In this document: positions 1 through 64,000 of the stretch, piece by piece | Layout: every line of letters begins with the position of its first letter | Numbering within the stretch: the stretch's first letter is position 1 | Source: Gemmatimonadaceae bacterium | GTDB taxonomy: Bacteria; Gemmatimonadota; Gemmatimonadetes; Gemmatimonadales; Gemmatimonadaceae | Direction of reading: 5' to 3' | DNA length: 64,000 nucleotides | Assembly: GCA_036003045.1 (NCBI GenBank) | Contig: DASYSS010000002.1 | Coordinates: forward strand, 1 to 64,000 | Made by a program: the position numbers and the translations under genes | The notes under the pieces: model-generated | Database searches by the model: none | Told to the model about the DNA's origin: nothing | What the model saw: only the letters and a program-made list of their open reading frames with translations

Positions 1-3000
1 CTCGCGTTCAGCGCCCAGTACGGCGGGAACGTCGACGTTTACGTCGTCCCCGCGGAGGGCGGTGAGCCCAAGCGACTCACGTGGCACCCGGGCGCCGACA
101 TCGTCGAAGGATGGACGCCTGACGGCAAATCGATCGTCTTCAACTCGGCGCGCGCCACCGCGGCCCCGAGCGCGGCCCCGCGGTTTTGGACGGTGCCGGT
201 CGAAGGCGGCGTCGAGACGCCGATGGCGTTGCCCCGAGCCTACCAGGGCAAAATCTCGCCCGACGGCCGCCGCGTCGCGTACAGAATGAACAACTCGTGG
301 GACGAAGAGCGCCGCAACTACCGCGGCGGACAGAATCGTCCCATTTGGATCGTCGACCTCAAGACGTTCGCGCTCGACACCACGCCGAACGTCGCGTCCG
401 ATCTCATCGTCGCGCAGGCGGGTTCGCCCCGCGGCTCGTCGCACTTCTCGGCGCCGTCGCAGCCGGAATCCAAGAACATGGATCCGGTGTGGGTCAACGA
501 CGAAGTCGTCGACTTCATCTCGGACCGCGATGGTGTCGCGAACGTGTGGAGCTACGACACGAAGGCGAAGAAGCTCACGCAGTCCACGCACTTCACGAAC
601 TTCGACGTGAAAGCGATCGACGCGGCGTCGGACGGCAGCGCGGTCGTCTTCGAGCAGGCGGGTGACATCCACCTTCTCGATCCGAAGAGCGGCAGCGAAC
701 ACGTGGTGAACATCACGGCCGCCGGCGACTTCGCCTGGATGATGCCGCAGTGGAAGGACGTGACGGCGAGCATGAGCAACCTCGCGCTCTCTCCGACCGG
801 CAAGCGTATCGCGGTCGAGGCGCGCGGCGAGATCTTCACGATCCCGGCCGAGCGCGGCGACGTCCGCGACCTCACGAATTCGAGCGCGTCCGCGGAGCGC
901 GAGCCCGCGTGGTCGCCCGACGGCAAGCAGATCTCGTACTTCAGCGACAAGTCCGGTGAGTACGCGCTGTACATCGAGTCGCAGGACGGGCTCACCCCGG
1001 CGCGCGAGATCAAGATCCCGACGACCGGCCACTTCTACACGGCGTCGTGGTCGCCCGACGGCAAGCGGATCATGTTCCACAGCGCGGACCTCAAGCTGTG
1101 GGTCGTCGACGTCGCGACCGGCCAGGCGAAGGTCGTGGGCAACGATCCGTGGATGGTGCCGACGCGAACGATGAATCCGGTGTGGTCGCCGGACGGCAAG
1201 TGGATCGCGTACGCGAAACATCTCAACTCGCTGTATCACGCGATCGAGGTCGTGAACGTCGAGACGGGCGTCTCGAAGCAGGTGACCGACGGACTCGCCG
1301 ACGCCGTGTCGCCGTCGTGGGACGCGAGCGGCAAGTATCTCTGGTTCCTCGCGTCGACCGATTTCGGTCTCAAGTCGCAGTGGCTGGACATGACGAACTA
1401 CGACCACACGGAGACGTTCGGCCTCTACGCGGCCATGCTGCGCAAGAGCGACGCGTCGCCGTTCCTTCCCGAGAGCGATGAAGAAGGTGCGCCGACCGGC
1501 GCGACGCCCGGTGGATTCGGCGGCGGCGGTCGTGGCGGTCGCGGCGGCGGCGCCGGCGCGGCTGGTGCCGACAGCGCGGCTGGCGGCGAACAGTCAGCGC
1601 GTCCGGCTCCACGTGCGCCGATGCCCACGGTCACGATCGACTTCGACGGCCTCGAGCACCGCATTCTCACCGTGCCGGGCGTTCCGGAACGCCAATACTC
1701 GAACTTGAAATCAGGCGTCGCCGGAATGGTATACTTCCTCGAGGCGGCCGCGGGTGGCGGCGGTGGCCGGGGCGCAGGTGGTACGGGTGCGACGCTGCAC
1801 CGCTACTCGCTGCGCGACCATCGCGACGTTTCGTTCGTCACGGGCGCGGCCGACTATGACGTGAGCCTCGACGGACACAAGCTCGTGTATCGAGGCGGTG
1901 GCGGAGGCGGGGGTCGGGGCGGCCGGGGTGGCGCGCCCGGCGCGGGCGGCGGACCACAGCTCTTCCTCGTCGACGCGGACCGCAATCCGCCGCAGGCTGG
2001 CCAGGGCCACGTGACCGCGGATCTTCGCGCGTTCATCGACCCGAAGCAGGAGTACAAGCAGATATTCGACGAGGCGTGGCGCAACCAGCGCGACTACCTC
2101 TATGTGCCGAACGAACACGGCGCGGATTGGCCGAAAGTGAAGGAGATGTACAGCCAGTTCCTTCCCTTCGTGAACCATCGGGCGGATCTCAACTACCTGA
2201 TCGACATGATGGGAGCGGAGGTCTCGATCGGTCACTCGTACGTGCGCGGCGGCGACATGCCCGACGTTCCGGCCGCGGTCCCTGGCGGACTGCTCGGCGC
2301 CGACTTCGCCATCGAGAATGGCCGGTATCGCATCACGAAGATCTACGACGACGAAGAGTGGAACACCGATCTTCGCGCACCGCTCGCCGCGCCGGGAGTG
2401 GACGTGCGCGTCGGCGACTACATCCTCTCGATCAACGGACAGGATCTGAAAGCGCCGGACAACATCTATCGCCTGCTCGACGGAACCGCGAATCGTCAAA
2501 CGGCGCTCGTCGTGAGCGCGACGCCGACGCCGGATGGTGCGCGGCACGTCACGGTCGTTCCGGTCGCGAACGAGCAGGGGCTGCGCACGCGAGCCTGGAT
2601 CGAAGCGAACCGCCGCACGGTGGATTCGCTCTCGCATGGCCAGCTCGCCTACGTCTATCTGCCCAACACCGGCCAGCCGGGCTATACGAGTTTCAACCGC
2701 TACTACTTCGCGCAGCAGGACAAGAAGGGCGCGATCATCGACGAGCGGTATAACGGCGGCGGCCAGGCGGCGGACTACATCATCGACGTGCTGCAGCGCG
2801 ACTACGACGGCTACTTCAACAACGTGGCCGGCGATCGCATGCCGTTCACCAGCCCCGCCGCCGGCATCTGGGGCCCGAAGGTCATGATCATCAACGAAAT
2901 GGCGGGATCAGGCGGCGACTTGATGCCGTACATGTTCCGCTATCGCAAGATCGGAACGCTCGTCGGCAAGCGCACGTGGGGCGGACTCGTTCACACCGCC

Positions 3001-3270
3001 GACACGCCGCCGTTCGTCGATGGCGGATCGGCGATCGCGCCGCGCGGCGGATTCTTCGCCCGCGACGGCAAGTGGGCAGTGGAGAACGAAGGCGTCGCCC
3101 CGGACGTCGACGTCGAAAACACGCCGAAGGAAGTGATCGGCGGCCACGACCCGCAGTTGGAAGCAGCAGTCGCCGAAGCGATGAAGCAGCTGGCCGCGCA
3201 TCCGGTGGATCGTGCGACGAAGGAGCCGCCGCCGCCGACGTGGGGCAAGCGCGTGAAGCCGCCGGCCTGA
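1..3270 (+). CDS. Tricorn-like S41 family peptidase with beta-propeller and PDZ domain (5' end outside window)
   Basis: The frame is open from the first base, so the N-terminus is missing; 1089 residues are visible. In window numbering, residues 1 to about 460 are repeated TolB/WD40-like blades with recurring WSPDGK motifs. A tricorn C1-like helical part follows near 680-700, then a PDZ-like region near 760-850, and an S41 core whose AGSGGD motif carries the likely nucleophile Ser970. A GHS motif lies earlier in the core. This architecture matches tricorn proteases, which cut oligopeptides or misfolded proteins; homologues in this type of bacterium are often exported, but the signal region is not visible here. 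Three Gly/Arg-rich inserts (about nt 1510-1560, 1750-1785 and 1894-1950) interrupt the fold. The kinase gene follows after 16 nt, so co-transcription is likely. Family assignment is secure; the substrate is unknown. Confidence 0.9.
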   Translation, partial: LAFSAQYGGNVDVYVVPAEGGEPKRLTWHPGADIVEGWTPDGKSIVFNSARATAAPSAAPRFWTVPVEGGVETPMALPRAYQGKISPDGRRVAYRMNNSWDEERRNYRGGQNRPIWIVDLKTFALDTTPNVASDLIVAQAGSPRGSSHFSAPSQPESKNMDPVWVNDEVVDFISDRDGVANVWSYDTKAKKLTQSTHFTNFDVKAIDAASDGSAVVFEQAGDIHLLDPKSGSEHVVNITAAGDFAWMMPQWKDVTASMSNLALSPTGKRIAVEARGEIFTIPAERGDVRDLTNSSASAEREPAWSPDGKQISYFSDKSGEYALYIESQDGLTPAREIKIPTTGHFYTASWSPDGKRIMFHSADLKLWVVDVATGQAKVVGNDPWMVPTRTMNPVWSPDGKWIAYAKHLNSLYHAIEVVNVETGVSKQVTDGLADAVSPSWDASGKYLWFLASTDFGLKSQWLDMTNYDHTETFGLYAAMLRKSDASPFLPESDEEGAPTGATPGGFGGGGRGGRGGGAGAAGADSAAGGEQSARPAPRAPMPTVTIDFDGLEHRILTVPGVPERQYSNLKSGVAGMVYFLEAAAGGGGGRGAGGTGATLHRYSLRDHRDVSFVTGAADYDVSLDGHKLVYRGGGGGGGRGGRGGAPGAGGGPQLFLVDADRNPPQAGQGHVTADLRAFIDPKQEYKQIFDEAWRNQRDYLYVPNEHGADWPKVKEMYSQFLPFVNHRADLNYLIDMMGAEVSIGHSYVRGGDMPDVPAAVPGGLLGADFAIENGRYRITKIYDDEEWNTDLRAPLAAPGVDVRVGDYILSINGQDLKAPDNIYRLLDGTANRQTALVVSATPTPDGARHVTVVPVANEQGLRTRAWIEANRRTVDSLSHGQLAYVYLPNTGQPGYTSFNRYYFAQQDKKGAIIDERYNGGGQAADYIIDVLQRDYDGYFNNVAGDRMPFTSPAAGIWGPKVMIINEMAGSGGDLMPYMFRYRKIGTLVGKRTWGGLVHTADTPPFVDGGSAIAPRGGFFARDGKWAVENEGVAPDVDVENTPKEVIGGHDPQLEAAVAEAMKQLAAHPVDRATKEPPPPTWGKRVKPPA

Positions 3271-3286
3271 GGACCGCGCCGGCTCG

Positions 3287-5725
<2,439 letters not shown>

Positions 5726-5802
5726 TGCGCTGACCTTATCGCCGCCCTTCGTGTTGCTTCGACGCGCGGCACCGCGCGTCACGTCAACCGCTGAGGTGGG
5801 CC

Positions 5803-6006
5803 GTGTCCATATGGATTCTCATACTGAACCTCGTCTACGCGGCGTGTGGCGTGGTGCTGATGTATTTCAGCTTTCGCGTCATTGACAGGCTCTTGCACGA
5901 GGTCAGCCTTCCCCAGGAATTGCAGCGCGGCAACGTCGCGGCGGCGATTTTCGTCGGCTCGCTGTTCGTCTCGATAGCGCTCATCATCGGGCGGGCGATC
6001 AGTTAG
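5803..6006 (+). CDS. Small DUF350-like membrane protein (copy A)
   Basis: This 67-residue protein starts with GTG and has two hydrophobic helices (about 3-22 and 46-65) joined by a short polar loop. The loop and second helix carry the pattern RGNVAAAIF, which resembles DUF350 (YjfL-like) half-units. The function of DUF350 is not established. It ends 10 nt before a lytic transglycosylase gene, and the same pair recurs immediately downstream at 6832-7681. The two small proteins match at about 44 of 67 positions. The constant pairing suggests the small protein helps place or control the transglycosylase at the inner membrane, but this is inference. Confidence 0.8.
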   Translation: MSIWILILNLVYAACGVVLMYFSFRVIDRLLHEVSLPQELQRGNVAAAIFVGSLFVSIALIIGRAIS

Positions 6007-6016
6007 CGGCCATCGC

Positions 6017-6715
6017 ATGAAGGGCGTAAAGCGGGCCTTCGTGTTCGCGGCGGTGTTTCTCGTCGCCGCGCGGATCGACTGCGGGCAGGGCCCGCCGGCG
6101 ACCGCGGCGGCCCAACCTCCCCCGCCCAAGCCTGGCCTGCTGGCGAGAATCGAGAACGCGGCCGCGGCGATCGTCGCGCGAAAGATCAACTCGCGATACG
6201 ACGAATCTTTCTCCAAGTACAGCAAGCAATACTTCGGCCCCGCGTTCGATTGGCGTTGGTTCAAGGCCCAGGGCTTCGCCGAGAGTCGGTTGGACCCGAG
6301 CGCGAAGAGTTGGGTCGGCGCGCGCGGCTTGATGCAGCTGATGCCGACGACATACCACGAAATCGTCTCGCAGAATCCCGACTTCGGCCCCATCGACCAG
6401 CCGCAGTGGAACATCGCGGCCGGGATCTATTACAACCGGCGTCTCTGGGATTTCTGGCACCTCGTGCCGTACGACGAGCGCCTCGACTTCATGTTCGCGA
6501 GCTACAACGCCGGCCGCGGGCCGATCATCAAAGCGTACAACATCGTGACGTCGCGCTGGCCGGCCGACACGACGTGGGCGAACGTCGTGAAAGTCGCGCC
6601 GGGCGTGCACCCCTGGCGCTACACCGAGACCATCGGATACGTGAAACGCATCAACGCCGTCCACAGCCTGCTGACGAGTTCCAGCGTTACGGCGGCGACG
6701 ATCGACACTCTGTAG
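6017..6715 (+). CDS. Exported lytic transglycosylase, SLT/GH23 type (copy A)
   Basis: The 232-residue product begins with a basic, hydrophobic signal-like segment (residues 1-25) and a proline-rich linker, followed by an SLT domain. The domain shows the catalytic Glu89 in FKAQGFAES, then GARGLMQLMP and FASYNAG, which are standard GH23 motifs. Such enzymes cleave peptidoglycan between MurNAc and GlcNAc with formation of 1,6-anhydroMurNAc. It is short and has no LysM or substrate-binding domain, unlike MltD or MltF. It lies 10 nt downstream of the DUF350-like gene and is clearly paralogous to the enzyme at 7040-7681, so the unit was probably duplicated in place. Confidence 0.9.
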   Translation: MKGVKRAFVFAAVFLVAARIDCGQGPPATAAAQPPPPKPGLLARIENAAAAIVARKINSRYDESFSKYSKQYFGPAFDWRWFKAQGFAESRLDPSAKSWVGARGLMQLMPTTYHEIVSQNPDFGPIDQPQWNIAAGIYYNRRLWDFWHLVPYDERLDFMFASYNAGRGPIIKAYNIVTSRWPADTTWANVVKVAPGVHPWRYTETIGYVKRINAVHSLLTSSSVTAATIDTL

Positions 6716-6716
6716 T

Positions 6717-6770
6717 CCGAACGCCGAAACTGCCCTGGGACTGCCGAACTCCGAAACTTTCGAACGCCGA
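6717..6770. repeat. Short degenerate direct repeat between the two cassettes
   Basis: Between the first transglycosylase and the second small membrane gene, the 15-mer CCGAACgCCGAAACT at 6717-6731 recurs with one change at 6744-6758. A third partial copy, CGAACGCCGA, lies at 6761-6770. No gene is visible here. It may be a remnant of the duplication or a member of an intergenic repeat family. Confidence 0.55.
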
Positions 6771-6831
6771 TTGTCGTCTTGTGATGAGGCCGCTTGAACA
6801 CGGCCTTCCAGACCCTTCACAAGGCGAATCC

Positions 6832-7035
6832 GTGCAGCTCGCGATTCTTGCGCTGAACCTCGTCTACGCCGGCCTCGGCGTGGTGTTGATGTTCGTGAGC
6901 TATCGAGTGATCGACCGGCTCACGCCCGACGTCGACTTCCCCCAAGAGCTGAAGCGCGGGAACATCGCCGCCGCGATCTTCATCGCGGCGCTGTGGATCT
7001 CGATCGCGCTCATCGTCGGGCGCGCCATCGGATAA
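6832..7035 (+). CDS. Small DUF350-like membrane protein (copy B)
   Basis: This is a second 67-residue two-helix protein, paralogous to the one at 5803-6006. The GTG start at 6832 is chosen because it gives exactly the same length and lines up residue for residue with copy A; an open frame continues upstream but has no similarity. Shared blocks are LNLVYA, GVVLM, RVIDRL, PQEL, RGN and AAAIF. It ends 4 nt before the second transglycosylase gene, so the two are almost certainly co-transcribed. DUF350 membership is by pattern; the biochemical role is unknown. Confidence 0.78.
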   Translation: MQLAILALNLVYAGLGVVLMFVSYRVIDRLTPDVDFPQELKRGNIAAAIFIAALWISIALIVGRAIG

Positions 7036-7039
7036 GCCG

Positions 7040-7681
7040 ATGCGCGGGCGACGTTCGCTGATCGCGCTGGCGCTGGCTGCCGCACCCGCGTGGGCACTCG
7101 CCCAGGGCGGAAGCACCGCGTCGTCGGCGTTTGGCTCTCTCGAAAAGGTCGCCGAAGCGCGCGCCGCCAAGAAGATCAGCCAGCGCTTCGATCCGGCCTT
7201 CAAGAAATACTCGAAGCGATACTTCGGCTCGGCGTTCGACTGGCGCTACTTCAAGGCGCAGGGGTTCGCCGAGAGTGAGCTCAAGCCCGACGCGACGAGT
7301 TGGGTCGGCGCGCGCGGCGTGATGCAGCTCATGCCGTCGACGTATCAGCAGATCGCGTCGCACCGCCCGGAGTTCGGCGCGATCGATCAGCCCGATTGGA
7401 ACATCGCGGCCGGCATCCTCCACGACCGCGATCTATGGCAGCTCTGGGCCAACATTCCAGAAGCCGAGCGATACCACTTCATGTTCGCGAGCTACAACGC
7501 CGGCGAGGGCACGATCGGCCGCGCGCTCGCGGTGGCGAAGCAGACGTCTCCCGAGCCCGCGTGGGCCAACATCGAGCTCATCGCCCCACGCGTGCAGCGG
7601 TGGCGATACAGCGAGACGCTCGGCTACGTGCGACGAATCGACTCCACGTACTTTCGGCTGACGAATCCGTTCGCGCCCTAG
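7040..7681 (+). CDS. Exported lytic transglycosylase, SLT/GH23 type (copy B)
   Basis: This 213-residue protein has an N-terminal signal peptide (MRGRRSLIALALAAAPAWALAQ) split by a short linker from an SLT domain. The catalytic Glu78 lies in the same FKAQGFAES context as copy A, followed by GARGVMQLMP and FASYNAG. The two enzymes share long identical stretches but differ in the linker, which is proline-rich only in copy A. It should cleave the glycan strands of peptidoglycan in the periplasm. The gene ends 6 nt before the 3' end of the convergent M24 peptidase gene. Confidence 0.9.
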   Translation: MRGRRSLIALALAAAPAWALAQGGSTASSAFGSLEKVAEARAAKKISQRFDPAFKKYSKRYFGSAFDWRYFKAQGFAESELKPDATSWVGARGVMQLMPSTYQQIASHRPEFGAIDQPDWNIAAGILHDRDLWQLWANIPEAERYHFMFASYNAGEGTIGRALAVAKQTSPEPAWANIELIAPRVQRWRYSETLGYVRRIDSTYFRLTNPFAP

Positions 7682-7687
7682 CGCGGG

Positions 7688-8932
7688 CTAGACAGGGCGG
7701 TCGATCGCCGGGCTCCTCGGCGTGAACATCTGCGGGCCGCTCTCCGTGATGTGCAGGCAGTCCTCCAAGCGAATTCCGAACTCGCCGTAGATCGCGATCG
7801 TCGGCTCGTCGCTGAAGCACATTCCGGGCTGGATCTTCGTCGTGTTGCCCTTCACGAAGTTCGTCCACTCGTGGCCGTCGACGCCGATGCCGTGGCCGGT
7901 GCGGTGCGGCAGACCGGGCACCTTGTAGCCCGGACCGAATCCGGCGTCGGTGATCACCTTCCTGGCCGCGGCGTCGACCGACTCGCACGTCGCGCCTACC
8001 TGCGCCGCGTTGAACGCCGCCTCCTGCGCGCGCTTTTCGGTCTCCCAGACGTCGCGCTGACGCTGCGTCGGTTTGCCGAACACCGTCGTGCGCGTGATGT
8101 CGGAAGTGTAGCCGTCCACTGTGCATCCCGCGTCGACGAGCACGACGTCGCCATCGCGAAGCGTCTGCGGCTGGATGCTGCCGTGGGGGAAAGCCGTGTA
8201 CTTCCCGAAGATGACGAGCGCGCCGTCGCTCACGCCGCCGAGCCGTTGCGTCACCGACGCGACGCTCGCCGACACGTCTCGCTGCGTCATTCCCGGCTTG
8301 AGCGCCTTGAGCGTCGCGCCGATCGCCTGCAGCGTGATCTCATTCGCGTGCTTCATCAGGGCGATCTCGGCGGGCGACTTGATCATGCGGCATCCGGCGG
8401 TCACCGGGGTCGCGATCACGTACTGCGCGCTGGGGAAGCGTTGCCGCACGCCGTCGGCGATGAAGAAGCGGACGCGTTCCTCCATTCCGACCTTTCCGTT
8501 CGTGACACCGCGATCCTTGAGGATGCCGGCGATCACCTGAAACGGACTCTCGTCCTCCTGCCAGACGCGGACGTCGTTCGAGAACTTGATCAGTTCACGA
8601 GCCCGCTCCTCCTCGAACGCGGGCGTGACCCACGCGAGCTCACCCTTGGCGGGGATCACCACGCCGAACGTGCGCTCGCTGTTCCCCCAATGCACGCCGG
8701 TGAAGTACACCATGCTCGACCCGCCCTCGAGAAACATCGCGTCGATTCCGTTCTCCGTCATCAGCCGCCGCGCCTTCTCGATGCGCGCTCGCCGCTCGTC
8801 GTCGGTGATCGAGGGCGGTTTCGCCTGAAGCGTAATACCCTCGAGCGCTGGCAACTCGAGCGCTCCGGTGCTTGCCGCGGCTACGGCGCCGAGCGTGGTC
8901 GCGGAGCGAGAAACGAAAGACCGTCTGTCCAT
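7688..8932 (-). CDS. Tat-exported M24 family metallopeptidase (Xaa-Pro aminopeptidase-like)
   Basis: The 414-residue protein opens with a twin-arginine signal (DRRSFVSRS followed by an Ala-rich hydrophobic stretch). A creatinase/prolidase N-terminal domain and a C-terminal pita-bread M24 domain follow. Metal ligands are seen in DAGCTVDGYTSD (two Asp), GHGIGVDGHEW (His), a Glu in the FSDEP region and a Glu near the end in RLEDCLHITESG. The family releases N-terminal residues that precede proline. The gene lies 26 nt downstream of a prolyl-specific S9 peptidase on the same strand, so the pair may work together on proline-containing peptides in the periplasm. Confidence 0.9.
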   Translation of the reverse strand: MDRRSFVSRSATTLGAVAAASTGALELPALEGITLQAKPPSITDDERRARIEKARRLMTENGIDAMFLEGGSSMVYFTGVHWGNSERTFGVVIPAKGELAWVTPAFEEERARELIKFSNDVRVWQEDESPFQVIAGILKDRGVTNGKVGMEERVRFFIADGVRQRFPSAQYVIATPVTAGCRMIKSPAEIALMKHANEITLQAIGATLKALKPGMTQRDVSASVASVTQRLGGVSDGALVIFGKYTAFPHGSIQPQTLRDGDVVLVDAGCTVDGYTSDITRTTVFGKPTQRQRDVWETEKRAQEAAFNAAQVGATCESVDAAARKVITDAGFGPGYKVPGLPHRTGHGIGVDGHEWTNFVKGNTTKIQPGMCFSDEPTIAIYGEFGIRLEDCLHITESGPQMFTPRSPAIDRPV

Positions 8933-8958
8933 GGGTGGGTTCGTGATGGGTGTCGTCG

Positions 8959-11454
8959 TTATCGGCCGGCGCGTCCGGCCTGGATCGCCTGCGTGGCGTT
9001 CCGCTCGGGCGGCTCGACGCCGAGCAGATGGTGCACGAAGAAATCGTTGCGTTTGCGGATGCCGTACGGGCCGCCGTTCGTGTGATCGGCGCCTGGGATC
9101 ACCAACAGATCGAACGTCTTGTTGGCCTTGATGAGCGCGTTCACCACCTGCATCGTCGACGACGGATCGACGTTCGTGTCGAGTTCACCGACGATGAGCA
9201 TCAAGTCGCCTTGCAGCTTCGACGCATTGTCCACGTTCGACGATGCGGCGTAGTGCGGACCGAGCGGCCAACCCATCCACTGCTCGTTCCACCAGATCTT
9301 GTCCATGCGGTTGTCGTGACACCCGGCCGCCGACACCGCCGCCTTGTAGAACTCGGGATGAAAGAGCATTCCGCCGAGCGAATTCTGTCCGCCGGCCGAT
9401 GTGCCGTAGATGCCGACCCGTGTGATGTCGTACCACGGATATGTCGCCGCGGCGGCCTTGTGCCAAAGGATGCGATCGGGGAAGCCCGCGTCGCCCAAGT
9501 TCTGCCAGGCGACGTCGTGGAAGGCCTTCGACCGGTTCGCCGTCCCCATGCCGTCCATCTGCACGACGATGAACCCCAGCTCGGCGAGCGTGCGCATGTC
9601 GTTCGTGATGCCGAATGTCTTCGGCACGAACGAGCCCTGCGGACCGGCGTAGATGTTCTCGATGACCGGGTATTTTTTTTGGGGATCGAAGTTGGTCGGC
9701 TTGAAGATCACGCCCCAGATGTCGGTGGCGCCGTCGCGTCCTTTCGCGACGAAAACCTCGGGGGCTTTCCATCCGGCGGCCGACAGAGACGCGATGTCGC
9801 CGTGGTCGACTTCCATCGCGACGTGCTGGTCGGCGGTGCTGTGGACGTCGAGCGAAGGCGCGGCGTCGACGCGCGACCACAGGTCGGCGTAGTAGCTGCT
9901 GTCGCCCGACCACGAGATCGTGTGCATCCCGTTCTCGGGCGTCATCGGCGTGAGGCCGGTGCCGTCGAAGTTGATCCGATAGTAATGCAAGAAGTACGGG
10001 TCTTCCTTCGGATCCATGCCGTTCGCCGTAAACCAGATTTGTCGCTTCGCCTCGTCCACGTGCTGAACGTTGTGGACGACCCAGTTGCCTTTGGTGATCT
10101 GATTCTCGACTCGGCCGGTGGCGCCGTCGATCAGGTACAGCTGGCTCCAACCATCGCGCTCCGACATCCAGATCATCTCTTTGCCGTCGGCGACGTCGAA
10201 GCGGAAGCGGCGTCCGGAGTCGCTGATCCCATCGGTGGCCGGACGATAGTCGACGAACGCCTTCGATTGCTCGGTGACGATCGAGCGCGCCGCGCCGGTG
10301 TTCGCGTCGACTTCGATGACGCTGTAGACCTGATGCCCTCGCTGGTTGTACTCGAACGTGAACGCTCTGCCGTCCTTGCGCCACGTGAGCTGCAGGAGTT
10401 GGTAAGGATTCGGGAAAAGCGCGTGGTCGACGTGCACGACGCGCTTCGACGCGACGTCGATGAGCACTGGATCGCGCTGGTCGAGCACGTCGCCGGGCTT
10501 CGCGTAAACGCGCTCCATGTATTTCGGTTGCAGCTGATCTGCGGGTGACGACTCGACGTATCGCACGAGCCGTCGATAGCCGGGCGTCACGCGATACACC
10601 GCGATCTTCGCCGAGCTGGGCGACCAGGTCAGCGACTGGAGCGTGTAGGCTCCGCCTTCCGATCCGTCGAACGTCAGAGGAGACCCGGTTCGAGCGCCCG
10701 TCGCTCGAATGTAGACATTGAAGTTCTCGATGTACGCCTCGTGCTGTCCGTCCGGCGAGCGACGAACGGCGCTGTCGGCGGGAGGACGCGGCGGACCTTG
10801 CTGCTGCGCGATCCGCTGCGCGATCACCTCGTCGCCGAGCGCCTCGATGTCGTCCTCCCCCCATGGCCCTTCGAACGGCACCATGTCGCTCTGCTCATCG
10901 TCGGCGATCGGACCGGCGCCCCCGCCACGGCCGCCGCGTCCACCTCGACCGCCCACGCTCACGGCGCCGGCACGCTGACAGGCGTAGTCGGTGATCGTGC
11001 ACTTCCAGTTGTAGCCCGTCGCGACGAACTCGATCGCATGCTCGTCGTCCGCGAACGTAAAGTCCGTGAACGGAAGGTTGGTGGCCGAGACGAGCGTCGC
11101 CGGTCCGGGCGCACCAGCCCCGCCCCGCCCGGCGGCCGGCGTCTCGGTGAGGCCCGCGCGAATGATCGCGGCAGCCAGTTTCGTGTGATCGAACGCCGGT
11201 TGCTTGGTCTTCGCCGCGACGTCGACGACCATGAACTCATGGCCGCCGCCCTTTACGGTGCGCCGATACCAGAGGCGCGACGTACGCCCGATCCAGGTCG
11301 GGTGGTCCGGGATGTTGGCGGCGAGTCCCTCGTAGCGCGTGTTCAGCTGCTCGGCGCGGGCGTAGTCGGCCGCGGTGCCTTGAGCGTTGAGCGCTTCGGT
11401 CGCCAACAGCGCGGGAATCGCTGCTGCGCAAACGCGGGCGATGGTCGTACGCAT
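8959..11454 (-). CDS. Exported S9 family peptidase (dipeptidyl-peptidase IV type)
   Basis: From the chosen start the product is 831 residues. This ATG is preceded by GGAG about 6 nt upstream and is followed at once by a signal peptide (residues 1-26); an in-frame start 42 codons upstream would bury the signal. A DPP-IV-type beta-propeller covers most of the first 550 residues and is followed by an alpha/beta-hydrolase domain. The nucleophile is Ser686 in GTSAGG; the Asp lies in GELDTN and the His in GADHTNGG. Such enzymes remove X-Pro dipeptides. There is a glycine-rich insert ([12 protein letters not shown]) in the propeller. A run of eight A (T8 on the + strand at 9673-9680) lies in the coding frame at Gln-Lys-Lys. 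The M24 gene follows after 26 nt. Confidence 0.9.
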
Positions 11455-11624
11455 ACCAATCTCCGTCGAGAAGTTCGCGAGCCCTGAAGTTCTGTTGCGG
11501 GCGTCGGCTGCGCCAGTTGTTACAGGCGTCTTACATGCATCCGCCTTCCGGACGGGATGTCGCCCGCCGTGCCGACGCACTCAGTGGTCATGCTCATCGT
11601 GCACCACTAGCGCCCTGGTCGGCC

Positions 11625-11745
11625 ACAAAACAGAGAACGACGATCCCGCAGACTTGAACTGCGACGACGCAGACAAAAGCCAAAAAAATTTTGTCTGCGG
11701 AATCGCAGTTGAAAGTCTGCGTCGTCTGCGTCAAAGTAGTTTCGA
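11625..11745. repeat. Intergenic inverted-repeat element, copy 1
   Basis: The 335-bp gap between the S9 start and the sugar-binding gene holds no gene but has a complex palindromic element. Its centre is a perfect 10-bp stem (11669-11678 with 11689-11698, GCAGACAAAA/TTTTGTCTGC) around an A-rich loop. Flanking words such as ATCCCGCAGA, GACGACGCAGAC and GTCTGCGTCGTC recur on both arms. Similar words occur in the elements at 37670-37786 and 48360-48471 and in a half copy at 20513-20555. Confidence 0.75.
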
Positions 11746-11789
11746 CGGTCCTTGTGGCCGGATTGCCGCGAGAGCCGCCAAACCTGAGG

Positions 11790-12851
11790 CTACTTCATCG
11801 ACAAGAACTTCGGGTCGACGTCGGTAAAGCCCCAGTCTTTCAGCTGGCGAGCCCACGTGCCGAGGTTGTCCTTCGACACGCGTACGAGATCCATCTGCAC
11901 GTGCGGCGGCACGTCTTTGTGCAGGTAAACGTGATCGAAGATCGTCTTCACCGACACGTAGCCCCAGAGATACGTCGGCTGGGCGAAAAGCACCGGCGCG
12001 AGTCCCTTGTCGACGTACGGCAACTCGACCGGCAGCGCGTCGACCGACACGATCTTGACCTTGTCGGGGTTGAGATCGGTGAGCAACGCCGGCGTGAAGA
12101 GCGCCCAGCCGCCGATCATCGCCCAACCCTGGATGTCGGGATACGCGTTCTGGGCGCGCACCACTTCGGCCGCGGCGTCCTGAGGCGTCTCGGCGTGGTA
12201 GAAGGTGTTGAGGATCGTGATGCCCGGGTGCTTCTTGGCTTCTTCCTTCACCCCCTCGACGCGCTTCTGGAGGTTGGGCGCGTTCTGGTTCCCGGCGAGA
12301 ATGGCGATCTTGCCCTTGTCGCCCATCTGCTTCGCCAGCTCTTGCATCACCTGCGTACCCATCAACACGTCGTCGCCGCCGTAAAACGAGAACCGCTTGG
12401 AGCCGGCGACGTCGCTGTCGAAGGTCATGACCGGCACGCCTCGCGCAACCGCTTCGTCCACCGAACCGACGAGCTTGCCCGCGTCGCTCGCCGAGAGAAG
12501 GATCGCGTTCGCGCCGGCGTTCACAGCTTCGCCGATGCGCTGCGCCTGAAGCGTCGGATCCTCGTCGGGTGGCGTGAGCCAATCGATCTTCACGTTCACC
12601 CCGTTCGCCTTCGACAGCTCCGCCGCCGCCGCTTCGGCACCCTGCCGGCCGGACAAGAAGACCGGGTTGGTCGAGCTTTTGGCGATCAGGGCGATCGTGA
12701 ACGTCTTACTTCCACCAGCCGCGGAAGCGCCGCCAGCCGCCGCGGCATCGGATTTATCGGTCTTGGCACCGCTGCACGCGGCAAGAAGGCTCGCGACAAG
12801 CGGGAGGGCGGTGCGCCACAAGGGGCCGGGACGACGAAACGCTCGCGTCAT
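11790..12851 (-). CDS. Periplasmic sugar-binding lipoprotein of an ABC transporter (RbsB-like)
   Basis: The 353-residue product has a lipoprotein signal with lipobox LLAAC at about residues 21-25. A Gly/Ala-rich linker and a type 1 periplasmic-binding fold of the ribose/xylose class follow: FTIALIAKSSTNPVF at the start, then an AILLSASDA block and a C-terminal YLWGYVSV region. Such proteins deliver a pentose or similar sugar to an ABC permease. No ATPase or permease gene is present in this window, so it is an orphan here. It is divergent from the isomerase and ribulokinase genes, which makes L-arabinose or a related sugar a reasonable but unproven ligand. Confidence 0.87.
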   Translation of the reverse strand: MTRAFRRPGPLWRTALPLVASLLAACSGAKTDKSDAAAAGGASAAGGSKTFTIALIAKSSTNPVFLSGRQGAEAAAAELSKANGVNVKIDWLTPPDEDPTLQAQRIGEAVNAGANAILLSASDAGKLVGSVDEAVARGVPVMTFDSDVAGSKRFSFYGGDDVLMGTQVMQELAKQMGDKGKIAILAGNQNAPNLQKRVEGVKEEAKKHPGITILNTFYHAETPQDAAAEVVRAQNAYPDIQGWAMIGGWALFTPALLTDLNPDKVKIVSVDALPVELPYVDKGLAPVLFAQPTYLWGYVSVKTIFDHVYLHKDVPPHVQMDLVRVSKDNLGTWARQLKDWGFTDVDPKFLSMK

Positions 12852-12992
12852 TCAGATCTCTGCGTGTGAAGGTTCGGGTCGGGCGAAACAATGACCTCGA
12901 CACCGCGAGGTGTCAACGCGACGGCCTTCCGGCTGCCGCGCACGCCCGATATGCTCTACCGGCTCGCCCACGCTTTCACGAAACGTCCTCTC

Positions 12993-14489
12993 ATGCGCAT
13001 TCAACTCGAATCGAACGCCGGCGGGAAGCTAACGGCGAAACATGCGGCGCAGGCCGCGAAGCGCGCTTCGCGCCGCCCGCCGGTCGAACGCGTCACCTTG
13101 GCGCTGCTCGTCGGCAATCGCGGGTTCTTCCCCGGCCACCTGGCTCGCACCGGCCGCGACGAGATGCTGCGCGCGTTCGCCGACGAAGGGATCGACGCCA
13201 TCGCCCTGGCGCCGGACGACTCCGTGCACGGCGCGGTAGAGAGCCGCGATGAGTCGAAGGCCTGCGCGGCGCTCTTCCGAAAGCACGCCGATAAGATCGC
13301 GGGCGTCGTCGTCACCCTGCCGAACTTCGGAGACGAGCGCGCCATCGCCGAGACGCTTCGGCTCGCGGGGCTCAACGTGCCAGTGCTGATTCATGCGACC
13401 GCGGACGACCCCGCGAAGATGGGCATCGACTTTCGTCGCGACGCGTTCTGCGGGAAGATGTCCGTCTGTAACGTTTTGACGCAGTACGGCATACCATATA
13501 GTCTGACGTCGCTCCACACTCAACGCCCCGAGTCCGACAGCTTCCGCGCCGACCTTCGCAAGTTCGTCGCGACCTGCCGCGTGGCGCGCGGGCTCAAGAC
13601 GGCGCGCATCGGCGCGATCGGCGCTCGGCCGGCCGCGTTCAAGACGGTCCGCTACAGCGAAAAGATCCTGGAAGCATCCGGGATCGCGGTAGAACCCATC
13701 GACCTCTCCGAAGTCCTCGGCCGCGTCGACCGCCTCGCGAACGACGACGCGGACGTCCTCTACAAGCTCGGCGAGATGCGGGAGTACGTCGCGACGGACG
13801 GCATTCCGACCGACGCGTTGATCAAGATGGCCAAGCTCGGCCTCGTCATCGATCGCTGGATGCGCGAGACGGACGTCAATGTGAGCGCGGTGCAGTGCTG
13901 GACGTCACTCGAGGAGTTCTTCGGCGTCGTGCCGTGCACGCTCATGAGCATGATGAGCGACGTGAACATGCCGAGCGCGTGCGAAGTGGACGTATGCGGC
14001 ACGGTCAGCATGTACGCGCTCACCCTTGCGTCGCAGACGCCAAGCGCGCTGCTCGACTGGAATAACAACTACGGCGACAATCCGGACAAAGCCGTCTGTT
14101 TCCACTGCAGCAACCTGCCGAAGGCGTTCTTCGAAGACGTGAAGATGGACTATCAGGCGATCATCGCCGGAACGGTCGGCCGAGACAACACGTACGGCAC
14201 CGTCGTCGGCAAGGTGCGATCGAGCCCGATGTCGTTCGCCCGATTCTCGACCGATGACCGTACCGGCAAGATCCGTGGCTACGTCGGCGAAGGGCGTTTC
14301 ACGGACGATCCGCTCACGACGTTCGGAGGCGCCGGCGTGGCCGAGATTCCGCGCCTGCAAGAGCTGCTGCGCTTCATCTGTACGAACGGATTCGAGCATC
14401 ACGTCGCCGCGACGATGGCGACCGTCGCCGACGCCGTCCACGAGGCGACGACGCGGTATCTGGGCTGGGACGTCCGGCGCCACGCTTGA
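12993..14489 (+). CDS. L-fucose/L-arabinose isomerase family protein (probable L-arabinose isomerase role)
   Basis: This protein has 498 residues from the start at 12993; an in-frame ATG at 12891 would add 34 residues with no family similarity and leave only 39 bp to the divergent gene. It resembles the COG2407 fucose/arabinose isomerase group. The N-terminal part has LLVGNRGFFPGHLA. The C-terminal half has CWTSLEEFFG and ACEVDVCG, which probably supply the Glu and Asp metal ligands, and EHHVA supplies a His. It is followed after 18 nt by ribulokinase. This suggests that it converts L-arabinose to L-ribulose in place of classical AraA, although L-fucose or D-arabinose isomerase activity cannot be excluded from sequence alone. 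Confidence 0.82.
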   Translation: MRIQLESNAGGKLTAKHAAQAAKRASRRPPVERVTLALLVGNRGFFPGHLARTGRDEMLRAFADEGIDAIALAPDDSVHGAVESRDESKACAALFRKHADKIAGVVVTLPNFGDERAIAETLRLAGLNVPVLIHATADDPAKMGIDFRRDAFCGKMSVCNVLTQYGIPYSLTSLHTQRPESDSFRADLRKFVATCRVARGLKTARIGAIGARPAAFKTVRYSEKILEASGIAVEPIDLSEVLGRVDRLANDDADVLYKLGEMREYVATDGIPTDALIKMAKLGLVIDRWMRETDVNVSAVQCWTSLEEFFGVVPCTLMSMMSDVNMPSACEVDVCGTVSMYALTLASQTPSALLDWNNNYGDNPDKAVCFHCSNLPKAFFEDVKMDYQAIIAGTVGRDNTYGTVVGKVRSSPMSFARFSTDDRTGKIRGYVGEGRFTDDPLTTFGGAGVAEIPRLQELLRFICTNGFEHHVAATMATVADAVHEATTRYLGWDVRRHA

Positions 14490-14507
14490 GAGGGGGACAT
14501 CGCGCCA

Positions 14508-16082
14508 ATGGCGGTCGTCGCGGGAGTAGACTTCGGCACACAGAGCGTGCGCGTCGCGCTCGTGGACAGCGAGCGCGGTCCGATCGGCGCGGGAACCGCC
14601 GAGTATCCGGTGAACCGCGATCGGCGCGATCCGGACTTCGCCACCCAGGCGCACGCGTCGCACATGGACGCGCTCGCGCTCGCGGTGCAGCGCGCGCTGG
14701 CCGACGCGAAGTTGAGTGGCCAGCGAGTCCAAGCGATCGCCCTCGACACGACGGGATCGACGGTAGTTCCGGTGGACGAGCGTCTCAAGCCGCTCGATGA
14801 CTACTACCTGTGGGCCGATCATCGCGCGAAGGACGAGGCCGCGCTCATCACGGAGATGTCCCGTCGCGAGAAGCTGCCGGCGATCGAGATGTGCGGGGGC
14901 GTTTACTCGTCGGAGTGGGGGTTCGCCAAACTGCTCCACTGGTTGCGCCACAATCCGAGCAAGCGCGCCCGCTTCGCGACGGCACTCGAGCATTGCGACA
15001 TGGTTGCCGCCGTGCTTTCCGGCGAGACGAACGTCGAGAACGTTCCGCGCTCCGTCTGCGCGATGGGACACAAGTGGCTCTGGAGCGAATCGGACGGGCT
15101 GCCTCCCGAAGAATTCCTCGCATCCATAGACCCGCTCTTCGCCGGAATCCGAGACAAGCTCGGCGGACGCTATCGCACGTCTGATCACATCGCCGGACAG
15201 CTGAGCGACGAGTGGGCTTCGCGTCTCGGACTGCGCGCGGGGATTCCGATTCCCATCGGGGCGTTCGATGCACATTGGGACGCCGTCGGCGCGGGCATCC
15301 AGGAAGGCGACGTCGTCAACGTGGTCGGCACGAGCACGTGCATCATCGCCATCGCGAAACAGGCCGACTGCGTGCCCGGCGTCTGCGGCGTCGTTCCGGG
15401 ATCCGTGCACCCCGACTACGTCGGCGTGGAAGCTGGTCTCTCGGCGGTCGGTGACATCTTCGAGGCCATCGCGCGTCGAGCGGGCACGAGCGTCCGAGTC
15501 CTGTCGAATGGACTCGAGGAATATCAGGCCGGGCAGACGGGGCTTCTCCGACTCACCTGGGACAACGGCGACCGGACCGTTCTCGTCAACCCGAACCTCG
15601 GCGGCGTCACGCTCGGTTGGAATCTCAACCACGACGCGCGCGACGATCTGTTCGCCGCAATCGAGGGCACGGCGCTGCACACGCGTGTCGTCTTCGAGCG
15701 AATGGCCGAACACGGCGTGCCGATTCGGCGCGTGATCAACGCCGGCGGCATTCCTCAAAAGAACGACGTCTTGAATCGCGTGTACGCCAACGTGTTCGGG
15801 GTGCCGGTGCTCATCCCCGAGCGGCCGATCACCGGGCTCGGCTCCGCGATCTTCGCCTTCAAAGCCGCCGGGACGTTTCCGACGATCGACGACGCGCAGC
15901 GGGCGCTCTGTCCGTCCTATCGCGTGATCGAGCCGGAAACGCGGCAGGGCGCCGTGTACGACGAGCTCTATTCGTTGTACAAGGATCTCTACTTCGCGAT
16001 GGGCAACCCGCGCTCCGAACCCGCCCATCTCGGCGCCGTCCTGCCATCGCTGCGTCGCATCGCGGCCGCCGCCCGAGCCTGA
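14508..16082 (+). CDS. araB: Ribulokinase
   Basis: This 524-residue FGGY kinase phosphorylates L-ribulose to L-ribulose 5-phosphate. The match to AraB is close across the protein: GVDFGTQSVR (phosphate loop), LDTTGST, GGVYSSEW, MGHKWLW, GAFDAHWDAVGAG with the likely catalytic Asp, VGTSTC, EAGLSAVGDI and the C-terminal NAGGIPQKN. The DTTGST and YSSEW motifs separate ribulokinases from xylulo- and glycerol kinases. It lies 18 nt downstream of the isomerase-family gene, and a GAGAGGGGGA-like ribosome-binding site precedes the ATG, so the two form an operon. The next enzyme of the pathway, AraD, is encoded at 22927-23652. Confidence 0.95.
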   Translation: MAVVAGVDFGTQSVRVALVDSERGPIGAGTAEYPVNRDRRDPDFATQAHASHMDALALAVQRALADAKLSGQRVQAIALDTTGSTVVPVDERLKPLDDYYLWADHRAKDEAALITEMSRREKLPAIEMCGGVYSSEWGFAKLLHWLRHNPSKRARFATALEHCDMVAAVLSGETNVENVPRSVCAMGHKWLWSESDGLPPEEFLASIDPLFAGIRDKLGGRYRTSDHIAGQLSDEWASRLGLRAGIPIPIGAFDAHWDAVGAGIQEGDVVNVVGTSTCIIAIAKQADCVPGVCGVVPGSVHPDYVGVEAGLSAVGDIFEAIARRAGTSVRVLSNGLEEYQAGQTGLLRLTWDNGDRTVLVNPNLGGVTLGWNLNHDARDDLFAAIEGTALHTRVVFERMAEHGVPIRRVINAGGIPQKNDVLNRVYANVFGVPVLIPERPITGLGSAIFAFKAAGTFPTIDDAQRALCPSYRVIEPETRQGAVYDELYSLYKDLYFAMGNPRSEPAHLGAVLPSLRRIAAAARA

Positions 16083-16175
16083 ATAGGCGCGCCCGACGGC
16101 CGGTATCGCGCCACTCGATGGACCGAGCCGGTCTCGGGTGTCATGTTGAATGGATCGAGCCATGGGTACGCCTTC

Positions 16176-17435
16176 ATGACGTTACACGACCGAATTCGCA
16201 TGTTGGGTGCGGGGCTGCTGTTCGTCGCGTCCGCGATGAACGCGGGCGCGCAGCAACCGGTGCATCCACCCCTCACGATCAACGTGCGCGTGGTGGACAG
16301 CGGCGCCGTGGCCATCAGCGGCGCGGAGGTCGCGGTCGTCCAGGGACTGAACGACGCACGCGCCAGCGGCAACACCGACGTGCGCGGCCTCGTTTCCCTC
16401 ACGATCTCCGATCCCGACGGCAACTATCAGATCATCGTGCGCAAGATCGGGTTCGTCCGCGAGGCCGAGTTTTTTCACGCGAGATCCGGCCCGCTGAATT
16501 TCCAAGTCGTGATGCACCGCGCCGTCCAATCACTCGCGCCGGTGCAGGTCAACGCGCAGGAAGACGTCACGAGGAAGAGTTACTTCATCGACGCAGACGA
16601 GATCGCGAAGCACGCGGACCAATTGATCGACGCAACCGACATCCTGAAGAAGCTCAGGCCGGACATGATATGCGGCCGATCGTGCTTCCCAATGCAGGCC
16701 GCCGGCCAGGCGACGAAAACCCCCGTGCGAAAGTGTCCGACGCTGGCGTTCCAGCCGCGCCGTACCTGCCCGGTCGTCAGCGACCCCAACCCGTCGCTGT
16801 CGACGAACGTTTGGGTCAACGGCGTGTGGATTCGCAGCATCGCAACGGACACGGTCTGCCAGACCGGTCGCCGAGGAATTCTTGCCGGACTCTCGCCTGG
16901 GTCGATGCAGGTGCTGTGCGAAATCCAACCCGAGCACATCGAGCAGATCACGTACGCCGACGAATTCAACACGACGGTCGGAAAGCCGCACAGCGACAGC
17001 GCGATCTACATCGTCTTGAAGCAAGGCGTCGCTTACCAGCCGGGAGCCAAGTCGTACGTCGTCGATGAATCGCCTGAGGACAGCAAGAAGCCCGCGGCGG
17101 CGCGTTCAGCCGGCGGGTCACATGACTCCCTCGGCGTTGCGTCGCCGCACGATTCGACGGCTGCGCTCCCGAGATACCGCTACCGCCTCCTCGGCGTGTT
17201 CGACGAGGGCACGGGAGATCCCGTCGAAGGCGCGCACGTGACCGACGCGAAGAGCGGCGACTACGTGACGACGACCGCGACCGGCACCGTGAGCCTCGTC
17301 TTTTTGCCCGAAGGCAGCTCACTCCTCAAGATCACGAAGCCCGGCTATCAGGAATTGGATCTCACGGTCGACATCGGTCCGAACGAGACGAACGCGTTGA
17401 CGCTTCTCATGAAGAAAACGCCCGAGCACCGATAG
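16176..17435 (+). CDS. Exported carboxypeptidase-regulatory / TonB-plug-like protein without a beta-barrel
   Basis: The start at 16176 gives a 419-residue protein with a clear signal peptide (residues 1-26, ending near AGAQQP). A carboxypeptidase regulatory-like (CNA-B fold) domain at about 30-125 is followed by a region that looks like a TonB receptor plug: VWVNGVWIR, IQPEHIEQITYADE, then AIYIVLKQG. A second regulatory-like domain ends the protein (about 330-415). There is no room for a beta-barrel. Six cysteines lie in the middle region and could form disulfides. The protein at 28134-29210 has a similar order. It probably sits in the periplasm or at the surface; the function is unknown. Confidence 0.75.
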   Translation: MTLHDRIRMLGAGLLFVASAMNAGAQQPVHPPLTINVRVVDSGAVAISGAEVAVVQGLNDARASGNTDVRGLVSLTISDPDGNYQIIVRKIGFVREAEFFHARSGPLNFQVVMHRAVQSLAPVQVNAQEDVTRKSYFIDADEIAKHADQLIDATDILKKLRPDMICGRSCFPMQAAGQATKTPVRKCPTLAFQPRRTCPVVSDPNPSLSTNVWVNGVWIRSIATDTVCQTGRRGILAGLSPGSMQVLCEIQPEHIEQITYADEFNTTVGKPHSDSAIYIVLKQGVAYQPGAKSYVVDESPEDSKKPAAARSAGGSHDSLGVASPHDSTAALPRYRYRLLGVFDEGTGDPVEGAHVTDAKSGDYVTTTATGTVSLVFLPEGSSLLKITKPGYQELDLTVDIGPNETNALTLLMKKTPEHR

Positions 17436-17457
17436 TCTCTCGCCTTTCGCGCCGGAA

Positions 17458-18759
17458 TCAGCGTTGCGCGGCCTTCTCGCGCTCGATTCCGCTGCTCGGT
17501 AGTGCTCCACCCGCAACGCCCGCGTCCGGCGATGGAGTAAACCGGTTCACCAGCGCCGCCGCGACGAGGTCGCCGGTGACGTTGAGCACCGTCGCGAACG
17601 TGTCCGGGAGCGCGTCCACCGCGATGAGAATTCCTATCCCTTCGACAGGCAACCCGATCGCGAGAAAGAGCGGCGCAAGCATGATGAACGCGCCCCGCGG
17701 AATTCCGGGCGCGGCAAACGCGAGGAACACGGCCGCGAATGCCACCGTCGCGAGCTGCTGCGCGTGCAGCGGGATTCCGTAGAACCAGCCCACGAACAGC
17801 GCGCCGACGGTCCACGACACCGGCCCGGCGATCTTGAAGAGCGACACCGCGAGCGGCAGCGAGAATCCGGCGATTCGATTCGGAATGCCGAGCCCTTGCT
17901 CCGCGCTCTCGACCAACGCCGGCAACGACGCAATCGACGAGCTCGAGCTGAACGCGATCAGCTGAGCTGGCAGCGCGGCGCGCGCAAACCGACGAAGCGG
18001 AACTCGTGCCACGATCGCGGCCACGGGATACAACAACAATGTCACCGCGATGCTCGCCACCGAATACGCCGCGATGTACAAGCCGATCGCGCCTGCCACG
18101 CTCGCGCCGAGATGCGCCGCCAACGGCAGCACGAGCGCGAACACGCCGATCGGCGCAAGCGCCACGACCCACCGCACGAGCACGAGCATCGCCGCGCAGA
18201 GCGACTTGAAGAACGACGACAGCGGCTCGCGCGTGTCCCTCGGCAGGTTGAGAATCGCCAAGGCCAACAGAATGGAGAAGACGATCAGCGGAACCATGTC
18301 CCCGTTCGCCGCTGCGGCGATCGGATTGGCCGGAATGAGCGACGTGAGCCAACGCCCAAACGTCTGCCCCTGGGTCCCCGCGAGCTGGCTGGCCGCCTCC
18401 GCCGCGCCGGCCGGAAGCGCGGGATGCGCGCCGCTCGGAAACGGCAAGAGCGCGAAGAGACTTGGCGCGAGCGGTACGACGACGACCGCGACGCCCGCCG
18501 CGAGGAGAACGAACATGAGCAGCGTTCGCCCGCCGAGTCGTCCGATCGACGCGACGTCCGCGGTCGAGGCGACTCCCGTAACGAGCAGCGAGACGATGAG
18601 CGGGATCACCGTCATTCGAATCGCGTTCACCCACAGCGTACCGAGCGGCGCGATGGCGTCGGCCGCGCTCAGCGCCGACGCGCTTCCCGACGCGGCGATG
18701 GCCACACCACCGACGACCGCCGCGCCGAGCGCGACGACGATTCGCGTGCCTTCCTTCAT
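17458..18759 (-). CDS. Dicarboxylate/amino acid:cation symporter (DAACS family)
   Basis: This is a 433-residue integral membrane protein. It carries the serine-rich re-entrant loop SSSSSIASLPA and the later KIAGPVSW and GIPLHAQQ segments typical of GltP/DctA-like carriers. Family members import glutamate, aspartate or C4-dicarboxylates with Na+ or H+. Length and helix distribution (about eight helices plus two hairpins) fit the family. It lies 31 nt downstream of an SDR gene on the same strand. The exact substrate cannot be read from the sequence. Confidence 0.9.
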   Translation of the reverse strand: MKEGTRIVVALGAAVVGGVAIAASGSASALSAADAIAPLGTLWVNAIRMTVIPLIVSLLVTGVASTADVASIGRLGGRTLLMFVLLAAGVAVVVVPLAPSLFALLPFPSGAHPALPAGAAEAASQLAGTQGQTFGRWLTSLIPANPIAAAANGDMVPLIVFSILLALAILNLPRDTREPLSSFFKSLCAAMLVLVRWVVALAPIGVFALVLPLAAHLGASVAGAIGLYIAAYSVASIAVTLLLYPVAAIVARVPLRRFARAALPAQLIAFSSSSSIASLPALVESAEQGLGIPNRIAGFSLPLAVSLFKIAGPVSWTVGALFVGWFYGIPLHAQQLATVAFAAVFLAFAAPGIPRGAFIMLAPLFLAIGLPVEGIGILIAVDALPDTFATVLNVTGDLVAAALVNRFTPSPDAGVAGGALPSSGIEREKAAQR

Positions 18760-18790
18760 CTTGAGCTCGTCTGTGCGGTGAACGGGCAGG

Positions 18791-19576
18791 CTACATCATC
18801 AAGTCGCCGCCCGAGATGTCGATCGACGCGCCGGTCATGTAGCCGGCTTCTTCGGAGGCGAGAAAACAAATCAAGTCGGCGACCTCGATCGCGGTGCCGA
18901 GACGTGGAATCGGAAAACTTGCCGCGAGCCGCTCGAGCAATTCGGGCGGCGCGGTTTCCTGCGTGAGCTCAGTGTCGATCATTCCCGGGCAGATCGCGTT
19001 GACGGTGATTCCAAACTTTCCGATCTCCTTCGCCGCCGCGCGAGTCAGTCCAAGCAGGCCGGCCTTGGACGCCGTGTAGTGCGCTCCACCGAGCGTGCTC
19101 ACCGTTCGTCCGGCGGTGGACGAAACGTTGACGATGCGACCGTAGTGCTGCGCCTTCATGACCGGCAGCACGGCCTGAGTGAACAGGAACGGCGCCGTCA
19201 TGTTGACTTCCAACGCTTGACGCCACTCCGCGGTGGTGAGATCCGGAAATCTGGTCGGTCGCGCGTGCGCCGCGTTGTTGACGAGGATGTCGACGCGCCC
19301 GAAATGCGTCATCGTCTGCTGCACGATGTCTTCGGGCACGCCGTCCACGGTCACGTCACCGGGTACGGCCAGCAAATGCGTGCTGCCGCCGAGTGACGCC
19401 ACGGTCGCTTCGGCACGCCCGCGGTCGCGCACGTTGACGGCCACGCTCGCTCCCCGCTCGAGAAAGCGCGCGACGGCCGCGCGCCCCAGCCCGCGCGCCG
19501 CGCCGGTGACGATGGCGACTCGCCCCGTGAAATCCTTATGTCGGGGGGGAACGGGAGGGGAAGGGGTCTGATCCAC
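18791..19576 (-). CDS. Short-chain dehydrogenase/reductase (3-oxoacyl-ACP reductase-like)
   Basis: The product is a classical SDR of about 261 residues. It has the cofactor loop TGAARGLGRA, NNAAH in place of NNAG, the catalytic Ser in NVSSTAGR, and YTASKAG with the catalytic Tyr and Lys. The C-terminus GASIDISGGDLMM is typical of FabG-like enzymes. The frame stays open for 118 more codons upstream, but the extra part is Arg-rich and unlike any SDR. I placed the start at a GTG 16 codons before the Rossmann fold; a TTG at 19612 is the alternative. It probably forms an operon with the DAACS gene, and it diverges from the TIM-barrel gene at 19642. Confidence 0.85.
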   Translation of the reverse strand: MDQTPSPPVPPRHKDFTGRVAIVTGAARGLGRAAVARFLERGASVAVNVRDRGRAEATVASLGGSTHLLAVPGDVTVDGVPEDIVQQTMTHFGRVDILVNNAAHARPTRFPDLTTAEWRQALEVNMTAPFLFTQAVLPVMKAQHYGRIVNVSSTAGRTVSTLGGAHYTASKAGLLGLTRAAAKEIGKFGITVNAICPGMIDTELTQETAPPELLERLAASFPIPRLGTAIEVADLICFLASEEAGYMTGASIDISGGDLMM

Positions 19577-19641
19577 GGGAGACGGTTGCGGTGGCGCGCC
19601 GAATATGGCCAAGCCGAGTGAGAGCGGATAGAGTTTGTCGC

Positions 19642-20499
19642 ATGAAACGGCGCACGTTCGTTCAAGCGATCGGTTCGGCGGCGGCGAGCGCTTTCGTCGC
19701 GCCGCTTCGCGGGACGCGGCCGGAATGGAGTCGAACGGCCAAGCTCGATCGCGTCGGACTCGAGCTCTATGCCGTCCGTCGAGCGATGAAGGCCGATCCG
19801 GAGCGAACGCTCGCCGCGGTCCGTGCCATGGGCTACGATGACGTCGAGCTCCTCTGGTCCTTGGGCAACTTCGGGCGCACGCCGCAGCAAGTTCGCGCGA
19901 CGTTGGATGACGAAGGACTCCGCGCGCCATCCGCTCACATGGCTCCCGAGGTCATTCTCAAGGACTGGGACCAGAGCCTCGAGAAGGCACATCTGCTCGG
20001 CCACCGCTATCTGGTCGTTCCAAGCCTGCCCGACGAGACGCAGCATTCGCTCGACGCGTGGAGACAGTGGGCGGACCGGTTCAACATCGCCGGCGCCGCC
20101 GCGCGCCACGCCGGAATCTGGCTCGCATTTCACAACGAGCCCGATCACATGAAGCCGATCGACGGCGCGGTTCCCTACGACGTCTTCATCGCTCGCCTCG
20201 ATCAGGCCGCGGTTCGTCTCCAGCTCGACGTCGGCAACATGCTCATGGGGCACGGCGACCCGATGCACTATCTCACGGCGCATCGCGACCGCTATTGGAG
20301 CTTTCACCTCAAGGACGTCGTGCCCGACGGCTCGACGGACGTCGAGCTCGGAAAAGGCACCTTCGACTTCGCCCGCTTCCTCGCCGCGGTGCCGGATCTT
20401 TCGCAGAAGCCGTGCTATGTCGAGCAGGAGAATCCGTCGGACGAGATGGTGAGTGCGCGAAAAAACTGTGACTACCTGCGCCATCTCACATTTGGATAA
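19642..20499 (+). CDS. Tat-exported sugar phosphate isomerase/epimerase-like TIM-barrel protein
   Basis: The ATG at 19642 puts a twin-arginine signal (KRRTFVQAIGSAAAS) at the N-terminus of this 285-residue protein; an in-frame start 17 codons upstream would add only basic residues. The rest is a xylose-isomerase-like TIM barrel with VGLELYAVR, GYDDVELLW, WLAFHNE, QLDVGNM, SFHLKD and CYVEQEN. The conserved Glu, Asp and His positions are those of divalent-metal isomerases and epimerases. Export by the Tat pathway fits a folded metalloenzyme. Homologues often stand with Gfo/Idh/MocA and DUF1080 genes and act on oxidised sugars; here it precedes the GH31 gene by about 85 nt. Confidence 0.85.
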   Translation: MKRRTFVQAIGSAAASAFVAPLRGTRPEWSRTAKLDRVGLELYAVRRAMKADPERTLAAVRAMGYDDVELLWSLGNFGRTPQQVRATLDDEGLRAPSAHMAPEVILKDWDQSLEKAHLLGHRYLVVPSLPDETQHSLDAWRQWADRFNIAGAAARHAGIWLAFHNEPDHMKPIDGAVPYDVFIARLDQAAVRLQLDVGNMLMGHGDPMHYLTAHRDRYWSFHLKDVVPDGSTDVELGKGTFDFARFLAAVPDLSQKPCYVEQENPSDEMVSARKNCDYLRHLTFG

Positions 20500-20512
20500 T
20501 TCACGCTGTCTT

Positions 20513-20555
20513 CGCCTCGCTTCAAGTCTGCGGGATCTGTGCTGAAGTTTTCCTT
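20513..20555. repeat. Half copy of the intergenic repeat element
   Basis: In the gap between the TIM-barrel gene and the GH31 gene, the stretch TTCAAGTCTGCGGGATCTGT followed by GCTGAAGTTTT matches the right arm of the elements at 37670-37786 and 48360-48471. The left arm is absent. Confidence 0.6.
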
Positions 20556-20584
20556 CCACATCAGTGGCCGGAGATAACGAAGCG

Positions 20585-22843
20585 ATGCCCGACTCCGTGT
20601 CCCGACGTGACGCTCTCAAACAACTCGGGGTCGTCGGCGCCGGACTTGCCATCGGCGGTCGTCGTATCCTCGGCGCGGCGAAGGAGATCGTTGTCGCCGG
20701 CCAGGCCGTCGAGGTCGAAGTCGCCTCCCTGAGCGGGGCGACGGCGCGGATCACGCTGAGGCCCATTCACAACGGCGCGGCCGACGTGCTCCCCGTGACG
20801 GGCGAGTTGGTCAACGAGAAGCTCGGCCGGCAGATCGCGCATTCGCGAACGGAGGAAGCACTCTCACGCGTTCGTGCCGGAGACCTCATCATCAAATTCG
20901 ACGATGCACCGCCGACGATCGGCATCGAGACGCGCGCCGGCGCCGTCGTTCAGCGCCTCGTCTTCGACGCCGAGTCGCCGGGCATGTCCTTTCTCCTCGG
21001 CGACGGCCCGCTCCTCGGACTTGGGGAAGGCGGACCGCAGTTCGATCGCAAAGGCTCGGCCGATCGGATGATCATCGGTCAGGGAGGATATCGTCTTTCG
21101 ACGCATGGAACGCGGGCGCCGATCCCGTGGCTCGTCGGCACCAACGGTTGGGCGATGTTCGTTCACCAACCGACCGGCGAGTTCGACTTCACGGGCGGTC
21201 TTGGCAAGTTCACGCCGAAAGACGCCCCGCTCCCGCTCGATGTATTCGTCGTCGCGTCGAAAGATCCCGCCGTTCTCATGCGCGAGTACGCGCGCATCAC
21301 CGGGCTGGCGGAAATGCCGCCGCGCTGGGCGTTCGGCTATCTCCAGTCGCATCGCACGCTCGAGGGGCCCGAACAAATCGCCGGCATCGCGCGCACGATG
21401 CGCGAGAAGAAGCTTCCCTGCGACGCGCTCATCTACCTCGGCACCGAGTTCGCGCCGTCCGGCTGGAACACGCGCAACGGTGAGTTCACCTGGCATCCGG
21501 GCAACTTCCCGGAGCCGCGCAAACAACTCGCCGAGCTGCGCGATCGGCACTTCAAGGTGGTCGTGCACGTGGTCATCGAAGGAAAGCATCTCACCGGCTC
21601 GGTCGCCGACGAATGCACGGCACCTCCGCTCCCGAGCGGCCGAACGCCGGACAACAAGTGGCCGCCCGACCGGCAGGTCTCGTGCTACTGGCCGTTTCAC
21701 AAATCTGTGATGGACGACGGCGTGGACGGATGGTGGCCCGACCAAGGCGACGGCTTCGACGGGCCGTCCGAGCTCAATCGCCATCGCATGTATTGGGAGG
21801 GCACGCAGGTCTATCGCCCGAACGAGCGACCGTTCGCGCTCCACCGGAATGCGTCGGCCGGTGTGCAGCGCTTCGGTGGATTGATCTGGTCGGGCGACGT
21901 ACAGTCCCGTTGGGAGACGTTGAAGACACACGTGCCGGTCGGGATCAACACGGGGCTCACGGGACTTCCGTATTGGGGCACCGACATCGGCGGCTTCATC
22001 CCCACCGCCGAATACACCGGCGAGCTCTATGTGCGCTGGTTTCAATTCTCGGCGTTCAGTCCCGTGTTTCGATCGCACGGACGCAACTGGCATCTGCATC
22101 TGCCGTGGGGCTGGGACGGCGGGGACGGCGGGCCGCCGGAAACGCAGAACTTCAAGGCCGACCCCGCCGAGCTGCACAACGCGCAGGTCGAGCCGATCTG
22201 CCGGCAGTATCTCGAGCTTCGCTACCGCCTGATGCCGTATCTCTACACGGCGGTCCGCGAGACACACGACACCGGTATGCCGATCATGCGCGCGCTCTGG
22301 CTACATCACGCCGACGATCCCGTCGCCGTGGCGCGCGGCGACGAATACCTCTGGGGACGCGACATTCTCGTCGCGCCGGTCGTGGAGAAGGGCGCGACCA
22401 ACCGCCGCTTGTATCTGCCGCGCGGCAAATGGCTCGATTTCTGGAAGGAAGACCTCGTCGACGGCGGCAAGGAGATCGACCGCTCCGTCGATCTGGCCAC
22501 GACGCCGCTCTACGTCCGTGCGGGCGCCGTGATTCCGATGGATCCGGTGCGCCAGTACACCGACGAGCCGCACACCGAACCGACGACGCTCGTCGTCTAC
22601 CCCGGCGCCGACGGCGAATCGGCGTGGTACGAAGACGATGGAAAGTCGTTCGACTACCGCCGTGGCGACGCCATGCGGTTGATCATGACGTGGCGCGACT
22701 CGTCGCGCCGCCTGTCGATTCGGTTGGCGCCCGGCTACACGCTGCGCGCGCCTTCGCCGCGTCGCCTCAACCTGCGAGTTGCCGGCTCATCGACGACAAA
22801 GTCCATCGACTTCACCGGCCGCCCCATCGATACAAATCTCTGA
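20585..22843 (+). CDS. Tat-exported glycoside hydrolase family 31 enzyme (alpha-glucosidase/xylosidase type)
   Basis: From ATG 20585, preceded by GGAG 11 nt upstream, the protein has 752 residues and opens with a Tat signal (SRRDALKQLG, then a hydrophobic Gly/Ala stretch). The GH31 catalytic barrel shows PPRWAFGYLQSH, then WWPDQGD with the probable nucleophile Asp386. WSGD follows with the acid/base Asp438, then the SPVFRSHG segment. A C-terminal beta-domain with YPGADGES and YEDDG follows. Family members retain alpha-configuration and act on alpha-glucosides, xylosides or galactosides. Setting in a pentose-rich cluster suggests a plant hemicellulose side chain, which is inference. Confidence 0.92.
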   Translation: MPDSVSRRDALKQLGVVGAGLAIGGRRILGAAKEIVVAGQAVEVEVASLSGATARITLRPIHNGAADVLPVTGELVNEKLGRQIAHSRTEEALSRVRAGDLIIKFDDAPPTIGIETRAGAVVQRLVFDAESPGMSFLLGDGPLLGLGEGGPQFDRKGSADRMIIGQGGYRLSTHGTRAPIPWLVGTNGWAMFVHQPTGEFDFTGGLGKFTPKDAPLPLDVFVVASKDPAVLMREYARITGLAEMPPRWAFGYLQSHRTLEGPEQIAGIARTMREKKLPCDALIYLGTEFAPSGWNTRNGEFTWHPGNFPEPRKQLAELRDRHFKVVVHVVIEGKHLTGSVADECTAPPLPSGRTPDNKWPPDRQVSCYWPFHKSVMDDGVDGWWPDQGDGFDGPSELNRHRMYWEGTQVYRPNERPFALHRNASAGVQRFGGLIWSGDVQSRWETLKTHVPVGINTGLTGLPYWGTDIGGFIPTAEYTGELYVRWFQFSAFSPVFRSHGRNWHLHLPWGWDGGDGGPPETQNFKADPAELHNAQVEPICRQYLELRYRLMPYLYTAVRETHDTGMPIMRALWLHHADDPVAVARGDEYLWGRDILVAPVVEKGATNRRLYLPRGKWLDFWKEDLVDGGKEIDRSVDLATTPLYVRAGAVIPMDPVRQYTDEPHTEPTTLVVYPGADGESAWYEDDGKSFDYRRGDAMRLIMTWRDSSRRLSIRLAPGYTLRAPSPRRLNLRVAGSSTTKSIDFTGRPIDTNL

Positions 22844-22926
22844 ACGCTCGGGGCCCGCCGCTTTCAGCCAGCGGCTCGCGGCTGCCGCTCAGAGCTGTGG
22901 CTCAAGGCGGTGTTCGACTCTCGCCT

Positions 22927-23652
22927 TTATTTGCCGCGCCTTTCTTGACCGTAGTACGCGTCGGGCCCGTGTTTCCTCAGAAAGTGCTTGTCGAGCAACG
23001 AAGCCGGTATCGGATCCGCCGCCGCATTCAGCGTCACGGTGTCGTACGCCATGCGCGCGACATCTTCGAGCAGATTCGCCACCTCGACCGCTCGTGCCAC
23101 CGACGCTCCCCAACAGAAGCTCGCGTGGCCCGCGACGAGACACGCGGGCATGCGCAGCGGGTCCAACCCCAGCCGCTCGAAGCGACGCACGATCGCGCGC
23201 CCGGTGTTCGCCTCGTAATCCTGCGTGATCTCGAGACTCTCGAGATGCGCGGTCACCGGCACCGGACCGTGGAAATAGTCGGCGTGCGTCGTACCGAAGC
23301 ACGGAATCTCCCGCTGCGCCTGCGCCCACACGGTCGCGTAATGCGAGTGCGTGTGCACAACGCCGCCGATCCCCGAGAACGCACGATAAAGCTCGAGGTG
23401 CGTCGCCAGATCCGACGACGGACGCAAGTCGCCGTCCACGATCCTGCCTCCGAGCTCGACGACGACCATCGACTCGGGTGTGAGATCGTCGTACGGTACG
23501 CCGCTCGGCTTGATCGCCACCACACCCAACTCGCGATCGACCGCGCTCGCGTTGCCGAAGGTGAACCGCGCCAGCCCGCGCCGAGCCAACTCGATGTTGG
23601 CTCGGCACGCCGCGACGCGAAGAACCGTGAATTCGCTCGCGTCCGGCTTCAC
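22927..23652 (-). CDS. araD: L-ribulose-5-phosphate 4-epimerase
   Basis: This 241-residue class II aldolase/epimerase matches E. coli AraD closely: GNASAVDRELGVVAIKPSGV, SMVVVELGG, then GGVVHTHSHYATVWAQA, GTTHADYF and the C-terminal LLDKHFLRKHG. The Zn ligands should be His100, His102 and His176. It converts L-ribulose 5-phosphate to D-xylulose 5-phosphate, the last step of the AraB branch. The GTG start overlaps the stop of the upstream Tat-exported gene by 4 bp (GTGA), which fixes the start and implies translational coupling. The isomerase and AraB genes lie 6.8 kb away on the other strand. Confidence 0.94.
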   Translation of the reverse strand: MKPDASEFTVLRVAACRANIELARRGLARFTFGNASAVDRELGVVAIKPSGVPYDDLTPESMVVVELGGRIVDGDLRPSSDLATHLELYRAFSGIGGVVHTHSHYATVWAQAQREIPCFGTTHADYFHGPVPVTAHLESLEITQDYEANTGRAIVRRFERLGLDPLRMPACLVAGHASFCWGASVARAVEVANLLEDVARMAYDTVTLNAAADPIPASLLDKHFLRKHGPDAYYGQERRGK

Positions 23653-25454
23653 GCGATGCCCGAGCGCTCTTTCGCTTTTTGAATGATCGCCGCCATCACG
23701 TCGCGGTGCTTCGCGAACGTGTCGTCGACGACCTGCAGCGTCGGAATCGCGTTCGGCGAGAGCGACAACGTCTCGTTGTTGAATCGCCCGAACCCCGACT
23801 CGTGGACGCCACTCGACCCTCTGCCCGGAGCGGGGCTGCTCAAGTGCTGGAAGAACTTGCTGTACTTCTGCCAACGCGGTCCGCCGCCGGCGTGGTACAT
23901 CGGGATGAAGCCGTGCAGCGCGTCGTACGGCATTTCGCCGACGCAGAGCACGTGCGGATAACGAGTGCGCAGGTTCGTCACGAGGCGCTTCGTGCCTTCG
24001 TGCATGTCGCCGTTGGTGCTGTTGACGTGACCGCCGGCGATGTCGAGGAAGTACGCGTCCACGCCGTATCGATCGATCATCTCGGCGATGCGTCCCTCGA
24101 GATGAGCCCGCCACGAATCGGCGCCGAGGTTCATGTAGCCCAGCCAACCATCCTGGTGTCGATCGTTGTTCCAATCCACCCAGTCCAGATTGTAAACGTT
24201 TCCATCGACTTTCTGAGTGATCGAGTCGGAGATCTTCGACCAAATCGGGAGCTTCTTGTTCGCCGAGTTCATGCCGTACATCGGCATGATCTTGAAGCCG
24301 AGCTTGTGCCCTTCGTCGATCAGCCGTCGGAACCCGGCCTCGCCTCCCATCCGGTCCGACACCTTGTACGTGGGATAGTCCCAGTAGTAGCGGCCGTCCC
24401 ACGCCGAGATGAATGCGAGCACGCGATCGCCGGGAATCTGCGTCGACATCCAGCGCAGCGTCTCGAGCATCTTCGCGTAGTCGTTGAACATGTAGCCCGT
24501 GTAGTGCATTCCGTGGAGCGTCGTCACCATCGCGATGTTGCGCGTCCACGCCGGCACGTCGGAGCGCGTCTCCCACGCGGGAATCGCGTACGCGCGCTCG
24601 AGGTGCGCCAGGTGCAAATTCACGGCTTCGTCGGCCGACGCTACGCGCCCGAGCCGCCACGTCGGGACCTCGACGCGGTTGTCGTTTCGCCACGCGTCGT
24701 GCTCGTGGATGGCTTCGACGCGGTAGCTCGTCTCGCCCGGCGCGAGATAGAAGCGCTTCGGCCGCACGCGATCGTCGAGCGACGACACGTAGAACACGTC
24801 CGACGGCGTCTGGATCATGAGAAGCGGCGTCCCCATGCTCCCCGACGCATTGAGGTCGCCGCCGCCGAACGGATATCCGACGAGGCTCTCGCCGTCGTTC
24901 TGCTGCTGCGGGAATCCACCGCCGCCGAACGACACCGCTCCGCGCGGCACGCCGCGGATGATCGTCGTGACCGTCTTCACCGGTCGACCTCCCCCCATCT
25001 CGACCGTCGCGTTCCACTCGATCGTCGACCCGGTCCGGCGCAGCGTCGCTTCGAGCTTGCCCGGCGCGTGCTCCTGCCCGCCGGCCCAGACGAAGCGGTC
25101 GCACGTGATTCGCATCGAGTCCGCGTTGCCTTCGGCGCGCAGAGCGGAACGGTCGAGCCCGTATGTGTTCTCGTCCGTGAAGACGAGAAAACCGAACCGG
25201 TAGTCGCCGAACACGACCGACGGCTCAGGAAAATCGTAACTGAATTTCTGATAGGAGCGCCCGCGCGCCGGGACGAAGATCTCGCTCGTCGACACGAGCT
25301 CAACGATGTCTCCCGGGGGGCCGGCCGGCGGCGGCGGGAGAGGCGGAACGGCGCTGGGCGTTTCGGCCAGCACGGACTCCGACGCCACGATCGCGCCGGC
25401 GCCGACGACGCCGACTGTCTTGATCCAGTCGCGTCGTGAAATGGGTTCGGTCAT
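23649..25454 (-). CDS. Tat-exported putative TIM-barrel glycoside hydrolase
   Basis: The ATG at 25454 places a Tat signal (SRRDWIKTVGVVGAG) at the start of a 601-residue protein. The first 260 residues look like a beta-sandwich with a proline-rich entry. From about 280 the sequence has barrel-like features: MVTTLHGMHYTGY, FISAWDGRYYWD, GFKIMPMYGMNS, then YFLDIAGG and LCVGEMPYDA. The Asp in YFLDIAGG and the Glu in VGEM are candidate catalytic residues by analogy with GH13/GH27-like clans, but no family signature is certain. Its stop overlaps the araD start (GTGA), so it probably feeds the arabinose pathway. I do not recognise it more precisely. Confidence 0.7.
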   Translation of the reverse strand: MTEPISRRDWIKTVGVVGAGAIVASESVLAETPSAVPPLPPPPAGPPGDIVELVSTSEIFVPARGRSYQKFSYDFPEPSVVFGDYRFGFLVFTDENTYGLDRSALRAEGNADSMRITCDRFVWAGGQEHAPGKLEATLRRTGSTIEWNATVEMGGGRPVKTVTTIIRGVPRGAVSFGGGGFPQQQNDGESLVGYPFGGGDLNASGSMGTPLLMIQTPSDVFYVSSLDDRVRPKRFYLAPGETSYRVEAIHEHDAWRNDNRVEVPTWRLGRVASADEAVNLHLAHLERAYAIPAWETRSDVPAWTRNIAMVTTLHGMHYTGYMFNDYAKMLETLRWMSTQIPGDRVLAFISAWDGRYYWDYPTYKVSDRMGGEAGFRRLIDEGHKLGFKIMPMYGMNSANKKLPIWSKISDSITQKVDGNVYNLDWVDWNNDRHQDGWLGYMNLGADSWRAHLEGRIAEMIDRYGVDAYFLDIAGGHVNSTNGDMHEGTKRLVTNLRTRYPHVLCVGEMPYDALHGFIPMYHAGGGPRWQKYSKFFQHLSSPAPGRGSSGVHESGFGRFNNETLSLSPNAIPTLQVVDDTFAKHRDVMAAIIQKAKERSGIA

Positions 25455-25671
25455 AGAAGCCCTTCTTGAAAGGCCGTGGCTAGCATCGAATCCAAATAGA
25501 AACACGCGGCGCGGTGGTCGCCAGACGCGCTCGGCCAGCCAAATTCACGCACCCCCCCGCTCACCGCACACGCTCCAGGTCACCGCACCCCGCCGCCTCA
25601 CCCCGCACCACCTCTGTAGCGATTGGCCCCTCGCCGCCACATACTAGAAGCCCGCCCTCTCGGAGATCTCC
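25455..25671. other. Divergent intergenic region between the putative glycosidase and the S9 peptidase
   Basis: This 217-bp gap carries no gene. It must hold the promoters for both directions. A C-rich stretch at about 25550-25612 has repeated CACCGCA and CACCCC words. GGAG lies about 9 nt before the S9 start codon. No convincing -35/-10 pair was found. Confidence 0.5.
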
Positions 25672-28035
25672 ATGAAAAGCGGCCCGTCTCCATTTTGCGC
25701 TCTGGCGCTCGGCGCGTTGCTCGCCGCACCGGCGCTCGCGCAACGTCCGATGACCTTCCTCGACGCGCAGAACATGCGGCAGGTCGCCGGGCAGGACATC
25801 AGTCCCGACGGCAAGTCGATGCTCTACTCGCTGAGCACACCGGATTGGCAGACGGCGCGCCGCCAGTCCGACATCTATCTCGTCTCGTTCGACCGTGGGC
25901 TTCAGACAACTCGGCAGCTCACGTTCACGAACGACAAGAACGAGACGAGCCCCAAATGGTCGCGCGACGGACGAGGCATCGCGTTCCTGTCCGATCGCGA
26001 CGCGCCGACAACCGCGGCGGGCGCAGCGGCCGGCGGTCGGGGGGGCGGGGGCGGGGGCGGCCGGGGTGGCGGGGAAGGCGGCGCGCGCAATCAAATCTTC
26101 GTCATGCGAATGGACGGCGGGGAAGCCATGCGCATCACCGACGCGCGGGAAGGCGTGTCCAACTTCTCCTTCAGCAAGGACGGCAAGTCCATCGTCTTCA
26201 CGTCGGGTCGTGCCGGCGACGAGCAGATCTACGACATCTCACTGACGGGGATGGGGATCCCGAAGCCGACGCAGCTCACGCATCACGCCACGGGGATCTC
26301 GAACTGGCAGTTCTCGCCGGACGGCAAACGCATCTACTTCGTCTCGCCGGACAGCATCGATCGCGACGACCGCATGCGCACCGACAAACAGTTCACCGTC
26401 AAGCCGCGCAATCCCGCGACGTCGATCTCGAGCCTCTGGGTCTACGATCTCGACTCGCGACAGGAGCGCCGGCTCACGAACGATCCGAGTTACAGCGTCG
26501 GTGAATTCACGATCTCGCCGGACGGCAAGTGGATCGGCTTCCACGGCATGTCGGCGAACCGGTACGAGCGCGGCATTCTCGAGCAAAACGATTACGCCGA
26601 TCTCCACCTGCTCAACGTCGCCACGGGCAACATCGAGCGTCTCACCAAGAACACCGACATCGGCGAAGGACCGGTGCTCTTCTCGCCGGACAGCAAGCTC
26701 CTCGCGTTCTCGGCGCCCGACGACTTCAAGTACATGCACAACGAGCGCATGTACGTCCGTCACGTCGACCAACCGAGCGAGCCGCTGCGAAAGATCGGTG
26801 GCAACGTCGATCTGGACGTCCGCGCCGGAGGCCGTGGCGGCGGCGGCGGCGGCGGTGAAGGAATCGAGAGCTCGTTCTGGTCGGCGAATGGCGACACGAT
26901 CTACTTCGGCACCGGAGTTCGCGCGACGACGCAGCTCTTCTCGGTGTCTGTCTCGACCGGCCAGGCCAAGCAGATCACCGACGTCAAGGGAACGATCACC
27001 GTCGCGCGCGACGACGAGACGGGCCGGTTCATGATCACGTACGCCGACCCGCACACGCCGCCGGCGAACTACACGGTTGGTTCGCTAAGCGACATCAATG
27101 ATCGCTCGAAGTGGACGCAGCTCACGGATCCGAACGCGTGGGTCAAGCGAGACGTGGCGTTGGGCGAGGAAGAGGAGATCACCTGGAAGTCGAACGACGG
27201 CACGAAGGTTTCAGGGGTTCTCATCAAGCCTGTCGGCTATCAGGCGGGAAAGCGCTATCCGCTCATCGTCGCGATTCATGGTGGCCCGGCAGCGGCTGAC
27301 ATGCTCGGGTTCAACGGCGGCTACAACGCACAGGTATACGCCGGCGCGGGTTACGCGATCTTGCTTCCGAACTACCGCCAATCCACGCAATACGGCGAGA
27401 AGTTCAAGATCGAGAGCCAGGGCGACTACTTCACGAAGGGATTCCAAGACATCATGACGGGCGTCGACTACCTGATCGCTCAGGGACTCGTCGACAGCAC
27501 GCAGATGGGCGCGCTGGGCTGGAGCGCGGGCGGCCATTACTCGAACTGGATCGAGACGCACACGAACCGCTTCAAGGCGATCAGCTCCGGCGCAGGCGTC
27601 GCGAACTGGGTTTCGATGTGGTCGCAGAGCGACACGCAGCGGCTTCGCCAGTGGTACCTAGGCGACAAGATGTATTGGGAGCCGGGGCAGCTCGACGTCT
27701 GGATGCGGCAGTCGCCGATCACGTACATCAAGAACGCCAAGACGCCGATCTTCATCCACGTCGTCGACGGCGACCCGCGCGTTCCGCGCCCGCAGAGCGA
27801 GGAGATGCACATGGCGCTCTCCAAGCTCGGTGTGCCGAACGAATTCTGGGTCTACCCCGGTACCACGCATGGCATCCCGGACGTGCGCAACCAGTACTTG
27901 AAGGCGGTCGCCGAGAAGGAGTGGATGGATTACTACGTCCGCGGCAGTGGCAAGCGCTTCGCGTGGCGCGACGTGCTCACGTCGGTGGAAGGCGGTCCGA
28001 CGCTCGCGGGCGAGGCGGTGACGCCGCAGCCGTAG
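25672..28035 (+). CDS. Exported S9 family peptidase (prolyl oligopeptidase/acylaminoacyl-peptidase type)
   Basis: The 787-residue protein has a signal peptide (residues 1-24, ending ALAQ). A TolB-like propeller with repeated FSPDGK-type blades follows, then an alpha/beta-hydrolase domain. The catalytic triad is visible: Ser618 in GWSAGG, Asp701 in DGDPRV and His733 in TTHGIPD. Two glycine-rich inserts sit in the propeller (about nt 26025-26080 and 26828-26855). It should cleave short peptides in the periplasm. It stands alone, with a divergent gene upstream and an exported plug-like protein gene about 100 nt downstream. Confidence 0.92.
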   Translation: MKSGPSPFCALALGALLAAPALAQRPMTFLDAQNMRQVAGQDISPDGKSMLYSLSTPDWQTARRQSDIYLVSFDRGLQTTRQLTFTNDKNETSPKWSRDGRGIAFLSDRDAPTTAAGAAAGGRGGGGGGGRGGGEGGARNQIFVMRMDGGEAMRITDAREGVSNFSFSKDGKSIVFTSGRAGDEQIYDISLTGMGIPKPTQLTHHATGISNWQFSPDGKRIYFVSPDSIDRDDRMRTDKQFTVKPRNPATSISSLWVYDLDSRQERRLTNDPSYSVGEFTISPDGKWIGFHGMSANRYERGILEQNDYADLHLLNVATGNIERLTKNTDIGEGPVLFSPDSKLLAFSAPDDFKYMHNERMYVRHVDQPSEPLRKIGGNVDLDVRAGGRGGGGGGGEGIESSFWSANGDTIYFGTGVRATTQLFSVSVSTGQAKQITDVKGTITVARDDETGRFMITYADPHTPPANYTVGSLSDINDRSKWTQLTDPNAWVKRDVALGEEEEITWKSNDGTKVSGVLIKPVGYQAGKRYPLIVAIHGGPAAADMLGFNGGYNAQVYAGAGYAILLPNYRQSTQYGEKFKIESQGDYFTKGFQDIMTGVDYLIAQGLVDSTQMGALGWSAGGHYSNWIETHTNRFKAISSGAGVANWVSMWSQSDTQRLRQWYLGDKMYWEPGQLDVWMRQSPITYIKNAKTPIFIHVVDGDPRVPRPQSEEMHMALSKLGVPNEFWVYPGTTHGIPDVRNQYLKAVAEKEWMDYYVRGSGKRFAWRDVLTSVEGGPTLAGEAVTPQP

Positions 28036-28133
28036 AGGCGGGTTGTCCTCATTAAAGGGGGATGGTCTTGGCGTACTGGGACTGTAGGCGTCAGCGACAG
28101 GCGGCAGCGGCAGGAACAGGGCGAGGGGTCGGC

Positions 28134-29210
28134 GTGGGGCGCCGGCCCCTTCGCTCGTCCCGCGTTCGTATTCAGCGACTTGTGCTGCTCACTGCGTCGG
28201 TGGTACTCGCGCCGCGAGCTGCGCTCGCGCAGCAGCCGACGAGACTGCCGGCGGTGGTCGTCAACGCGGCGCCGGACAAACCCGGGGCGCGGAGGATCGG
28301 CGGCGTCGTGCGCGACACAGCCGCATTCGCGCTCGACAGCGTCGAGATCTCGATCACGTCGCTCCAGCGTCGAGTGTTTAGTAAGGCGGATGGGACCTTT
28401 CTCTTCACCGACGTCGCGCCCGGCAAATACGAAGTTCGCGCGCGCAAGCTCGGATACGGCCCGCAGATTCGTGAGATGGTGGTCGACAGCGCCGGCGGGA
28501 CCGGCATGTTCTCGCTCGTGCCGCTTGCTTACGTGCTCCGTCCCGTTGTGTCGACTGTCGCGCGTGGCGGATTGAGCGGTGTCGTCGGCGACACGGCGTT
28601 CAACGCGCTGGGTGGCGCCGAAGTGCGTGTGCTCGGCCATGCGCAGCACGCGACGACCGATTCGACCGGCGAGTTCTACATCCCGATCAAGCCGGGCAGC
28701 TATCTCGTCGCCGTGAAAGATGCCGGGTACGCGAATCGGCTCGTGAGCGTGATCGTACCGGCGGACAGCGGTGAACGAATTCGCGTCACGCTCGCGCCGC
28801 CGGCGCGGCCGCTCACTGTCCGCGAGGTTCACAACGTCGACGACCTTGGTCAGCGTCTTGCTTGGCGCAGCCAAATGAATTCGCGCGTGTACTCGCACGC
28901 CGAGTTGGTCGAGATGAACATCCAGTGGGTGTACGATGCGGTTCAAATCGGCTACCACTCGGTGCACAGCGGCGCGCCGGGGACCCTCGACAAAGACTGC
29001 GCGGCCATGGTGAACGGCGGTCCCGACATCGTGGAAATCGGAACGCTTACCGTCGACGACATCGAAAACGTCGAGATCTACGACACTCGCGGCCCCGCTC
29101 GTCCGACTCTCAAACGACCCATCCAAGCCGTCCCCATCTCGAACACCGACCGTGCCGCGTGGGCGAACCACACGAAGGCCTGCGCGCTCGTATACGTCTG
29201 GCTGCGCTAA
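28134..29210 (+). CDS. Exported carboxypeptidase-regulatory / plug-like protein, second example
   Basis: I chose the GTG at 28134 because GAGGGG lies about 8 nt before it and a signal peptide follows directly (QRLVLLTASVVLAPRAALAQ). An ATG at 28062 is in frame but has its only purine-rich stretch touching the codon. The 358-residue product has two regulatory-like beta-sandwich domains (RRIGGVVRDTAA... and GLSGVVGDTAFNALGG...). A plug-like tail with CAAMVNGGPD and LTVDDIENVEIYD follows, and no barrel. Two cysteines in the tail may pair. It shares its layout with the protein at 16176-17435. Its role is unknown. Confidence 0.72.
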   Translation: MGRRPLRSSRVRIQRLVLLTASVVLAPRAALAQQPTRLPAVVVNAAPDKPGARRIGGVVRDTAAFALDSVEISITSLQRRVFSKADGTFLFTDVAPGKYEVRARKLGYGPQIREMVVDSAGGTGMFSLVPLAYVLRPVVSTVARGGLSGVVGDTAFNALGGAEVRVLGHAQHATTDSTGEFYIPIKPGSYLVAVKDAGYANRLVSVIVPADSGERIRVTLAPPARPLTVREVHNVDDLGQRLAWRSQMNSRVYSHAELVEMNIQWVYDAVQIGYHSVHSGAPGTLDKDCAAMVNGGPDIVEIGTLTVDDIENVEIYDTRGPARPTLKRPIQAVPISNTDRAAWANHTKACALVYVWLR

Positions 29211-29244
29211 CCATCGCCCGCCGCGCATCGACCGTCGCCCTCAG

Positions 29245-29772
29245 TTACACCGGCCGAATGAAGAGGAGTTGGGTTCTCCAGCGCCCTGACTTCCATCCGA
29301 CCTCGTTCAGCCGCGCCACCTCGCGGAATCCGCGGCGCTCGAACAGCGCGATGCTCGGGGCGTTTTCGGAGTCTATGCTGGCGACGAGGGCGTGCATCTC
29401 CCGCTTGCGTGCCTCGTCGCACAACCACGACAGCAGGCGCGCGCCGATGCCCCGTCGTTGCGCGGCGGGGTCTACGTACACGCTGGCCTCGACCGTGAAA
29501 CGATAGCCGCCCGACGGTCGATAAACGGAAAGCGCTCCCCATCCAAGCAAGTTGGCGGAGTCGTCCGTCGGCGTGGCGACGATCACTGGAAGCTCGGCGG
29601 CCCGGTGCGACGCCAGCCACCCGCGTCGCTCGTCAAGCGTTACCGGCGCGTCGGCGTACACGTACGGCGATTCCGCGATCTCGCGGTTCAGCATCGCGAC
29701 AACGGCCGTGAGATCGTCATCCGCGGCTTCACGAATGTTGATTTCGCGGCCGTTGCTCGCCCGTTCGGTCAC
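29245..29772 (-). CDS. GNAT family N-acetyltransferase
   Basis: From the GTG at 29772 the product has 175 residues and covers one complete GNAT fold. It starts with INIREAADDDLTAVVAM and has the acetyl-CoA loop AQRRGIGARLLSW. The C-terminal IALFERRGFREVARL is typical of phosphinothricin/methionine sulfoximine acetyltransferase-like proteins. That group acetylates glutamine-synthetase inhibitors or amino acids, and the gene lies 17 nt downstream of a glutamine synthetase gene. The link to glutamine synthetase is suggestive only. The start is the best in-frame choice but its ribosome-binding site is weak. Confidence 0.85.
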   Translation of the reverse strand: MTERASNGREINIREAADDDLTAVVAMLNREIAESPYVYADAPVTLDERRGWLASHRAAELPVIVATPTDDSANLLGWGALSVYRPSGGYRFTVEASVYVDPAAQRRGIGARLLSWLCDEARKREMHALVASIDSENAPSIALFERRGFREVARLNEVGWKSGRWRTQLLFIRPV

Positions 29773-29789
29773 GGGACCGCCATGGTTGA

Positions 29790-32009
29790 CTAAACGGGGA
29801 AAAGCATCTCGCGGTATTTCGGCAGCGGCCACATCTCGTCGCTCACCGACAGCTCCAGCTCGTCGCAGCAGCGGCGCACGTCCGCCATCGCGTCGGCGCC
29901 GTCGCTCGTGAGCAACTCCGCCTGCTTCTCGAGGGCGTCGTGCATGCCTTCGGCCTTGTCGATCACTTTGCCGAGTGCGACGCGATGCTTCTGGAGGTCG
30001 CCGATCGAGGCGCCGAGCTTGTTCGCCACCTCGACCTGCGGGATCGGCTTGATGCCCGCCGCCTTCGCGCTCGCCGCCGACGCGGCGAGACCCCCGGCAT
30101 ACTCGAGCGCCGCCGGCAGGACGATGGTGTCGACCATCTCGCGCAGCGTGTGCAGCTCGATGAGCATGTCCTTGATGTACCGCTCGAGACGCACGTGATA
30201 GCGCGAATGCAGCTCTTCGTCGCTGAGAATTCCGAGCGACGTGAGCAGCTTCATCGACTGCTTCGTCACCAGCTGCATCAGCGACTCGGGCGTGCGGCGA
30301 AGATTGGGCAGACCGCGCTTGGCGGCGTCCTTCACCCACTCCTCGGAGTAGTTGTTTCCCTCGAAACGAACGGGCGACGTCTCCTTGAAGATCGGACGCA
30401 CGACCTTGAGCACGGCGTCGTCTACCTTCTTCGTTTTCTTGAGCTCCGCGCGCAGCGCCGTGCTGATCTCGCCGATCGCTTCGGCGACGGCGGCGTTGAG
30501 CAGCACGATCGGGAACGCGATCGACTGCGACGAGCCCACGGCGCGAAACTCGAACTTCGCGCCGGTGAATGCGAATGGCGACGTGCGGTTGCGGTCCGTG
30601 TTGTCCTTCTCGATCTCGGGCAGACGCGCTACGCCGAGCTTGATCATCTCGTGCTCGGCGCCGTTCGCGTTTTTGCCCGACGCGATCGCCTCGATAACCT
30701 TCGTGAGCATGGTGCCCATGAAGACCGAGATGATCGCCGGCGGCGCCTCGTTCGCGCCAAGGCGATGCTCGTTGCCCGACGTGCCGATGCCCGCGCGGAG
30801 CAGGCCGGCGTGCTTGTGCACGGCGCGCAGCACCGCGGCCAGGAAGACGAGGAACCGAATGTTCTGGTGCGGCGTCTGTCCCGGCTTGAGCAGATTGGCG
30901 CCGTCGAGATCGTGATTGTCGGCGGCGATCGACATCGACCAGTTGCAGTGCTTGCCCGACCCGTTGATCCCCGCGAACGGCTTCTCGTGCAGCAACGCCT
31001 GCAGGCCGTGGCGAAGCGCGACGCGGCGAAGCGTCGCCATCACCAGCTGGTTGTGGTCGACCGCGACATCCGTCTCCTCGAAGCGCGGCGCCATCTCGAA
31101 CTGGCTCGGCGCGACTTCGTTGTGACGCGTGATGATCGGCACCCCGAGCTTGTACAGCTCGTGCTCGACCTCGGCGATGCACGCCTGGATGCGCTCCGGA
31201 ATGCCGCCGAAGTAGTGATCCTCGAGCTGCTGTCCGCGCGGCGGCGGCGCGCCGATGAGCGTGCGGCCCGCCATCACGAGGTCCGGCCGCAGCGCGAAAT
31301 GCGCGCGGTCGATGAGGAAATACTCTTGCTCGGGTCCCATCGTCGTGTACACGCGATACACGCCGCGGTCGCCGAGGAGCTCGAGCAACTCGATCGCCCT
31401 CGCCGAAAGCGCGTCGGAGCTGCGGAGCAGCGGCGTCATCTCGTCGAGCGCTTCGCCGTGGTAGCCGACGACCACCGACGGGATGCACAGCGTCTTCACG
31501 CCGGCCCACTCGGCGATGAACACCGGACTCGCCGGGTTCCACGCCGTGTAGCCGCGCGCTTCCCACGTCGCGCGCAATCCGCCCGACGGGAAGCTCGACG
31601 CGTCAGGCTCGCTCTGGATCAGCTGCGACGCGCCGAACGACTCCATCGGCTGACCGTCGTCGAACGACAGGAACGCGTCGTGTTTTTCGGCCGTGAGACC
31701 GGTCTGGGGCTGGAACCAGTGCGTGAAGTGCGTCGCACCGCGGCTGATCGCCCATTCCTTCACGGCCTGCGCCACGCGCGGCGCGATGTCGACGTCGAGC
31801 TTTTTCCCGTGCCGTACGGCGTCGAGGAGCTTGTTGTAGGTGTCACGCGGCAGCTTGTCCCGCATCTGGCGGACGCCAAAGGTGTTCATCCCGAAGTACT
31901 CGGATGTGCGCGGCAGCGCACCATGATCGCCGAGCGCCTCGGTCCGGACTTCACGTTCAGTGATTTCGCGGATGACGGTCTTACGGGCTGACAAAGAAGT
32001 CTCTGACAT
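29790..32009 (-). CDS. glnN: Glutamine synthetase type III
   Basis: The product of 739 residues has the length and motifs of GSIII rather than the 450-residue GSI: SEYFGMNTFG, TGLTAEKHDAF, SFPSGGLRATWEARGYTAW, GPEQEYFLID, NGSGKHCNWSMS and the FEFRAVGSSQ segment. It makes glutamine from glutamate, ammonia and ATP and acts as a cytoplasmic dodecamer. The start at 32009 is 17 codons inside the longest frame and begins where GSIII sequences begin. Upstream is a candidate promoter with three TTGCA words at 9-bp spacing (see 32060-32089). A GNAT gene follows after 17 nt. Confidence 0.94.
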   Translation of the reverse strand: MSETSLSARKTVIREITEREVRTEALGDHGALPRTSEYFGMNTFGVRQMRDKLPRDTYNKLLDAVRHGKKLDVDIAPRVAQAVKEWAISRGATHFTHWFQPQTGLTAEKHDAFLSFDDGQPMESFGASQLIQSEPDASSFPSGGLRATWEARGYTAWNPASPVFIAEWAGVKTLCIPSVVVGYHGEALDEMTPLLRSSDALSARAIELLELLGDRGVYRVYTTMGPEQEYFLIDRAHFALRPDLVMAGRTLIGAPPPRGQQLEDHYFGGIPERIQACIAEVEHELYKLGVPIITRHNEVAPSQFEMAPRFEETDVAVDHNQLVMATLRRVALRHGLQALLHEKPFAGINGSGKHCNWSMSIAADNHDLDGANLLKPGQTPHQNIRFLVFLAAVLRAVHKHAGLLRAGIGTSGNEHRLGANEAPPAIISVFMGTMLTKVIEAIASGKNANGAEHEMIKLGVARLPEIEKDNTDRNRTSPFAFTGAKFEFRAVGSSQSIAFPIVLLNAAVAEAIGEISTALRAELKKTKKVDDAVLKVVRPIFKETSPVRFEGNNYSEEWVKDAAKRGLPNLRRTPESLMQLVTKQSMKLLTSLGILSDEELHSRYHVRLERYIKDMLIELHTLREMVDTIVLPAALEYAGGLAASAASAKAAGIKPIPQVEVANKLGASIGDLQKHRVALGKVIDKAEGMHDALEKQAELLTSDGADAMADVRRCCDELELSVSDEMWPLPKYREMLFPV

Positions 32010-32059
32010 GGGAGGAACGGCCTCTGGATAGGAGTTCGGCGGGCTCCGGTGACTCGCCA

Positions 32060-32089
32060 AATGTACTGCAATTTCTGCAAAAAATGCAA
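32060..32089 (-). promoter_or_regulatory. Candidate glnN promoter with three TTGCA repeats
   Basis: Reading the minus strand, TTGCAT (32089-32084) and TACATT (32065-32060) are separated by 18 bp, a fair sigma-70 pair, placing transcription start about 45 nt before the glnN ATG. Within it, TTGCA occurs at exact 9-bp steps (plus-strand TGCAA at 32067, 32076 and 32085). The stretch is AT-rich against a GC-rich background. The repeats could be a nitrogen-responsive operator; this is inference. Confidence 0.5.
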
Positions 32090-32190
32090 TTATCGGCGCA
32101 CGTTGTCACGAAAAGTCGCGAACCAAGTCGCCATTGACGGTTATTTCGTGTCATACGGTGTCAAATCGTCCGAAATCCAGCCCAACCCGG

Positions 32191-33468
32191 TCAGCCAGGA
32201 GCCGGCGACGGCGCGGTGGTCGGCGCCGTCGGCGTCAGCTCGTCGATCCGACCGAGCTGGCGCAGCCGCGGCACCCACAATCCGATCGTCACGACCACGC
32301 CGAGCGACGCTAGGCCTCCCAGCACTACCGACGGCACCGTCCCGAGCAGCTTCGCCGCGACGCCGGATTCAAACGCTCCGAGCTCGTTGGACGAGCCGAC
32401 GAAAATCGAGTTCACCGACGTCACGCGGCCGAACATCTCCGACGGCGTGAGCACCTGGAGCAGCGTCGACCGAATGAGCACGCTCACGTTGTCCGCCATA
32501 CCGCTGATCGCGAGCAGCGCGAGCGACAGCCCGAAGCTGCGCGAGAGGCCGAACCCCACGATGCACACCGCGAACGTCGCGACGGCGTAGAGCAGCGTGC
32601 GACCCGCGCGCTTGAAGGGCGGCCGATGCGCGAGAAAAACCGAGGCCACCACGGCGCCCGCCGCAGGCGCGGCGCGCAGCAGTCCCAGACCCTGCGGCCC
32701 GACGTGCAAGATCTGATCTGCGAAGACCGGCAGCAACGCCTCGGCGCCTCCCAGCAAGACAGAAAACAGATCCAGCGTCAGCGCGGAGAGAAGCACCGAC
32801 TCCTTGAACACGAACCGCAGACCCGAGCCAAGGCTCTCGCCGATCGATTCGGTCACGTCGCGAATCGGACGGTGCTCGTAGTCGATTCGATAAAACGACA
32901 CCAGCGCGACGATCATCATGACCGCGTCGGCGATGTACGCGACGCGCGGTGATGAAAAGCCGTAGATCAATCCCCCGAGCGCGGGACCGACGACAGCCGC
33001 GGTCTGCCACGTCGACGAGCGCCACGCGACCGCGTTCGCGTAGAGCTTCCGTTCGACGATTTCGGCGCCGAGTGCTTGTCGCGCCGGCTGCAGGAAGCTC
33101 CGCGCGACGCCGCTGGCGAAAATCACCGCGTAGAAGGGCAGAGCCCCGAAGCGCGGAAGAAAGCCGGGAATGAGATTGAAGACCAGCAGCGACACCGAAC
33201 ACGCGAACAGCACGCCGAGCGAGGCGATCGAGATGCGGTGCCGGCTGAATCGGTCGGCGACATGGCCGGCGAACAGCGCGATGCCGATGAAGGGCAGCGC
33301 TTCGGCCAGGCCCATCAAGCCGAGCGATAGCGGGTCGCGCGTGATGTCGTAGATCTGCCAGGCGACAACGACTGCCTGGATCTGCGACGACAGGGTCATC
33401 GTCAAGGTCGAGACGATGAACCGCCGGTAATTCTCTACGCGGAGCGCTGCATACGGGTCGTGAGCCAC
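32191..33468 (-). CDS. MFS transporter (EntS-like exporter)
   Basis: The 425-residue protein has twelve predicted membrane helices. It starts with a short cytoplasmic stretch followed by NYRRFIVSTLTMTLSSQ, then the MFS loop ADRFSRHRI between helices 2 and 3, and GVARSFLQPARQALGAEIV. This pattern is that of the MFS_3/enterobactin exporter group. Substrate is unknown; siderophore genes are absent nearby. The last residues are Pro/Thr-rich. It lies 182 nt upstream of glnN on the same strand and diverges from the ECF sigma gene. Confidence 0.87.
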   Translation of the reverse strand: MAHDPYAALRVENYRRFIVSTLTMTLSSQIQAVVVAWQIYDITRDPLSLGLMGLAEALPFIGIALFAGHVADRFSRHRISIASLGVLFACSVSLLVFNLIPGFLPRFGALPFYAVIFASGVARSFLQPARQALGAEIVERKLYANAVAWRSSTWQTAAVVGPALGGLIYGFSSPRVAYIADAVMMIVALVSFYRIDYEHRPIRDVTESIGESLGSGLRFVFKESVLLSALTLDLFSVLLGGAEALLPVFADQILHVGPQGLGLLRAAPAAGAVVASVFLAHRPPFKRAGRTLLYAVATFAVCIVGFGLSRSFGLSLALLAISGMADNVSVLIRSTLLQVLTPSEMFGRVTSVNSIFVGSSNELGAFESGVAAKLLGTVPSVVLGGLASLGVVVTIGLWVPRLRQLGRIDELTPTAPTTAPSPAPG

Positions 33469-33543
33469 CTGATCAGAATTTAGCGCCCGTCACCGAAACG
33501 CTTGAGTTGGCGATGGATTGCCGCGGCCCGTACATTCGCCGCG

Positions 33544-34218
33544 ATGAATCCGGCCCCGAAGTCGGAGACGTATCCCTCAGCGATGGCGAGCGCGGCCAGC
33601 TCATCCGACGCTGGCGCGCGCGATTCCACGGCGGCACGCGCCGCGGTGGACGCCGAGCTGGTGCGTCGCATGCGTTCGAAGGACGAGCGCGCGCTGGGCA
33701 CGTTCTACGACCGGTGGTTTCCAGTCGTCCATGGCGTGGTGTCGCGTATGCTCGAATCGCCGGATGACGTGGAGGACGTCGTGGAAGAAGCGTTCTGGCA
33801 GGCGTGGCGACAGGCGGAGCGGTTCGAGGTCGAGCGAGGCTCGGTGCAGACGTGGCTGCTCACGATCGCCCGCAGCCGTGCCCTCGATCGCTTGCGCGCG
33901 CGTCGCCGGCTCCGTGAGGATCCGCTCGTCGACGCGACGGCGAGCGAGGCCGACACGTCGGCGCCCACGGCTGCCGCGCCGAGCGATCCGCTGGCCGACG
34001 CCGAGCACGCCGAACGAAGCCGAATCGTGCGCGCCGCCCTCGCCGATCTTCCCGCGGAGCAACGCGAGGCGCTCGAGTTGGGGTATTTCGGCGGACTGAG
34101 TCAATCCGAGATCGCCGAACAAACGGGCCAACCATTGGGCACGATCAAAACGAGGATGCGACTCGCGCTTCAAAAGCTGCGAGAGAAGTTGCATCCTCTG
34201 CGCGAGGCCGTCACATGA
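33544..34218 (+). CDS. ECF-type RNA polymerase sigma factor (SigK/RskA-pair type)
   Basis: This 224-residue sigma factor has a sigma-2 region (ALGTFYDRWFPVVHGVV, then DDVEDVVEEAFWQAW and WLLTIARSRALDRLR) and a sigma-4 region (LADLPAEQREALELGYFGG, SQSEIAEQTGQPLGTIKTR). It should direct polymerase to stress or envelope promoters. The ATG at 33544 removes 14 upstream residues of no likely value. Its stop overlaps the start of the anti-sigma gene by 4 bp (ATGA), so the pair is translationally coupled, as is usual for SigK/RskA systems. A GH127 gene follows the pair. Confidence 0.93.
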   Translation: MNPAPKSETYPSAMASAASSSDAGARDSTAARAAVDAELVRRMRSKDERALGTFYDRWFPVVHGVVSRMLESPDDVEDVVEEAFWQAWRQAERFEVERGSVQTWLLTIARSRALDRLRARRRLREDPLVDATASEADTSAPTAAAPSDPLADAEHAERSRIVRAALADLPAEQREALELGYFGGLSQSEIAEQTGQPLGTIKTRMRLALQKLREKLHPLREAVT

Positions 34219-35060
34219 GCCGCGAGATGACGCACGACGAAGCCTTTGCCGTGCTCGATGCGCTGGCCTTCGACGCGCTCGATGGCGCCGAACGCGAGGC
34301 GGTGATCGCGCACGTCTCGACGTGCATCCCGTGCCGCGAAGAACTGACGGCGCTCCGCGACACGACCGCACAGCTCGCGTACGCGGCGACGCCATCGATC
34401 GGAACCGCCGGCGCGAGTCGACAGCGTATTCGCTCGCGGCTCATGGCGCGTGCGGAGGCCGAGAAAGAGCAGATCCGCGACCGGTCGGCGGTCATCAGCT
34501 CGCTCGCGTGGCGCCGGGCCGAGTGGGTGGCCGCCGCGGCGAGCGTTCTGCTGGTCGTCAGCGTGGCCGTCCTTGCCTGGATCGTTCGGGATCGCCAGGC
34601 ATTGCGGGATACACTGAGCGGCCAGGCGGCACGCGTGGCGGCCGCGCAGCGAACGACCGACTCGTTGCGGCTGGCGGTGCTCGCCCGGGACAGCATGGTC
34701 GTGGCGATCACCGGCCGCGACGTCGCCGTGATGACGCTGACCAAGAACGGCGTCAACGCGCCGTTCGCGCGCATGTTCTGGGACAAGACCAAGAACACTT
34801 GGACCTTCGTCGCGCACGATATGCCGGATCTGAAGCCGGGGCGGACGTATCAACTTTGGCTTGTGACCGCCGCCGGCGCGAAGATCAGCGCTGGCACCTT
34901 CGATCCGCTCCGTGGCGAAGCCGTCGTCCGCGCCACATACGCCCTCGCCCGCGACTCGCTCGCCGCCGTGGCGGTGACTGAAGAAGCGTCGGGCGGCGCC
35001 CAGCAGCCGACGACCACTCCGATCATCGCGGTAACCGCGGCGGCCGCCGGTCCAAAATAG
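34215..35060 (+). CDS. Anti-sigma factor, RskA-like
   Basis: The 281-residue protein has a zinc-finger-like N-terminal anti-sigma domain with HVSTCIPC, one membrane helix at about residues 100-120 (AAASVLLVVSVAVLAWIV), and a C-terminal RskA domain with RMFWDKTKNTW, GRTYQLWLV and GTFDP. It would hold the preceding sigma factor at the membrane until cleaved by proteolysis. ATGA overlap with the sigma gene supports the pairing. The GH127 gene starts 51 nt after it on the same strand and may be in the same transcript. Confidence 0.9.
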   Translation: MSREMTHDEAFAVLDALAFDALDGAEREAVIAHVSTCIPCREELTALRDTTAQLAYAATPSIGTAGASRQRIRSRLMARAEAEKEQIRDRSAVISSLAWRRAEWVAAAASVLLVVSVAVLAWIVRDRQALRDTLSGQAARVAAAQRTTDSLRLAVLARDSMVVAITGRDVAVMTLTKNGVNAPFARMFWDKTKNTWTFVAHDMPDLKPGRTYQLWLVTAAGAKISAGTFDPLRGEAVVRATYALARDSLAAVAVTEEASGGAQQPTTTPIIAVTAAAAGPK

Positions 35061-35111
35061 CCGCCCGGTCCCGACTTGCGGTCGTGTCGCGCCAGCGGCA
35101 GACTGAATCGC

Positions 35112-37634
35112 ATGGGTGCCTCTCAGAATCGTCGCGATTTCCTCCAGAATTCCGCGGCAGCGGCGGCCGCGCTCACGCTCGGCCCTCTCACGCACGAATC
35201 GCGTGCGGAGACAGTCGCGTCCGACACGTCCGGCATTTTCGGTCCGGGCGCCAAGGAGATGGAAGACAAACTCCTTCGCGCGCGGCCGGTACCACTGGCA
35301 GACGTGCGCGTCACGGGCGGACCGACGAAGCTCGCGCAGGAGGCGGACGCGAAATACCTGCTCTCGCTCGAGCCGGACCGCATGATGGCCTTCTATAGAG
35401 TGCGCGCCGGTCTGCCGCAGAAGGCCGAGCCGTACGGCGGCTGGGACGGCGGCGGGCGTAACCTCACCGGCCACATCGCCGGTCACCATCTCTCCGCCGT
35501 GAGCCTGATGTACGCCGCGACGGGTGACGAGCGATTCAAGCAACGCGCGCAGTACCTCGTGCGGGAGCTGAAGGAAGTGCAGGACAAGAACGGCGACGGC
35601 TATCTTTCCGCGCTCGAGCACGGGCGCGAATCGTTCGCGCAGGTGTCGAAGGGTGACATTCGTCCTGGCGCGTTCGACCTCAATGGCCTCTGGTCGCCGT
35701 GGTACACGCTGCACAAGACCTACGCCGGTCTGCGCGACGCGTATCGCTTCACCGGCGACAAGACCGCGCTCGCCGTCGAGACAAAATTCGCCGCGTGGGC
35801 CGAGGGCGTGCTCGCTCCGCTCTCCGACGCGCAGGTTCAGAAGATGCTCCTCACGGAGCATGGCGGCATGAACGAGATCCTCGCCGATCTCTACGTCGAC
35901 ACCGGCGACAAGCGGTGGCTCGACCTTTCGTATCGCTTCGAGCACCGCGCGTTCACCGACGCGCTCAAGCGCGGACAGGACAACCTCGCCGGCAAGCACG
36001 TCAACTGTCAGATCCCAAAAGTGATCGGGTCGGCCGCGCGCTACGGGTACACCGGCGACACGGGCGACATCCTCGCGGCGTCGACGTTCTTCGACCGCGC
36101 CGTCGAGCATCACACGTACGCCACCGGCGGTCAGGGGAGCGCGGAGTACTTCGGGCCGGCCGACGTCCTCGGCTCGCGCGTCGATGGACGCACGTGCGAG
36201 TCGTGCAACTGTTACAACATGCTCAAACTGTCCCGCCGGCTCTTCTCGTTCCGGCCGGATCCGTTCTACGCCGATTTCCACGAGCGCGTGCTGTTCAACC
36301 ACGTGCTGGCGTCGATGGATCCGGCAAATGCGCGCATGTCGTACATGGTTCCTGTTGGCCGCGGCGTGCAGCAGGAATACCAGAACATGCTGCAGAGCTT
36401 CACCTGCTGCGTCGGCACCGGGATGGAGAACCACGCCCTGCACGGCTACGGCGTGTACTACGAGTCCGACGACACGGCGTGGGTGACCCAGTTCATCCCG
36501 TCGACCGCGAAGCTCAGGCTGGCGGGAGGGGGCGCACAGATCACTCAGGAAACGAGCTTCCCCGACGGCGATTCGGCGACGCTCAAGCTCACGCTGCCGA
36601 AGGCGGCGAAGTTCACGCTCGCCATTCGTCGGCCGACGTGGGCCGGCGACGGATTCGCGGTGAAGGTCAACGGCGCGCCGATCGAAATTCCCGCGCTCGC
36701 GAGCCTTCGCCCCGGCGCGGCCGGCGGCCGCTTGATGGGCAACGAGGATTCTCTCCCGCAACCAAGCTCGTTCGTCGAGATTTCGCGAACGTGGAAGAGC
36801 GGCGACACCGTCGAGCTCACGCTGCCAAAGACGGTTCATCTCGAAGCGACGCCCGACGACAAACGCATCGCCGCGATCATGTGGGGTCCGCTCGTATTGG
36901 CCGGCGACCTCGGTCCGCGACGAGAATCGCGCGGCGAAGGCGCGGCTGGGCAGCCGGTGCCCCTGCTCGTGGCGGCGGAGCGTCCGGTTTCGGAATGGGT
37001 TCTCCCCGCGGCCAAGCAGGGCGATTTCCAGATCAAACAAGTCGCGCGTCCGATCGGCCAACCAACGCAGGTCGAAGACGTTTCACTCACGCCGTTCTAT
37101 CGCACACACGAACGGACGTACAGCGTCTACTTCGACGTCGTGACGCCGACGGAATTCGATGCGCGCGTCGCGGCTGTGGCCGCGGAGCGAGAGCGCGTGA
37201 AGCGGTTGGAAGCGGCGACCGTCGCTTACGTGCGACCGGGCGATTCGCAGGCGGAGCCGAACTTCGGCTACAAGAGCGATCCCGCCGACCGACAAGTCAC
37301 GCGCACGAACGGCCGCCCGTCGCGGGGTGGAACCGGTTGGTTCTCGTACGATCTCGCCGCGAATCCGGCGTCACCGACGGCGATCGTCGTCACGTACTTC
37401 AACGAGCCCGGGCTGCCGCCGGTACTCGGCAACTTCGAGATCGACGTGGACGGAACGTCGGTGGGCAGGTTCGAACCCAACCGAACGGCGGTCGGGTTCT
37501 TCGACGCGCGCTACGATGTGCCCGCGAATCTCGTTCAGGGCAAATCGAAGATCACGGTAAGGTTCCAGGCGAACGGCAATGGACGCATCGCTCCGGTCTA
37601 CGGCATCAGAGCCGTGCGGGTGCCCGAGCTCTGA
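35112..37634 (+). CDS. Tat-exported GH127 family beta-L-arabinofuranosidase
   Basis: The start at 35112 places a Tat signal (NRRDFLQNSAAAAAALTLG) on this 840-residue protein; 12 codons upstream are open but lack function. The catalytic core is DUF1680/GH127, with RNLTGHIAGHHLSA and TGDKRWLDLS. It has the zinc site of this family: Glu363 and Cys365 (in CESCNCYN), with Cys432 and Cys433 (FTCCVGTG). Cys432 corresponds to the nucleophile of the characterised enzyme HypBA1. It would release L-arabinose from beta-linked arabinofuranosides. The C-terminal part has beta-sandwich features. With araB and araD nearby this is a strong link to arabinose use. Confidence 0.92.
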   Translation: MGASQNRRDFLQNSAAAAAALTLGPLTHESRAETVASDTSGIFGPGAKEMEDKLLRARPVPLADVRVTGGPTKLAQEADAKYLLSLEPDRMMAFYRVRAGLPQKAEPYGGWDGGGRNLTGHIAGHHLSAVSLMYAATGDERFKQRAQYLVRELKEVQDKNGDGYLSALEHGRESFAQVSKGDIRPGAFDLNGLWSPWYTLHKTYAGLRDAYRFTGDKTALAVETKFAAWAEGVLAPLSDAQVQKMLLTEHGGMNEILADLYVDTGDKRWLDLSYRFEHRAFTDALKRGQDNLAGKHVNCQIPKVIGSAARYGYTGDTGDILAASTFFDRAVEHHTYATGGQGSAEYFGPADVLGSRVDGRTCESCNCYNMLKLSRRLFSFRPDPFYADFHERVLFNHVLASMDPANARMSYMVPVGRGVQQEYQNMLQSFTCCVGTGMENHALHGYGVYYESDDTAWVTQFIPSTAKLRLAGGGAQITQETSFPDGDSATLKLTLPKAAKFTLAIRRPTWAGDGFAVKVNGAPIEIPALASLRPGAAGGRLMGNEDSLPQPSSFVEISRTWKSGDTVELTLPKTVHLEATPDDKRIAAIMWGPLVLAGDLGPRRESRGEGAAGQPVPLLVAAERPVSEWVLPAAKQGDFQIKQVARPIGQPTQVEDVSLTPFYRTHERTYSVYFDVVTPTEFDARVAAVAAERERVKRLEAATVAYVRPGDSQAEPNFGYKSDPADRQVTRTNGRPSRGGTGWFSYDLAANPASPTAIVVTYFNEPGLPPVLGNFEIDVDGTSVGRFEPNRTAVGFFDARYDVPANLVQGKSKITVRFQANGNGRIAPVYGIRAVRVPEL

Positions 37635-37669
37635 TTGGCCAGTATCACCGTTCGAGCTACTAGAAGGGC

Positions 37670-37786
37670 CAGAAAAACTCAGCGCAGACGACACAGATTC
37701 TGAAAGCGATCCCGCAGATTGAACACCTTTGGTTGTCATCTGCGGGATTGTCGTTCAAGTCTGGCGGTCTCTGCGTTGAATTCTTC
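37670..37786. repeat. Intergenic inverted-repeat element, copy 2
   Basis: The gap between GH127 and the convergent ADOP gene holds a palindromic element. The core is an 11-bp perfect stem (ATCCCGCAGAT at 37709-37719 with ATCTGCGGGAT at 37738-37748) around an 18-nt loop. The arms continue imperfectly with CAGCGCAGACGACACAGA on the left and TCTGGCGGTCTCTGCGTTGAA on the right, ending in AGAAAAA and ATTCTTCTT. It resembles the copies near 11.7 and 48.4 kb. Confidence 0.8.
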
Positions 37787-37816
37787 TTCCCTCGTGTCGT
37801 GGCCCGTCTCCCACGA

Positions 37817-40423
37817 TCACTCGTGCCGAATTGCCGTGAGGGGATCGACTCGGCTCGCCCGACGCGCGGGTACGAACGCCGCGGCGAATGCGGTCCCCAC
37901 GAGCGTCGCGGTGACCACGGCAAACGTGAGGGGATCAGTCGGCGCCACGCCGAACAAGAATTTCGTGAGGACCCGAGTGACGCCGACTGCCGCGGCCAAT
38001 CCAATGACGACGCCCGCGAACGACAATGCGGCCGTCCGGCGCAGCACCAGATGCACGACTCCCGCGGGCGAAGCGCCGAGCGCCATGCGAATTCCGAATT
38101 CACGCGAGCGCTCGTTCACAGCCGACGCGAGCACGCCGTAGATCCCGACCGCCGCGAGAATCATCGCGAGGATCGAGAACAACGCGAGCAGCCGCATCTG
38201 AAACACCGGCTCGGCGATGGACAGCATGACGAGACTGTTCATGGTGCCGAGCGACTGAACGGCTTGAAGCGGATCGACCGCCTTCAGAACGCCGAGAAAC
38301 TCTCGCTCGACGACGGCCGGATCGGCTTCGCTGCGGGCGACGAACGCGAGATGATCGATGAACGGGCCAAACGTGATCTGAGACAGGGGTTCGTAGATCG
38401 CGGGCGACGGTTGCGACGTCACGCCATCCTGAATGATGTCGTCGACGACGCCGACGACCGTGATCCAATCGTTCGGTCCGGGGTCATCGGACATGCTGAT
38501 TCGTTTGCCGACCGCGTTGCCGGCCGGCCACAGCTTGTTTGCCACCGCGGCGCTTACGATCGCCACTTTCGGTGACGCCTCGTCGTCGCCGTCAGCGAAG
38601 GCGCGTCCGGCACGCAGGCGAATTCCCATCACGCGGAAATAGTCCGGCGTGACGCACGGCTTGAGCACGACGAAGCCCGGCTTTCGCCCGTCGTCGTACC
38701 GGAAATCGCCCACGATCGACGCGGTGCCCATCGGCCGCCAGTTGACGGCTGCCACCGCCTGGAGATTCGGAACGCCGCGCAACGCGGATTCCGTTCGCTT
38801 TCGGAAATCCTGGAGAGACGCCGCGGTCGGGTAGCGCGCGTGCGGCAGATCGACGGTGAACGTGACGACGTTCTCCGGGTTGAATCCCAGACCCACGGAG
38901 CGCATTCGGAAGAACGAGCGCGTCATCAAACCGGTGCCCACCAAGAGCACGAGCGCCAGCGCCAACTCCAGAATCACGATCGTGCTTCGAAGCGCGGCCC
39001 GGGGCGCCGTCGATGCTTGTCCGCTTTCGGCGAGTGACGCGCGCAAGGCACGTCGCGTCGATTGGAGAGCCGGAGCGACGCCGAAAACGATTCCGGCGAA
39101 GACCGAGGCCGCCGCGGTCGCGGCCAACACCGTCCAATCGATCTTGATGTCGTGCGTGCGCGGGAGCAGATCCGCGGGCGCGGCCGCAACCAGCGCCGGC
39201 ACTCCCCCGAGCGCGATCGCCACGCCCAGCGCGCCCCCCACGAGCGCGATGATCACGCTTTCGGTGAGAAATTGTCGTGTCAGTCTGCCGCGTCCCGCGC
39301 CCAGAGCCGTGCGGATCGTGATCTCGTGTTGCCGTGCCGCCGTGCGCATGAGCAGAAGGTTGGCGACGTTCGCGCAGGCGATCAGCAGCACGAACGCCAC
39401 CGCGCCCTCGAACAGCAGCAACGAACGACGGACGTCGCCGACCACCGCGCGGCGAATCGGGATGACGCCCTCCGCCGACCGTTCAATCTGGAGATCGGAC
39501 CGTTGGTGCTCGATTCCCTTCATGATGGATTGCATCTCGGAGAGCGCCGCAGCCGGCGTGCTCCCGGGGGCGAGGCGGCCGATTACCGCTCGAATCGAAA
39601 CGCGGTGCGGATTCGGATAGATCGGCGCGGTTTTCCAGATGCGCACTCCACTCGGGAAATCGAAACCGGCGGGCATCACGCCGATGATCGTCTGGCGCAC
39701 GCCATCGAGGTCCAGTGCGCGGCCGACTATGTCGGGGCGCGACGCAAACCGATCTCGCCACAGGCCGTCGCTGATGATGACGTGAGCGTCCGAACTGTCT
39801 CGATACTCCGCCTCACTGAACGCGCGCCCGCGCGCCGGCGACACGCCGAGCACCGCAAAGAACCCGTCCGAGGAACCCGAGACCGAGACTCGCGTCGGAT
39901 CGCCGACGCCCGTCATCGTCGCCTGGGCGCGGCCGTAACTCGTGATGGCCTGGAACGAGTGCTGCTTCGGCGCGTACGCAGCGTAGGTCGCATCGAACAT
40001 CGCCGGACCATTGATGAACGGCCCGGCGGGAGCGTGCGATATCACGAACAACTCGGTTTCAGCGCGGAACGGAAGAGGACGAAACAGGATGCCGTTCACG
40101 ACGGTGAACATCGTCGTGTTGACACCGATCGCGAGGGCGAGCGTCAGCACGGCGACGGCGGTGAACCCGGGCGCGCGGCGCAGAGATCGGAACGTGAAAT
40201 GCACGTCTTGCACGAGGCGCTCGAGCCAGATTCCACCCCACGTCTCGCGCGTCACCTCCTTCACGTGACCGACGTTGCCGAACTCGCGGCGCGCGGCGGC
40301 CGTTGCTTGTTCAGGCGATTCGCCTCGCTTGATTCGCTCGGCGATGGCCATCGCGAAGTGCGCGCGAATCTCTTCGTCGAGCTCGGCGTCGCGCGCGGCG
40401 TCGGGTCCGAATGGCCACCTCAT
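37817..40423 (-). CDS. ADOP-type ABC transporter permease (MacB/FtsX-like, acidobacterial duplicated orphan permease)
   Basis: This 868-residue permease begins MRWPFGPD and continues with the ADOP N-terminal motif DAELDEEIRAHFAMAIAERI, then ARREFGNVGHV. Two MacB_PCD/FtsX units follow. Four hydrophobic segments in each half flank soluble periplasmic domains, with GLWRDRFASRPDIVGR and RGRAFSEAEY. No ATPase is adjacent, as is usual for ADOP permeases. Its start overlaps the stop of padR by 4 bp (ATGA), which fixes the start and implies co-regulation. Such proteins are linked to extrusion or lipoprotein/peptide handling, but the substrate is unknown. Confidence 0.92.
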   Translation of the reverse strand: MRWPFGPDAARDAELDEEIRAHFAMAIAERIKRGESPEQATAAARREFGNVGHVKEVTRETWGGIWLERLVQDVHFTFRSLRRAPGFTAVAVLTLALAIGVNTTMFTVVNGILFRPLPFRAETELFVISHAPAGPFINGPAMFDATYAAYAPKQHSFQAITSYGRAQATMTGVGDPTRVSVSGSSDGFFAVLGVSPARGRAFSEAEYRDSSDAHVIISDGLWRDRFASRPDIVGRALDLDGVRQTIIGVMPAGFDFPSGVRIWKTAPIYPNPHRVSIRAVIGRLAPGSTPAAALSEMQSIMKGIEHQRSDLQIERSAEGVIPIRRAVVGDVRRSLLLFEGAVAFVLLIACANVANLLLMRTAARQHEITIRTALGAGRGRLTRQFLTESVIIALVGGALGVAIALGGVPALVAAAPADLLPRTHDIKIDWTVLAATAAASVFAGIVFGVAPALQSTRRALRASLAESGQASTAPRAALRSTIVILELALALVLLVGTGLMTRSFFRMRSVGLGFNPENVVTFTVDLPHARYPTAASLQDFRKRTESALRGVPNLQAVAAVNWRPMGTASIVGDFRYDDGRKPGFVVLKPCVTPDYFRVMGIRLRAGRAFADGDDEASPKVAIVSAAVANKLWPAGNAVGKRISMSDDPGPNDWITVVGVVDDIIQDGVTSQPSPAIYEPLSQITFGPFIDHLAFVARSEADPAVVEREFLGVLKAVDPLQAVQSLGTMNSLVMLSIAEPVFQMRLLALFSILAMILAAVGIYGVLASAVNERSREFGIRMALGASPAGVVHLVLRRTAALSFAGVVIGLAAAVGVTRVLTKFLFGVAPTDPLTFAVVTATLVGTAFAAAFVPARRASRVDPLTAIRHE

Positions 40424-40782
40424 GATCCGCCTTCCGTCGCCGGGGGCTGCATCAAGCCCGCGATCGCCTGCGAGAGTTGCTCCCACTTGGAGCGTTCGAC
40501 GGCGAGCTGGCTCCGCCCCGCGGTCGTGAGCTTGTAAACGCGAACGCGCTGCCGATTCTCGGAGATGTCCCACTCCGCGCTGATCCACTTCTTTCGCTCG
40601 AGACGATGCAGCGCGGGGTAGAGCGAACCGGTGTCGACTTGCAGCGTGTCGTTGGAGCCGGCGCGAATCATTTGGGCGATGCCATATCCGTGACGCGGTC
40701 CCCAGCGCAGCGTCTGCAGGACGATCATGTCGAGGGTGCCTTGGAGCAGCTCGATGCGCGATTTTGGCTCGTTCTTGCCCAT
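40420..40782 (-). CDS. PadR family transcriptional regulator
   Basis: This 120-residue winged-helix protein shows the PadR pattern LLQGTLDMIVLQTLRWGPRHGYGI, then DTGSLYPALHRLERKKWI and TTAGRSQLA. It belongs to the acidobacterial/gemmatimonad group whose genes sit directly before ADOP permeases, and here the two genes overlap by ATGA. It should repress its own operon and release DNA when an envelope-active compound binds, as other PadR-type repressors do. A dyad-rich operator lies at 40802-40845, just 20 bp before the start. GAGG stands about 8 nt from the ATG. Confidence 0.93.
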   Translation of the reverse strand: MGKNEPKSRIELLQGTLDMIVLQTLRWGPRHGYGIAQMIRAGSNDTLQVDTGSLYPALHRLERKKWISAEWDISENRQRVRVYKLTTAGRSQLAVERSKWEQLSQAIAGLMQPPATEGGS

Positions 40783-40801
40783 GAGCGCCTCGGAGTTCGT
40801 T

Positions 40802-40845
40802 GGATGTAGATCGTCTACATCCTAGGGGGTAGGATGTCTACATCC
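40802..40845 (-). promoter_or_regulatory. Predicted PadR operator with three overlapping dyads
   Basis: Three dyads overlap just before padR. GGATGTAGA/TCTACATCC (40802-40810 and 40814-40822) is a perfect 9-bp inverted repeat with a 3-bp spacer. ACATCCTA/TAGGATGT (40817-40824 and 40830-40837) is a perfect 8-bp repeat around GGGGG. GGATGT/ACATCC (40832-40837 and 40840-40845) has a 2-bp spacer. ATGT...ACAT is the half-site pattern known for PadR proteins. On the minus strand a perfect TTGACA lies at 40859-40854, so the dyads probably cover the -10 and start region. Confidence 0.72.
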
Positions 40846-41048
40846 GCCGCAGCTGTCAAGACGGGCTCGGGTCGACGAGACGAGAGAGGACGCCGATGCC
40901 GGGCAGCGACGGAGGAGAGGTGCAACGGTCGGTTGAGTCCGGCAGGCGAGCCGCGAGCGGGTATCTCGTCCTGGCACGCTTCGTTACGATCTCGTCTTGG
41001 GAGCGGTTTGCTCGTTGACCGGCACAGCCGGCTTTGCCATTGTTGGGC

Positions 41049-42173
41049 GTGAGTACAGCTGCGGCCGCCGCGGTCCCGAGCGTCACGACAAAATCGCCGT
41101 CTGACGCGTTCCCTGTGAACAACCTCGACGTGCTTCGCGCCGTCGCGGTTCTGTGCGTGCTCCTCGACCACTTGCTGTGGCGAATCCTGGCTGACGACTG
41201 GCACTACGTCGAGCAAGTGCTGGGACGAACGGGCGTACTGCTCTTTTTCGTACACACGGCGCTGGTCCTGATGCGCTCGTCTCAGGGTCTCTACGCGACC
41301 GCGGACGGCACAGCAGGATGGGTGAAGGCTTTTTACGTCCGGCGCTGGTTTCGCATCTACCCGCTTTCGATCGCGGTCGTGGCGTTCATCGTGGTTACCG
41401 CGCTGCCTGCCGGCACGACCCGAGGCATGATCGCCGCGAACGTCCTGCTGATCCAGAATCTCGTTGGAAGTCCGAACCTCGAGTCGGTGCTGTGGACGCT
41501 CCCGATCGAGATACAGATGTACGTCTTGCTGCCGCTGTGCTTCCTGTTCGCGCGCCGCGGAGCCCGACCGGCCTTTGGACTATTTCTCGCCGCCGTCCTC
41601 GTTGGGATTCCTATCTGTCTGACGCATCCCAAGCAGGAGCTCAGCATCACTCCGCTGGCCCTGGCGATTTTCGGCCCCTGTTTCATGTCCGGAGTGCTCG
41701 CCTACGGAATTCTCTCGAGCGCCGGCGCGCAGCGCCGGCGTTTCGACGGCAAGTGGTGGCCGCTGATTCTTCTCGCCGCGGTGGCGGTCTTCTCGCTCGC
41801 GCTTCAGCCTGCGTGGAATTCGCCGATCCGGGGCTGGCCGCTGCCACTTACCGTCGGACTCATGATTCCATTGTTCAGCGATATGCCTTCGTCGTTCTTG
41901 TCGAAGGCGGCGAAGGTGGTCGCCAAGTACTCCTACAGCATCTACCTGCTGCACGTACCACTTCTGATAATCGCATTCGTGAAGACCGCGGGTTCTCTGG
42001 CGGTGCATTTGGCCGTTTTTGGGGTATTGATGATCGTGGTGCCGTATCTCGCGTATCGATTCATCGAAGACCCGGGGATCAGGATCGGTCAGCGGATTGC
42101 GGGCGTCATTTCCCGCCGAGCGCCGGCCCGAGCGCCCGACCAGGATATCGGACTCGCAACCGGGGCTTCGTGA
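41049..42173 (+). CDS. Membrane acyltransferase family 3 protein (OatA/ExoZ-like)
   Basis: The protein is about 374 residues from the GTG at 41049; a TTG five codons upstream is also possible. It begins with NLDVLRAVAVLCVLLDHLLW, where the Arg and His typical of acyltransferase-3 enzymes appear, and has about ten membrane helices with YVRRWFRIYPLSIAVV. There is no SGNH domain attached. Such enzymes move acetyl or other acyl groups onto extracellular polysaccharide, LPS or peptidoglycan. It stands alone, divergent from padR; its acceptor is unknown. Confidence 0.87.
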   Translation: MSTAAAAAVPSVTTKSPSDAFPVNNLDVLRAVAVLCVLLDHLLWRILADDWHYVEQVLGRTGVLLFFVHTALVLMRSSQGLYATADGTAGWVKAFYVRRWFRIYPLSIAVVAFIVVTALPAGTTRGMIAANVLLIQNLVGSPNLESVLWTLPIEIQMYVLLPLCFLFARRGARPAFGLFLAAVLVGIPICLTHPKQELSITPLALAIFGPCFMSGVLAYGILSSAGAQRRRFDGKWWPLILLAAVAVFSLALQPAWNSPIRGWPLPLTVGLMIPLFSDMPSSFLSKAAKVVAKYSYSIYLLHVPLLIIAFVKTAGSLAVHLAVFGVLMIVVPYLAYRFIEDPGIRIGQRIAGVISRRAPARAPDQDIGLATGAS

Positions 42174-42182
42174 GCTACCGTA

Positions 42183-42216
42183 CAGAAGGCGCGCGCCTTA
42201 CCTTCTGACTGCTTTT
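42183..42216 (+). terminator. Probable terminator of the acyltransferase gene
   Basis: Ten bases after the stop, CAGAAGG (42183-42189) pairs perfectly with CCTTCTG (42201-42207) and a CTTTT run follows after a few bases. A 14-bp self-complementary AAGGCGCGCGCCTT (42186-42199) lies inside. The stem is modest and the T-run short, so this is a moderate call. Confidence 0.5.
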
Positions 42217-42230
42217 CCGCAGACGTTCGC

Positions 42231-42302
42231 GGCGCGGTAGCCAAGTGGTAAGGCAGCGGTCTGCAAAACCGCTATTCGCCGGTTCGATTCCGGCCCGCGC
42301 CT
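42231..42302 (+). tRNA. tRNA-Cys (GCA)
   Basis: A complete 72-nt cloverleaf is visible. The acceptor arm pairs GGCGCGG (42231-42237) with CCGCGCC (42295-42301), and the discriminator base is T, as usual for Cys. The anticodon stem GCGGT/ACCGC encloses the loop CTGCAAA with anticodon GCA (42263-42265). The T-arm contains GGTTCGATTCC. No CCA is encoded. No integrase or repeat lies next to it. Confidence 0.96.
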
Positions 42303-42339
42303 CTCGCAGTCCCGCCCACCGCCCAGCAGCCACTTCTCC

Positions 42340-43734
42340 TCAGTGAACGCCGCCCATCAGCCCGCGCACGGGCTTGATGATGAGGAAGGCGACCACGGAC
42401 GCGGCCAGGCACACGCCGCCGATCACGCCGAACAACTGCGGCATCGGCGCTGACGAAATGAAGCCCGCGGCAAGCCCGGCGACCTTGTTGCCCACCGAAT
42501 CGGCGAGGAACCACACGCCGAGCATGAAGCCTACGATTTTGACCGGCGACAACTTGGTGAACACCGAAAGTCCGACCGGCGAAATCGACAGCTCGCCGAG
42601 CTCCTGGATGAAGTAACAGCCGACGAGCCAGAGCGGGCTCACGCGGAGCCCCGGCGTCGCCTGCAGCCGGAACGCGGGCACGAGGAGCAACACGAACGAA
42701 AGTCCAACGAAGAAAAGGCCGATCGCGAACTTCGCGGGAGTCGACGGCTCGCGCGGACCGAGCGCCGTCCACAACCACGCGAACGCCGGCGCCAGCACGA
42801 TGACGAGCACCGCCTGCACGCTCACGAACCAACTCGATGGGAAACTGAAGCCGAGAACGGTCGTGCGCGTGTAGCGATCGCCGAACAGATTGAGCGTCGA
42901 CCCGGCTTGCTCGTACGCGCCCCAGAAAATCGCGGCGAACACGAAGAACACCGCCATCGCGGCGATGCGTTTCCACTCGACCGAGGTAAAGCCGACGAAC
43001 GTCGCTCCTCCGCCCGTCGAGGTCGGTGCGAGCTTGTCAGCCGCCCGGTCCGCGGCCGCCGCTCTCCGCTGCTGCGCGAGGCGGTCGATCGCTGGCTGGA
43101 GGTGACGCCGCCCGGCGACGTACTGGATGAGACCGAGCGTCATGCCGACGCCAGCGCACGCAAACCCCAAGTGCCAATCCACCTTCTGTGCGAGATATCC
43201 GGCCACCAGTGGGCCCAGCGCGGCGCCGAGGTTGATGCCCATGTAGAAAATCGAGAAGCCGGCGTCGCGGCGCGTGTCGCTCCTGTCGTAGAGCGAGCCA
43301 ACGATGCCGCTCACGTTCGGCTTGAGCAGCCCCGTTCCGACAGCGATGAAGGCCAAGCCGCTGTAGAAAGCCCCCAACGCGTGGAAGGCGAGCGTGAAAT
43401 GTCCGATCGCGATGATGATTCCGCCGATCAGCACGCTCTTGTATTGCCCCAGCCACCGGTCGGCGATGATGCCGCCGAAGATCGCGAGCGCCCACGCGCT
43501 GGCGGTGTACGTTCCGTAAACCGACCCAGCGTGCTTGTCGTCGAAGTTGAGCGCGTGGACCATGTACAGGATGAGAAACGCGCGCATCCCGTAGTAGCTG
43601 AAGCGCTCCCACATTTCCGTGAAAAACAGAGTCGCGAGCCCGCGTGGATGCCCGAAAAAGCCGCGGGCCTCGGCGGCCGGCGGCGTGTAGTCAGTGACAG
43701 GTTCGGTGATCGGACCGGCTGAGATTCCATCCAT
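42340..43734 (-). CDS. Proton-dependent oligopeptide symporter (POT/PTR2 family)
   Basis: This 464-residue transporter shows the signature features of the POT family: FTEMWERFSYYGMRAFLILY in helix 1, with its conserved Glu and Arg, and the PTR2 signature FYMGINLGAALGPLVAGYL. About twelve or more membrane helices follow, with a loop rich in Ala/Arg in the middle. It imports di- and tripeptides with protons. Uptake of peptides released by the periplasmic S9, S41 and M24 peptidases elsewhere in the window would be consistent. It diverges from the isochorismatase gene. Confidence 0.93.
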   Translation of the reverse strand: MDGISAGPITEPVTDYTPPAAEARGFFGHPRGLATLFFTEMWERFSYYGMRAFLILYMVHALNFDDKHAGSVYGTYTASAWALAIFGGIIADRWLGQYKSVLIGGIIIAIGHFTLAFHALGAFYSGLAFIAVGTGLLKPNVSGIVGSLYDRSDTRRDAGFSIFYMGINLGAALGPLVAGYLAQKVDWHLGFACAGVGMTLGLIQYVAGRRHLQPAIDRLAQQRRAAAADRAADKLAPTSTGGGATFVGFTSVEWKRIAAMAVFFVFAAIFWGAYEQAGSTLNLFGDRYTRTTVLGFSFPSSWFVSVQAVLVIVLAPAFAWLWTALGPREPSTPAKFAIGLFFVGLSFVLLLVPAFRLQATPGLRVSPLWLVGCYFIQELGELSISPVGLSVFTKLSPVKIVGFMLGVWFLADSVGNKVAGLAAGFISSAPMPQLFGVIGGVCLAASVVAFLIIKPVRGLMGGVH

Positions 43735-43896
43735 GAGCGTGGGGTCTCCGTTGACGCCTGATGCTCGCCGTGGGACGAGCCGCCGTCAACCCGCCGCGTG
43801 TCAGAGAATCGCGTGGTACCCGGGCTTGGCCCCGTGATGAGCGGCGAGTAGTCTCAAACTCGAAACCATGCCGCGCTCCGCTCGCTTCACCGCCTC

Positions 43897-44472
43897 ATGA
43901 CCACGCCTCTCGAGCTCACCGCAGCGAAGACCGCGCTCGTCGTCATCGACCTTCAGGCGGGAATCCTCGCTCGACACGTGGCGCCGCACGCCGGCGCCGA
44001 CGTCCTCGACCGCTCCGCCAAGATGTGCGCGCACTTTCGCGCCGCCGGCGCGCAGCTCGTGCTGGTGCGAGTCTCATTCGCCGCGGACGGCTCCGACGCG
44101 CTGTCTCAGCCCTGCGACGAGCTGGTGGCACGCGCGAGACCGGATGGATGGGACGTACTCTCTCCAGCCCTCGGTGCCGGCGAGCGCGACATCCACATCA
44201 CCAAGCACCAATGGGGGGCGTTCTACGGCACCGAGCTGGATCTACAGCTGCGGCGCCGCGGAATCACCACGCTCGTGATGTGCGGCATCTCGACCAATTT
44301 CGGCGTCGAGTCCACGGCACGCGACGGGTGGGAGCGCGGCTACTCGATCGTGTTCGCGGAAGACGCGATGGCGAGCTTTGACGCCGCCGCGCACGCGTTC
44401 GCGGTGAAGAACATCTTCGTCCGGATCGGCCGCGTGCGATCGACGGACGAAATACTCGCCGCGCTGTCGTGA
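43897..44472 (+). CDS. Isochorismatase-family (cysteine) hydrolase
   Basis: The 191-residue protein shows the catalytic triad of the family: Asp18 in VVIDLQAG, Lys103 in TKHQWGAF and Cys129 in MCGISTNFG. That geometry fits nicotinamidase/isochorismatase-like amidohydrolases. The GTNFGV context resembles many uncharacterised bacterial hydrolases, so no substrate is assigned. It lies 10 nt upstream of the CNB/thioredoxin-reductase fusion gene, so both are probably expressed together. Confidence 0.88.
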   Translation: MTTPLELTAAKTALVVIDLQAGILARHVAPHAGADVLDRSAKMCAHFRAAGAQLVLVRVSFAADGSDALSQPCDELVARARPDGWDVLSPALGAGERDIHITKHQWGAFYGTELDLQLRRRGITTLVMCGISTNFGVESTARDGWERGYSIVFAEDAMASFDAAAHAFAVKNIFVRIGRVRSTDEILAALS

Positions 44473-44482
44473 GCGACGACCG

Positions 44483-46228
44483 ATGATCACCGGAGAGCTG
44501 CTCACCGAGATTCCACTGTTCGCGGGACTGCCGCCGAACGAGCGAGAGTCGCTCGCCGCGCGTGCGGCCGACGTGCGTCTGCGTCAGGGCGAATGGCTGC
44601 AGATGGAAGGGCAGGCTCCGGCGTTCTTCGCGCTCCTCGAAGGCGAGCTTGCCGTCTTCAAGTCGGTCACGGGGCGCGACACGCGCATCCACACCCACAC
44701 GCCGGGGTCGTACTTCGGCGAAGTGCCGCTCCTGCTCGGCGCTCCGTCGATCTCCAGCGTGCAGGCGACCGTTCCCTCGCGCGTCGTGCGCTTCGACGCG
44801 AACGACTTTCATGAACTGGTGAGCCACTGCCGAGTGCTCAACGGCCAGATCATGAAGACGATGGCCGAACGCGTGGAGTACTTGCAGCACGTCGCGGTCG
44901 ACGAGGGGCAGGTGACGGCGACTCTCATCGGTGACCGAAGCGATGCCGCATCGCACGACCTGCGCGATTTTCTCGCTCGCAACCGCGTCGCGTGCTCTTG
45001 GCTCTCGGCCGACGATCCGGATCTCGAGGCCCGCATTCGCGAACTCGCGCCGGGCGGCAATCTCGCGCAAGCGAACGGACTCGAGCTCTCAAAACTGCCA
45101 GTCGTCGTCCTGGCTGACGGACGCATTCTCGTCGCGCCGACGAACCGGCAGATCGCGGGGTGCGTCGGCCTTCAGATCGAACCGAACTACGAGGAGTACG
45201 ACGTCGTCGTGATCGGCGGCGGCCCGGCCGGGTTGGCGAGCGCCGTCTATGGCGCGTCGGAGGGGCTGCGAACGTTGCTCGTCGAGCGCGAGGCGTGCGG
45301 CGGGCAGGCCGGGACGTCGTCGCGGATCGAGAATTACCTCGGCTTTCCCGCGGGTCTGTCCGGCGACGAGCTGAGCGGACGGGCGCGGCAACAGGCGACC
45401 CGATTCGGCGCGGAGCTTCTCGTCACGCGGTGGACGGATTCCCTCGACCTCGCGTCGGACTCGGGCGAATCAGTTCACCAGGTGACGCTCGACGGAGGCA
45501 ACCCGATCTCCGCCAAGGCGCTCGTGCTGGCGACCGGCGTGCAATGGCGGCGTCTGGACGTTCCGGGCATTGACCGATTCGCTGGGCACGGGGTCTTCTA
45601 CGGCGCCGCCCTGGCGGAGGCGCAGAGCCTTCGCGGAGGGCGCATCCACCTCGTCGGCGGCGGGAATTCGGCCGGCCAGGCGGCCCTCCTTTTCTCCGGC
45701 TACGCCGAGTCGGTCACGATGCTCGTGCGCGGGACATCGCTCGCCGCCAGCATGTCTCAGTATCTCATCGATCAGCTGGCCAGCAAGGACAACGTCACGA
45801 TCGAGACGCGCGCCGAGGTGACGCGGGTGCACGGCGGCGACCGGCTCGAGGCGATAGACGTAAAACGTGTCGGGTCGGAAAAAACTGATCGGCGACCGAC
45901 TGACGCATTGTTCGTCTTCATTGGGGCGCATGCCGCCACCGAGTGGCTTCCGCGCTCGATCATTCGAGACAAATGGGGTTATGTCTGCACCGGCCGTGAC
46001 GTCATGGATCTCGTTCGAGAACAGGGAGCGGACAAATGGCCGCTCGAACGAGATCCTTTTCTTCTCGAGACGAGCGCTTCGGGAGTGTTCGCGGCCGGCG
46101 ACGTTCGCCACGGATCGGTCAAGCGGGTGGCGTCCGCGGTCGGCGAAGGGAGCATGGCGATCGCGTTCGTTCATCAGTATCTCGCCGAGCCGGTCGGGGT
46201 CGGCGTGCGGCGGGGATCCGCCAAGTAG
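44483..46228 (+). CDS. Three-domain fusion: cyclic-nucleotide-binding domain, thioredoxin-like domain, FAD/NADPH thioredoxin-reductase fold
   Basis: The 581-residue protein starts with a CRP/CNB-type beta-roll (about 1-135, FFALLEGELAVF and PGSYFGEVPLLLGAP). A thioredoxin/glutaredoxin-like module follows (about 145-235, DFLARNRVACSW and LPVVVLADGRIL), then a thioredoxin-reductase fold with VVIGGGPAGLASAVYGASEG for FAD, VGGGNSAGQA for NADPH and GVFAAGDV. In classical enzymes the redox CxxC follows the GVSY-like segment; here the segment reads GVFYGAALAEA (370-380) and lacks both cysteines. It may be a cNMP-responsive flavin oxidoreductase with a changed function. It follows the isochorismatase-type gene by 10 nt. 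Confidence 0.88.
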   Translation: MITGELLTEIPLFAGLPPNERESLAARAADVRLRQGEWLQMEGQAPAFFALLEGELAVFKSVTGRDTRIHTHTPGSYFGEVPLLLGAPSISSVQATVPSRVVRFDANDFHELVSHCRVLNGQIMKTMAERVEYLQHVAVDEGQVTATLIGDRSDAASHDLRDFLARNRVACSWLSADDPDLEARIRELAPGGNLAQANGLELSKLPVVVLADGRILVAPTNRQIAGCVGLQIEPNYEEYDVVVIGGGPAGLASAVYGASEGLRTLLVEREACGGQAGTSSRIENYLGFPAGLSGDELSGRARQQATRFGAELLVTRWTDSLDLASDSGESVHQVTLDGGNPISAKALVLATGVQWRRLDVPGIDRFAGHGVFYGAALAEAQSLRGGRIHLVGGGNSAGQAALLFSGYAESVTMLVRGTSLAASMSQYLIDQLASKDNVTIETRAEVTRVHGGDRLEAIDVKRVGSEKTDRRPTDALFVFIGAHAATEWLPRSIIRDKWGYVCTGRDVMDLVREQGADKWPLERDPFLLETSASGVFAAGDVRHGSVKRVASAVGEGSMAIAFVHQYLAEPVGVGVRRGSAK

Positions 46229-46233
46229 GCCCG

Positions 46234-47811
46234 ATGCGTAGACGGGCCACGCTCCTTTCGGTGAGTCTGGCGGTCATCGCTCTGGCGGTGGCGTCGTGCG
46301 GCCGCGACGACGGGACGAAGGCGTCGAAGTACGTGCCGCAGCAGGTTGGAGAGATCGCCGGCGTGTCCGCGGAAATGGTTCAAGCCGCGATCGAGGCGCG
46401 CGTCGACAGCGCGAAACCGCCGAGCTGGGTCACGCCCGATCGTTGGAGAAAGGTGCAGGCGCTCTACGCGCACTACTCGAACGCGCCGCTCTGGATTCAG
46501 TCCGGCGGGATCAAGGAACGCGCGACCGCTCTGCTCGCGGCGCTCGACTCGGCGCCGTCGCACGCGCTGAAGACCGATCGCTATCCGATCGATTCGATTC
46601 ACAAAGTGGTCGACGCGCAGAAGATCGACAGCGGCGCGACCGCCGCCGACATCGCCAACGCGGACGTGTTGCTCACCGCGGCGTACGTGGGCTACGCGTC
46701 GGACATGCTCGTCGGACAGGTGGATCCGCGCACGGTCTCGCAGTCGTGGTACATCCCGGCGCGTCCGGCCGCGGTGGATTCGGCGCTGGTCAACGCGCTC
46801 GAGGACTCGTCGATGAGTCTCGGCCTCGAGCAGATGGCGCCGCAGGACTCGGAATATGCGGTGCTGCGGCGGGACTACACGCGCTATCGCGGATTCGCGG
46901 CGCAGGGCGGTTGGGCGGAAGTCCCAACGGCTGTGAGCAAAGAAGCGCTGAGATCGAGACTCGAGGCCGAGGGCTACACGATTGCCGCCGACTCGGTCGT
47001 CTCCGCGCTCAAGCAATGGCAGGCGCGCCACGACCTCGTGCCCGACGGGAAGATCGGCAAGGCAACTCTCGCCGCCCTCAACGTGACGGCCGACGAGCGC
47101 GTCGACCAGATCGCGACGAACCTGGAGCGCCACCGCTGGCTGCCGCGGGCGCTGGGGCAGCGCTACGTGTACGTCAACGTTCCGTCGTTCCGGCTCGACG
47201 CGTACGACTCGGGGCAACGCGCTCTGTCGATGCGCGTCATCGTCGGCGCGGACTACAAGGAGAAGTCGACGCCGGTGTTCAGCGACGTGATGCGGACGGT
47301 CGTGTTCCGTCCGTACTGGCGGCCGACCAAGGACATCATCAAGAACGAGATTCTGCCGAAGCTGAAGACCGACACGACGTACATGCGGCGGAACAACATG
47401 GAGTGGGCGACGGAGAACGGCACACGCACGCTGCGCCAGCGACCGGGCCCGAGCAATTCGCTCGGCCTCGTGAAGTTTCTCTTTCCGAACGACTACAACA
47501 TCTATCTGCACGACACGAACGAGAAATCGCTCTTCGGCAAGAGCGTCCGCGCCGAAAGCCACGGGTGCATTCGCGTACAGCATCCCGACTCGCTCGCCGA
47601 ATTCGTGCTTGGCTGGACAGCCGACAGCGTGACGGCCGCGATGCAGGCGGGGAAGGACAACCGCGCGGTCGCGCTGCCGAACAAGCTCCCGGTGTACATC
47701 GTGTACTTCACGGCGTACGCGCGCGATGGCGACCTGCACTTCGCCAACGACGTGTACAAGCGTGATTCCGTGTTCAAGGCGCCGCAGCCCACCGCGCCGA
47801 TCGCTCCCTAG
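46234..47811 (+). CDS. L,D-transpeptidase lipoprotein (YcbB/LdtD type)
   Basis: The start at 46234 gives 525 residues and a lipoprotein signal (ALAVASCG), so the protein sits in the envelope. An N-terminal scaffold region, a peptidoglycan-binding fold (about residues 240-290, WQARHDLVPDGKIGKATLAAL) and a YkuD domain follow. The catalytic motif is SHGCIRV with Cys445. Such enzymes make 3-3 cross-links in peptidoglycan and are insensitive to most beta-lactams. It starts 5 nt after the CNB-reductase gene stop and may be in its operon. An upstream in-frame start would delete the lipobox logic and is not used. Confidence 0.92.
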   Translation: MRRRATLLSVSLAVIALAVASCGRDDGTKASKYVPQQVGEIAGVSAEMVQAAIEARVDSAKPPSWVTPDRWRKVQALYAHYSNAPLWIQSGGIKERATALLAALDSAPSHALKTDRYPIDSIHKVVDAQKIDSGATAADIANADVLLTAAYVGYASDMLVGQVDPRTVSQSWYIPARPAAVDSALVNALEDSSMSLGLEQMAPQDSEYAVLRRDYTRYRGFAAQGGWAEVPTAVSKEALRSRLEAEGYTIAADSVVSALKQWQARHDLVPDGKIGKATLAALNVTADERVDQIATNLERHRWLPRALGQRYVYVNVPSFRLDAYDSGQRALSMRVIVGADYKEKSTPVFSDVMRTVVFRPYWRPTKDIIKNEILPKLKTDTTYMRRNNMEWATENGTRTLRQRPGPSNSLGLVKFLFPNDYNIYLHDTNEKSLFGKSVRAESHGCIRVQHPDSLAEFVLGWTADSVTAAMQAGKDNRAVALPNKLPVYIVYFTAYARDGDLHFANDVYKRDSVFKAPQPTAPIAP

Positions 47812-47881
47812 GGCCTTCCGCGCACCGTCCGGACGGGGGAAATTCGGTGTCCAACATCCCACCGTCCGCCGCGAGGTCCTC

Positions 47882-48322
47882 ATGCGTTTCGTCCACTCGG
47901 CCGCGCTTCTCGCAGCCATCGTCGTACCGGCGTCGTCGTTCGCGCAGAAGCAGTCCGTCACCGCGCCGGGCATGAACGCCACGGCGACGCTCACCCCGGG
48001 CATTCGCGAGGGGAACATCTTGTACGTGTCGGGGCAGCTCGGCACGTCGCGCGATGCCCCCGATTCGACGATTCAGGGGCAGACCAAGCGCGCGCTGGAG
48101 AACGTCCAGAAGGTCGTCGAAGCGGCGGGGAGCACGATGGCCAACGTGCTCAAGTGCACGGTGTTTCTCGCCGACGTCAAAGACTTCGCGGGCATGAACA
48201 GCGCGTACACGCAGTTTTTCCCGAAGGAACCGCCGGCCCGATCCACCGTCGCCGTCGCCGCGCTCGTGAGCCCTTCGGCGAAGGTGGAGATCGAGTGCAT
48301 AGCGGCGATTCCGCCGAAATAG
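47882..48322 (+). CDS. Exported RidA family protein
   Basis: The product has 146 residues from ATG 47882 and carries a signal peptide (RFVHSAALLAAIVVPASSFAQ), which is unusual because RidA proteins are normally cytoplasmic 2-iminobutanoate/enamine deaminases. The RidA fold follows with YVSGQLGTSRD, LKCTVFLADVKDF and the conserved Arg in PARSTVAVAAL near the end, so the substrate site looks intact. It follows the L,D-transpeptidase gene by about 70 nt. Role in the periplasm is unknown; it may act on reactive enamines there. Confidence 0.88.
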   Translation: MRFVHSAALLAAIVVPASSFAQKQSVTAPGMNATATLTPGIREGNILYVSGQLGTSRDAPDSTIQGQTKRALENVQKVVEAAGSTMANVLKCTVFLADVKDFAGMNSAYTQFFPKEPPARSTVAVAALVSPSAKVEIECIAAIPPK

Positions 48323-48359
48323 GCGGCTACAACCCGCGTTGCCGGCCACGAAGCGCGGC

Positions 48360-48471
48360 TAGAAAAATCGACACAGATCCCGCAGACGGTGAACAGCGAT
48401 CCCGCAGATTGTTTTGTCTTTATCTGCGGGATCGTCGTTCACATCTGCGTCAACTGCGTTGAAGTTTTTGC
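48360..48471. repeat. Intergenic inverted-repeat element, copy 3
   Basis: In the gap between the RidA gene and the convergent MFS gene, a 13-bp perfect stem (CGATCCCGCAGAT at 48397-48409 with ATCTGCGGGATCG at 48422-48434) closes a 12-nt loop. Outer arms carry AGAAAAATCGACACAGA on the left and TCTGCGTCAACTGCGTTGAAGTTTTT on the right. It is the best-preserved of the related elements. Confidence 0.82.
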
Positions 48472-48478
48472 GAACGTC

Positions 48479-49807
48479 TTAGTGGAGCGCCTGCCGGCTC
48501 TGATCGGGTAGCGCGAAGACGACCGCGGCGGCCGCGATGTAGAACGCCGACGTGAGGCTTAGCGCCGAGACGATCCCGACGTTCGGCACGGCCGCCAGCA
48601 CTCCGATGACGTATGGTGCCAGGGCACCAAGTAGGCGACCGGAGTTGTAGCCGAGTCCTTGCCCGCTTGCGCGAACGGCCGTTGGGAAGAGCTCCGACAT
48701 GAGCGGCGCGGCGACGCTCCAGTAGGCGTGGCCCGCGCACCCCAGGACCGGGCTCAGAAGCAAAAGCAGCGTCGGATGGTGCACGAGCCGACCGTACACC
48801 GGTACCAGAAGGGCGGACGCGGTCACGAACGTGACGAACACTCGCCGACGCCCGAACCGATCGGCGAGCGGGCCGAACGAGAGATAGCCGATGAACGCGC
48901 CTGCCTGAATCGGGATCAGCCAACCGGTCGACTTCACGACGCTCATTCCGGCGCCGCCTTTCTCGATGGGCGACGCGAGAAGATTCGGAAGCCAGAAAAA
49001 CAACCCCCAATACGCGAACTGAAGCAGCGATGCGAGCAGACAGGCGAGCAGCGTCCGCCTGCGAAGCTCGGGGCCGAACAAGACGCGGTAAGGATTCGTC
49101 CGAGCGTGCGGCGACGCTCGAGACGCGCGCCAGAGCTCCGGTTCCTCGACGCGTCGTTGAGCCCACAGCGTGAAGAACGCGGGGAGGCCGCCGAGCGCGA
49201 ACAGCACGCGCCACCCGTGATCGCCGAACGGAAGCACGTCGAGCACCAGACCGGCGAGAACCGCGGCGAGGATCGCGCCGAGGGCCCACGTCGACTGCAT
49301 CGCGCTCGTCGCTTTGTTTCGCAGCTCCGGCCGGATCGATTCGGCGACGAGGACCGCGCCCGACGCCCACTCGCCGCCCATGCCCAGTCCGAGCAACGCC
49401 CGCCAGACCGCGAGCTGCACGACGCTCTGAGACGTCGCCGCGCCGAGCGAGCAAACCGAGTATATGAGAATCGTGATGTTGAGCGCCCGTACGCGGCCGA
49501 TGCGGTCGGCGATCACACCGAAGGACAGGCCGCCGACCGCGGCGCTCACCAGCGTCAGCGTGCCGAGCAATCCGGCGGTGGCGTCACCAAAACCGAAGTA
49601 CGATTTGAGGTGCCCGATGGCCAGCACGTAAATCAGGAAGTCCATCGAGTCGAACATCCAGCCCAGCCCGGCCGCGATGAGGACTCGGCGCTCCGCGAGG
49701 GTGAGCGAGCGGAGCCAGGAGCCCGTCGCGACCAGGCCCGGCGTGGCCGTGACCGCGCCGGCGGCGGGGGTAGCGGCGCCGCCTGCCGCCGCGGTCGACT
49801 CAGTCAT
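48479..49807 (-). CDS. MFS transporter (metabolite:H+ symporter type)
   Basis: The 442-residue protein has about twelve membrane helices. Loop motifs are DRIGRVRAL between helices 2 and 3 and RFGRRRVF in the second half, with GLGMGGEWASGAVLVAES in helix 4. That composition places it near the sugar/aromatic acid/organic acid symporters such as PcaK-like proteins. Its low-complexity N-terminus is Gly/Ala-rich. No catabolic genes lie beside it, so the substrate is unknown. It diverges from the EmrB-like gene with a near-perfect palindrome between them. Confidence 0.86.
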   Translation of the reverse strand: MTESTAAAGGAATPAAGAVTATPGLVATGSWLRSLTLAERRVLIAAGLGWMFDSMDFLIYVLAIGHLKSYFGFGDATAGLLGTLTLVSAAVGGLSFGVIADRIGRVRALNITILIYSVCSLGAATSQSVVQLAVWRALLGLGMGGEWASGAVLVAESIRPELRNKATSAMQSTWALGAILAAVLAGLVLDVLPFGDHGWRVLFALGGLPAFFTLWAQRRVEEPELWRASRASPHARTNPYRVLFGPELRRRTLLACLLASLLQFAYWGLFFWLPNLLASPIEKGGAGMSVVKSTGWLIPIQAGAFIGYLSFGPLADRFGRRRVFVTFVTASALLVPVYGRLVHHPTLLLLLSPVLGCAGHAYWSVAAPLMSELFPTAVRASGQGLGYNSGRLLGALAPYVIGVLAAVPNVGIVSALSLTSAFYIAAAAVVFALPDQSRQALH

Positions 49808-49882
49808 GGGCCGCGGCGGTCGGATTCATGAGCGTTGCGGGCAGGGGCGACACGGAGTTCTCCACCCAACGAGATTTGGTGA

Positions 49883-49915
49883 ACCGCGCGACCGCCGTCA
49901 CGGCCGTCGCGCGGT
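49883..49915. promoter_or_regulatory. Long near-perfect palindrome between divergent transporter genes
   Basis: ACCGCGCGAC (49883-49892) and GTCGCGCGGT (49906-49915) form a perfect 10-bp inverted repeat. Inside, GCCG and CGGC pair around TCA, so the hairpin has 14 base pairs with one mismatch. It lies in the 189-bp gap between two divergent MFS transporter genes and is more likely an operator or attenuator than a terminator because no T-run follows. Confidence 0.55.
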
Positions 49916-49996
49916 ATCGGCGCGATGATTGTAGCATCGGGAGGGTCGGTCAGCGACCCGCCGCGCCGATTCCGGCACCCCATAACGATTGGACTG

Positions 49997-51619
49997 ATGG
50001 CGACATCGGCTGTAGGAAAGCGGACCGCGGGAGCGCGCTTCGAGACGCAAGAGAAGGAGCACGGCGACCACTACCGGTGGATCATCCTGCTCGGCCTGAT
50101 CACGGCCGCGATCATGGAAGTACTCGACACGACGATCATCAACGTCGCGCTCCCGCAGATGGCGGGAAATCTGGGCGCGACGATCCAGGAGATCGCGTGG
50201 GTGAGCACGGGCTACATCCTGTCGAACGTCGTCGTGTTGCCGATGACCGCGTTCTTCACCGCCACGTTCGGGCGACGCAACTATCTGACGGCGTCGATCA
50301 TCATCTTCGTGACGGCGTCATTTCTTTGCGGGACGTCGCATACTCTCGGTGAGCTGATCCTGTGGCGCGTCGTGCAGGGCGCGGGAGGCGCCGCGCTGCT
50401 GTCGACCGCGCAGGCGACGCTGCGACAGATCTTCCCGCGCGAAGAGCAGGGGATGGTGCAGGCGATCTTCATCCTCGGCATCATCGTCGCGCCGACGCTG
50501 GGGCCGACGCTCGGCGGGTGGATCACCGACAACTACAACTGGGGCTGGTGCTTCTTCATCAACGTGCCGATCGGCATCGTCGCCACGTTCCTGGTGACGG
50601 GCTTTCTGCACGATCCGCCGGGAATGCGGAAGAAGCCGCAGGCGATCGACTGGGCGGGCATCTCGCTGCTGACGATCGGTCTCGCGTCGCTTCAGTACGT
50701 GCTCGAGGAAGGGCGCGAGAAGGATTGGTTCAACGACACGCTGATCATTCGGCTGAGCGTCATCGCCGGAGTGTCATTGGCGGGAATGCTCTGGTGGGAA
50801 CTGTCACCGAGGAACAAACACCCGGTAATTGACTTCCACGTCCTCAAGAACCGCGACCTCGCGGGGTCGATCTTCCTCTTCATCGCTCTTGGGTTCGGTC
50901 TGTACGGCGGTGTTTTTCTCTTTCCGCTGTTCACGCAGAATCTGCTGCACTTCACGCCGACCGAGACCGGGCTCACGCTCATGCCCGGCGGCATCGCGAC
51001 CGCCGTGGCGGCGATCATTTGCGGCCGCATGCTGAACGGCGCCAAGCCGATGGTCGACGCGCGCGTGCTGATCTACATCGGCGTGTCGCTGTTCGTCGTC
51101 GCCATGTGGCGGCTTGGGCACCTCACGGTCGATGCCGGCGAACCGGAAGCCCGGTATGCCCTGATCATACGCGGCCTGGGCCTCGGGTTCCTGTTCACGC
51201 CGATCAACAACGTGGCCTACGCGAACCTCAAGCCGAGCCAGGCACAGCAAGCGTCCGGTTTGATCAACCTGGCTCGGCAGTTGGGCGGGTCCTTCGGAAT
51301 CGCCATTATCACGACTTTCCTAGACCATCAGGTCGCGATGCACCGGGCGATGCTGACCGCCAACACGTACATCGAGAACCCGCAACTCGTCGCACGGCAA
51401 AACGCGGCGGTGGCCGGTCTCGTGGCAAAAGGATACTCGGCAGTGCAGGCCAAACAGGGTGCGCTGGCCATCCTCGACGGGGCGCTGATGCGCCAGGCGA
51501 CCATGCTGAGCTACAACGACGCGTGGATGTTGATTTTGGCGACGTTCGTGCTCATCGCCCCGGCGATCCTGATCTTGAGGAAGCCAAGGTCACACGGGCC
51601 GGTGGAGGCGGGGCACTGA
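49997..51619 (+). CDS. DHA2 family (EmrB/QacA) multidrug efflux MFS transporter
   Basis: This 540-residue pump has fourteen membrane helices. Motifs of the drug:H+ antiporter-2 family are present: LDTTIINVALPQMA in helix 1 (with its acidic residue), TATFGRRNYL, and LWRVVQGAGGAALL in helix 4, with GWITDNYNWGWCFFINVP. Start 49997 removes 24 codons of non-conserved sequence. Family members in Gram-negatives often work with an HlyD/EmrA adaptor and TolC. A terminator follows the gene, so the adaptor and TolC genes downstream are probably not in the same transcript, although they could still cooperate. Confidence 0.92.
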   Translation: MATSAVGKRTAGARFETQEKEHGDHYRWIILLGLITAAIMEVLDTTIINVALPQMAGNLGATIQEIAWVSTGYILSNVVVLPMTAFFTATFGRRNYLTASIIIFVTASFLCGTSHTLGELILWRVVQGAGGAALLSTAQATLRQIFPREEQGMVQAIFILGIIVAPTLGPTLGGWITDNYNWGWCFFINVPIGIVATFLVTGFLHDPPGMRKKPQAIDWAGISLLTIGLASLQYVLEEGREKDWFNDTLIIRLSVIAGVSLAGMLWWELSPRNKHPVIDFHVLKNRDLAGSIFLFIALGFGLYGGVFLFPLFTQNLLHFTPTETGLTLMPGGIATAVAAIICGRMLNGAKPMVDARVLIYIGVSLFVVAMWRLGHLTVDAGEPEARYALIIRGLGLGFLFTPINNVAYANLKPSQAQQASGLINLARQLGGSFGIAIITTFLDHQVAMHRAMLTANTYIENPQLVARQNAAVAGLVAKGYSAVQAKQGALAILDGALMRQATMLSYNDAWMLILATFVLIAPAILILRKPRSHGPVEAGH

Positions 51620-51689
51620 CGGCGGGCCTACCCGTCCCCGGGTCAACACCTACCCCCTCCCACACGTACCACCTTATAGATGAACGCGG

Positions 51690-51720
51690 CGGCGCCTCCG
51701 TTCGGGGGCGCCGTTTTGTT
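51690..51720 (+). terminator. Rho-independent terminator after the EmrB-like gene
   Basis: CGGCGCCTCC (51690-51699) pairs with GGGGGCGCCG (51704-51713) around a GTTC loop, with one wobble pair, and TTTTGTT follows directly. This is the strongest intrinsic terminator in the window. It separates the EmrB-like gene from the RND operon that starts at 51783, whose promoter must then lie in the 60 bp between, or be reached by read-through. Confidence 0.85.
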
Positions 51721-51782
51721 CCAATCCGCTCGCCGGCGCGTAAGTTTTCACCGTGCCCGAGAGCGTCTCCCCACCGAAACCC

Positions 51783-53132
51783 ATGTCAGTTCGACGTATA
51801 CCATTACTCGCCGTCGCGTCCGCCATCGCGGCGCTCGCCGCCTGCGAGAACAAGAAGGCGGAGCAAGCGCCGCTGCCGACTACGGCGGTCACACGCGGCA
51901 ACATCGCCGTTCGCGTTCAAGCGACCGGCACGGTCGAGCCGATCAACCCGGTCGACATCAAATCGAAGGCTCAAGGTCAGATCATCGCGCTGCCCGTCGA
52001 AGTCGGGTCCGTCGTGAAGAAGGGTCAGGAGATCGCGAAGATCGACCCGCGCGACGTCAAAAATCAGTACGACCAGGCCGTCGCCGACGACGTCGTCTCG
52101 TATACGAGTCTTCAGGCGACCAAGCGCGATCAAGCGCGGCAGGACTCGCTGTTCGCGGCGCACGTCATCACCGCCTCGGAACACGACAGCAGCAAGGCGA
52201 CGCTCACGGCGGCGCAAGCTGATCTCGTCAGCAGCCGCGCCGCGCTCGACCTGCGCCGCCAGGCGCTCGAGGATGCGACGGTCGAGGCTCCGCTCGGCGG
52301 CACGGTGGTAAGCCGTCCGACGACGCAGGGCACGATCATCACGTCGGCGACGTCGGCGAACGGCGGTACGACGCTCATGACCATCGCCGATCTCGGACGC
52401 GTACGCATGCGCGTGACGATCGACGAAGTGGAAATGGCGAACGTCCGCGTCGGCGAACCGGCGTCGGTCGCCGTCGACGCTTTCCCGGACCACATCTTCG
52501 ACGGTGTCGTCGAGAAGGTCGAGCCGCAGGCCGTGGTCACGCAGGGCGTGACGTTTTTCCAGGCGTTGGTGAGCATCAGCAACAAGGACGGTCTGCTGAT
52601 GCCGGGCATGAACGGCGAAGTCACGATCCGCGCCGCCGATCTGTCTCAAGTCGTGCAGTTGCCCATCGACGCCATTCGGCCGACGAACGAGCTCGCGCCG
52701 GTGGCGCGCATGTTCGGTCTCTCGGTGGACACGATCACCTCGCAGATGCGGAAGGACCTCCTCGGCACCGAAGGAACGACCGGCGTGCCGGGGCGATACG
52801 TCGTCGTCGCACTCGCCGATGGATCGTACGAGATGCGTCTGGTAAAGACGGGTCCGACGGATCTGCGCGTGCAAGAGATCACGGACGGGGTCAAGGAAGG
52901 CGACAAGGTGGTCATGCTGGGCGCCATCATCATAGGGAAACCGGCCGTTCCGCCGACGCTTCGAATCGCGGCGAACATTCGTCGCGCACCGACGTCGGAG
53001 GTCGGGGCGGCCACGGGATCCGGCGGGACGCAAGCAGGTAAACCCGCGGCAGCGAGCGCGCCGAAGCCGGCGGCCGCCAAGCCGAGTGGGGAACCGCAAG
53101 CCACGCAAGCGGGATCAGCCAGGAAGCCGTGA
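51783..53132 (+). CDS. RND/HlyD-type periplasmic adaptor lipoprotein, first copy
   Basis: The product has 449 residues from ATG 51783, with a lipoprotein signal (LAACE). A membrane-fusion fold follows: VQATGTVEPINPVDIKS, then a coiled-coil hairpin (about 75-165), then VEAPLGGTVVSRP and RVTIDEVEMANVRVG. The Ala/Lys/Pro-rich tail after about 400 is unusual. It bridges an inner membrane pump and TolC. Its sequence resembles MacA-like adaptors, while a second adaptor closer to AcrA/MdtA lies two genes on. The cognate pump is thus uncertain. Its stop overlaps the TolC start by 4 bp (GTGA). Confidence 0.88.
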   Translation: MSVRRIPLLAVASAIAALAACENKKAEQAPLPTTAVTRGNIAVRVQATGTVEPINPVDIKSKAQGQIIALPVEVGSVVKKGQEIAKIDPRDVKNQYDQAVADDVVSYTSLQATKRDQARQDSLFAAHVITASEHDSSKATLTAAQADLVSSRAALDLRRQALEDATVEAPLGGTVVSRPTTQGTIITSATSANGGTTLMTIADLGRVRMRVTIDEVEMANVRVGEPASVAVDAFPDHIFDGVVEKVEPQAVVTQGVTFFQALVSISNKDGLLMPGMNGEVTIRAADLSQVVQLPIDAIRPTNELAPVARMFGLSVDTITSQMRKDLLGTEGTTGVPGRYVVVALADGSYEMRLVKTGPTDLRVQEITDGVKEGDKVVMLGAIIIGKPAVPPTLRIAANIRRAPTSEVGAATGSGGTQAGKPAAASAPKPAAAKPSGEPQATQAGSARKP

Positions 53133-54613
53133 AGGCCAAGACCGGATCCCTATTCGCATTCTCTTACCTCCTGACGGCAGGCACGGCGTGCGTTCATCCC
53201 ACGCCCTCGATCGACGGCTCGGCGTCTTCACCAACCAGCGCGGCCACCCTTTGGACTCCGTCGTCGAGCGTCGTCAACGCGGCAGCGCGTGACGCGAAGC
53301 CTGCGTCGCACCCGATCGTCGGTGCGCCGAGCGCCGACGAACTGAAAAAGCTCACCGTCGCCGACGTCGTCGACGTCGCGCTCCGCAACAGCCCCGCGAC
53401 GCGCAACACCTGGCTGCAGGCACGCGCCAGCGCCGACGTCTACGGATCGAGCGAGAGCCGCCTCTATCCGAACATCTCCGCCGGCGCGACGGTGAACAAC
53501 TCGCGCGTGCTTGGCACCACGGGTCGTCCGGCGTCGACGCGATCGCAGGCCGGTCCGACGCTCACGCTCACCTACACGGTGCTCGACTTCGGCGGACGGT
53601 CCGGCACGATCGACGTCGCCCGGCAGACGGCGGTGGCGGCGAACCTCGCACACAACTCGACCGTCGAGAACACGATTCTCCAAGTCGAGGGGGCGGCGTT
53701 CAGCTACCTGTCGGCGCGCGCGCAACGCGACGCGGAGAAGTCGTCAGTCGATCTCGCCACGGCCGCGCTCGACGCGGCGAGCGAGCGGCATCGTGTCGGC
53801 CTGGCCACGATCGCGGACGTGTTGCAAGCACAAACGGCTCGCTCGCAAGCCGAACTCGACCTCGAGACCCTCGAAGGTTCCACGCAGGTCGCGCGCGGCG
53901 CGCTCGCCGTGGCGATGGGTCTTCCCGCGAACACGCCATTCGAGATTCCCGACGTTCCGGCGACGGATTCAGTTTTCTTTGTGGCGCAGTCGGTCGATTC
54001 GCTGATCGATTTAGCGATTCGGAACCGTCCGGAGCTCGCGCAAGCGCGTGCCGCGGCGGCCGCGGCGTCGTCACAGATCAGGGTCGCGAAATCGGGGTAT
54101 TTACCGGCGCTGTCGTTTTCCGCGATCGGCGGCAACAACGCCTCAAACGTTTCGGGTTTCGCCGGTAACTCTTATTCAGTCACTGTCGGTGTGCAGATGC
54201 CCGTGTTCACCGGATTCGCAAATGGTTACGACGTGGCCGCGGCTAGTGAGCAGTACCAGGCGGCGATCGCGCGCACCGAAGCCACCCGTCAACAGGTCAT
54301 TCAGCAGGTGTTCACCGCCTATTACACGCTCCGCACCGCCGCCGACCGCGTCAGGACCGCGCACGACCTCCTCACGAGCGCGATCCAGTCCGAGTCGGTC
54401 GCGCGCGGGCGTTACAAGGAAGGGGTCGGCAGCATCGTCGACCTGCTGGTCGCACAGTCGGCGCTGGCCAGCGCGCGCGCGCAAGACGTCGACACGCGAT
54501 GGCAATGGCGGACTTCGCTCGCGCAGCTCGCGCACGATGTCGGCGTGTTGAATTCGCGCGGCGATACGAGCTTCTCGCCGTTTACTCCTCTGCCGAACGT
54601 GAGGCCGCGCTGA
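53129..54613 (+). CDS. TolC-family outer membrane efflux lipoprotein
   Basis: The 494-residue protein starts with a GTG that overlaps the previous stop, and has a lipoprotein-like signal (LLTAGTAC). The outer membrane factor fold has two halves of paired helices and strands. Typical segments are LTLTYTVLDFGGRSG in the first half, RHRVGLATIADVLQAQT and, in the second half, RYKEGVGSIVDLLVAQSALA. It should form the outer membrane duct for the two adaptors encoded on either side of it. The next gene starts within its stop codon (TGATG). Confidence 0.93.
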   Translation: MKAKTGSLFAFSYLLTAGTACVHPTPSIDGSASSPTSAATLWTPSSSVVNAAARDAKPASHPIVGAPSADELKKLTVADVVDVALRNSPATRNTWLQARASADVYGSSESRLYPNISAGATVNNSRVLGTTGRPASTRSQAGPTLTLTYTVLDFGGRSGTIDVARQTAVAANLAHNSTVENTILQVEGAAFSYLSARAQRDAEKSSVDLATAALDAASERHRVGLATIADVLQAQTARSQAELDLETLEGSTQVARGALAVAMGLPANTPFEIPDVPATDSVFFVAQSVDSLIDLAIRNRPELAQARAAAAAASSQIRVAKSGYLPALSFSAIGGNNASNVSGFAGNSYSVTVGVQMPVFTGFANGYDVAAASEQYQAAIARTEATRQQVIQQVFTAYYTLRTAADRVRTAHDLLTSAIQSESVARGRYKEGVGSIVDLLVAQSALASARAQDVDTRWQWRTSLAQLAHDVGVLNSRGDTSFSPFTPLPNVRPR

Positions 54614-55767
54614 TGAGAATGCGATTGGTCTCGCTTCGCGACGGGTGCGCCGTCTTGACGGCCGTCGTTGCCGCGTGCTCGAAACCGCCCGCGCAACAGG
54701 CGCCGCCGGTTCCCGTTCAAGTCGCGTCGGTGAGCAAGATTTCCGCGCCGCTCACGCTCGAGTCGAACGGCGTGGTCGAGCCGATGCAGACGGTGTCGGT
54801 GTTGTCGCAAGTGGGCGGCACGCTCGACACCGTGATGTTCAACGAAGGCGACGAGGTCCAGGCGGGCCAAGTTCTCTTCAAGCTCGACTCGCGTCCATTT
54901 GCGGCGACGCTTCGTCAGACCGAAGCGGCGCTCCTGCGCGATCAGGCGCAGGCGCAGTCGCTGCAGCGCGACGCCGAGCGGTACAAGGCGCTCGTCGAGA
55001 AAGATTACGTGACGAAATCGCAGGCCGATCAGGCGCAGTCGGCGGCCGAAGCGATGCAGGCGACCGTGCAGTCCGACAAGGCGGCGGTCGACAACGCGCG
55101 GCTCAATCTCGACTTCGCCACGATTCGCTCGCCGATCGCGGGGCGGACGGGACGGTTGCTCGTTCGCCGCGGCAATCTCGTGCGCGCGAACAACGACGCT
55201 CTCGTCGTGATCAATCAATTGCGTCCAATTTTGGTGCGATTCCCGATCGTGCAGCACGACTTCCCCGCGCTCCAGCGGCGCAACGTTCGGGGCAACGTTC
55301 CAGTTCGCGTGGTCACGGCCGACAGCGGCGGTATCGACGAGACCGGCACCCTGGCGTTTCTCGATAACGCGGTCGATTCTCTCACGGCGAGCGTGAGCGC
55401 CAAGGCGCGGTTCCAGAACCAGCACAACGTGCTCTGGCCGGGCGAAGCGGTTCGCGTGAGCGTGGAGCTCGAGGTGCAGGCCGGCGTGGTCGCGGTGCCG
55501 ACGCGCGCGGTGCTCGCCGGGCAGCAAGGCAACTATGTATTCGTCGTCGGGAACGACAAGGTCGCGAAGGTGCGGCCGGTATCAGTCGGTCGGTCGGTGG
55601 GCACGGGTGACATGACGACGATCGACAAAGGACTCGAGCCCGGCGAGCAGGTCGTGGTCGACGGGCAGTCGCGTCTGACGCCGAACGCCCGGGTCGATGT
55701 GAAGGCGGCGCCGAGCACGTCGGCGTCGGCGGAGGCGGTACAAGCGGGGAGCGGCGCTACGCCATGA
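54613..55767 (+). CDS. RND efflux periplasmic adaptor lipoprotein, second copy
   Basis: From ATG 54613 the protein has 384 residues with a lipoprotein signal (LTAVVAACSKPP). It has the AcrA/MdtA-type order: ESNGVVEPMQTVSVLSQVGG, coiled coil near 100-150, FATIRSPIAGRTGRLLVRRG, and a C-terminal domain with VVAVPTRAVLAGQQGNYVFV. It is the probable partner of the RND pump, whose start overlaps its stop by 4 bp (ATGA). A longer frame upstream runs antisense in phase to TolC and has no signal, so the 54613 start is preferred. Confidence 0.93.
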   Translation: MRMRLVSLRDGCAVLTAVVAACSKPPAQQAPPVPVQVASVSKISAPLTLESNGVVEPMQTVSVLSQVGGTLDTVMFNEGDEVQAGQVLFKLDSRPFAATLRQTEAALLRDQAQAQSLQRDAERYKALVEKDYVTKSQADQAQSAAEAMQATVQSDKAAVDNARLNLDFATIRSPIAGRTGRLLVRRGNLVRANNDALVVINQLRPILVRFPIVQHDFPALQRRNVRGNVPVRVVTADSGGIDETGTLAFLDNAVDSLTASVSAKARFQNQHNVLWPGEAVRVSVELEVQAGVVAVPTRAVLAGQQGNYVFVVGNDKVAKVRPVSVGRSVGTGDMTTIDKGLEPGEQVVVDGQSRLTPNARVDVKAAPSTSASAEAVQAGSGATP

Positions 55768-58700
55768 ATCTTTCCGAACTGTTCATTCGGCGGCCCGTCA
55801 CGACGGTGCTCGTGATGCTGGGGGTTCTTTTCTTCGGCATCACGGCGTACAAGCGACTGCCGGTGAGCGATCTCCCGACGGTCGACTATCCGACGCTGAC
55901 GGTGAGCGCGAGTCTGCCGGGCGCGAGCCCGGAGACGATGGCCTCCGCGGTCGCGACGCCGCTCGAAAAACAGTTCTCGACCATCGCCGGCATCGACAAC
56001 ATGACGTCGACGTCGAGCCTGGGCGCGTGCAACATCACGATTCAGTTCTCGCTCGACCGGAGCATCGACGCCGCGGCGCAGGACGTCCAGGCGATGATCG
56101 CCAAGACGCTCAAGAACCTGCCGCCGGGCATCATCCCGCCGTCATATCAGAAAGTGAATCCGGCCGACCAGCCGATCGTGTTCTACGGCTTCACGTCGGA
56201 CCTGATGCCGATCTCCAAGCTCGACGAGTACGCCGAGACCTTCATGGCGCAGCGCATCTCGATGATCCCGGGCGTGGCGCAAGTGAACGTCTACGGGTCG
56301 GCGAAATACGCGGTGCGCATCCAGCTCGATCCAAACGCGTTGGCGAGCCGGCAGATCGGCATCGATGAAGTCGCCGACGCGATCAACGACCAGAACGTGA
56401 ATTTGCCGACGGGTGTGCTCAACGGCCCGACGAAGACGTACACGGTCCAGGCGAACGGCCAGTTGAACAACGCGTCGTCGTTCCGCCGGCTCGTCGTCAC
56501 GTATCGCAACGGCGCGCCGATCCACCTCGGCGACATCGGCCAGGTGCTCGACGACATTCAGAACAACAAGTCGATTGCGTGGTTCGCGCAGAAGAACGAC
56601 TACACCCGCGGCGTCATCCTCGCCATTCAGCGACAGCCCGGCACCAACACCGTCGCCGTCGCCGACGCCGTGAAGGCCGAGATGACGAAGCTGCAGAAGC
56701 AGATCCCGGCCAGCGTCAACATGACGCTGATGTACGATCGGGCGGCGACGATCCGCGAGTCGGTGCGCGACGTGAAGTTCACGCTGGTGCTGACCCTGTT
56801 CCTCGTCATCGCCGTGATCTTCCTGTTCTTGCGGAACGTGTCGGCGACGCTGATCCCGAGCCTGGCGCTGCCGATCTCGGTGATCGGCACGTTCGCGGTG
56901 ATGTATCTGCTCGACTACAGTCTGGACAATCTGTCGCTGATGGCGCTGACGCTCGCCGTCGGCTTCGTGGTCGACGACGCGATCGTGATGCTCGAGAACA
57001 TCGTCCGCCACATGGAGATGGGCAAGCCGCCGATGCGAGCGGCGGTGGACGGCGCGGCGGAAGTCGGATTCACGATTCTGTCGATGACGATCTCACTCAC
57101 CGCCGTCTTTATCCCGATTCTGTTCCTGGGCGGGATCGTCGGGCGGTTGTTCCACGAGTTCGCCGTCGTGATCGCCGTGTCGATCCTCGTCTCGGGCTTC
57201 GTGTCGCTGACGCTCACGCCGATGCTGTCGAGCCGCTTCCTGCGGCCGCACGAGCACGGCGAGACGCACGGGCGCGCCTATCAGATCACCGAAGCCGGCT
57301 ACGACTGGCTCCTGGCGAAGTACAAGGGGAGCCTCGAGTGGGTGATGAACCATCGCCCGCTGTCGATGGCGTTCTCGTTCATGATCCTCGTCGGCACGGT
57401 CGTGCTCTTCGTGCTGATCCCGAAAGGGTTCATCCCAAGCCAGGACAACGGCCAGCTCTTCGTGACGACGGAAACGGCGCAGGGTACGTCGTTCGACGAC
57501 ATGGTCGTGCACCAGAAGCAGGTGAATGCGATCCTTTCGGCGGATACGAACATCGCGGGTTTCTATTCGGCGATCGGCGGCAGCTCGACGGTCTCCGGAA
57601 CGAATCAGGGGCGCCTCTTGATCGGCCTTCGGCCGCGCGATGAACGCGTGAACGTCGACGACATGATCAAGGAGCTTCGGCCGAAGCTCGCGAAAATCCC
57701 GGGCATCGTCGTCTACATGCAGAATCCGCCGCCGATTCAGATCGGCGGTCGCGTGTCGAAGAGCCTGTATCAGTTCACGATGCAGAGCTCCGACATCACG
57801 ACGCTGTATCCGGCCGCCGATGCGCTCGTCGCGCAGGCGCGCAAGTCGCCGTTGCTCCAGGACGTGACGACCGACCTCCAGCTCGGCCAACCGCAGGCGA
57901 GCGTCGAGATCGATCGTGAGCGCGCGGCGCAGCTCGGGGTCACCGCGGACCAGATCGAGACCGCGCTGTACGACGCCTACGGCTCGCGCCAGGTCTCCAC
58001 CATCTACACGCCGAACGACGAGTACTGGGTCGTGATGGAGCTGTTGCCTCAGTATCAGCTCGACCTGTCGGCGATGAACATGCTGTACGTTCGCTCGAAG
58101 ACCGGCGCCCTCGTCCCGCTCGGCGGGGTGGCGCGGATCACGCAGACCGCGGGCGCGCTCAGCGTCAACCACTCGGGACAGCTCCCGTCGGTGACGTTGT
58201 CGTTCAACCTCCGGCCGGGCGTGGCGCTCGGCCAAGCGACGGACGAAGTGCAACGGATCGCCAACAAAACGCTGCCGGCGTCGATCAATACGGGGTTCTC
58301 CGGCACGGCGCAGGCGTTTCAGTCGACGCAGGCCGGCATGCTCGCGCTGCTCGGCATCGCGATCTTCGTCATCTACGTCGTGCTCGGTGTGTTGTACGAG
58401 AGCTTCATCCATCCGATCACGATTCTGTCGGGTCTGCCGTTCGCGGCGTTCGGCGCTCTGCTCACGCTGCTGATCTTCAAGATCGATCTCAGCGTGTACG
58501 CGTTCGTCGGCATCATCCTGCTCGTCGGTCTCGTAAAGAAGAACGCGATCATGATGATCGACTTCGCGCTCGAGGCCGAGCGCTCGGAAGGTCGCGCGCC
58601 GGCCGACGCGATCGTGCACGCGTGCTTGATCCGCTTCCGCCCGATCATGATGACGACGATGGCCGCGCTGATGGGCACGTTGCCGATCGCCGTCTCGACC

Positions 58701-58970
58701 GGCGCCGGATCCGAGTCCCGCCGCCCGCTCGGCATCGCCGTGGTCGGCGGCCTCGCGTTCTCGCAGTTGATCACGTTGTACGTGACACCGGTGTTCTACA
58801 CCTACATGGATACGCTCAGTGAGCGCGGCGCCCGCTTCTTCGCGCGGTTCGGAAAGAAGAAACGCGCGGACGAGGGCCATGCACCGGTTCCGGTGCCGGT
58901 TGCGGCCACTGCCAACTTGATCGCCGTCGACGGGCAGCTCGCGAAGTCCAGCGGAGACGCGGCGGACTAA
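55764..58970 (+). CDS. RND multidrug efflux permease (HAE1 family, MdtB/MdtC-like)
   Basis: This 1068-residue pump has the full RND layout: FIRRPVTTVLVMLGV in helix 1, the first large periplasmic loop with GASPETMASAVATPLEKQF, and helix 4 with FVVDDAIVMLEN. Asp404 and Asp405 match the proton relay of AcrB, and Lys926 in GLVKKNAIMM matches its Lys. The sequence is nearest to MdtB/MdtC, which usually occur as two different subunits; here a single permease is present and may form a homotrimer. It ends a four-gene operon with TolC and two adaptors. Confidence 0.95.
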   Translation: MNLSELFIRRPVTTVLVMLGVLFFGITAYKRLPVSDLPTVDYPTLTVSASLPGASPETMASAVATPLEKQFSTIAGIDNMTSTSSLGACNITIQFSLDRSIDAAAQDVQAMIAKTLKNLPPGIIPPSYQKVNPADQPIVFYGFTSDLMPISKLDEYAETFMAQRISMIPGVAQVNVYGSAKYAVRIQLDPNALASRQIGIDEVADAINDQNVNLPTGVLNGPTKTYTVQANGQLNNASSFRRLVVTYRNGAPIHLGDIGQVLDDIQNNKSIAWFAQKNDYTRGVILAIQRQPGTNTVAVADAVKAEMTKLQKQIPASVNMTLMYDRAATIRESVRDVKFTLVLTLFLVIAVIFLFLRNVSATLIPSLALPISVIGTFAVMYLLDYSLDNLSLMALTLAVGFVVDDAIVMLENIVRHMEMGKPPMRAAVDGAAEVGFTILSMTISLTAVFIPILFLGGIVGRLFHEFAVVIAVSILVSGFVSLTLTPMLSSRFLRPHEHGETHGRAYQITEAGYDWLLAKYKGSLEWVMNHRPLSMAFSFMILVGTVVLFVLIPKGFIPSQDNGQLFVTTETAQGTSFDDMVVHQKQVNAILSADTNIAGFYSAIGGSSTVSGTNQGRLLIGLRPRDERVNVDDMIKELRPKLAKIPGIVVYMQNPPPIQIGGRVSKSLYQFTMQSSDITTLYPAADALVAQARKSPLLQDVTTDLQLGQPQASVEIDRERAAQLGVTADQIETALYDAYGSRQVSTIYTPNDEYWVVMELLPQYQLDLSAMNMLYVRSKTGALVPLGGVARITQTAGALSVNHSGQLPSVTLSFNLRPGVALGQATDEVQRIANKTLPASINTGFSGTAQAFQSTQAGMLALLGIAIFVIYVVLGVLYESFIHPITILSGLPFAAFGALLTLLIFKIDLSVYAFVGIILLVGLVKKNAIMMIDFALEAERSEGRAPADAIVHACLIRFRPIMMTTMAALMGTLPIAVSTGAGSESRRPLGIAVVGGLAFSQLITLYVTPVFYTYMDTLSERGARFFARFGKKKRADEGHAPVPVPVAATANLIAVDGQLAKSSGDAAD

Positions 58971-59262
58971 CCGCAAACCGCAAACCGCAAACCGCAAACC
59001 GCAACCGCTCACCGCAGAGAGGCAGAGGACGCTGAGGACGCTGAGGATGCTGAGAGGCCCCCGGGTGCGATCAGCGTCGGCGCGCAACGAGCGGACCTTT
59101 TTGTTGAAAGCCGCTCGGGATGCTCCAACGCGCCGGCGTCTGACCTTCCAATCCGAAGCTCCCCGAGCGGCAGTCTCCAAGAATCCGGTTAGTTGAGCGA
59201 CGGACTTCGATTGTTCTCTGTGTCTCTCTGCGCCTCCGCGTCTCTGCGTTGAGCGGTTTAGA
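58971..59262. repeat. Composite intergenic element: tandem repeats within nested inverted repeats
   Basis: There is no gene in the 363-bp gap after the RND gene. It opens with four copies of CCGCAAA plus a partial one (58971-59004). Next come three 9-mers GAGGACGCT/GAGGATGCT (59025-59051). AACCGCTCACCGCAGAG (59003-59019) and CTCTGCGTTGAGCGGTT (59242-59258) form a distant inverted repeat with one mismatch. A second, perfect 10-bp pair, GCCGCTCGGG (59110-59119) and CCCGAGCGGC (59162-59171), lies inside. Right-hand CTCTGCG words recall the other intergenic repeats. Confidence 0.75.
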
Positions 59263-59333
59263 AGGCGCCCGATAGAGTGCCAGCCCGGGAGACCGGCGCT
59301 TGCGCCCGGGCGCGGTGGTCGTATCGTCACTGC

Positions 59334-60086
59334 ATGCGACGAAACTGCGTTCTCCTCTTCCTCGCGCTCGCACAGCCAATTGCGGCACAGACGGCACCGA
59401 ACACGTTGACGTCCGCCGAGCGAGCCGCGGGGTGGCAGCTGCTCTTTGACGGCAGGACGCTGAAGGGTTGGCGTGGGCTCGGCTACGACTCGGTCCCTAC
59501 CGCGCACTGGCGCGTCGTGGACGGGACGATCGAGAAGATTCCGAGCGGGAAGGTCGCGAAGATCGCGGACGGTCAGCCGGCAAACGGCGGTGACCTCATG
59601 ACGGTCGACACGTTCGGCGACTTCGAGTTGTCCTTCCAATGGAAGGTCGCGCCAGGCGCCAACAGCGGCGTGAAATACAACGTGTCGGAGGAGTTTTCCC
59701 TCGCGCATGCGTCGAATCACGCGGCGCTCGGATTCGAGTACCAGGTGCTCGACGATTCGCTGAGCGACGACAACAAGATCGCGTCGCATCTCGCGGGATC
59801 GCTGTACGATCTGATCTCCCCCAACGGCGCGAAGAGGCTGATGCCGGTGGGTCAGTGGAACACATCGCGGATCGTCTTTCAGGGACGACACGGCGAGCAT
59901 TGGCTCAACGGGGCGAAGATCGTCGAGTTCTACCTCGGCACTCCCCGCATGGATTCGCTGCTCGCAAAGAGCAAGTACCACACGATTCCGGGATTTGCCG
60001 ATCGCCGCACAGGACACATCATTTTGCAGGATCACAACGACGAGACGTACTACCGCGACATCAAGATTCGGGAGCTCAAGCCATGA
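59334..60086 (+). CDS. DUF1080 (3-keto-disaccharide hydrolase-like) exported protein
   Basis: The start at 59334 gives 250 residues with a signal peptide (NCVLLFLALAQPIAAQ). The concanavalin-like fold of DUF1080 follows: WQLLFDGRTLKGWRG, ELSFQWKVAPGANSGVKY, GFEYQVLDD and ILQDHNDETYYRDIKIREL. Characterised members cleave 3-keto-glycosides after oxidation by a Gfo/Idh/MocA dehydrogenase. The next gene is such a dehydrogenase and starts within its stop (ATGA), so the two steps are probably coupled. The natural glycoside is unknown. Confidence 0.9.
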   Translation: MRRNCVLLFLALAQPIAAQTAPNTLTSAERAAGWQLLFDGRTLKGWRGLGYDSVPTAHWRVVDGTIEKIPSGKVAKIADGQPANGGDLMTVDTFGDFELSFQWKVAPGANSGVKYNVSEEFSLAHASNHAALGFEYQVLDDSLSDDNKIASHLAGSLYDLISPNGAKRLMPVGQWNTSRIVFQGRHGEHWLNGAKIVEFYLGTPRMDSLLAKSKYHTIPGFADRRTGHIILQDHNDETYYRDIKIRELKP

Positions 60087-61411
60087 CGCCCGACGACGAC
60101 GGCGTAGATCGACGAGAGTTTCTCAAGACGGCGTCCGCCACGGGACTGGGTCTCGTGATGACGTCGCACGCGCCCGGGCTGCTCCGATCCCGCTCGCCGA
60201 ACGACCACATCTCGGTCGCCGTGTTCGGGTTGAACGGCCGAGGCATGGTGCACGCCCAGAACTTCTCGCGGCTCAAGAACTCGTCGGTGGCGTACATCGC
60301 CGACGTCGACTCGACCGTGCTGGCGAAGGCGGGCGGCGAGATGAAATCGGCCGAGCGCGCCCCGAAGTCGATCGGCGATTTCCGCCAGGCGCTCGAGGAT
60401 CCGACCGTCGACGCGGTGTCGATCGCGACGCCCGACCACTGGCACGCGCCGATGGCGATTCTGGCGATGAAGGCCGGCAAGCACGTCTACGTCGAAAAGC
60501 CGTGCGGCCACAACGCGCGGGAGGGCGAACTGCTCGTCGCGGCGCAGCGCGACACACATCGCGTCGTCCAGATGGGGACGCAGCAGCGCTCGTCGGCGCG
60601 AACGATCGAGGCGCTCCAGCGCATCAAGGACGGCGTGATCGGCCGTCCGTATCTCGCGCGCGCCTGGTACGCGAACACGCGCGTCGGTATTGGCAAGGGG
60701 AAAACGGCACCGGTTCCGAAGAATCTCGACTACGACCTCTGGCAGGGTCCGGCGCCGCGAATGCCGTATCGCGACAACCTGATCCATTACAACTGGCATT
60801 GGTTCACGCACTGGGGCACCGGCGAGATCTGCAACAACGGCACGCACGAGATCGACATTGCCCGTCTCGCGCTCGGCGTCGAGCATCCGACGCGTGTGTT
60901 GTCGAGCGGCGGCCGCCGGCACTACGACGACGATTGGCAGTTCCCCGACACCCAGGAAGCGACGTTCGAGTTCGCCGGCGGCAAGACGATCATCTGGCAG
61001 GGCGAGAGCTGCAACGGCTGCAAGACCTTCGATCGGTCGCGCGGCACGGCGGTGTACGGGACGAGCGGAACGCTCGTCGTCGACCGCGATGGATACGTCG
61101 TCTACGATCTCAAAGGAAAAGAGACGACGCGAAACATCGAGCCCAAGGCGGGCGACGGGTTGGAGCTCACGGGCGACGACGCCGCAACGTCGATTCACAT
61201 GGACAACTTTCTCGACGGAATTCGCACCGGCGCCAAGCTGCGCGCGCCGATCGAGGATGGCGCGACGACCGTGCTCCTTTGTCACCTCGGCAACATCGCG
61301 CAGGCGACGGGACGGGCGCTGCGCACGGATCCTGCAAGCGGCCACATCGTTGGCGACTCCGAGGCGGCGAAGCAGTGGTCGCGGACGTATGAGCCGGGGT
61401 GGGGAATGTGA
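60083..61411 (+). CDS. Tat-exported Gfo/Idh/MocA family oxidoreductase
   Basis: The ATGA overlap fixes the start. The 442-residue protein opens with a Tat signal (DRREFLKTASATGLG), followed by a Rossmann fold (ISVAVFGLNGRGM) and the family motif VEKPCGHN, where the Lys is catalytic. A substrate domain with YDLWQGPAP, HYNWHWFTHWGTGE and NNGTHEIDIAR follows. It would carry its NAD(P) cofactor through the Tat pathway already bound, as known for glucose-fructose oxidoreductase. Together with the DUF1080 protein it suggests periplasmic oxidation and cleavage of a glycoside. Confidence 0.92.
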   Translation: MTPDDDGVDRREFLKTASATGLGLVMTSHAPGLLRSRSPNDHISVAVFGLNGRGMVHAQNFSRLKNSSVAYIADVDSTVLAKAGGEMKSAERAPKSIGDFRQALEDPTVDAVSIATPDHWHAPMAILAMKAGKHVYVEKPCGHNAREGELLVAAQRDTHRVVQMGTQQRSSARTIEALQRIKDGVIGRPYLARAWYANTRVGIGKGKTAPVPKNLDYDLWQGPAPRMPYRDNLIHYNWHWFTHWGTGEICNNGTHEIDIARLALGVEHPTRVLSSGGRRHYDDDWQFPDTQEATFEFAGGKTIIWQGESCNGCKTFDRSRGTAVYGTSGTLVVDRDGYVVYDLKGKETTRNIEPKAGDGLELTGDDAATSIHMDNFLDGIRTGAKLRAPIEDGATTVLLCHLGNIAQATGRALRTDPASGHIVGDSEAAKQWSRTYEPGWGM

Positions 61412-61478
61412 AGTCGGGTGGACGGGTAAACCGGTGGACCGAAACTTCTGAGGGCGAACAACCGGACAAGAGCAAGAC

Positions 61479-61769
61479 ATGCCGTGCCTACTTGTATTCA
61501 TCGCGCTGTTCACGCCGCGGCTGGTCATCGTGCTGCTGTGGCTGTTCACGTTCTGGTTCCGCGGACTGTTCACCACGCCGCTCTGGCCGATCCTCGGATT
61601 CATCTTCCTACCGACGACGTTCCTCTGGTATACGGCGGTCATCCACTGGTATCACGGCGTCTGGTCGGCCGTCCCGATCATCGGAATCGTGATCGCGCTG
61701 ATGATCGACCTGTCGCCGGCCGGCCACCGGGGCTTCCGGCGCCGCCGAATCGTGGGGCCGGAAGAATAG
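61479..61769 (+). CDS. Small hydrophobic membrane protein of unknown function
   Basis: This 96-residue protein has three hydrophobic stretches (about 3-25, 33-52 and 62-78) rich in Trp and Phe. A basic and acidic tail (HRGFRRRRIVGPEE) follows. It has no enzyme motif that I recognise. It starts 67 nt after the oxidoreductase gene and 112 nt before the sigma factor gene. Its composition suggests a small inner membrane protein; whether it is linked to either neighbour is not clear. It is likely real because of length, start context and hydrophobic pattern. Confidence 0.65.
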   Translation: MPCLLVFIALFTPRLVIVLLWLFTFWFRGLFTTPLWPILGFIFLPTTFLWYTAVIHWYHGVWSAVPIIGIVIALMIDLSPAGHRGFRRRRIVGPEE

Positions 61770-61797
61770 GGGAATAAATCGGCGGATGGCAAAGTCA

Positions 61798-61861
61798 GGT
61801 CACTGGTCACCGGTCTCGGGTCGTTGGGACGTGAAAACGCCCGGTGACCGGTGACCGGTGA
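61798..61861 (+). repeat. Inverted repeat with GGTGACC tandem copies before the sigma gene
   Basis: GGTCACTGGTCACCGG (61798-61813) pairs with CCGGTGACCGGTGACC (61841-61856) at 15 of 16 positions around a 27-nt loop. The right arm continues with another GGTGACC. It lies 20 nt before the sigma factor ATG and could form a strong hairpin in its leader or end the upstream transcript; there is no T-run. Confidence 0.6.
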
Positions 61862-61880
61862 CCGAACACGTATTCCCTGC

Positions 61881-62408
61881 ATGCCCCCCGCCCCCAACGA
61901 CATCGACCGCTTCGAGCGAATCGTGCTACCGCATCTGGACGATGCGTACACGCTCGCCCGTTATCTGCTTCGCGACCCGCACGAGGCGCAGGACGCCGTG
62001 CAGGACGCGGCGCTGCGCGCACTCCGCTATTTCGAGACCTATCGCGACGGCGACGCGCGAGCCTGGCTGCTCGCCATCGTCCGCAACTGTTGCCTGACGC
62101 GGCACAATCGGGCCCGCGCCGAGCGGGCGAACATTTCATTCGTCGACGATGTGGACGTGGCGCACGAAGGCAGGGCGACGGACGCACGGGCGGTCGAACA
62201 GTCCGAGCGCGCCGCCCTTCAGCGGGCGCTCGACGGACTGCCGCCCGAGTTTCGCGAGGTGATCGTGTTGAGAGAGGTACAAGGGCTGAGCTACCGCGAG
62301 ATCAGCGACGTCGTCGGCGTCCCGATCGGCACCGTGATGTCGCGGCTGGCGAGAGGCCGTCGCCGGTTGGCGTCGGCGCTGGGTTACGACGCGCGAGAGG
62401 CGGGCTGA
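61881..62408 (+). CDS. ECF-type RNA polymerase sigma factor
   Basis: The product has 175 residues. Region 2 shows ERIVLPHLDDAYTLARYLL, DAVQDAALRALRYF and AWLLAIVRNCCLT; region 4 shows LDGLPPEFREVIVLREVQG and the helix-turn-helix YREISDVVGVPIGTVMSRL. It resembles the ECF sigma factors common in soil bacteria that respond to envelope or oxidative stress. The start at 61881 is 10 codons inside the longest frame and agrees with family length. The next gene, 1 nt later, encodes a zinc-finger anti-sigma factor. Confidence 0.93.
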   Translation: MPPAPNDIDRFERIVLPHLDDAYTLARYLLRDPHEAQDAVQDAALRALRYFETYRDGDARAWLLAIVRNCCLTRHNRARAERANISFVDDVDVAHEGRATDARAVEQSERAALQRALDGLPPEFREVIVLREVQGLSYREISDVVGVPIGTVMSRLARGRRRLASALGYDAREAG

Positions 62409-62409
62409 C

Positions 62410-63183
62410 ATGACGTGCGCTCAATGCCGAGAACTGCTCGACGCGTACGTCGACGGCGAACTTCCGGCCGCGGATGCCGCGGACGTGCGCGAACACATCG
62501 CATCGTGCGCGGAGTGCGCGCGTGAACACGTGGCGCTTGCCGCCACGGCGCGCCGAATTGGAGAGACGCTCGTGAAATACCAGGCACCCGACGTGCTCAA
62601 GGCGCGGATTCGCGTCGCGCTTGCGCAGCCCGATTCCTTGGCCCCCACCGCGCCGTCGGGAACATCCGTGACTACACGGCGGCTTGCACTTGGTGGACTC
62701 GGCATCGCCATAGCGAGCAGCATCCTCACGTTCGCGGTCGTGCGGGCCGTGTCGCCGGACCGTTCGGTGACCGACGAAATCGTGTCGAGCCACATCCGTG
62801 CGCTCATGCCCGGACATCTCACCGACGTCGCGTCGACGAACCAACACAACGTGAAGCCCTGGTTCAACGGACGCGTCGACCTCTCGCCGCCGGTTCCGAG
62901 TCTCGACTCGATCGGCTTTCCGCTCATCGGCGGGCGGCTCGACTACGTGCAAGAAAGAGCGGTGCCCGTCATCGTCTACGGCCGGCGTCAACACTTGATC
63001 GACGTCTACGTCCGGCCGAGCACGGGCGATCGCAAGGAAGCCAACGGCGAGACGACGGCGTCGGCGCGCAACGGGTACAACGTGATCGCGTGGCAGTCCA
63101 ACGGCATGTCGCTCGAGGCGGTGTCAGACCTCAACCGCCCCGAGCTCGAGCAATTCGTGAAGGCGTTCAGCGGCGCACGATGA
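62410..63183 (+). CDS. Zinc-finger transmembrane anti-sigma factor
   Basis: The 257-residue protein has an N-terminal zinc-binding anti-sigma domain (MTCAQCRELLDAYVDGEL, then HIASCAECAREH with a His and two Cys). One membrane helix at about residues 95-115 (GGLGIAIASSILTFAVV) and a periplasmic domain with GRVDLSPPVPSLDSIGFPLIG and AVPVIVYGRRQHLIDVY follow. It should bind the sigma factor encoded one nucleotide upstream. The periplasmic domain resembles that of other ChrR/RsiW-like anti-sigma proteins with unknown signal. Its 3' end overlaps the convergent gene by 17 bp. Confidence 0.9.
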   Translation: MTCAQCRELLDAYVDGELPAADAADVREHIASCAECAREHVALAATARRIGETLVKYQAPDVLKARIRVALAQPDSLAPTAPSGTSVTTRRLALGGLGIAIASSILTFAVVRAVSPDRSVTDEIVSSHIRALMPGHLTDVASTNQHNVKPWFNGRVDLSPPVPSLDSIGFPLIGGRLDYVQERAVPVIVYGRRQHLIDVYVRPSTGDRKEANGETTASARNGYNVIAWQSNGMSLEAVSDLNRPELEQFVKAFSGAR

Positions 63184-64000
63184 TCTTCCCCTGCATCTTG
63201 GGATGCAGCGAGCAGAAATAGTCGTACGTACCGGGAGACGCGAGCGTCGCGCTGAAGCGTTGATCGGTGTCGAGCACCGGCGACTGCCGCCACGCGCGCT
63301 GCACGCTCACGATGAGATGCGGCACGTCGTCGTTGTTGATCCATGTGACCTTGGTGCCCGGCTTCACGGTCAGCACCGGCGGCGTGAAGTTGAAGTTGTC
63401 GATGCCGATCTCGTTGTCGGCGAGCGTGATGGTCCGACGCTTGGTCTGCCGCTCCATCATCGCTTCGTGTGACGCTTCGTCGAATGCCGGCGGTTGCCCC
63501 GAGAGCGTCGCGTCGACGATGGCGAGCGAACCGCGGCCCGGAACGAACGTCACGTCGGCAATGCCCAACACGCTCTTGAGCTTGTCCGGATCGACCTTCA
63601 TCGGCCCCGGTGCGGGTGCCGTGCCGGGCGCCGGTTGCGGGAAAGCGGTCGACATCGCCGTGTGAAACGACACGTGCCCCTCGACCTTCTGCATGATCTG
63701 ATGAATGTGGCCGTTGAGCACCGTCACCGACCCGAATCGCTTGAGCAGCGCGAGCGCTTGCTCGGAATCGTCGGTACCCCAGCCCCATTCGGGGTACACG
63801 GTCCACAGCGGCACGTGCGCGAAGAGCACGATCGGCGTGCTCGCCGCGAGCCGCGACACGTCCTTCTTCAGCCAATCGAGCTGCTCGGGGCCGAGCGTGC
63901 CCAGTCCGCCGGCTTTGAGATTCAGCACGTTGACGAGACCGACGAAGTGCACGCCGCTGTGGTCGAAGCTGTACCAGCCGCCGCCCTTCGTTCCTTTGCC
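63167..64000 (-). CDS. Metallophosphoesterase-cupredoxin fusion (5' end outside window)
   Basis: The frame is open to the window edge; 277 C-terminal residues are visible. The first part is a calcineurin-like phosphoesterase with WYSFDHSGVHFVGLVNV, FAHVPLW and the metal motif NGHIHQ. The last 100 residues form a cupredoxin with DVPHLIV, then YDYFCSLHPKMQGK, giving His, Cys, His and Met ligands for a type 1 copper. A fusion of a phosphoesterase and a copper protein is uncommon and points to periplasmic redox-linked or copper-protected phosphoester cleavage. The N-terminal signal lies outside the window. It converges on the anti-sigma gene with a 17-bp overlap. Confidence 0.88.
   Translation of the reverse strand, partial: GKGTKGGGWYSFDHSGVHFVGLVNVLNLKAGGLGTLGPEQLDWLKKDVSRLAASTPIVLFAHVPLWTVYPEWGWGTDDSEQALALLKRFGSVTVLNGHIHQIMQKVEGHVSFHTAMSTAFPQPAPGTAPAPGPMKVDPDKLKSVLGIADVTFVPGRGSLAIVDATLSGQPPAFDEASHEAMMERQTKRRTITLADNEIGIDNFNFTPPVLTVKPGTKVTWINNDDVPHLIVSVQRAWRQSPVLDTDQRFSATLASPGTYDYFCSLHPKMQGKIIVRR

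Follow-up and report, generated by a model that had tools for sequence, protein, structure and literature searches.

A CRP-type, glutaredoxin-like and thioredoxin reductase-fold fusion protein without CxxC in a Gemmatimonadaceae bacterium, and the family to which it belongs

We found that a 581-amino-acid protein of a Gemmatimonadaceae bacterium, in which a CRP-type domain and a glutaredoxin-like domain precede a thioredoxin reductase (TrxR)-fold flavoprotein unit, is not a one-off but a member of a widespread family that is known to the databases and lacks an explanation. Judged from alignments, the absence of the redox cysteine pair is family-wide and beyond chance, with the site otherwise conserved. 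We tentatively read the protein as a sensor-coupled, cysteine-less flavin reductase that uses NAD(P)H and whose electron acceptor is not an internal dithiol, an assignment that we consider plausible rather than probable.

Domains of the protein and the site of the redox cysteines

The window is the whole stretch of DNA that was analysed, the first 64,000 nucleotides of contig DASYSS010000002.1. The features that concern the gene are as follows.

43897..44472, + strand: isochorismatase-type hydrolase gene (PF00857), upstream neighbour, not conserved
44483..46228, + strand: gene for the CRP-type domain, glutaredoxin-like domain and TrxR-fold flavoprotein without CxxC (581-aa ORF, Pfam, alignment, model)
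44483..44902, + strand: CRP-type (cNMP-fold) N-terminal domain, residues 1-140 (Pfam PF00027; PDB matches to PKA regulatory subunits)
44717..44761, + strand: phosphate-binding-cassette region G79-V93 (GEVPLLLGAPSISSV), Glu kept, S89 in place of the PKA Arg (alignment to PKA RI-alpha)
44915..45178, + strand: putative glutaredoxin/thioredoxin-like domain, residues about 145-232, no CxxC (strand/helix order of the model, PF00462 in relatives, alignment)
45191..46186, + strand: TrxR-fold FAD/NADPH unit, residues 237-568 (PF07992; PDB superposition of the model)
45215..45232, + strand: FAD dinucleotide-binding motif GGGPAG, residues 245-250 (G245, G247, P248 and G250 invariant in 34 sequences)
45590..45622, + strand: GVFYGAALAEA, residues 370-380, at the CxxC-Asp site of TrxR (alignments)
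45656..45676, + strand: NAD(P)H-binding motif GGGNSAG, residues 392-398 (G392 and N395-G398 invariant in 34 sequences)
45749..45766, + strand: family signature SMSQYL, residues 423-428, adjoining the canonical HRRxxxRA stretch (alignments)
46121..46126, + strand: K547-R548 (R548 is Arg in 123/123 family proteins, Gln in 28/28 canonical TrxRs)
46234..47811, + strand: L,D-transpeptidase lipoprotein gene (PF03734, PF20142), downstream neighbour, not conserved

The frame at 44483-46228 contained no internal stops, and the three-part fusion that an earlier sequence-only reading had described there, with correct coordinates, was recovered. Pfam placed cNMP_binding (PF00027) at residues 31-114 (E 4.6e-15) and Pyr_redox_2 (PF07992) at residues 239-556 (E 3.1e-34). 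The middle module of the window protein gave no Pfam match; PF00462 (Glutaredoxin) matched it weakly in three of the five relatives scanned, and these matches, together with the predicted model, suggest that the module at about residues 145-232 is glutaredoxin/thioredoxin-like. Sequence motifs and predicted fold placed an FAD- and NAD(P)H-binding TrxR fold in the C-terminal part. Its FAD and NADPH motifs are intact, in line with the sequence-only reading, the motif positions being invariant in 34 sequences. The protein scored 200.2 bits with the TrxB model NCBIfam TIGR01292, below the curated cut-off of 343.45 bits.

At residues 370-380 the window protein indeed reads GVFYGAALAEA, whereas the canonical TrxR of the same genome (L083, contig C27) reads GVSYCAICDGA. 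The glutaredoxin-like module also lacks a CxxC, as had been noted, and its active-site stretch aligned as S-D-A-A-S. The five cysteines of the protein are residues 116, 171, 227, 272 and 502, none of them within four residues of another, and no CxxC occurs anywhere in the 581 residues. Alignment to other CNB-TrxR proteins, the check put forward in the sequence-only reading, found no cysteine at the CxxC site in any of 123 family proteins, the window protein included; these were picked for their resemblance to the window protein and so do not sample TrxR-fold proteins at random. Left out of this set were matches with E >1e-10, frames of <150 aa, matches ending before query residue 400, and the canonical L083. 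A CxxC string occurred in the core sequences of 3/123, away from both sites.

The surrounding loop is well kept across the family, with Y373 in 121/123, A375 in 118/123 and E379 in 117/123. When aligned with 28 canonical TrxRs, the family loop was one residue longer; the first canonical cysteine fell on G374 (Gly in 107/123, Ala in 11/123), the second on position 378 (Thr or Ser in 97/123), and the Asp after it on E379. The window protein has the fold, the FAD motif, the NADPH motif and the GD motif in common with TrxB. Besides the missing CxxC, the longer loop and the exchange of Asp for Glu379, it differs from TrxB in carrying Arg548 in place of Gln and in retaining only R416 of the canonical HRR...R set. 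In canonical TrxRs, the counterparts of these positions serve as acid catalyst, contact the phosphate of NADPH, or are located at the flavin. As for the canonical control, 29 of 30 loci showed the CxxC (L142 was not matched by the regular expression), and 28 of the 29 were aligned, L137 being left out.

Two trivial explanations were rejected, the first of them on the sequence. A hidden cysteine pair does not fit five cysteines of which none are paired in sequence and of which the best conserved is cysteine in only 23/123 family proteins. Decay to a pseudogene, or a sequencing error at the CxxC, is hardly credible given the open frame, the invariant cofactor motifs and the absence of cysteine at the site in 123/123 proteins across many bacterial groups.

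Distribution of the family and its genomic neighbours

The relatives were obtained by a scan of genome contigs that gave 524 candidates, of which the best 80 were kept. According to the record titles, the family among these 80 spans Gemmatimonadetes, Betaproteobacteria, Eremiobacterota, Chloroflexi, Acidobacteria and cyanobacteria; further genera among them belong to Bacteroidetes, Alphaproteobacteria and Actinobacteria. Deinococcus plasmids also carry a family gene. Among the 40 PLSDB plasmid rows listed, six products were named 'cyclic nucleotide-binding domain-containing thioredoxin-disulfide reductase', 14 'FAD-dependent oxidoreductase' and two 'hypothetical protein', and the rest had no usable annotation; relatives of the same architecture in these rows were up to 51.9% identical to the window protein over 98% of its length. 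The window protein fits this CNB-domain TrxR-like family in its order of CRP-type domain, glutaredoxin-like domain and TrxR fold and in its loop of the Y-[GA]-A-x-x-x-E type, and we found no essential difference in architecture between them. The family name 'thioredoxin-disulfide reductase' claims an activity for which there is no support in the sequence, and such annotations would be misleading if the acceptor is something else. Our literature search found a single paper that describes a fusion of this kind (PMC6544261), and the accessible parts of PMC8945050 and PMC13332983 contained nothing on this family.

A separate canonical TrxR (L083, CAICDG) is encoded in the same genome as the window protein. 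Since a close relative of L083 was present in 54 of 61 phylum genomes but a member of the cysteine-less family in just 50 of 249, the family appears to be accessory.

Profiles assigned the N-terminal domain of the 123 proteins as CRP-type in 54 and as receiver in 67, with two unassigned. In a tree rooted on a single outgroup sequence, the window protein belonged to a CRP-type clade with 36 members (support 0.999), and 66 of the 67 receiver proteins formed a receiver clade with one unassigned protein (support 0.969), one receiver protein (L125) lying outside. The other 18 CRP-type members (CRP-type B group) had a support of 0.118 and perhaps do not form a clade. The phospho-acceptor Asp of the receiver was present in 66/67, with a gap in the remaining one. 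The TrxR fold in these receiver fusions occupies the place of output domains.

The immediate neighbours reported by the sequence-only reading were confirmed: the isochorismatase-type gene ends at 44472, 10 nt before the gene, and the L,D-transpeptidase gene starts at 46234, 5 nt after it. Neither was conserved in the loci examined. The isochorismatase gene had one weak match near one other locus (L015), and the L,D-transpeptidase gene had no match in the other family loci fetched. Around the orthologue L088, which is 64% identical, inspection by eye indicated frames for a MarR-type regulator, a DoxX-like protein and a TonB-receptor-like protein. A conserved operon with the isochorismatase or the L,D-transpeptidase was rejected on the basis of the loci examined. 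Across 24 loci of the CRP-type A clade, no Pfam family occurred in more than 2 of the 80 neighbour ORFs; the scan took 80 of the 124 candidate ORFs of >=100 aa, and small genes such as that of the UBP finger near L002 lay outside it. The fetched stretches vary in length, and all neighbour counts given here are lower bounds.

One type of histidine kinase, recognised by its resemblance to the kinase next to the receiver-type paralogue in the genome of the window protein, was found in the stretch of at least 52 of the 67 receiver loci versus at least 2 of the 53 CRP-type loci. The genome of the window protein encodes a receiver-type paralogue on contig C7, where the start codon of the kinase overlaps the stop codon of the paralogue by one base. 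Many of the neighbouring kinases have a CRP-like domain at the N terminus: in 37/49, the region that aligned with the kinase of this genome extended into it. Pfam did not call PF00027 in the latter kinase at E 0.01. A specific kinship of this domain with that of the window protein was not upheld, because the family CRP-type profile gave a median of 82.5 bits on the kinase frames versus 74.9 bits for an ordinary CRP-like protein encoded in the same genome.

A second recurrent neighbour was a stand-alone UBP zinc finger, found near at least 17 of 122 family loci. Among 249 phylum genomes, the family was present in 50 and the UBP finger in 51; 35 genomes had both, 15 and 16 had one alone, and 183 had neither (Fisher p 8.6e-19, with genomes taken as independent). 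The co-occurrence was weaker when counted by genus (21/12/10/69 of 112, p 1.3e-7). The finger lay within 2.5 kb of the family gene for 15 of 59 family genes in phylum genomes, and in the genome of the window protein it is on a different contig from the window gene. Plasmids of Rhodococcus, Streptomyces and Nocardia carry the order grpE, dnaJ type, cbpM, clpB, trxA, UBP finger and family gene. We found neither the kinase pairing nor the UBP zinc-finger association of the family in our literature search; both provide concrete candidate partners.

Input domain and predicted geometry

The CNB fold is present in the window protein, as indicated by Pfam and by PDB matches to PKA regulatory subunits. 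The phosphate-binding cassette of cyclic-nucleotide receptors is defined by an Arg that is required for binding, and its Glu binds the ribose. In a phmmer alignment, the cassette Arg of PKA RI-alpha aligned with S89 of the window protein. Arg occurred at this column in 0/54 CRP-type members, within one position of it in 3/54 and two positions earlier in 14/54, whereas the Glu column held Glu in 45 and Asp in nine. Because the phosphate-binding Arg is missing at the aligned column in 54/54 CRP-type members, classical gating by cAMP or cGMP is unlikely, and the domain is probably CRP-like without being a classical receptor. The gating by cyclic nucleotides offered in the sequence-only reading finds no support in this light; its broader point, that the protein departs from ordinary thioredoxin reductases, is upheld.

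The AlphaFold2 model of the window protein, built from a 34-sequence alignment, had a pLDDT of 88; the flavin-side loop at residues 280-284 fell below 50 and the nine-residue C-terminal tail was poorly predicted. Its TrxR unit superposed at 1.8-2.8 Å on 3cty, 5mh4 (titled FR), 3r9u, 5vt3, 5usx and 1f6m, the last being a TrxR-thioredoxin-AADP+ complex, and at 5.6-7.4 Å on 5w4c and 5mjk (both titled FO), 1trb, 2q7v and 1vdc. The control, a model of the CxxC-bearing TrxR of the same genome (pLDDT 83.6, 28 relatives), gave 2.7-2.8 Å to 1trb (2.7), 5mjk (2.8), 2q7v and 1vdc and 4.9 Å to 5w4c, versus 8.0-8.4 Å to 3cty (8.0), 5mh4 (8.1), 1f6m (8.1), 3r9u (8.4) and 5vt3. For structures other than 5mh4, 5w4c and 5mjk, the assignment to the FR or FO state is our assumption. 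The models, each the best of five, suggest that the window protein is predicted in the flavin-reducing (FR) geometry and the canonical TrxR in the flavin-oxidising (FO) geometry, a comparison of predicted conformations, not measured ones, in which the inputs were unmatched (full length with 34 sequences versus the TrxR unit with 28). An FR-like geometry would suit an enzyme in which NADPH passes its hydride to FAD with no cysteine relay and in which there is no dithiol that the flavin could meet.

Candidate functions and possible acceptors

In the reading that we tentatively prefer, the protein would be a dimer that reduces its flavin with NAD(P)H and has the FR-like geometry as its resting state. 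NAD(P)H would deliver a hydride to FAD in this geometry, and the reduced FAD would pass electrons directly to an acceptor that is not an internal dithiol; this could be a protein partner or a small molecule, for instance a quinone or O2. Glu379 is a candidate proton donor, and Arg548 may stabilise the reduced flavin. The CRP-type domain would be the input module, at the place where the sister clade uses a receiver that is probably phosphorylated by the neighbouring kinase. The input signal is probably other than cAMP or cGMP, and the CRP-type or receiver domain may gate the enzyme, perhaps via the domain rotation used by TrxR. The cysteine-free glutaredoxin-like domain would act as a spacer or docking unit. 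This flavin reductase reading is supported at the sequence level by the Y-G-A-A-x-x-E loop, Arg548 and the invariant cofactor motifs. The predicted geometry, the presence of a separate canonical TrxR and the exchange of the input domain within the family also count in its favour. The TrxR-like ferredoxin/flavodoxin-NADP reductases (FNRs) set a documented precedent: they too have a TrxR fold that lacks CxxC, and many of them, according to the accessible part of the source, were originally annotated as TrxR (PMC10294844).

The one characterised protein that bears on the question is ATII-TrxR from a Red Sea brine pool (PMC6544261; the data that follow are from the accessible part of that article). 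Of its 552 aa, residues 28-146 make up a Crp domain and residues 234-522 TrxB, and the protein is 87% identical to Cupriavidus metallidurans WP_011516654.1. It is described as a dimer with FAD that has a Km of 5.21 uM for NADPH and also uses NADH. Its kcat was 5.63 per s in DTNB reduction, and thioredoxin-dependent insulin reduction with its thioredoxin proceeded with a Km of 1.03 uM and a kcat of 28.4 per s. Cys206-Cys223 and Cys376-Cys467 were stated as redox centres from a structural model, and neither 'CxxC' nor 'control' occurs in the main text of PMC6544261. We compared these positions with Cupriavidus family members, which read GVYYWASPVEAKLC or GVYYWATPIEARLC, without a CxxC. One of them, encoded on a C. 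metallidurans megaplasmid, shares 37.1% identity with the window protein. It reads GVYYWASPVEAKLC, and its Cys 187, 204 and 357 (inner-Met numbering, FAD motif at 223) correspond to ATII Cys206, Cys223 and Cys376 with the single offset of 19. The same three cysteines occur in two further Cupriavidus members, and ATII Cys467 has no such match. Because the cysteine spacing and the domain limits match those of Cupriavidus members without CxxC, ATII-TrxR very probably belongs to the cysteine-less family.

ATII-TrxR resembles the window protein in its Crp-type domain and TrxR fold, with three of its four stated redox cysteines fitting the spacing of the Cupriavidus members, but differs in having a cysteine after the active-site loop and a reported activity on thioredoxin and DTNB; the Cupriavidus members nearest to it in our set are only remotely related to the window protein. 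Its use of NADH would suit the thinned-out Arg set at the NADPH-phosphate site. Activity on thioredoxin, which the sequence-only reading had named as evidence against another acceptor, has been reported, but in a distant probable relative. Either disulfide reduction without CxxC or carry-over of the host TrxR may explain the ATII-TrxR activity.

Among the alternatives to the preferred flavin reductase, a true thioredoxin or disulfide reductase that works without CxxC, through the reduced flavin or through cysteines from another part of the protein or a partner, is unlikely. It would account for the thioredoxin and DTNB kinetics of ATII-TrxR, whose Cys206, Cys223 and Cys376 fit the CxxC-less Cupriavidus members, and for the actinobacterial operons on three plasmids in which trxA, clpB, a dnaJ-type gene, grpE and the UBP finger accompany the family gene. 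The counterparts of ATII Cys206, Cys223 and Cys376 in the window protein are L210, C227 and L383, however, with C227 alone kept. The accessible part of PMC6544261 mentions no cysteine mutant or TrxR-deficient host, so that host TrxR may have been carried over. Furthermore, trxA was found by BLAST near few of the loci, at least 3 of 122, with one annotated thioredoxin-domain gene in addition. If thioredoxin is truly the acceptor, the textbook requirement for CxxC can be bypassed.

Regarding these thiol-related neighbours, thioredoxin (WCxPC) genes adjoin the family gene in the three actinobacterial plasmid operons, and a thioredoxin-domain gene and a DsbA gene adjoin it in Gloeocapsa. Such neighbours would suit a thiol role and, like the DTNB and thioredoxin activity in the accessible part of PMC6544261, speak against the flavin reductase reading that we prefer.

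A TrxR-type FNR under sensor control is rather improbable. TrxR-like FNRs also lack CxxC and are often first annotated as TrxR (PMC10294844, accessible part), and the window model matched FNR2 8c16 with a Z of 27.9 and 3.0 Å over 304. In sequence, on the other hand, the window protein is nearer to TrxR/AhpF, with a PDB E value of 2.8e-38 for a TrxR versus 8.9e-16 for the best chain named FNR. The FAD-stacking residue of the FNR C-terminal helix (His/Val/Tyr/Phe) has no aligned counterpart in the window model, since residue 326 lies past the aligned part (window 572 = FNR2 321), in the region of the poorly predicted tail. No ferredoxin or flavodoxin neighbour was conserved, and Fer4 domains occurred in 2/80 neighbour ORFs. 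FNR and IruO share with the window protein the TrxR fold without CxxC and are not known to have an N-terminal sensor or glutaredoxin-like domain.

Equally improbable is a non-catalytic NAD(P)H/flavin redox sensor, whose TrxR fold would read the NADPH pool and signal via the sensor domain or partners. The lack of catalytic cysteines in both the TrxR and the glutaredoxin-like unit, the fusions to signalling domains and the nearby kinases would be consistent with it, but the active-site loop, E379 and R548 show the conservation expected of an enzyme, and the TrxR fold stands at an output-domain position in the receiver fusions. ATII-TrxR is moreover reported, in the accessible part of PMC6544261, to turn over NADPH.

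A two-part signal-gated reductase, in which the Cys-rich stand-alone UBP zinc finger would be the missing thiol relay or an acceptor adaptor and the CRP-type or phospho-receiver input would time the release of NADPH electrons, is a distinctly long shot. This UBP relay would fit the thioredoxin activity in the accessible ATII-TrxR data only if that preparation contained such a partner.

As regards other flavoproteins of this fold, AhpF has two N-terminal thioredoxin-fold domains. Like the window protein, it places a thioredoxin fold before the TrxR fold, and the first Foldseek row for the window model was 4xvg (451 columns). Unlike AhpF, the window protein has one thioredoxin-fold domain, no CxxC in either unit and an added CRP-type domain.

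The cysteine after the active-site loop

Past the active-site loop, at the position equivalent to residue 383 of the window protein, a cysteine was found in 70 of the 123 family proteins, and the residue in the window protein itself is leucine. This family cysteine probably aligns with Cys376 of ATII-TrxR, a Red Sea brine pool protein that is very probably a member of the family; its description names Cys376 as belonging to a redox centre (PMC6544261).

Gene neighbourhoods of family members

On a Gloeocapsa plasmid, a family member carrying neither a CRP-type nor a receiver domain was observed in a series of consecutive genes:

3814-6350, a gene annotated with a thioredoxin domain, then one of the DsbA family, then the family member

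A chaperone-redox operon including the family gene was also observed on plasmids of Rhodococcus, Streptomyces, and Nocardia. These operons contain grpE, a dnaJ-type gene, cbpM, clpB, trxA, a UBP zinc finger gene, and the family gene, which is followed downstream by DUF1931 in two of the three. The trxA products carry cysteine pairs ahead of the thioredoxin fold. Among 249 genomes of the phylum, the family and a bacterial zinc finger of the UBP type, encoded as a stand-alone protein, were strongly correlated in their presence, and the zinc finger gene was located within 2.5 kb of 15 of the 59 family genes.

Paralogues, additional copies, and nearby frames

A second cysteine-less paralogue, of the receiver type, was observed on contig C7 of the window's own genome, where its stop codon overlaps the start of a histidine kinase gene by 1 base:

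6613-8910, receiver-type cysteine-less paralogue
8910-10322, histidine kinase with a CRP-like N-terminus

In Cupriavidus campinensis (record W01), two partial family matches overlap (757809-758666 and 758600-759424) and look like a single broken gene copy; more complete copies are located elsewhere in the same record. At another locus (L007), a further CRP-type frame lies immediately 3' of the family gene at the contig end (about 7506-8457). This frame scored 146 bits against the family's CRP-type profile and is perhaps a tandem copy.

Two transporter-like frames, judged by eye to be of the MFS type, were observed near the locus of the window protein:

48479-49807, minus strand, transporter-like frame
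49925-51619, plus strand, transporter-like frame
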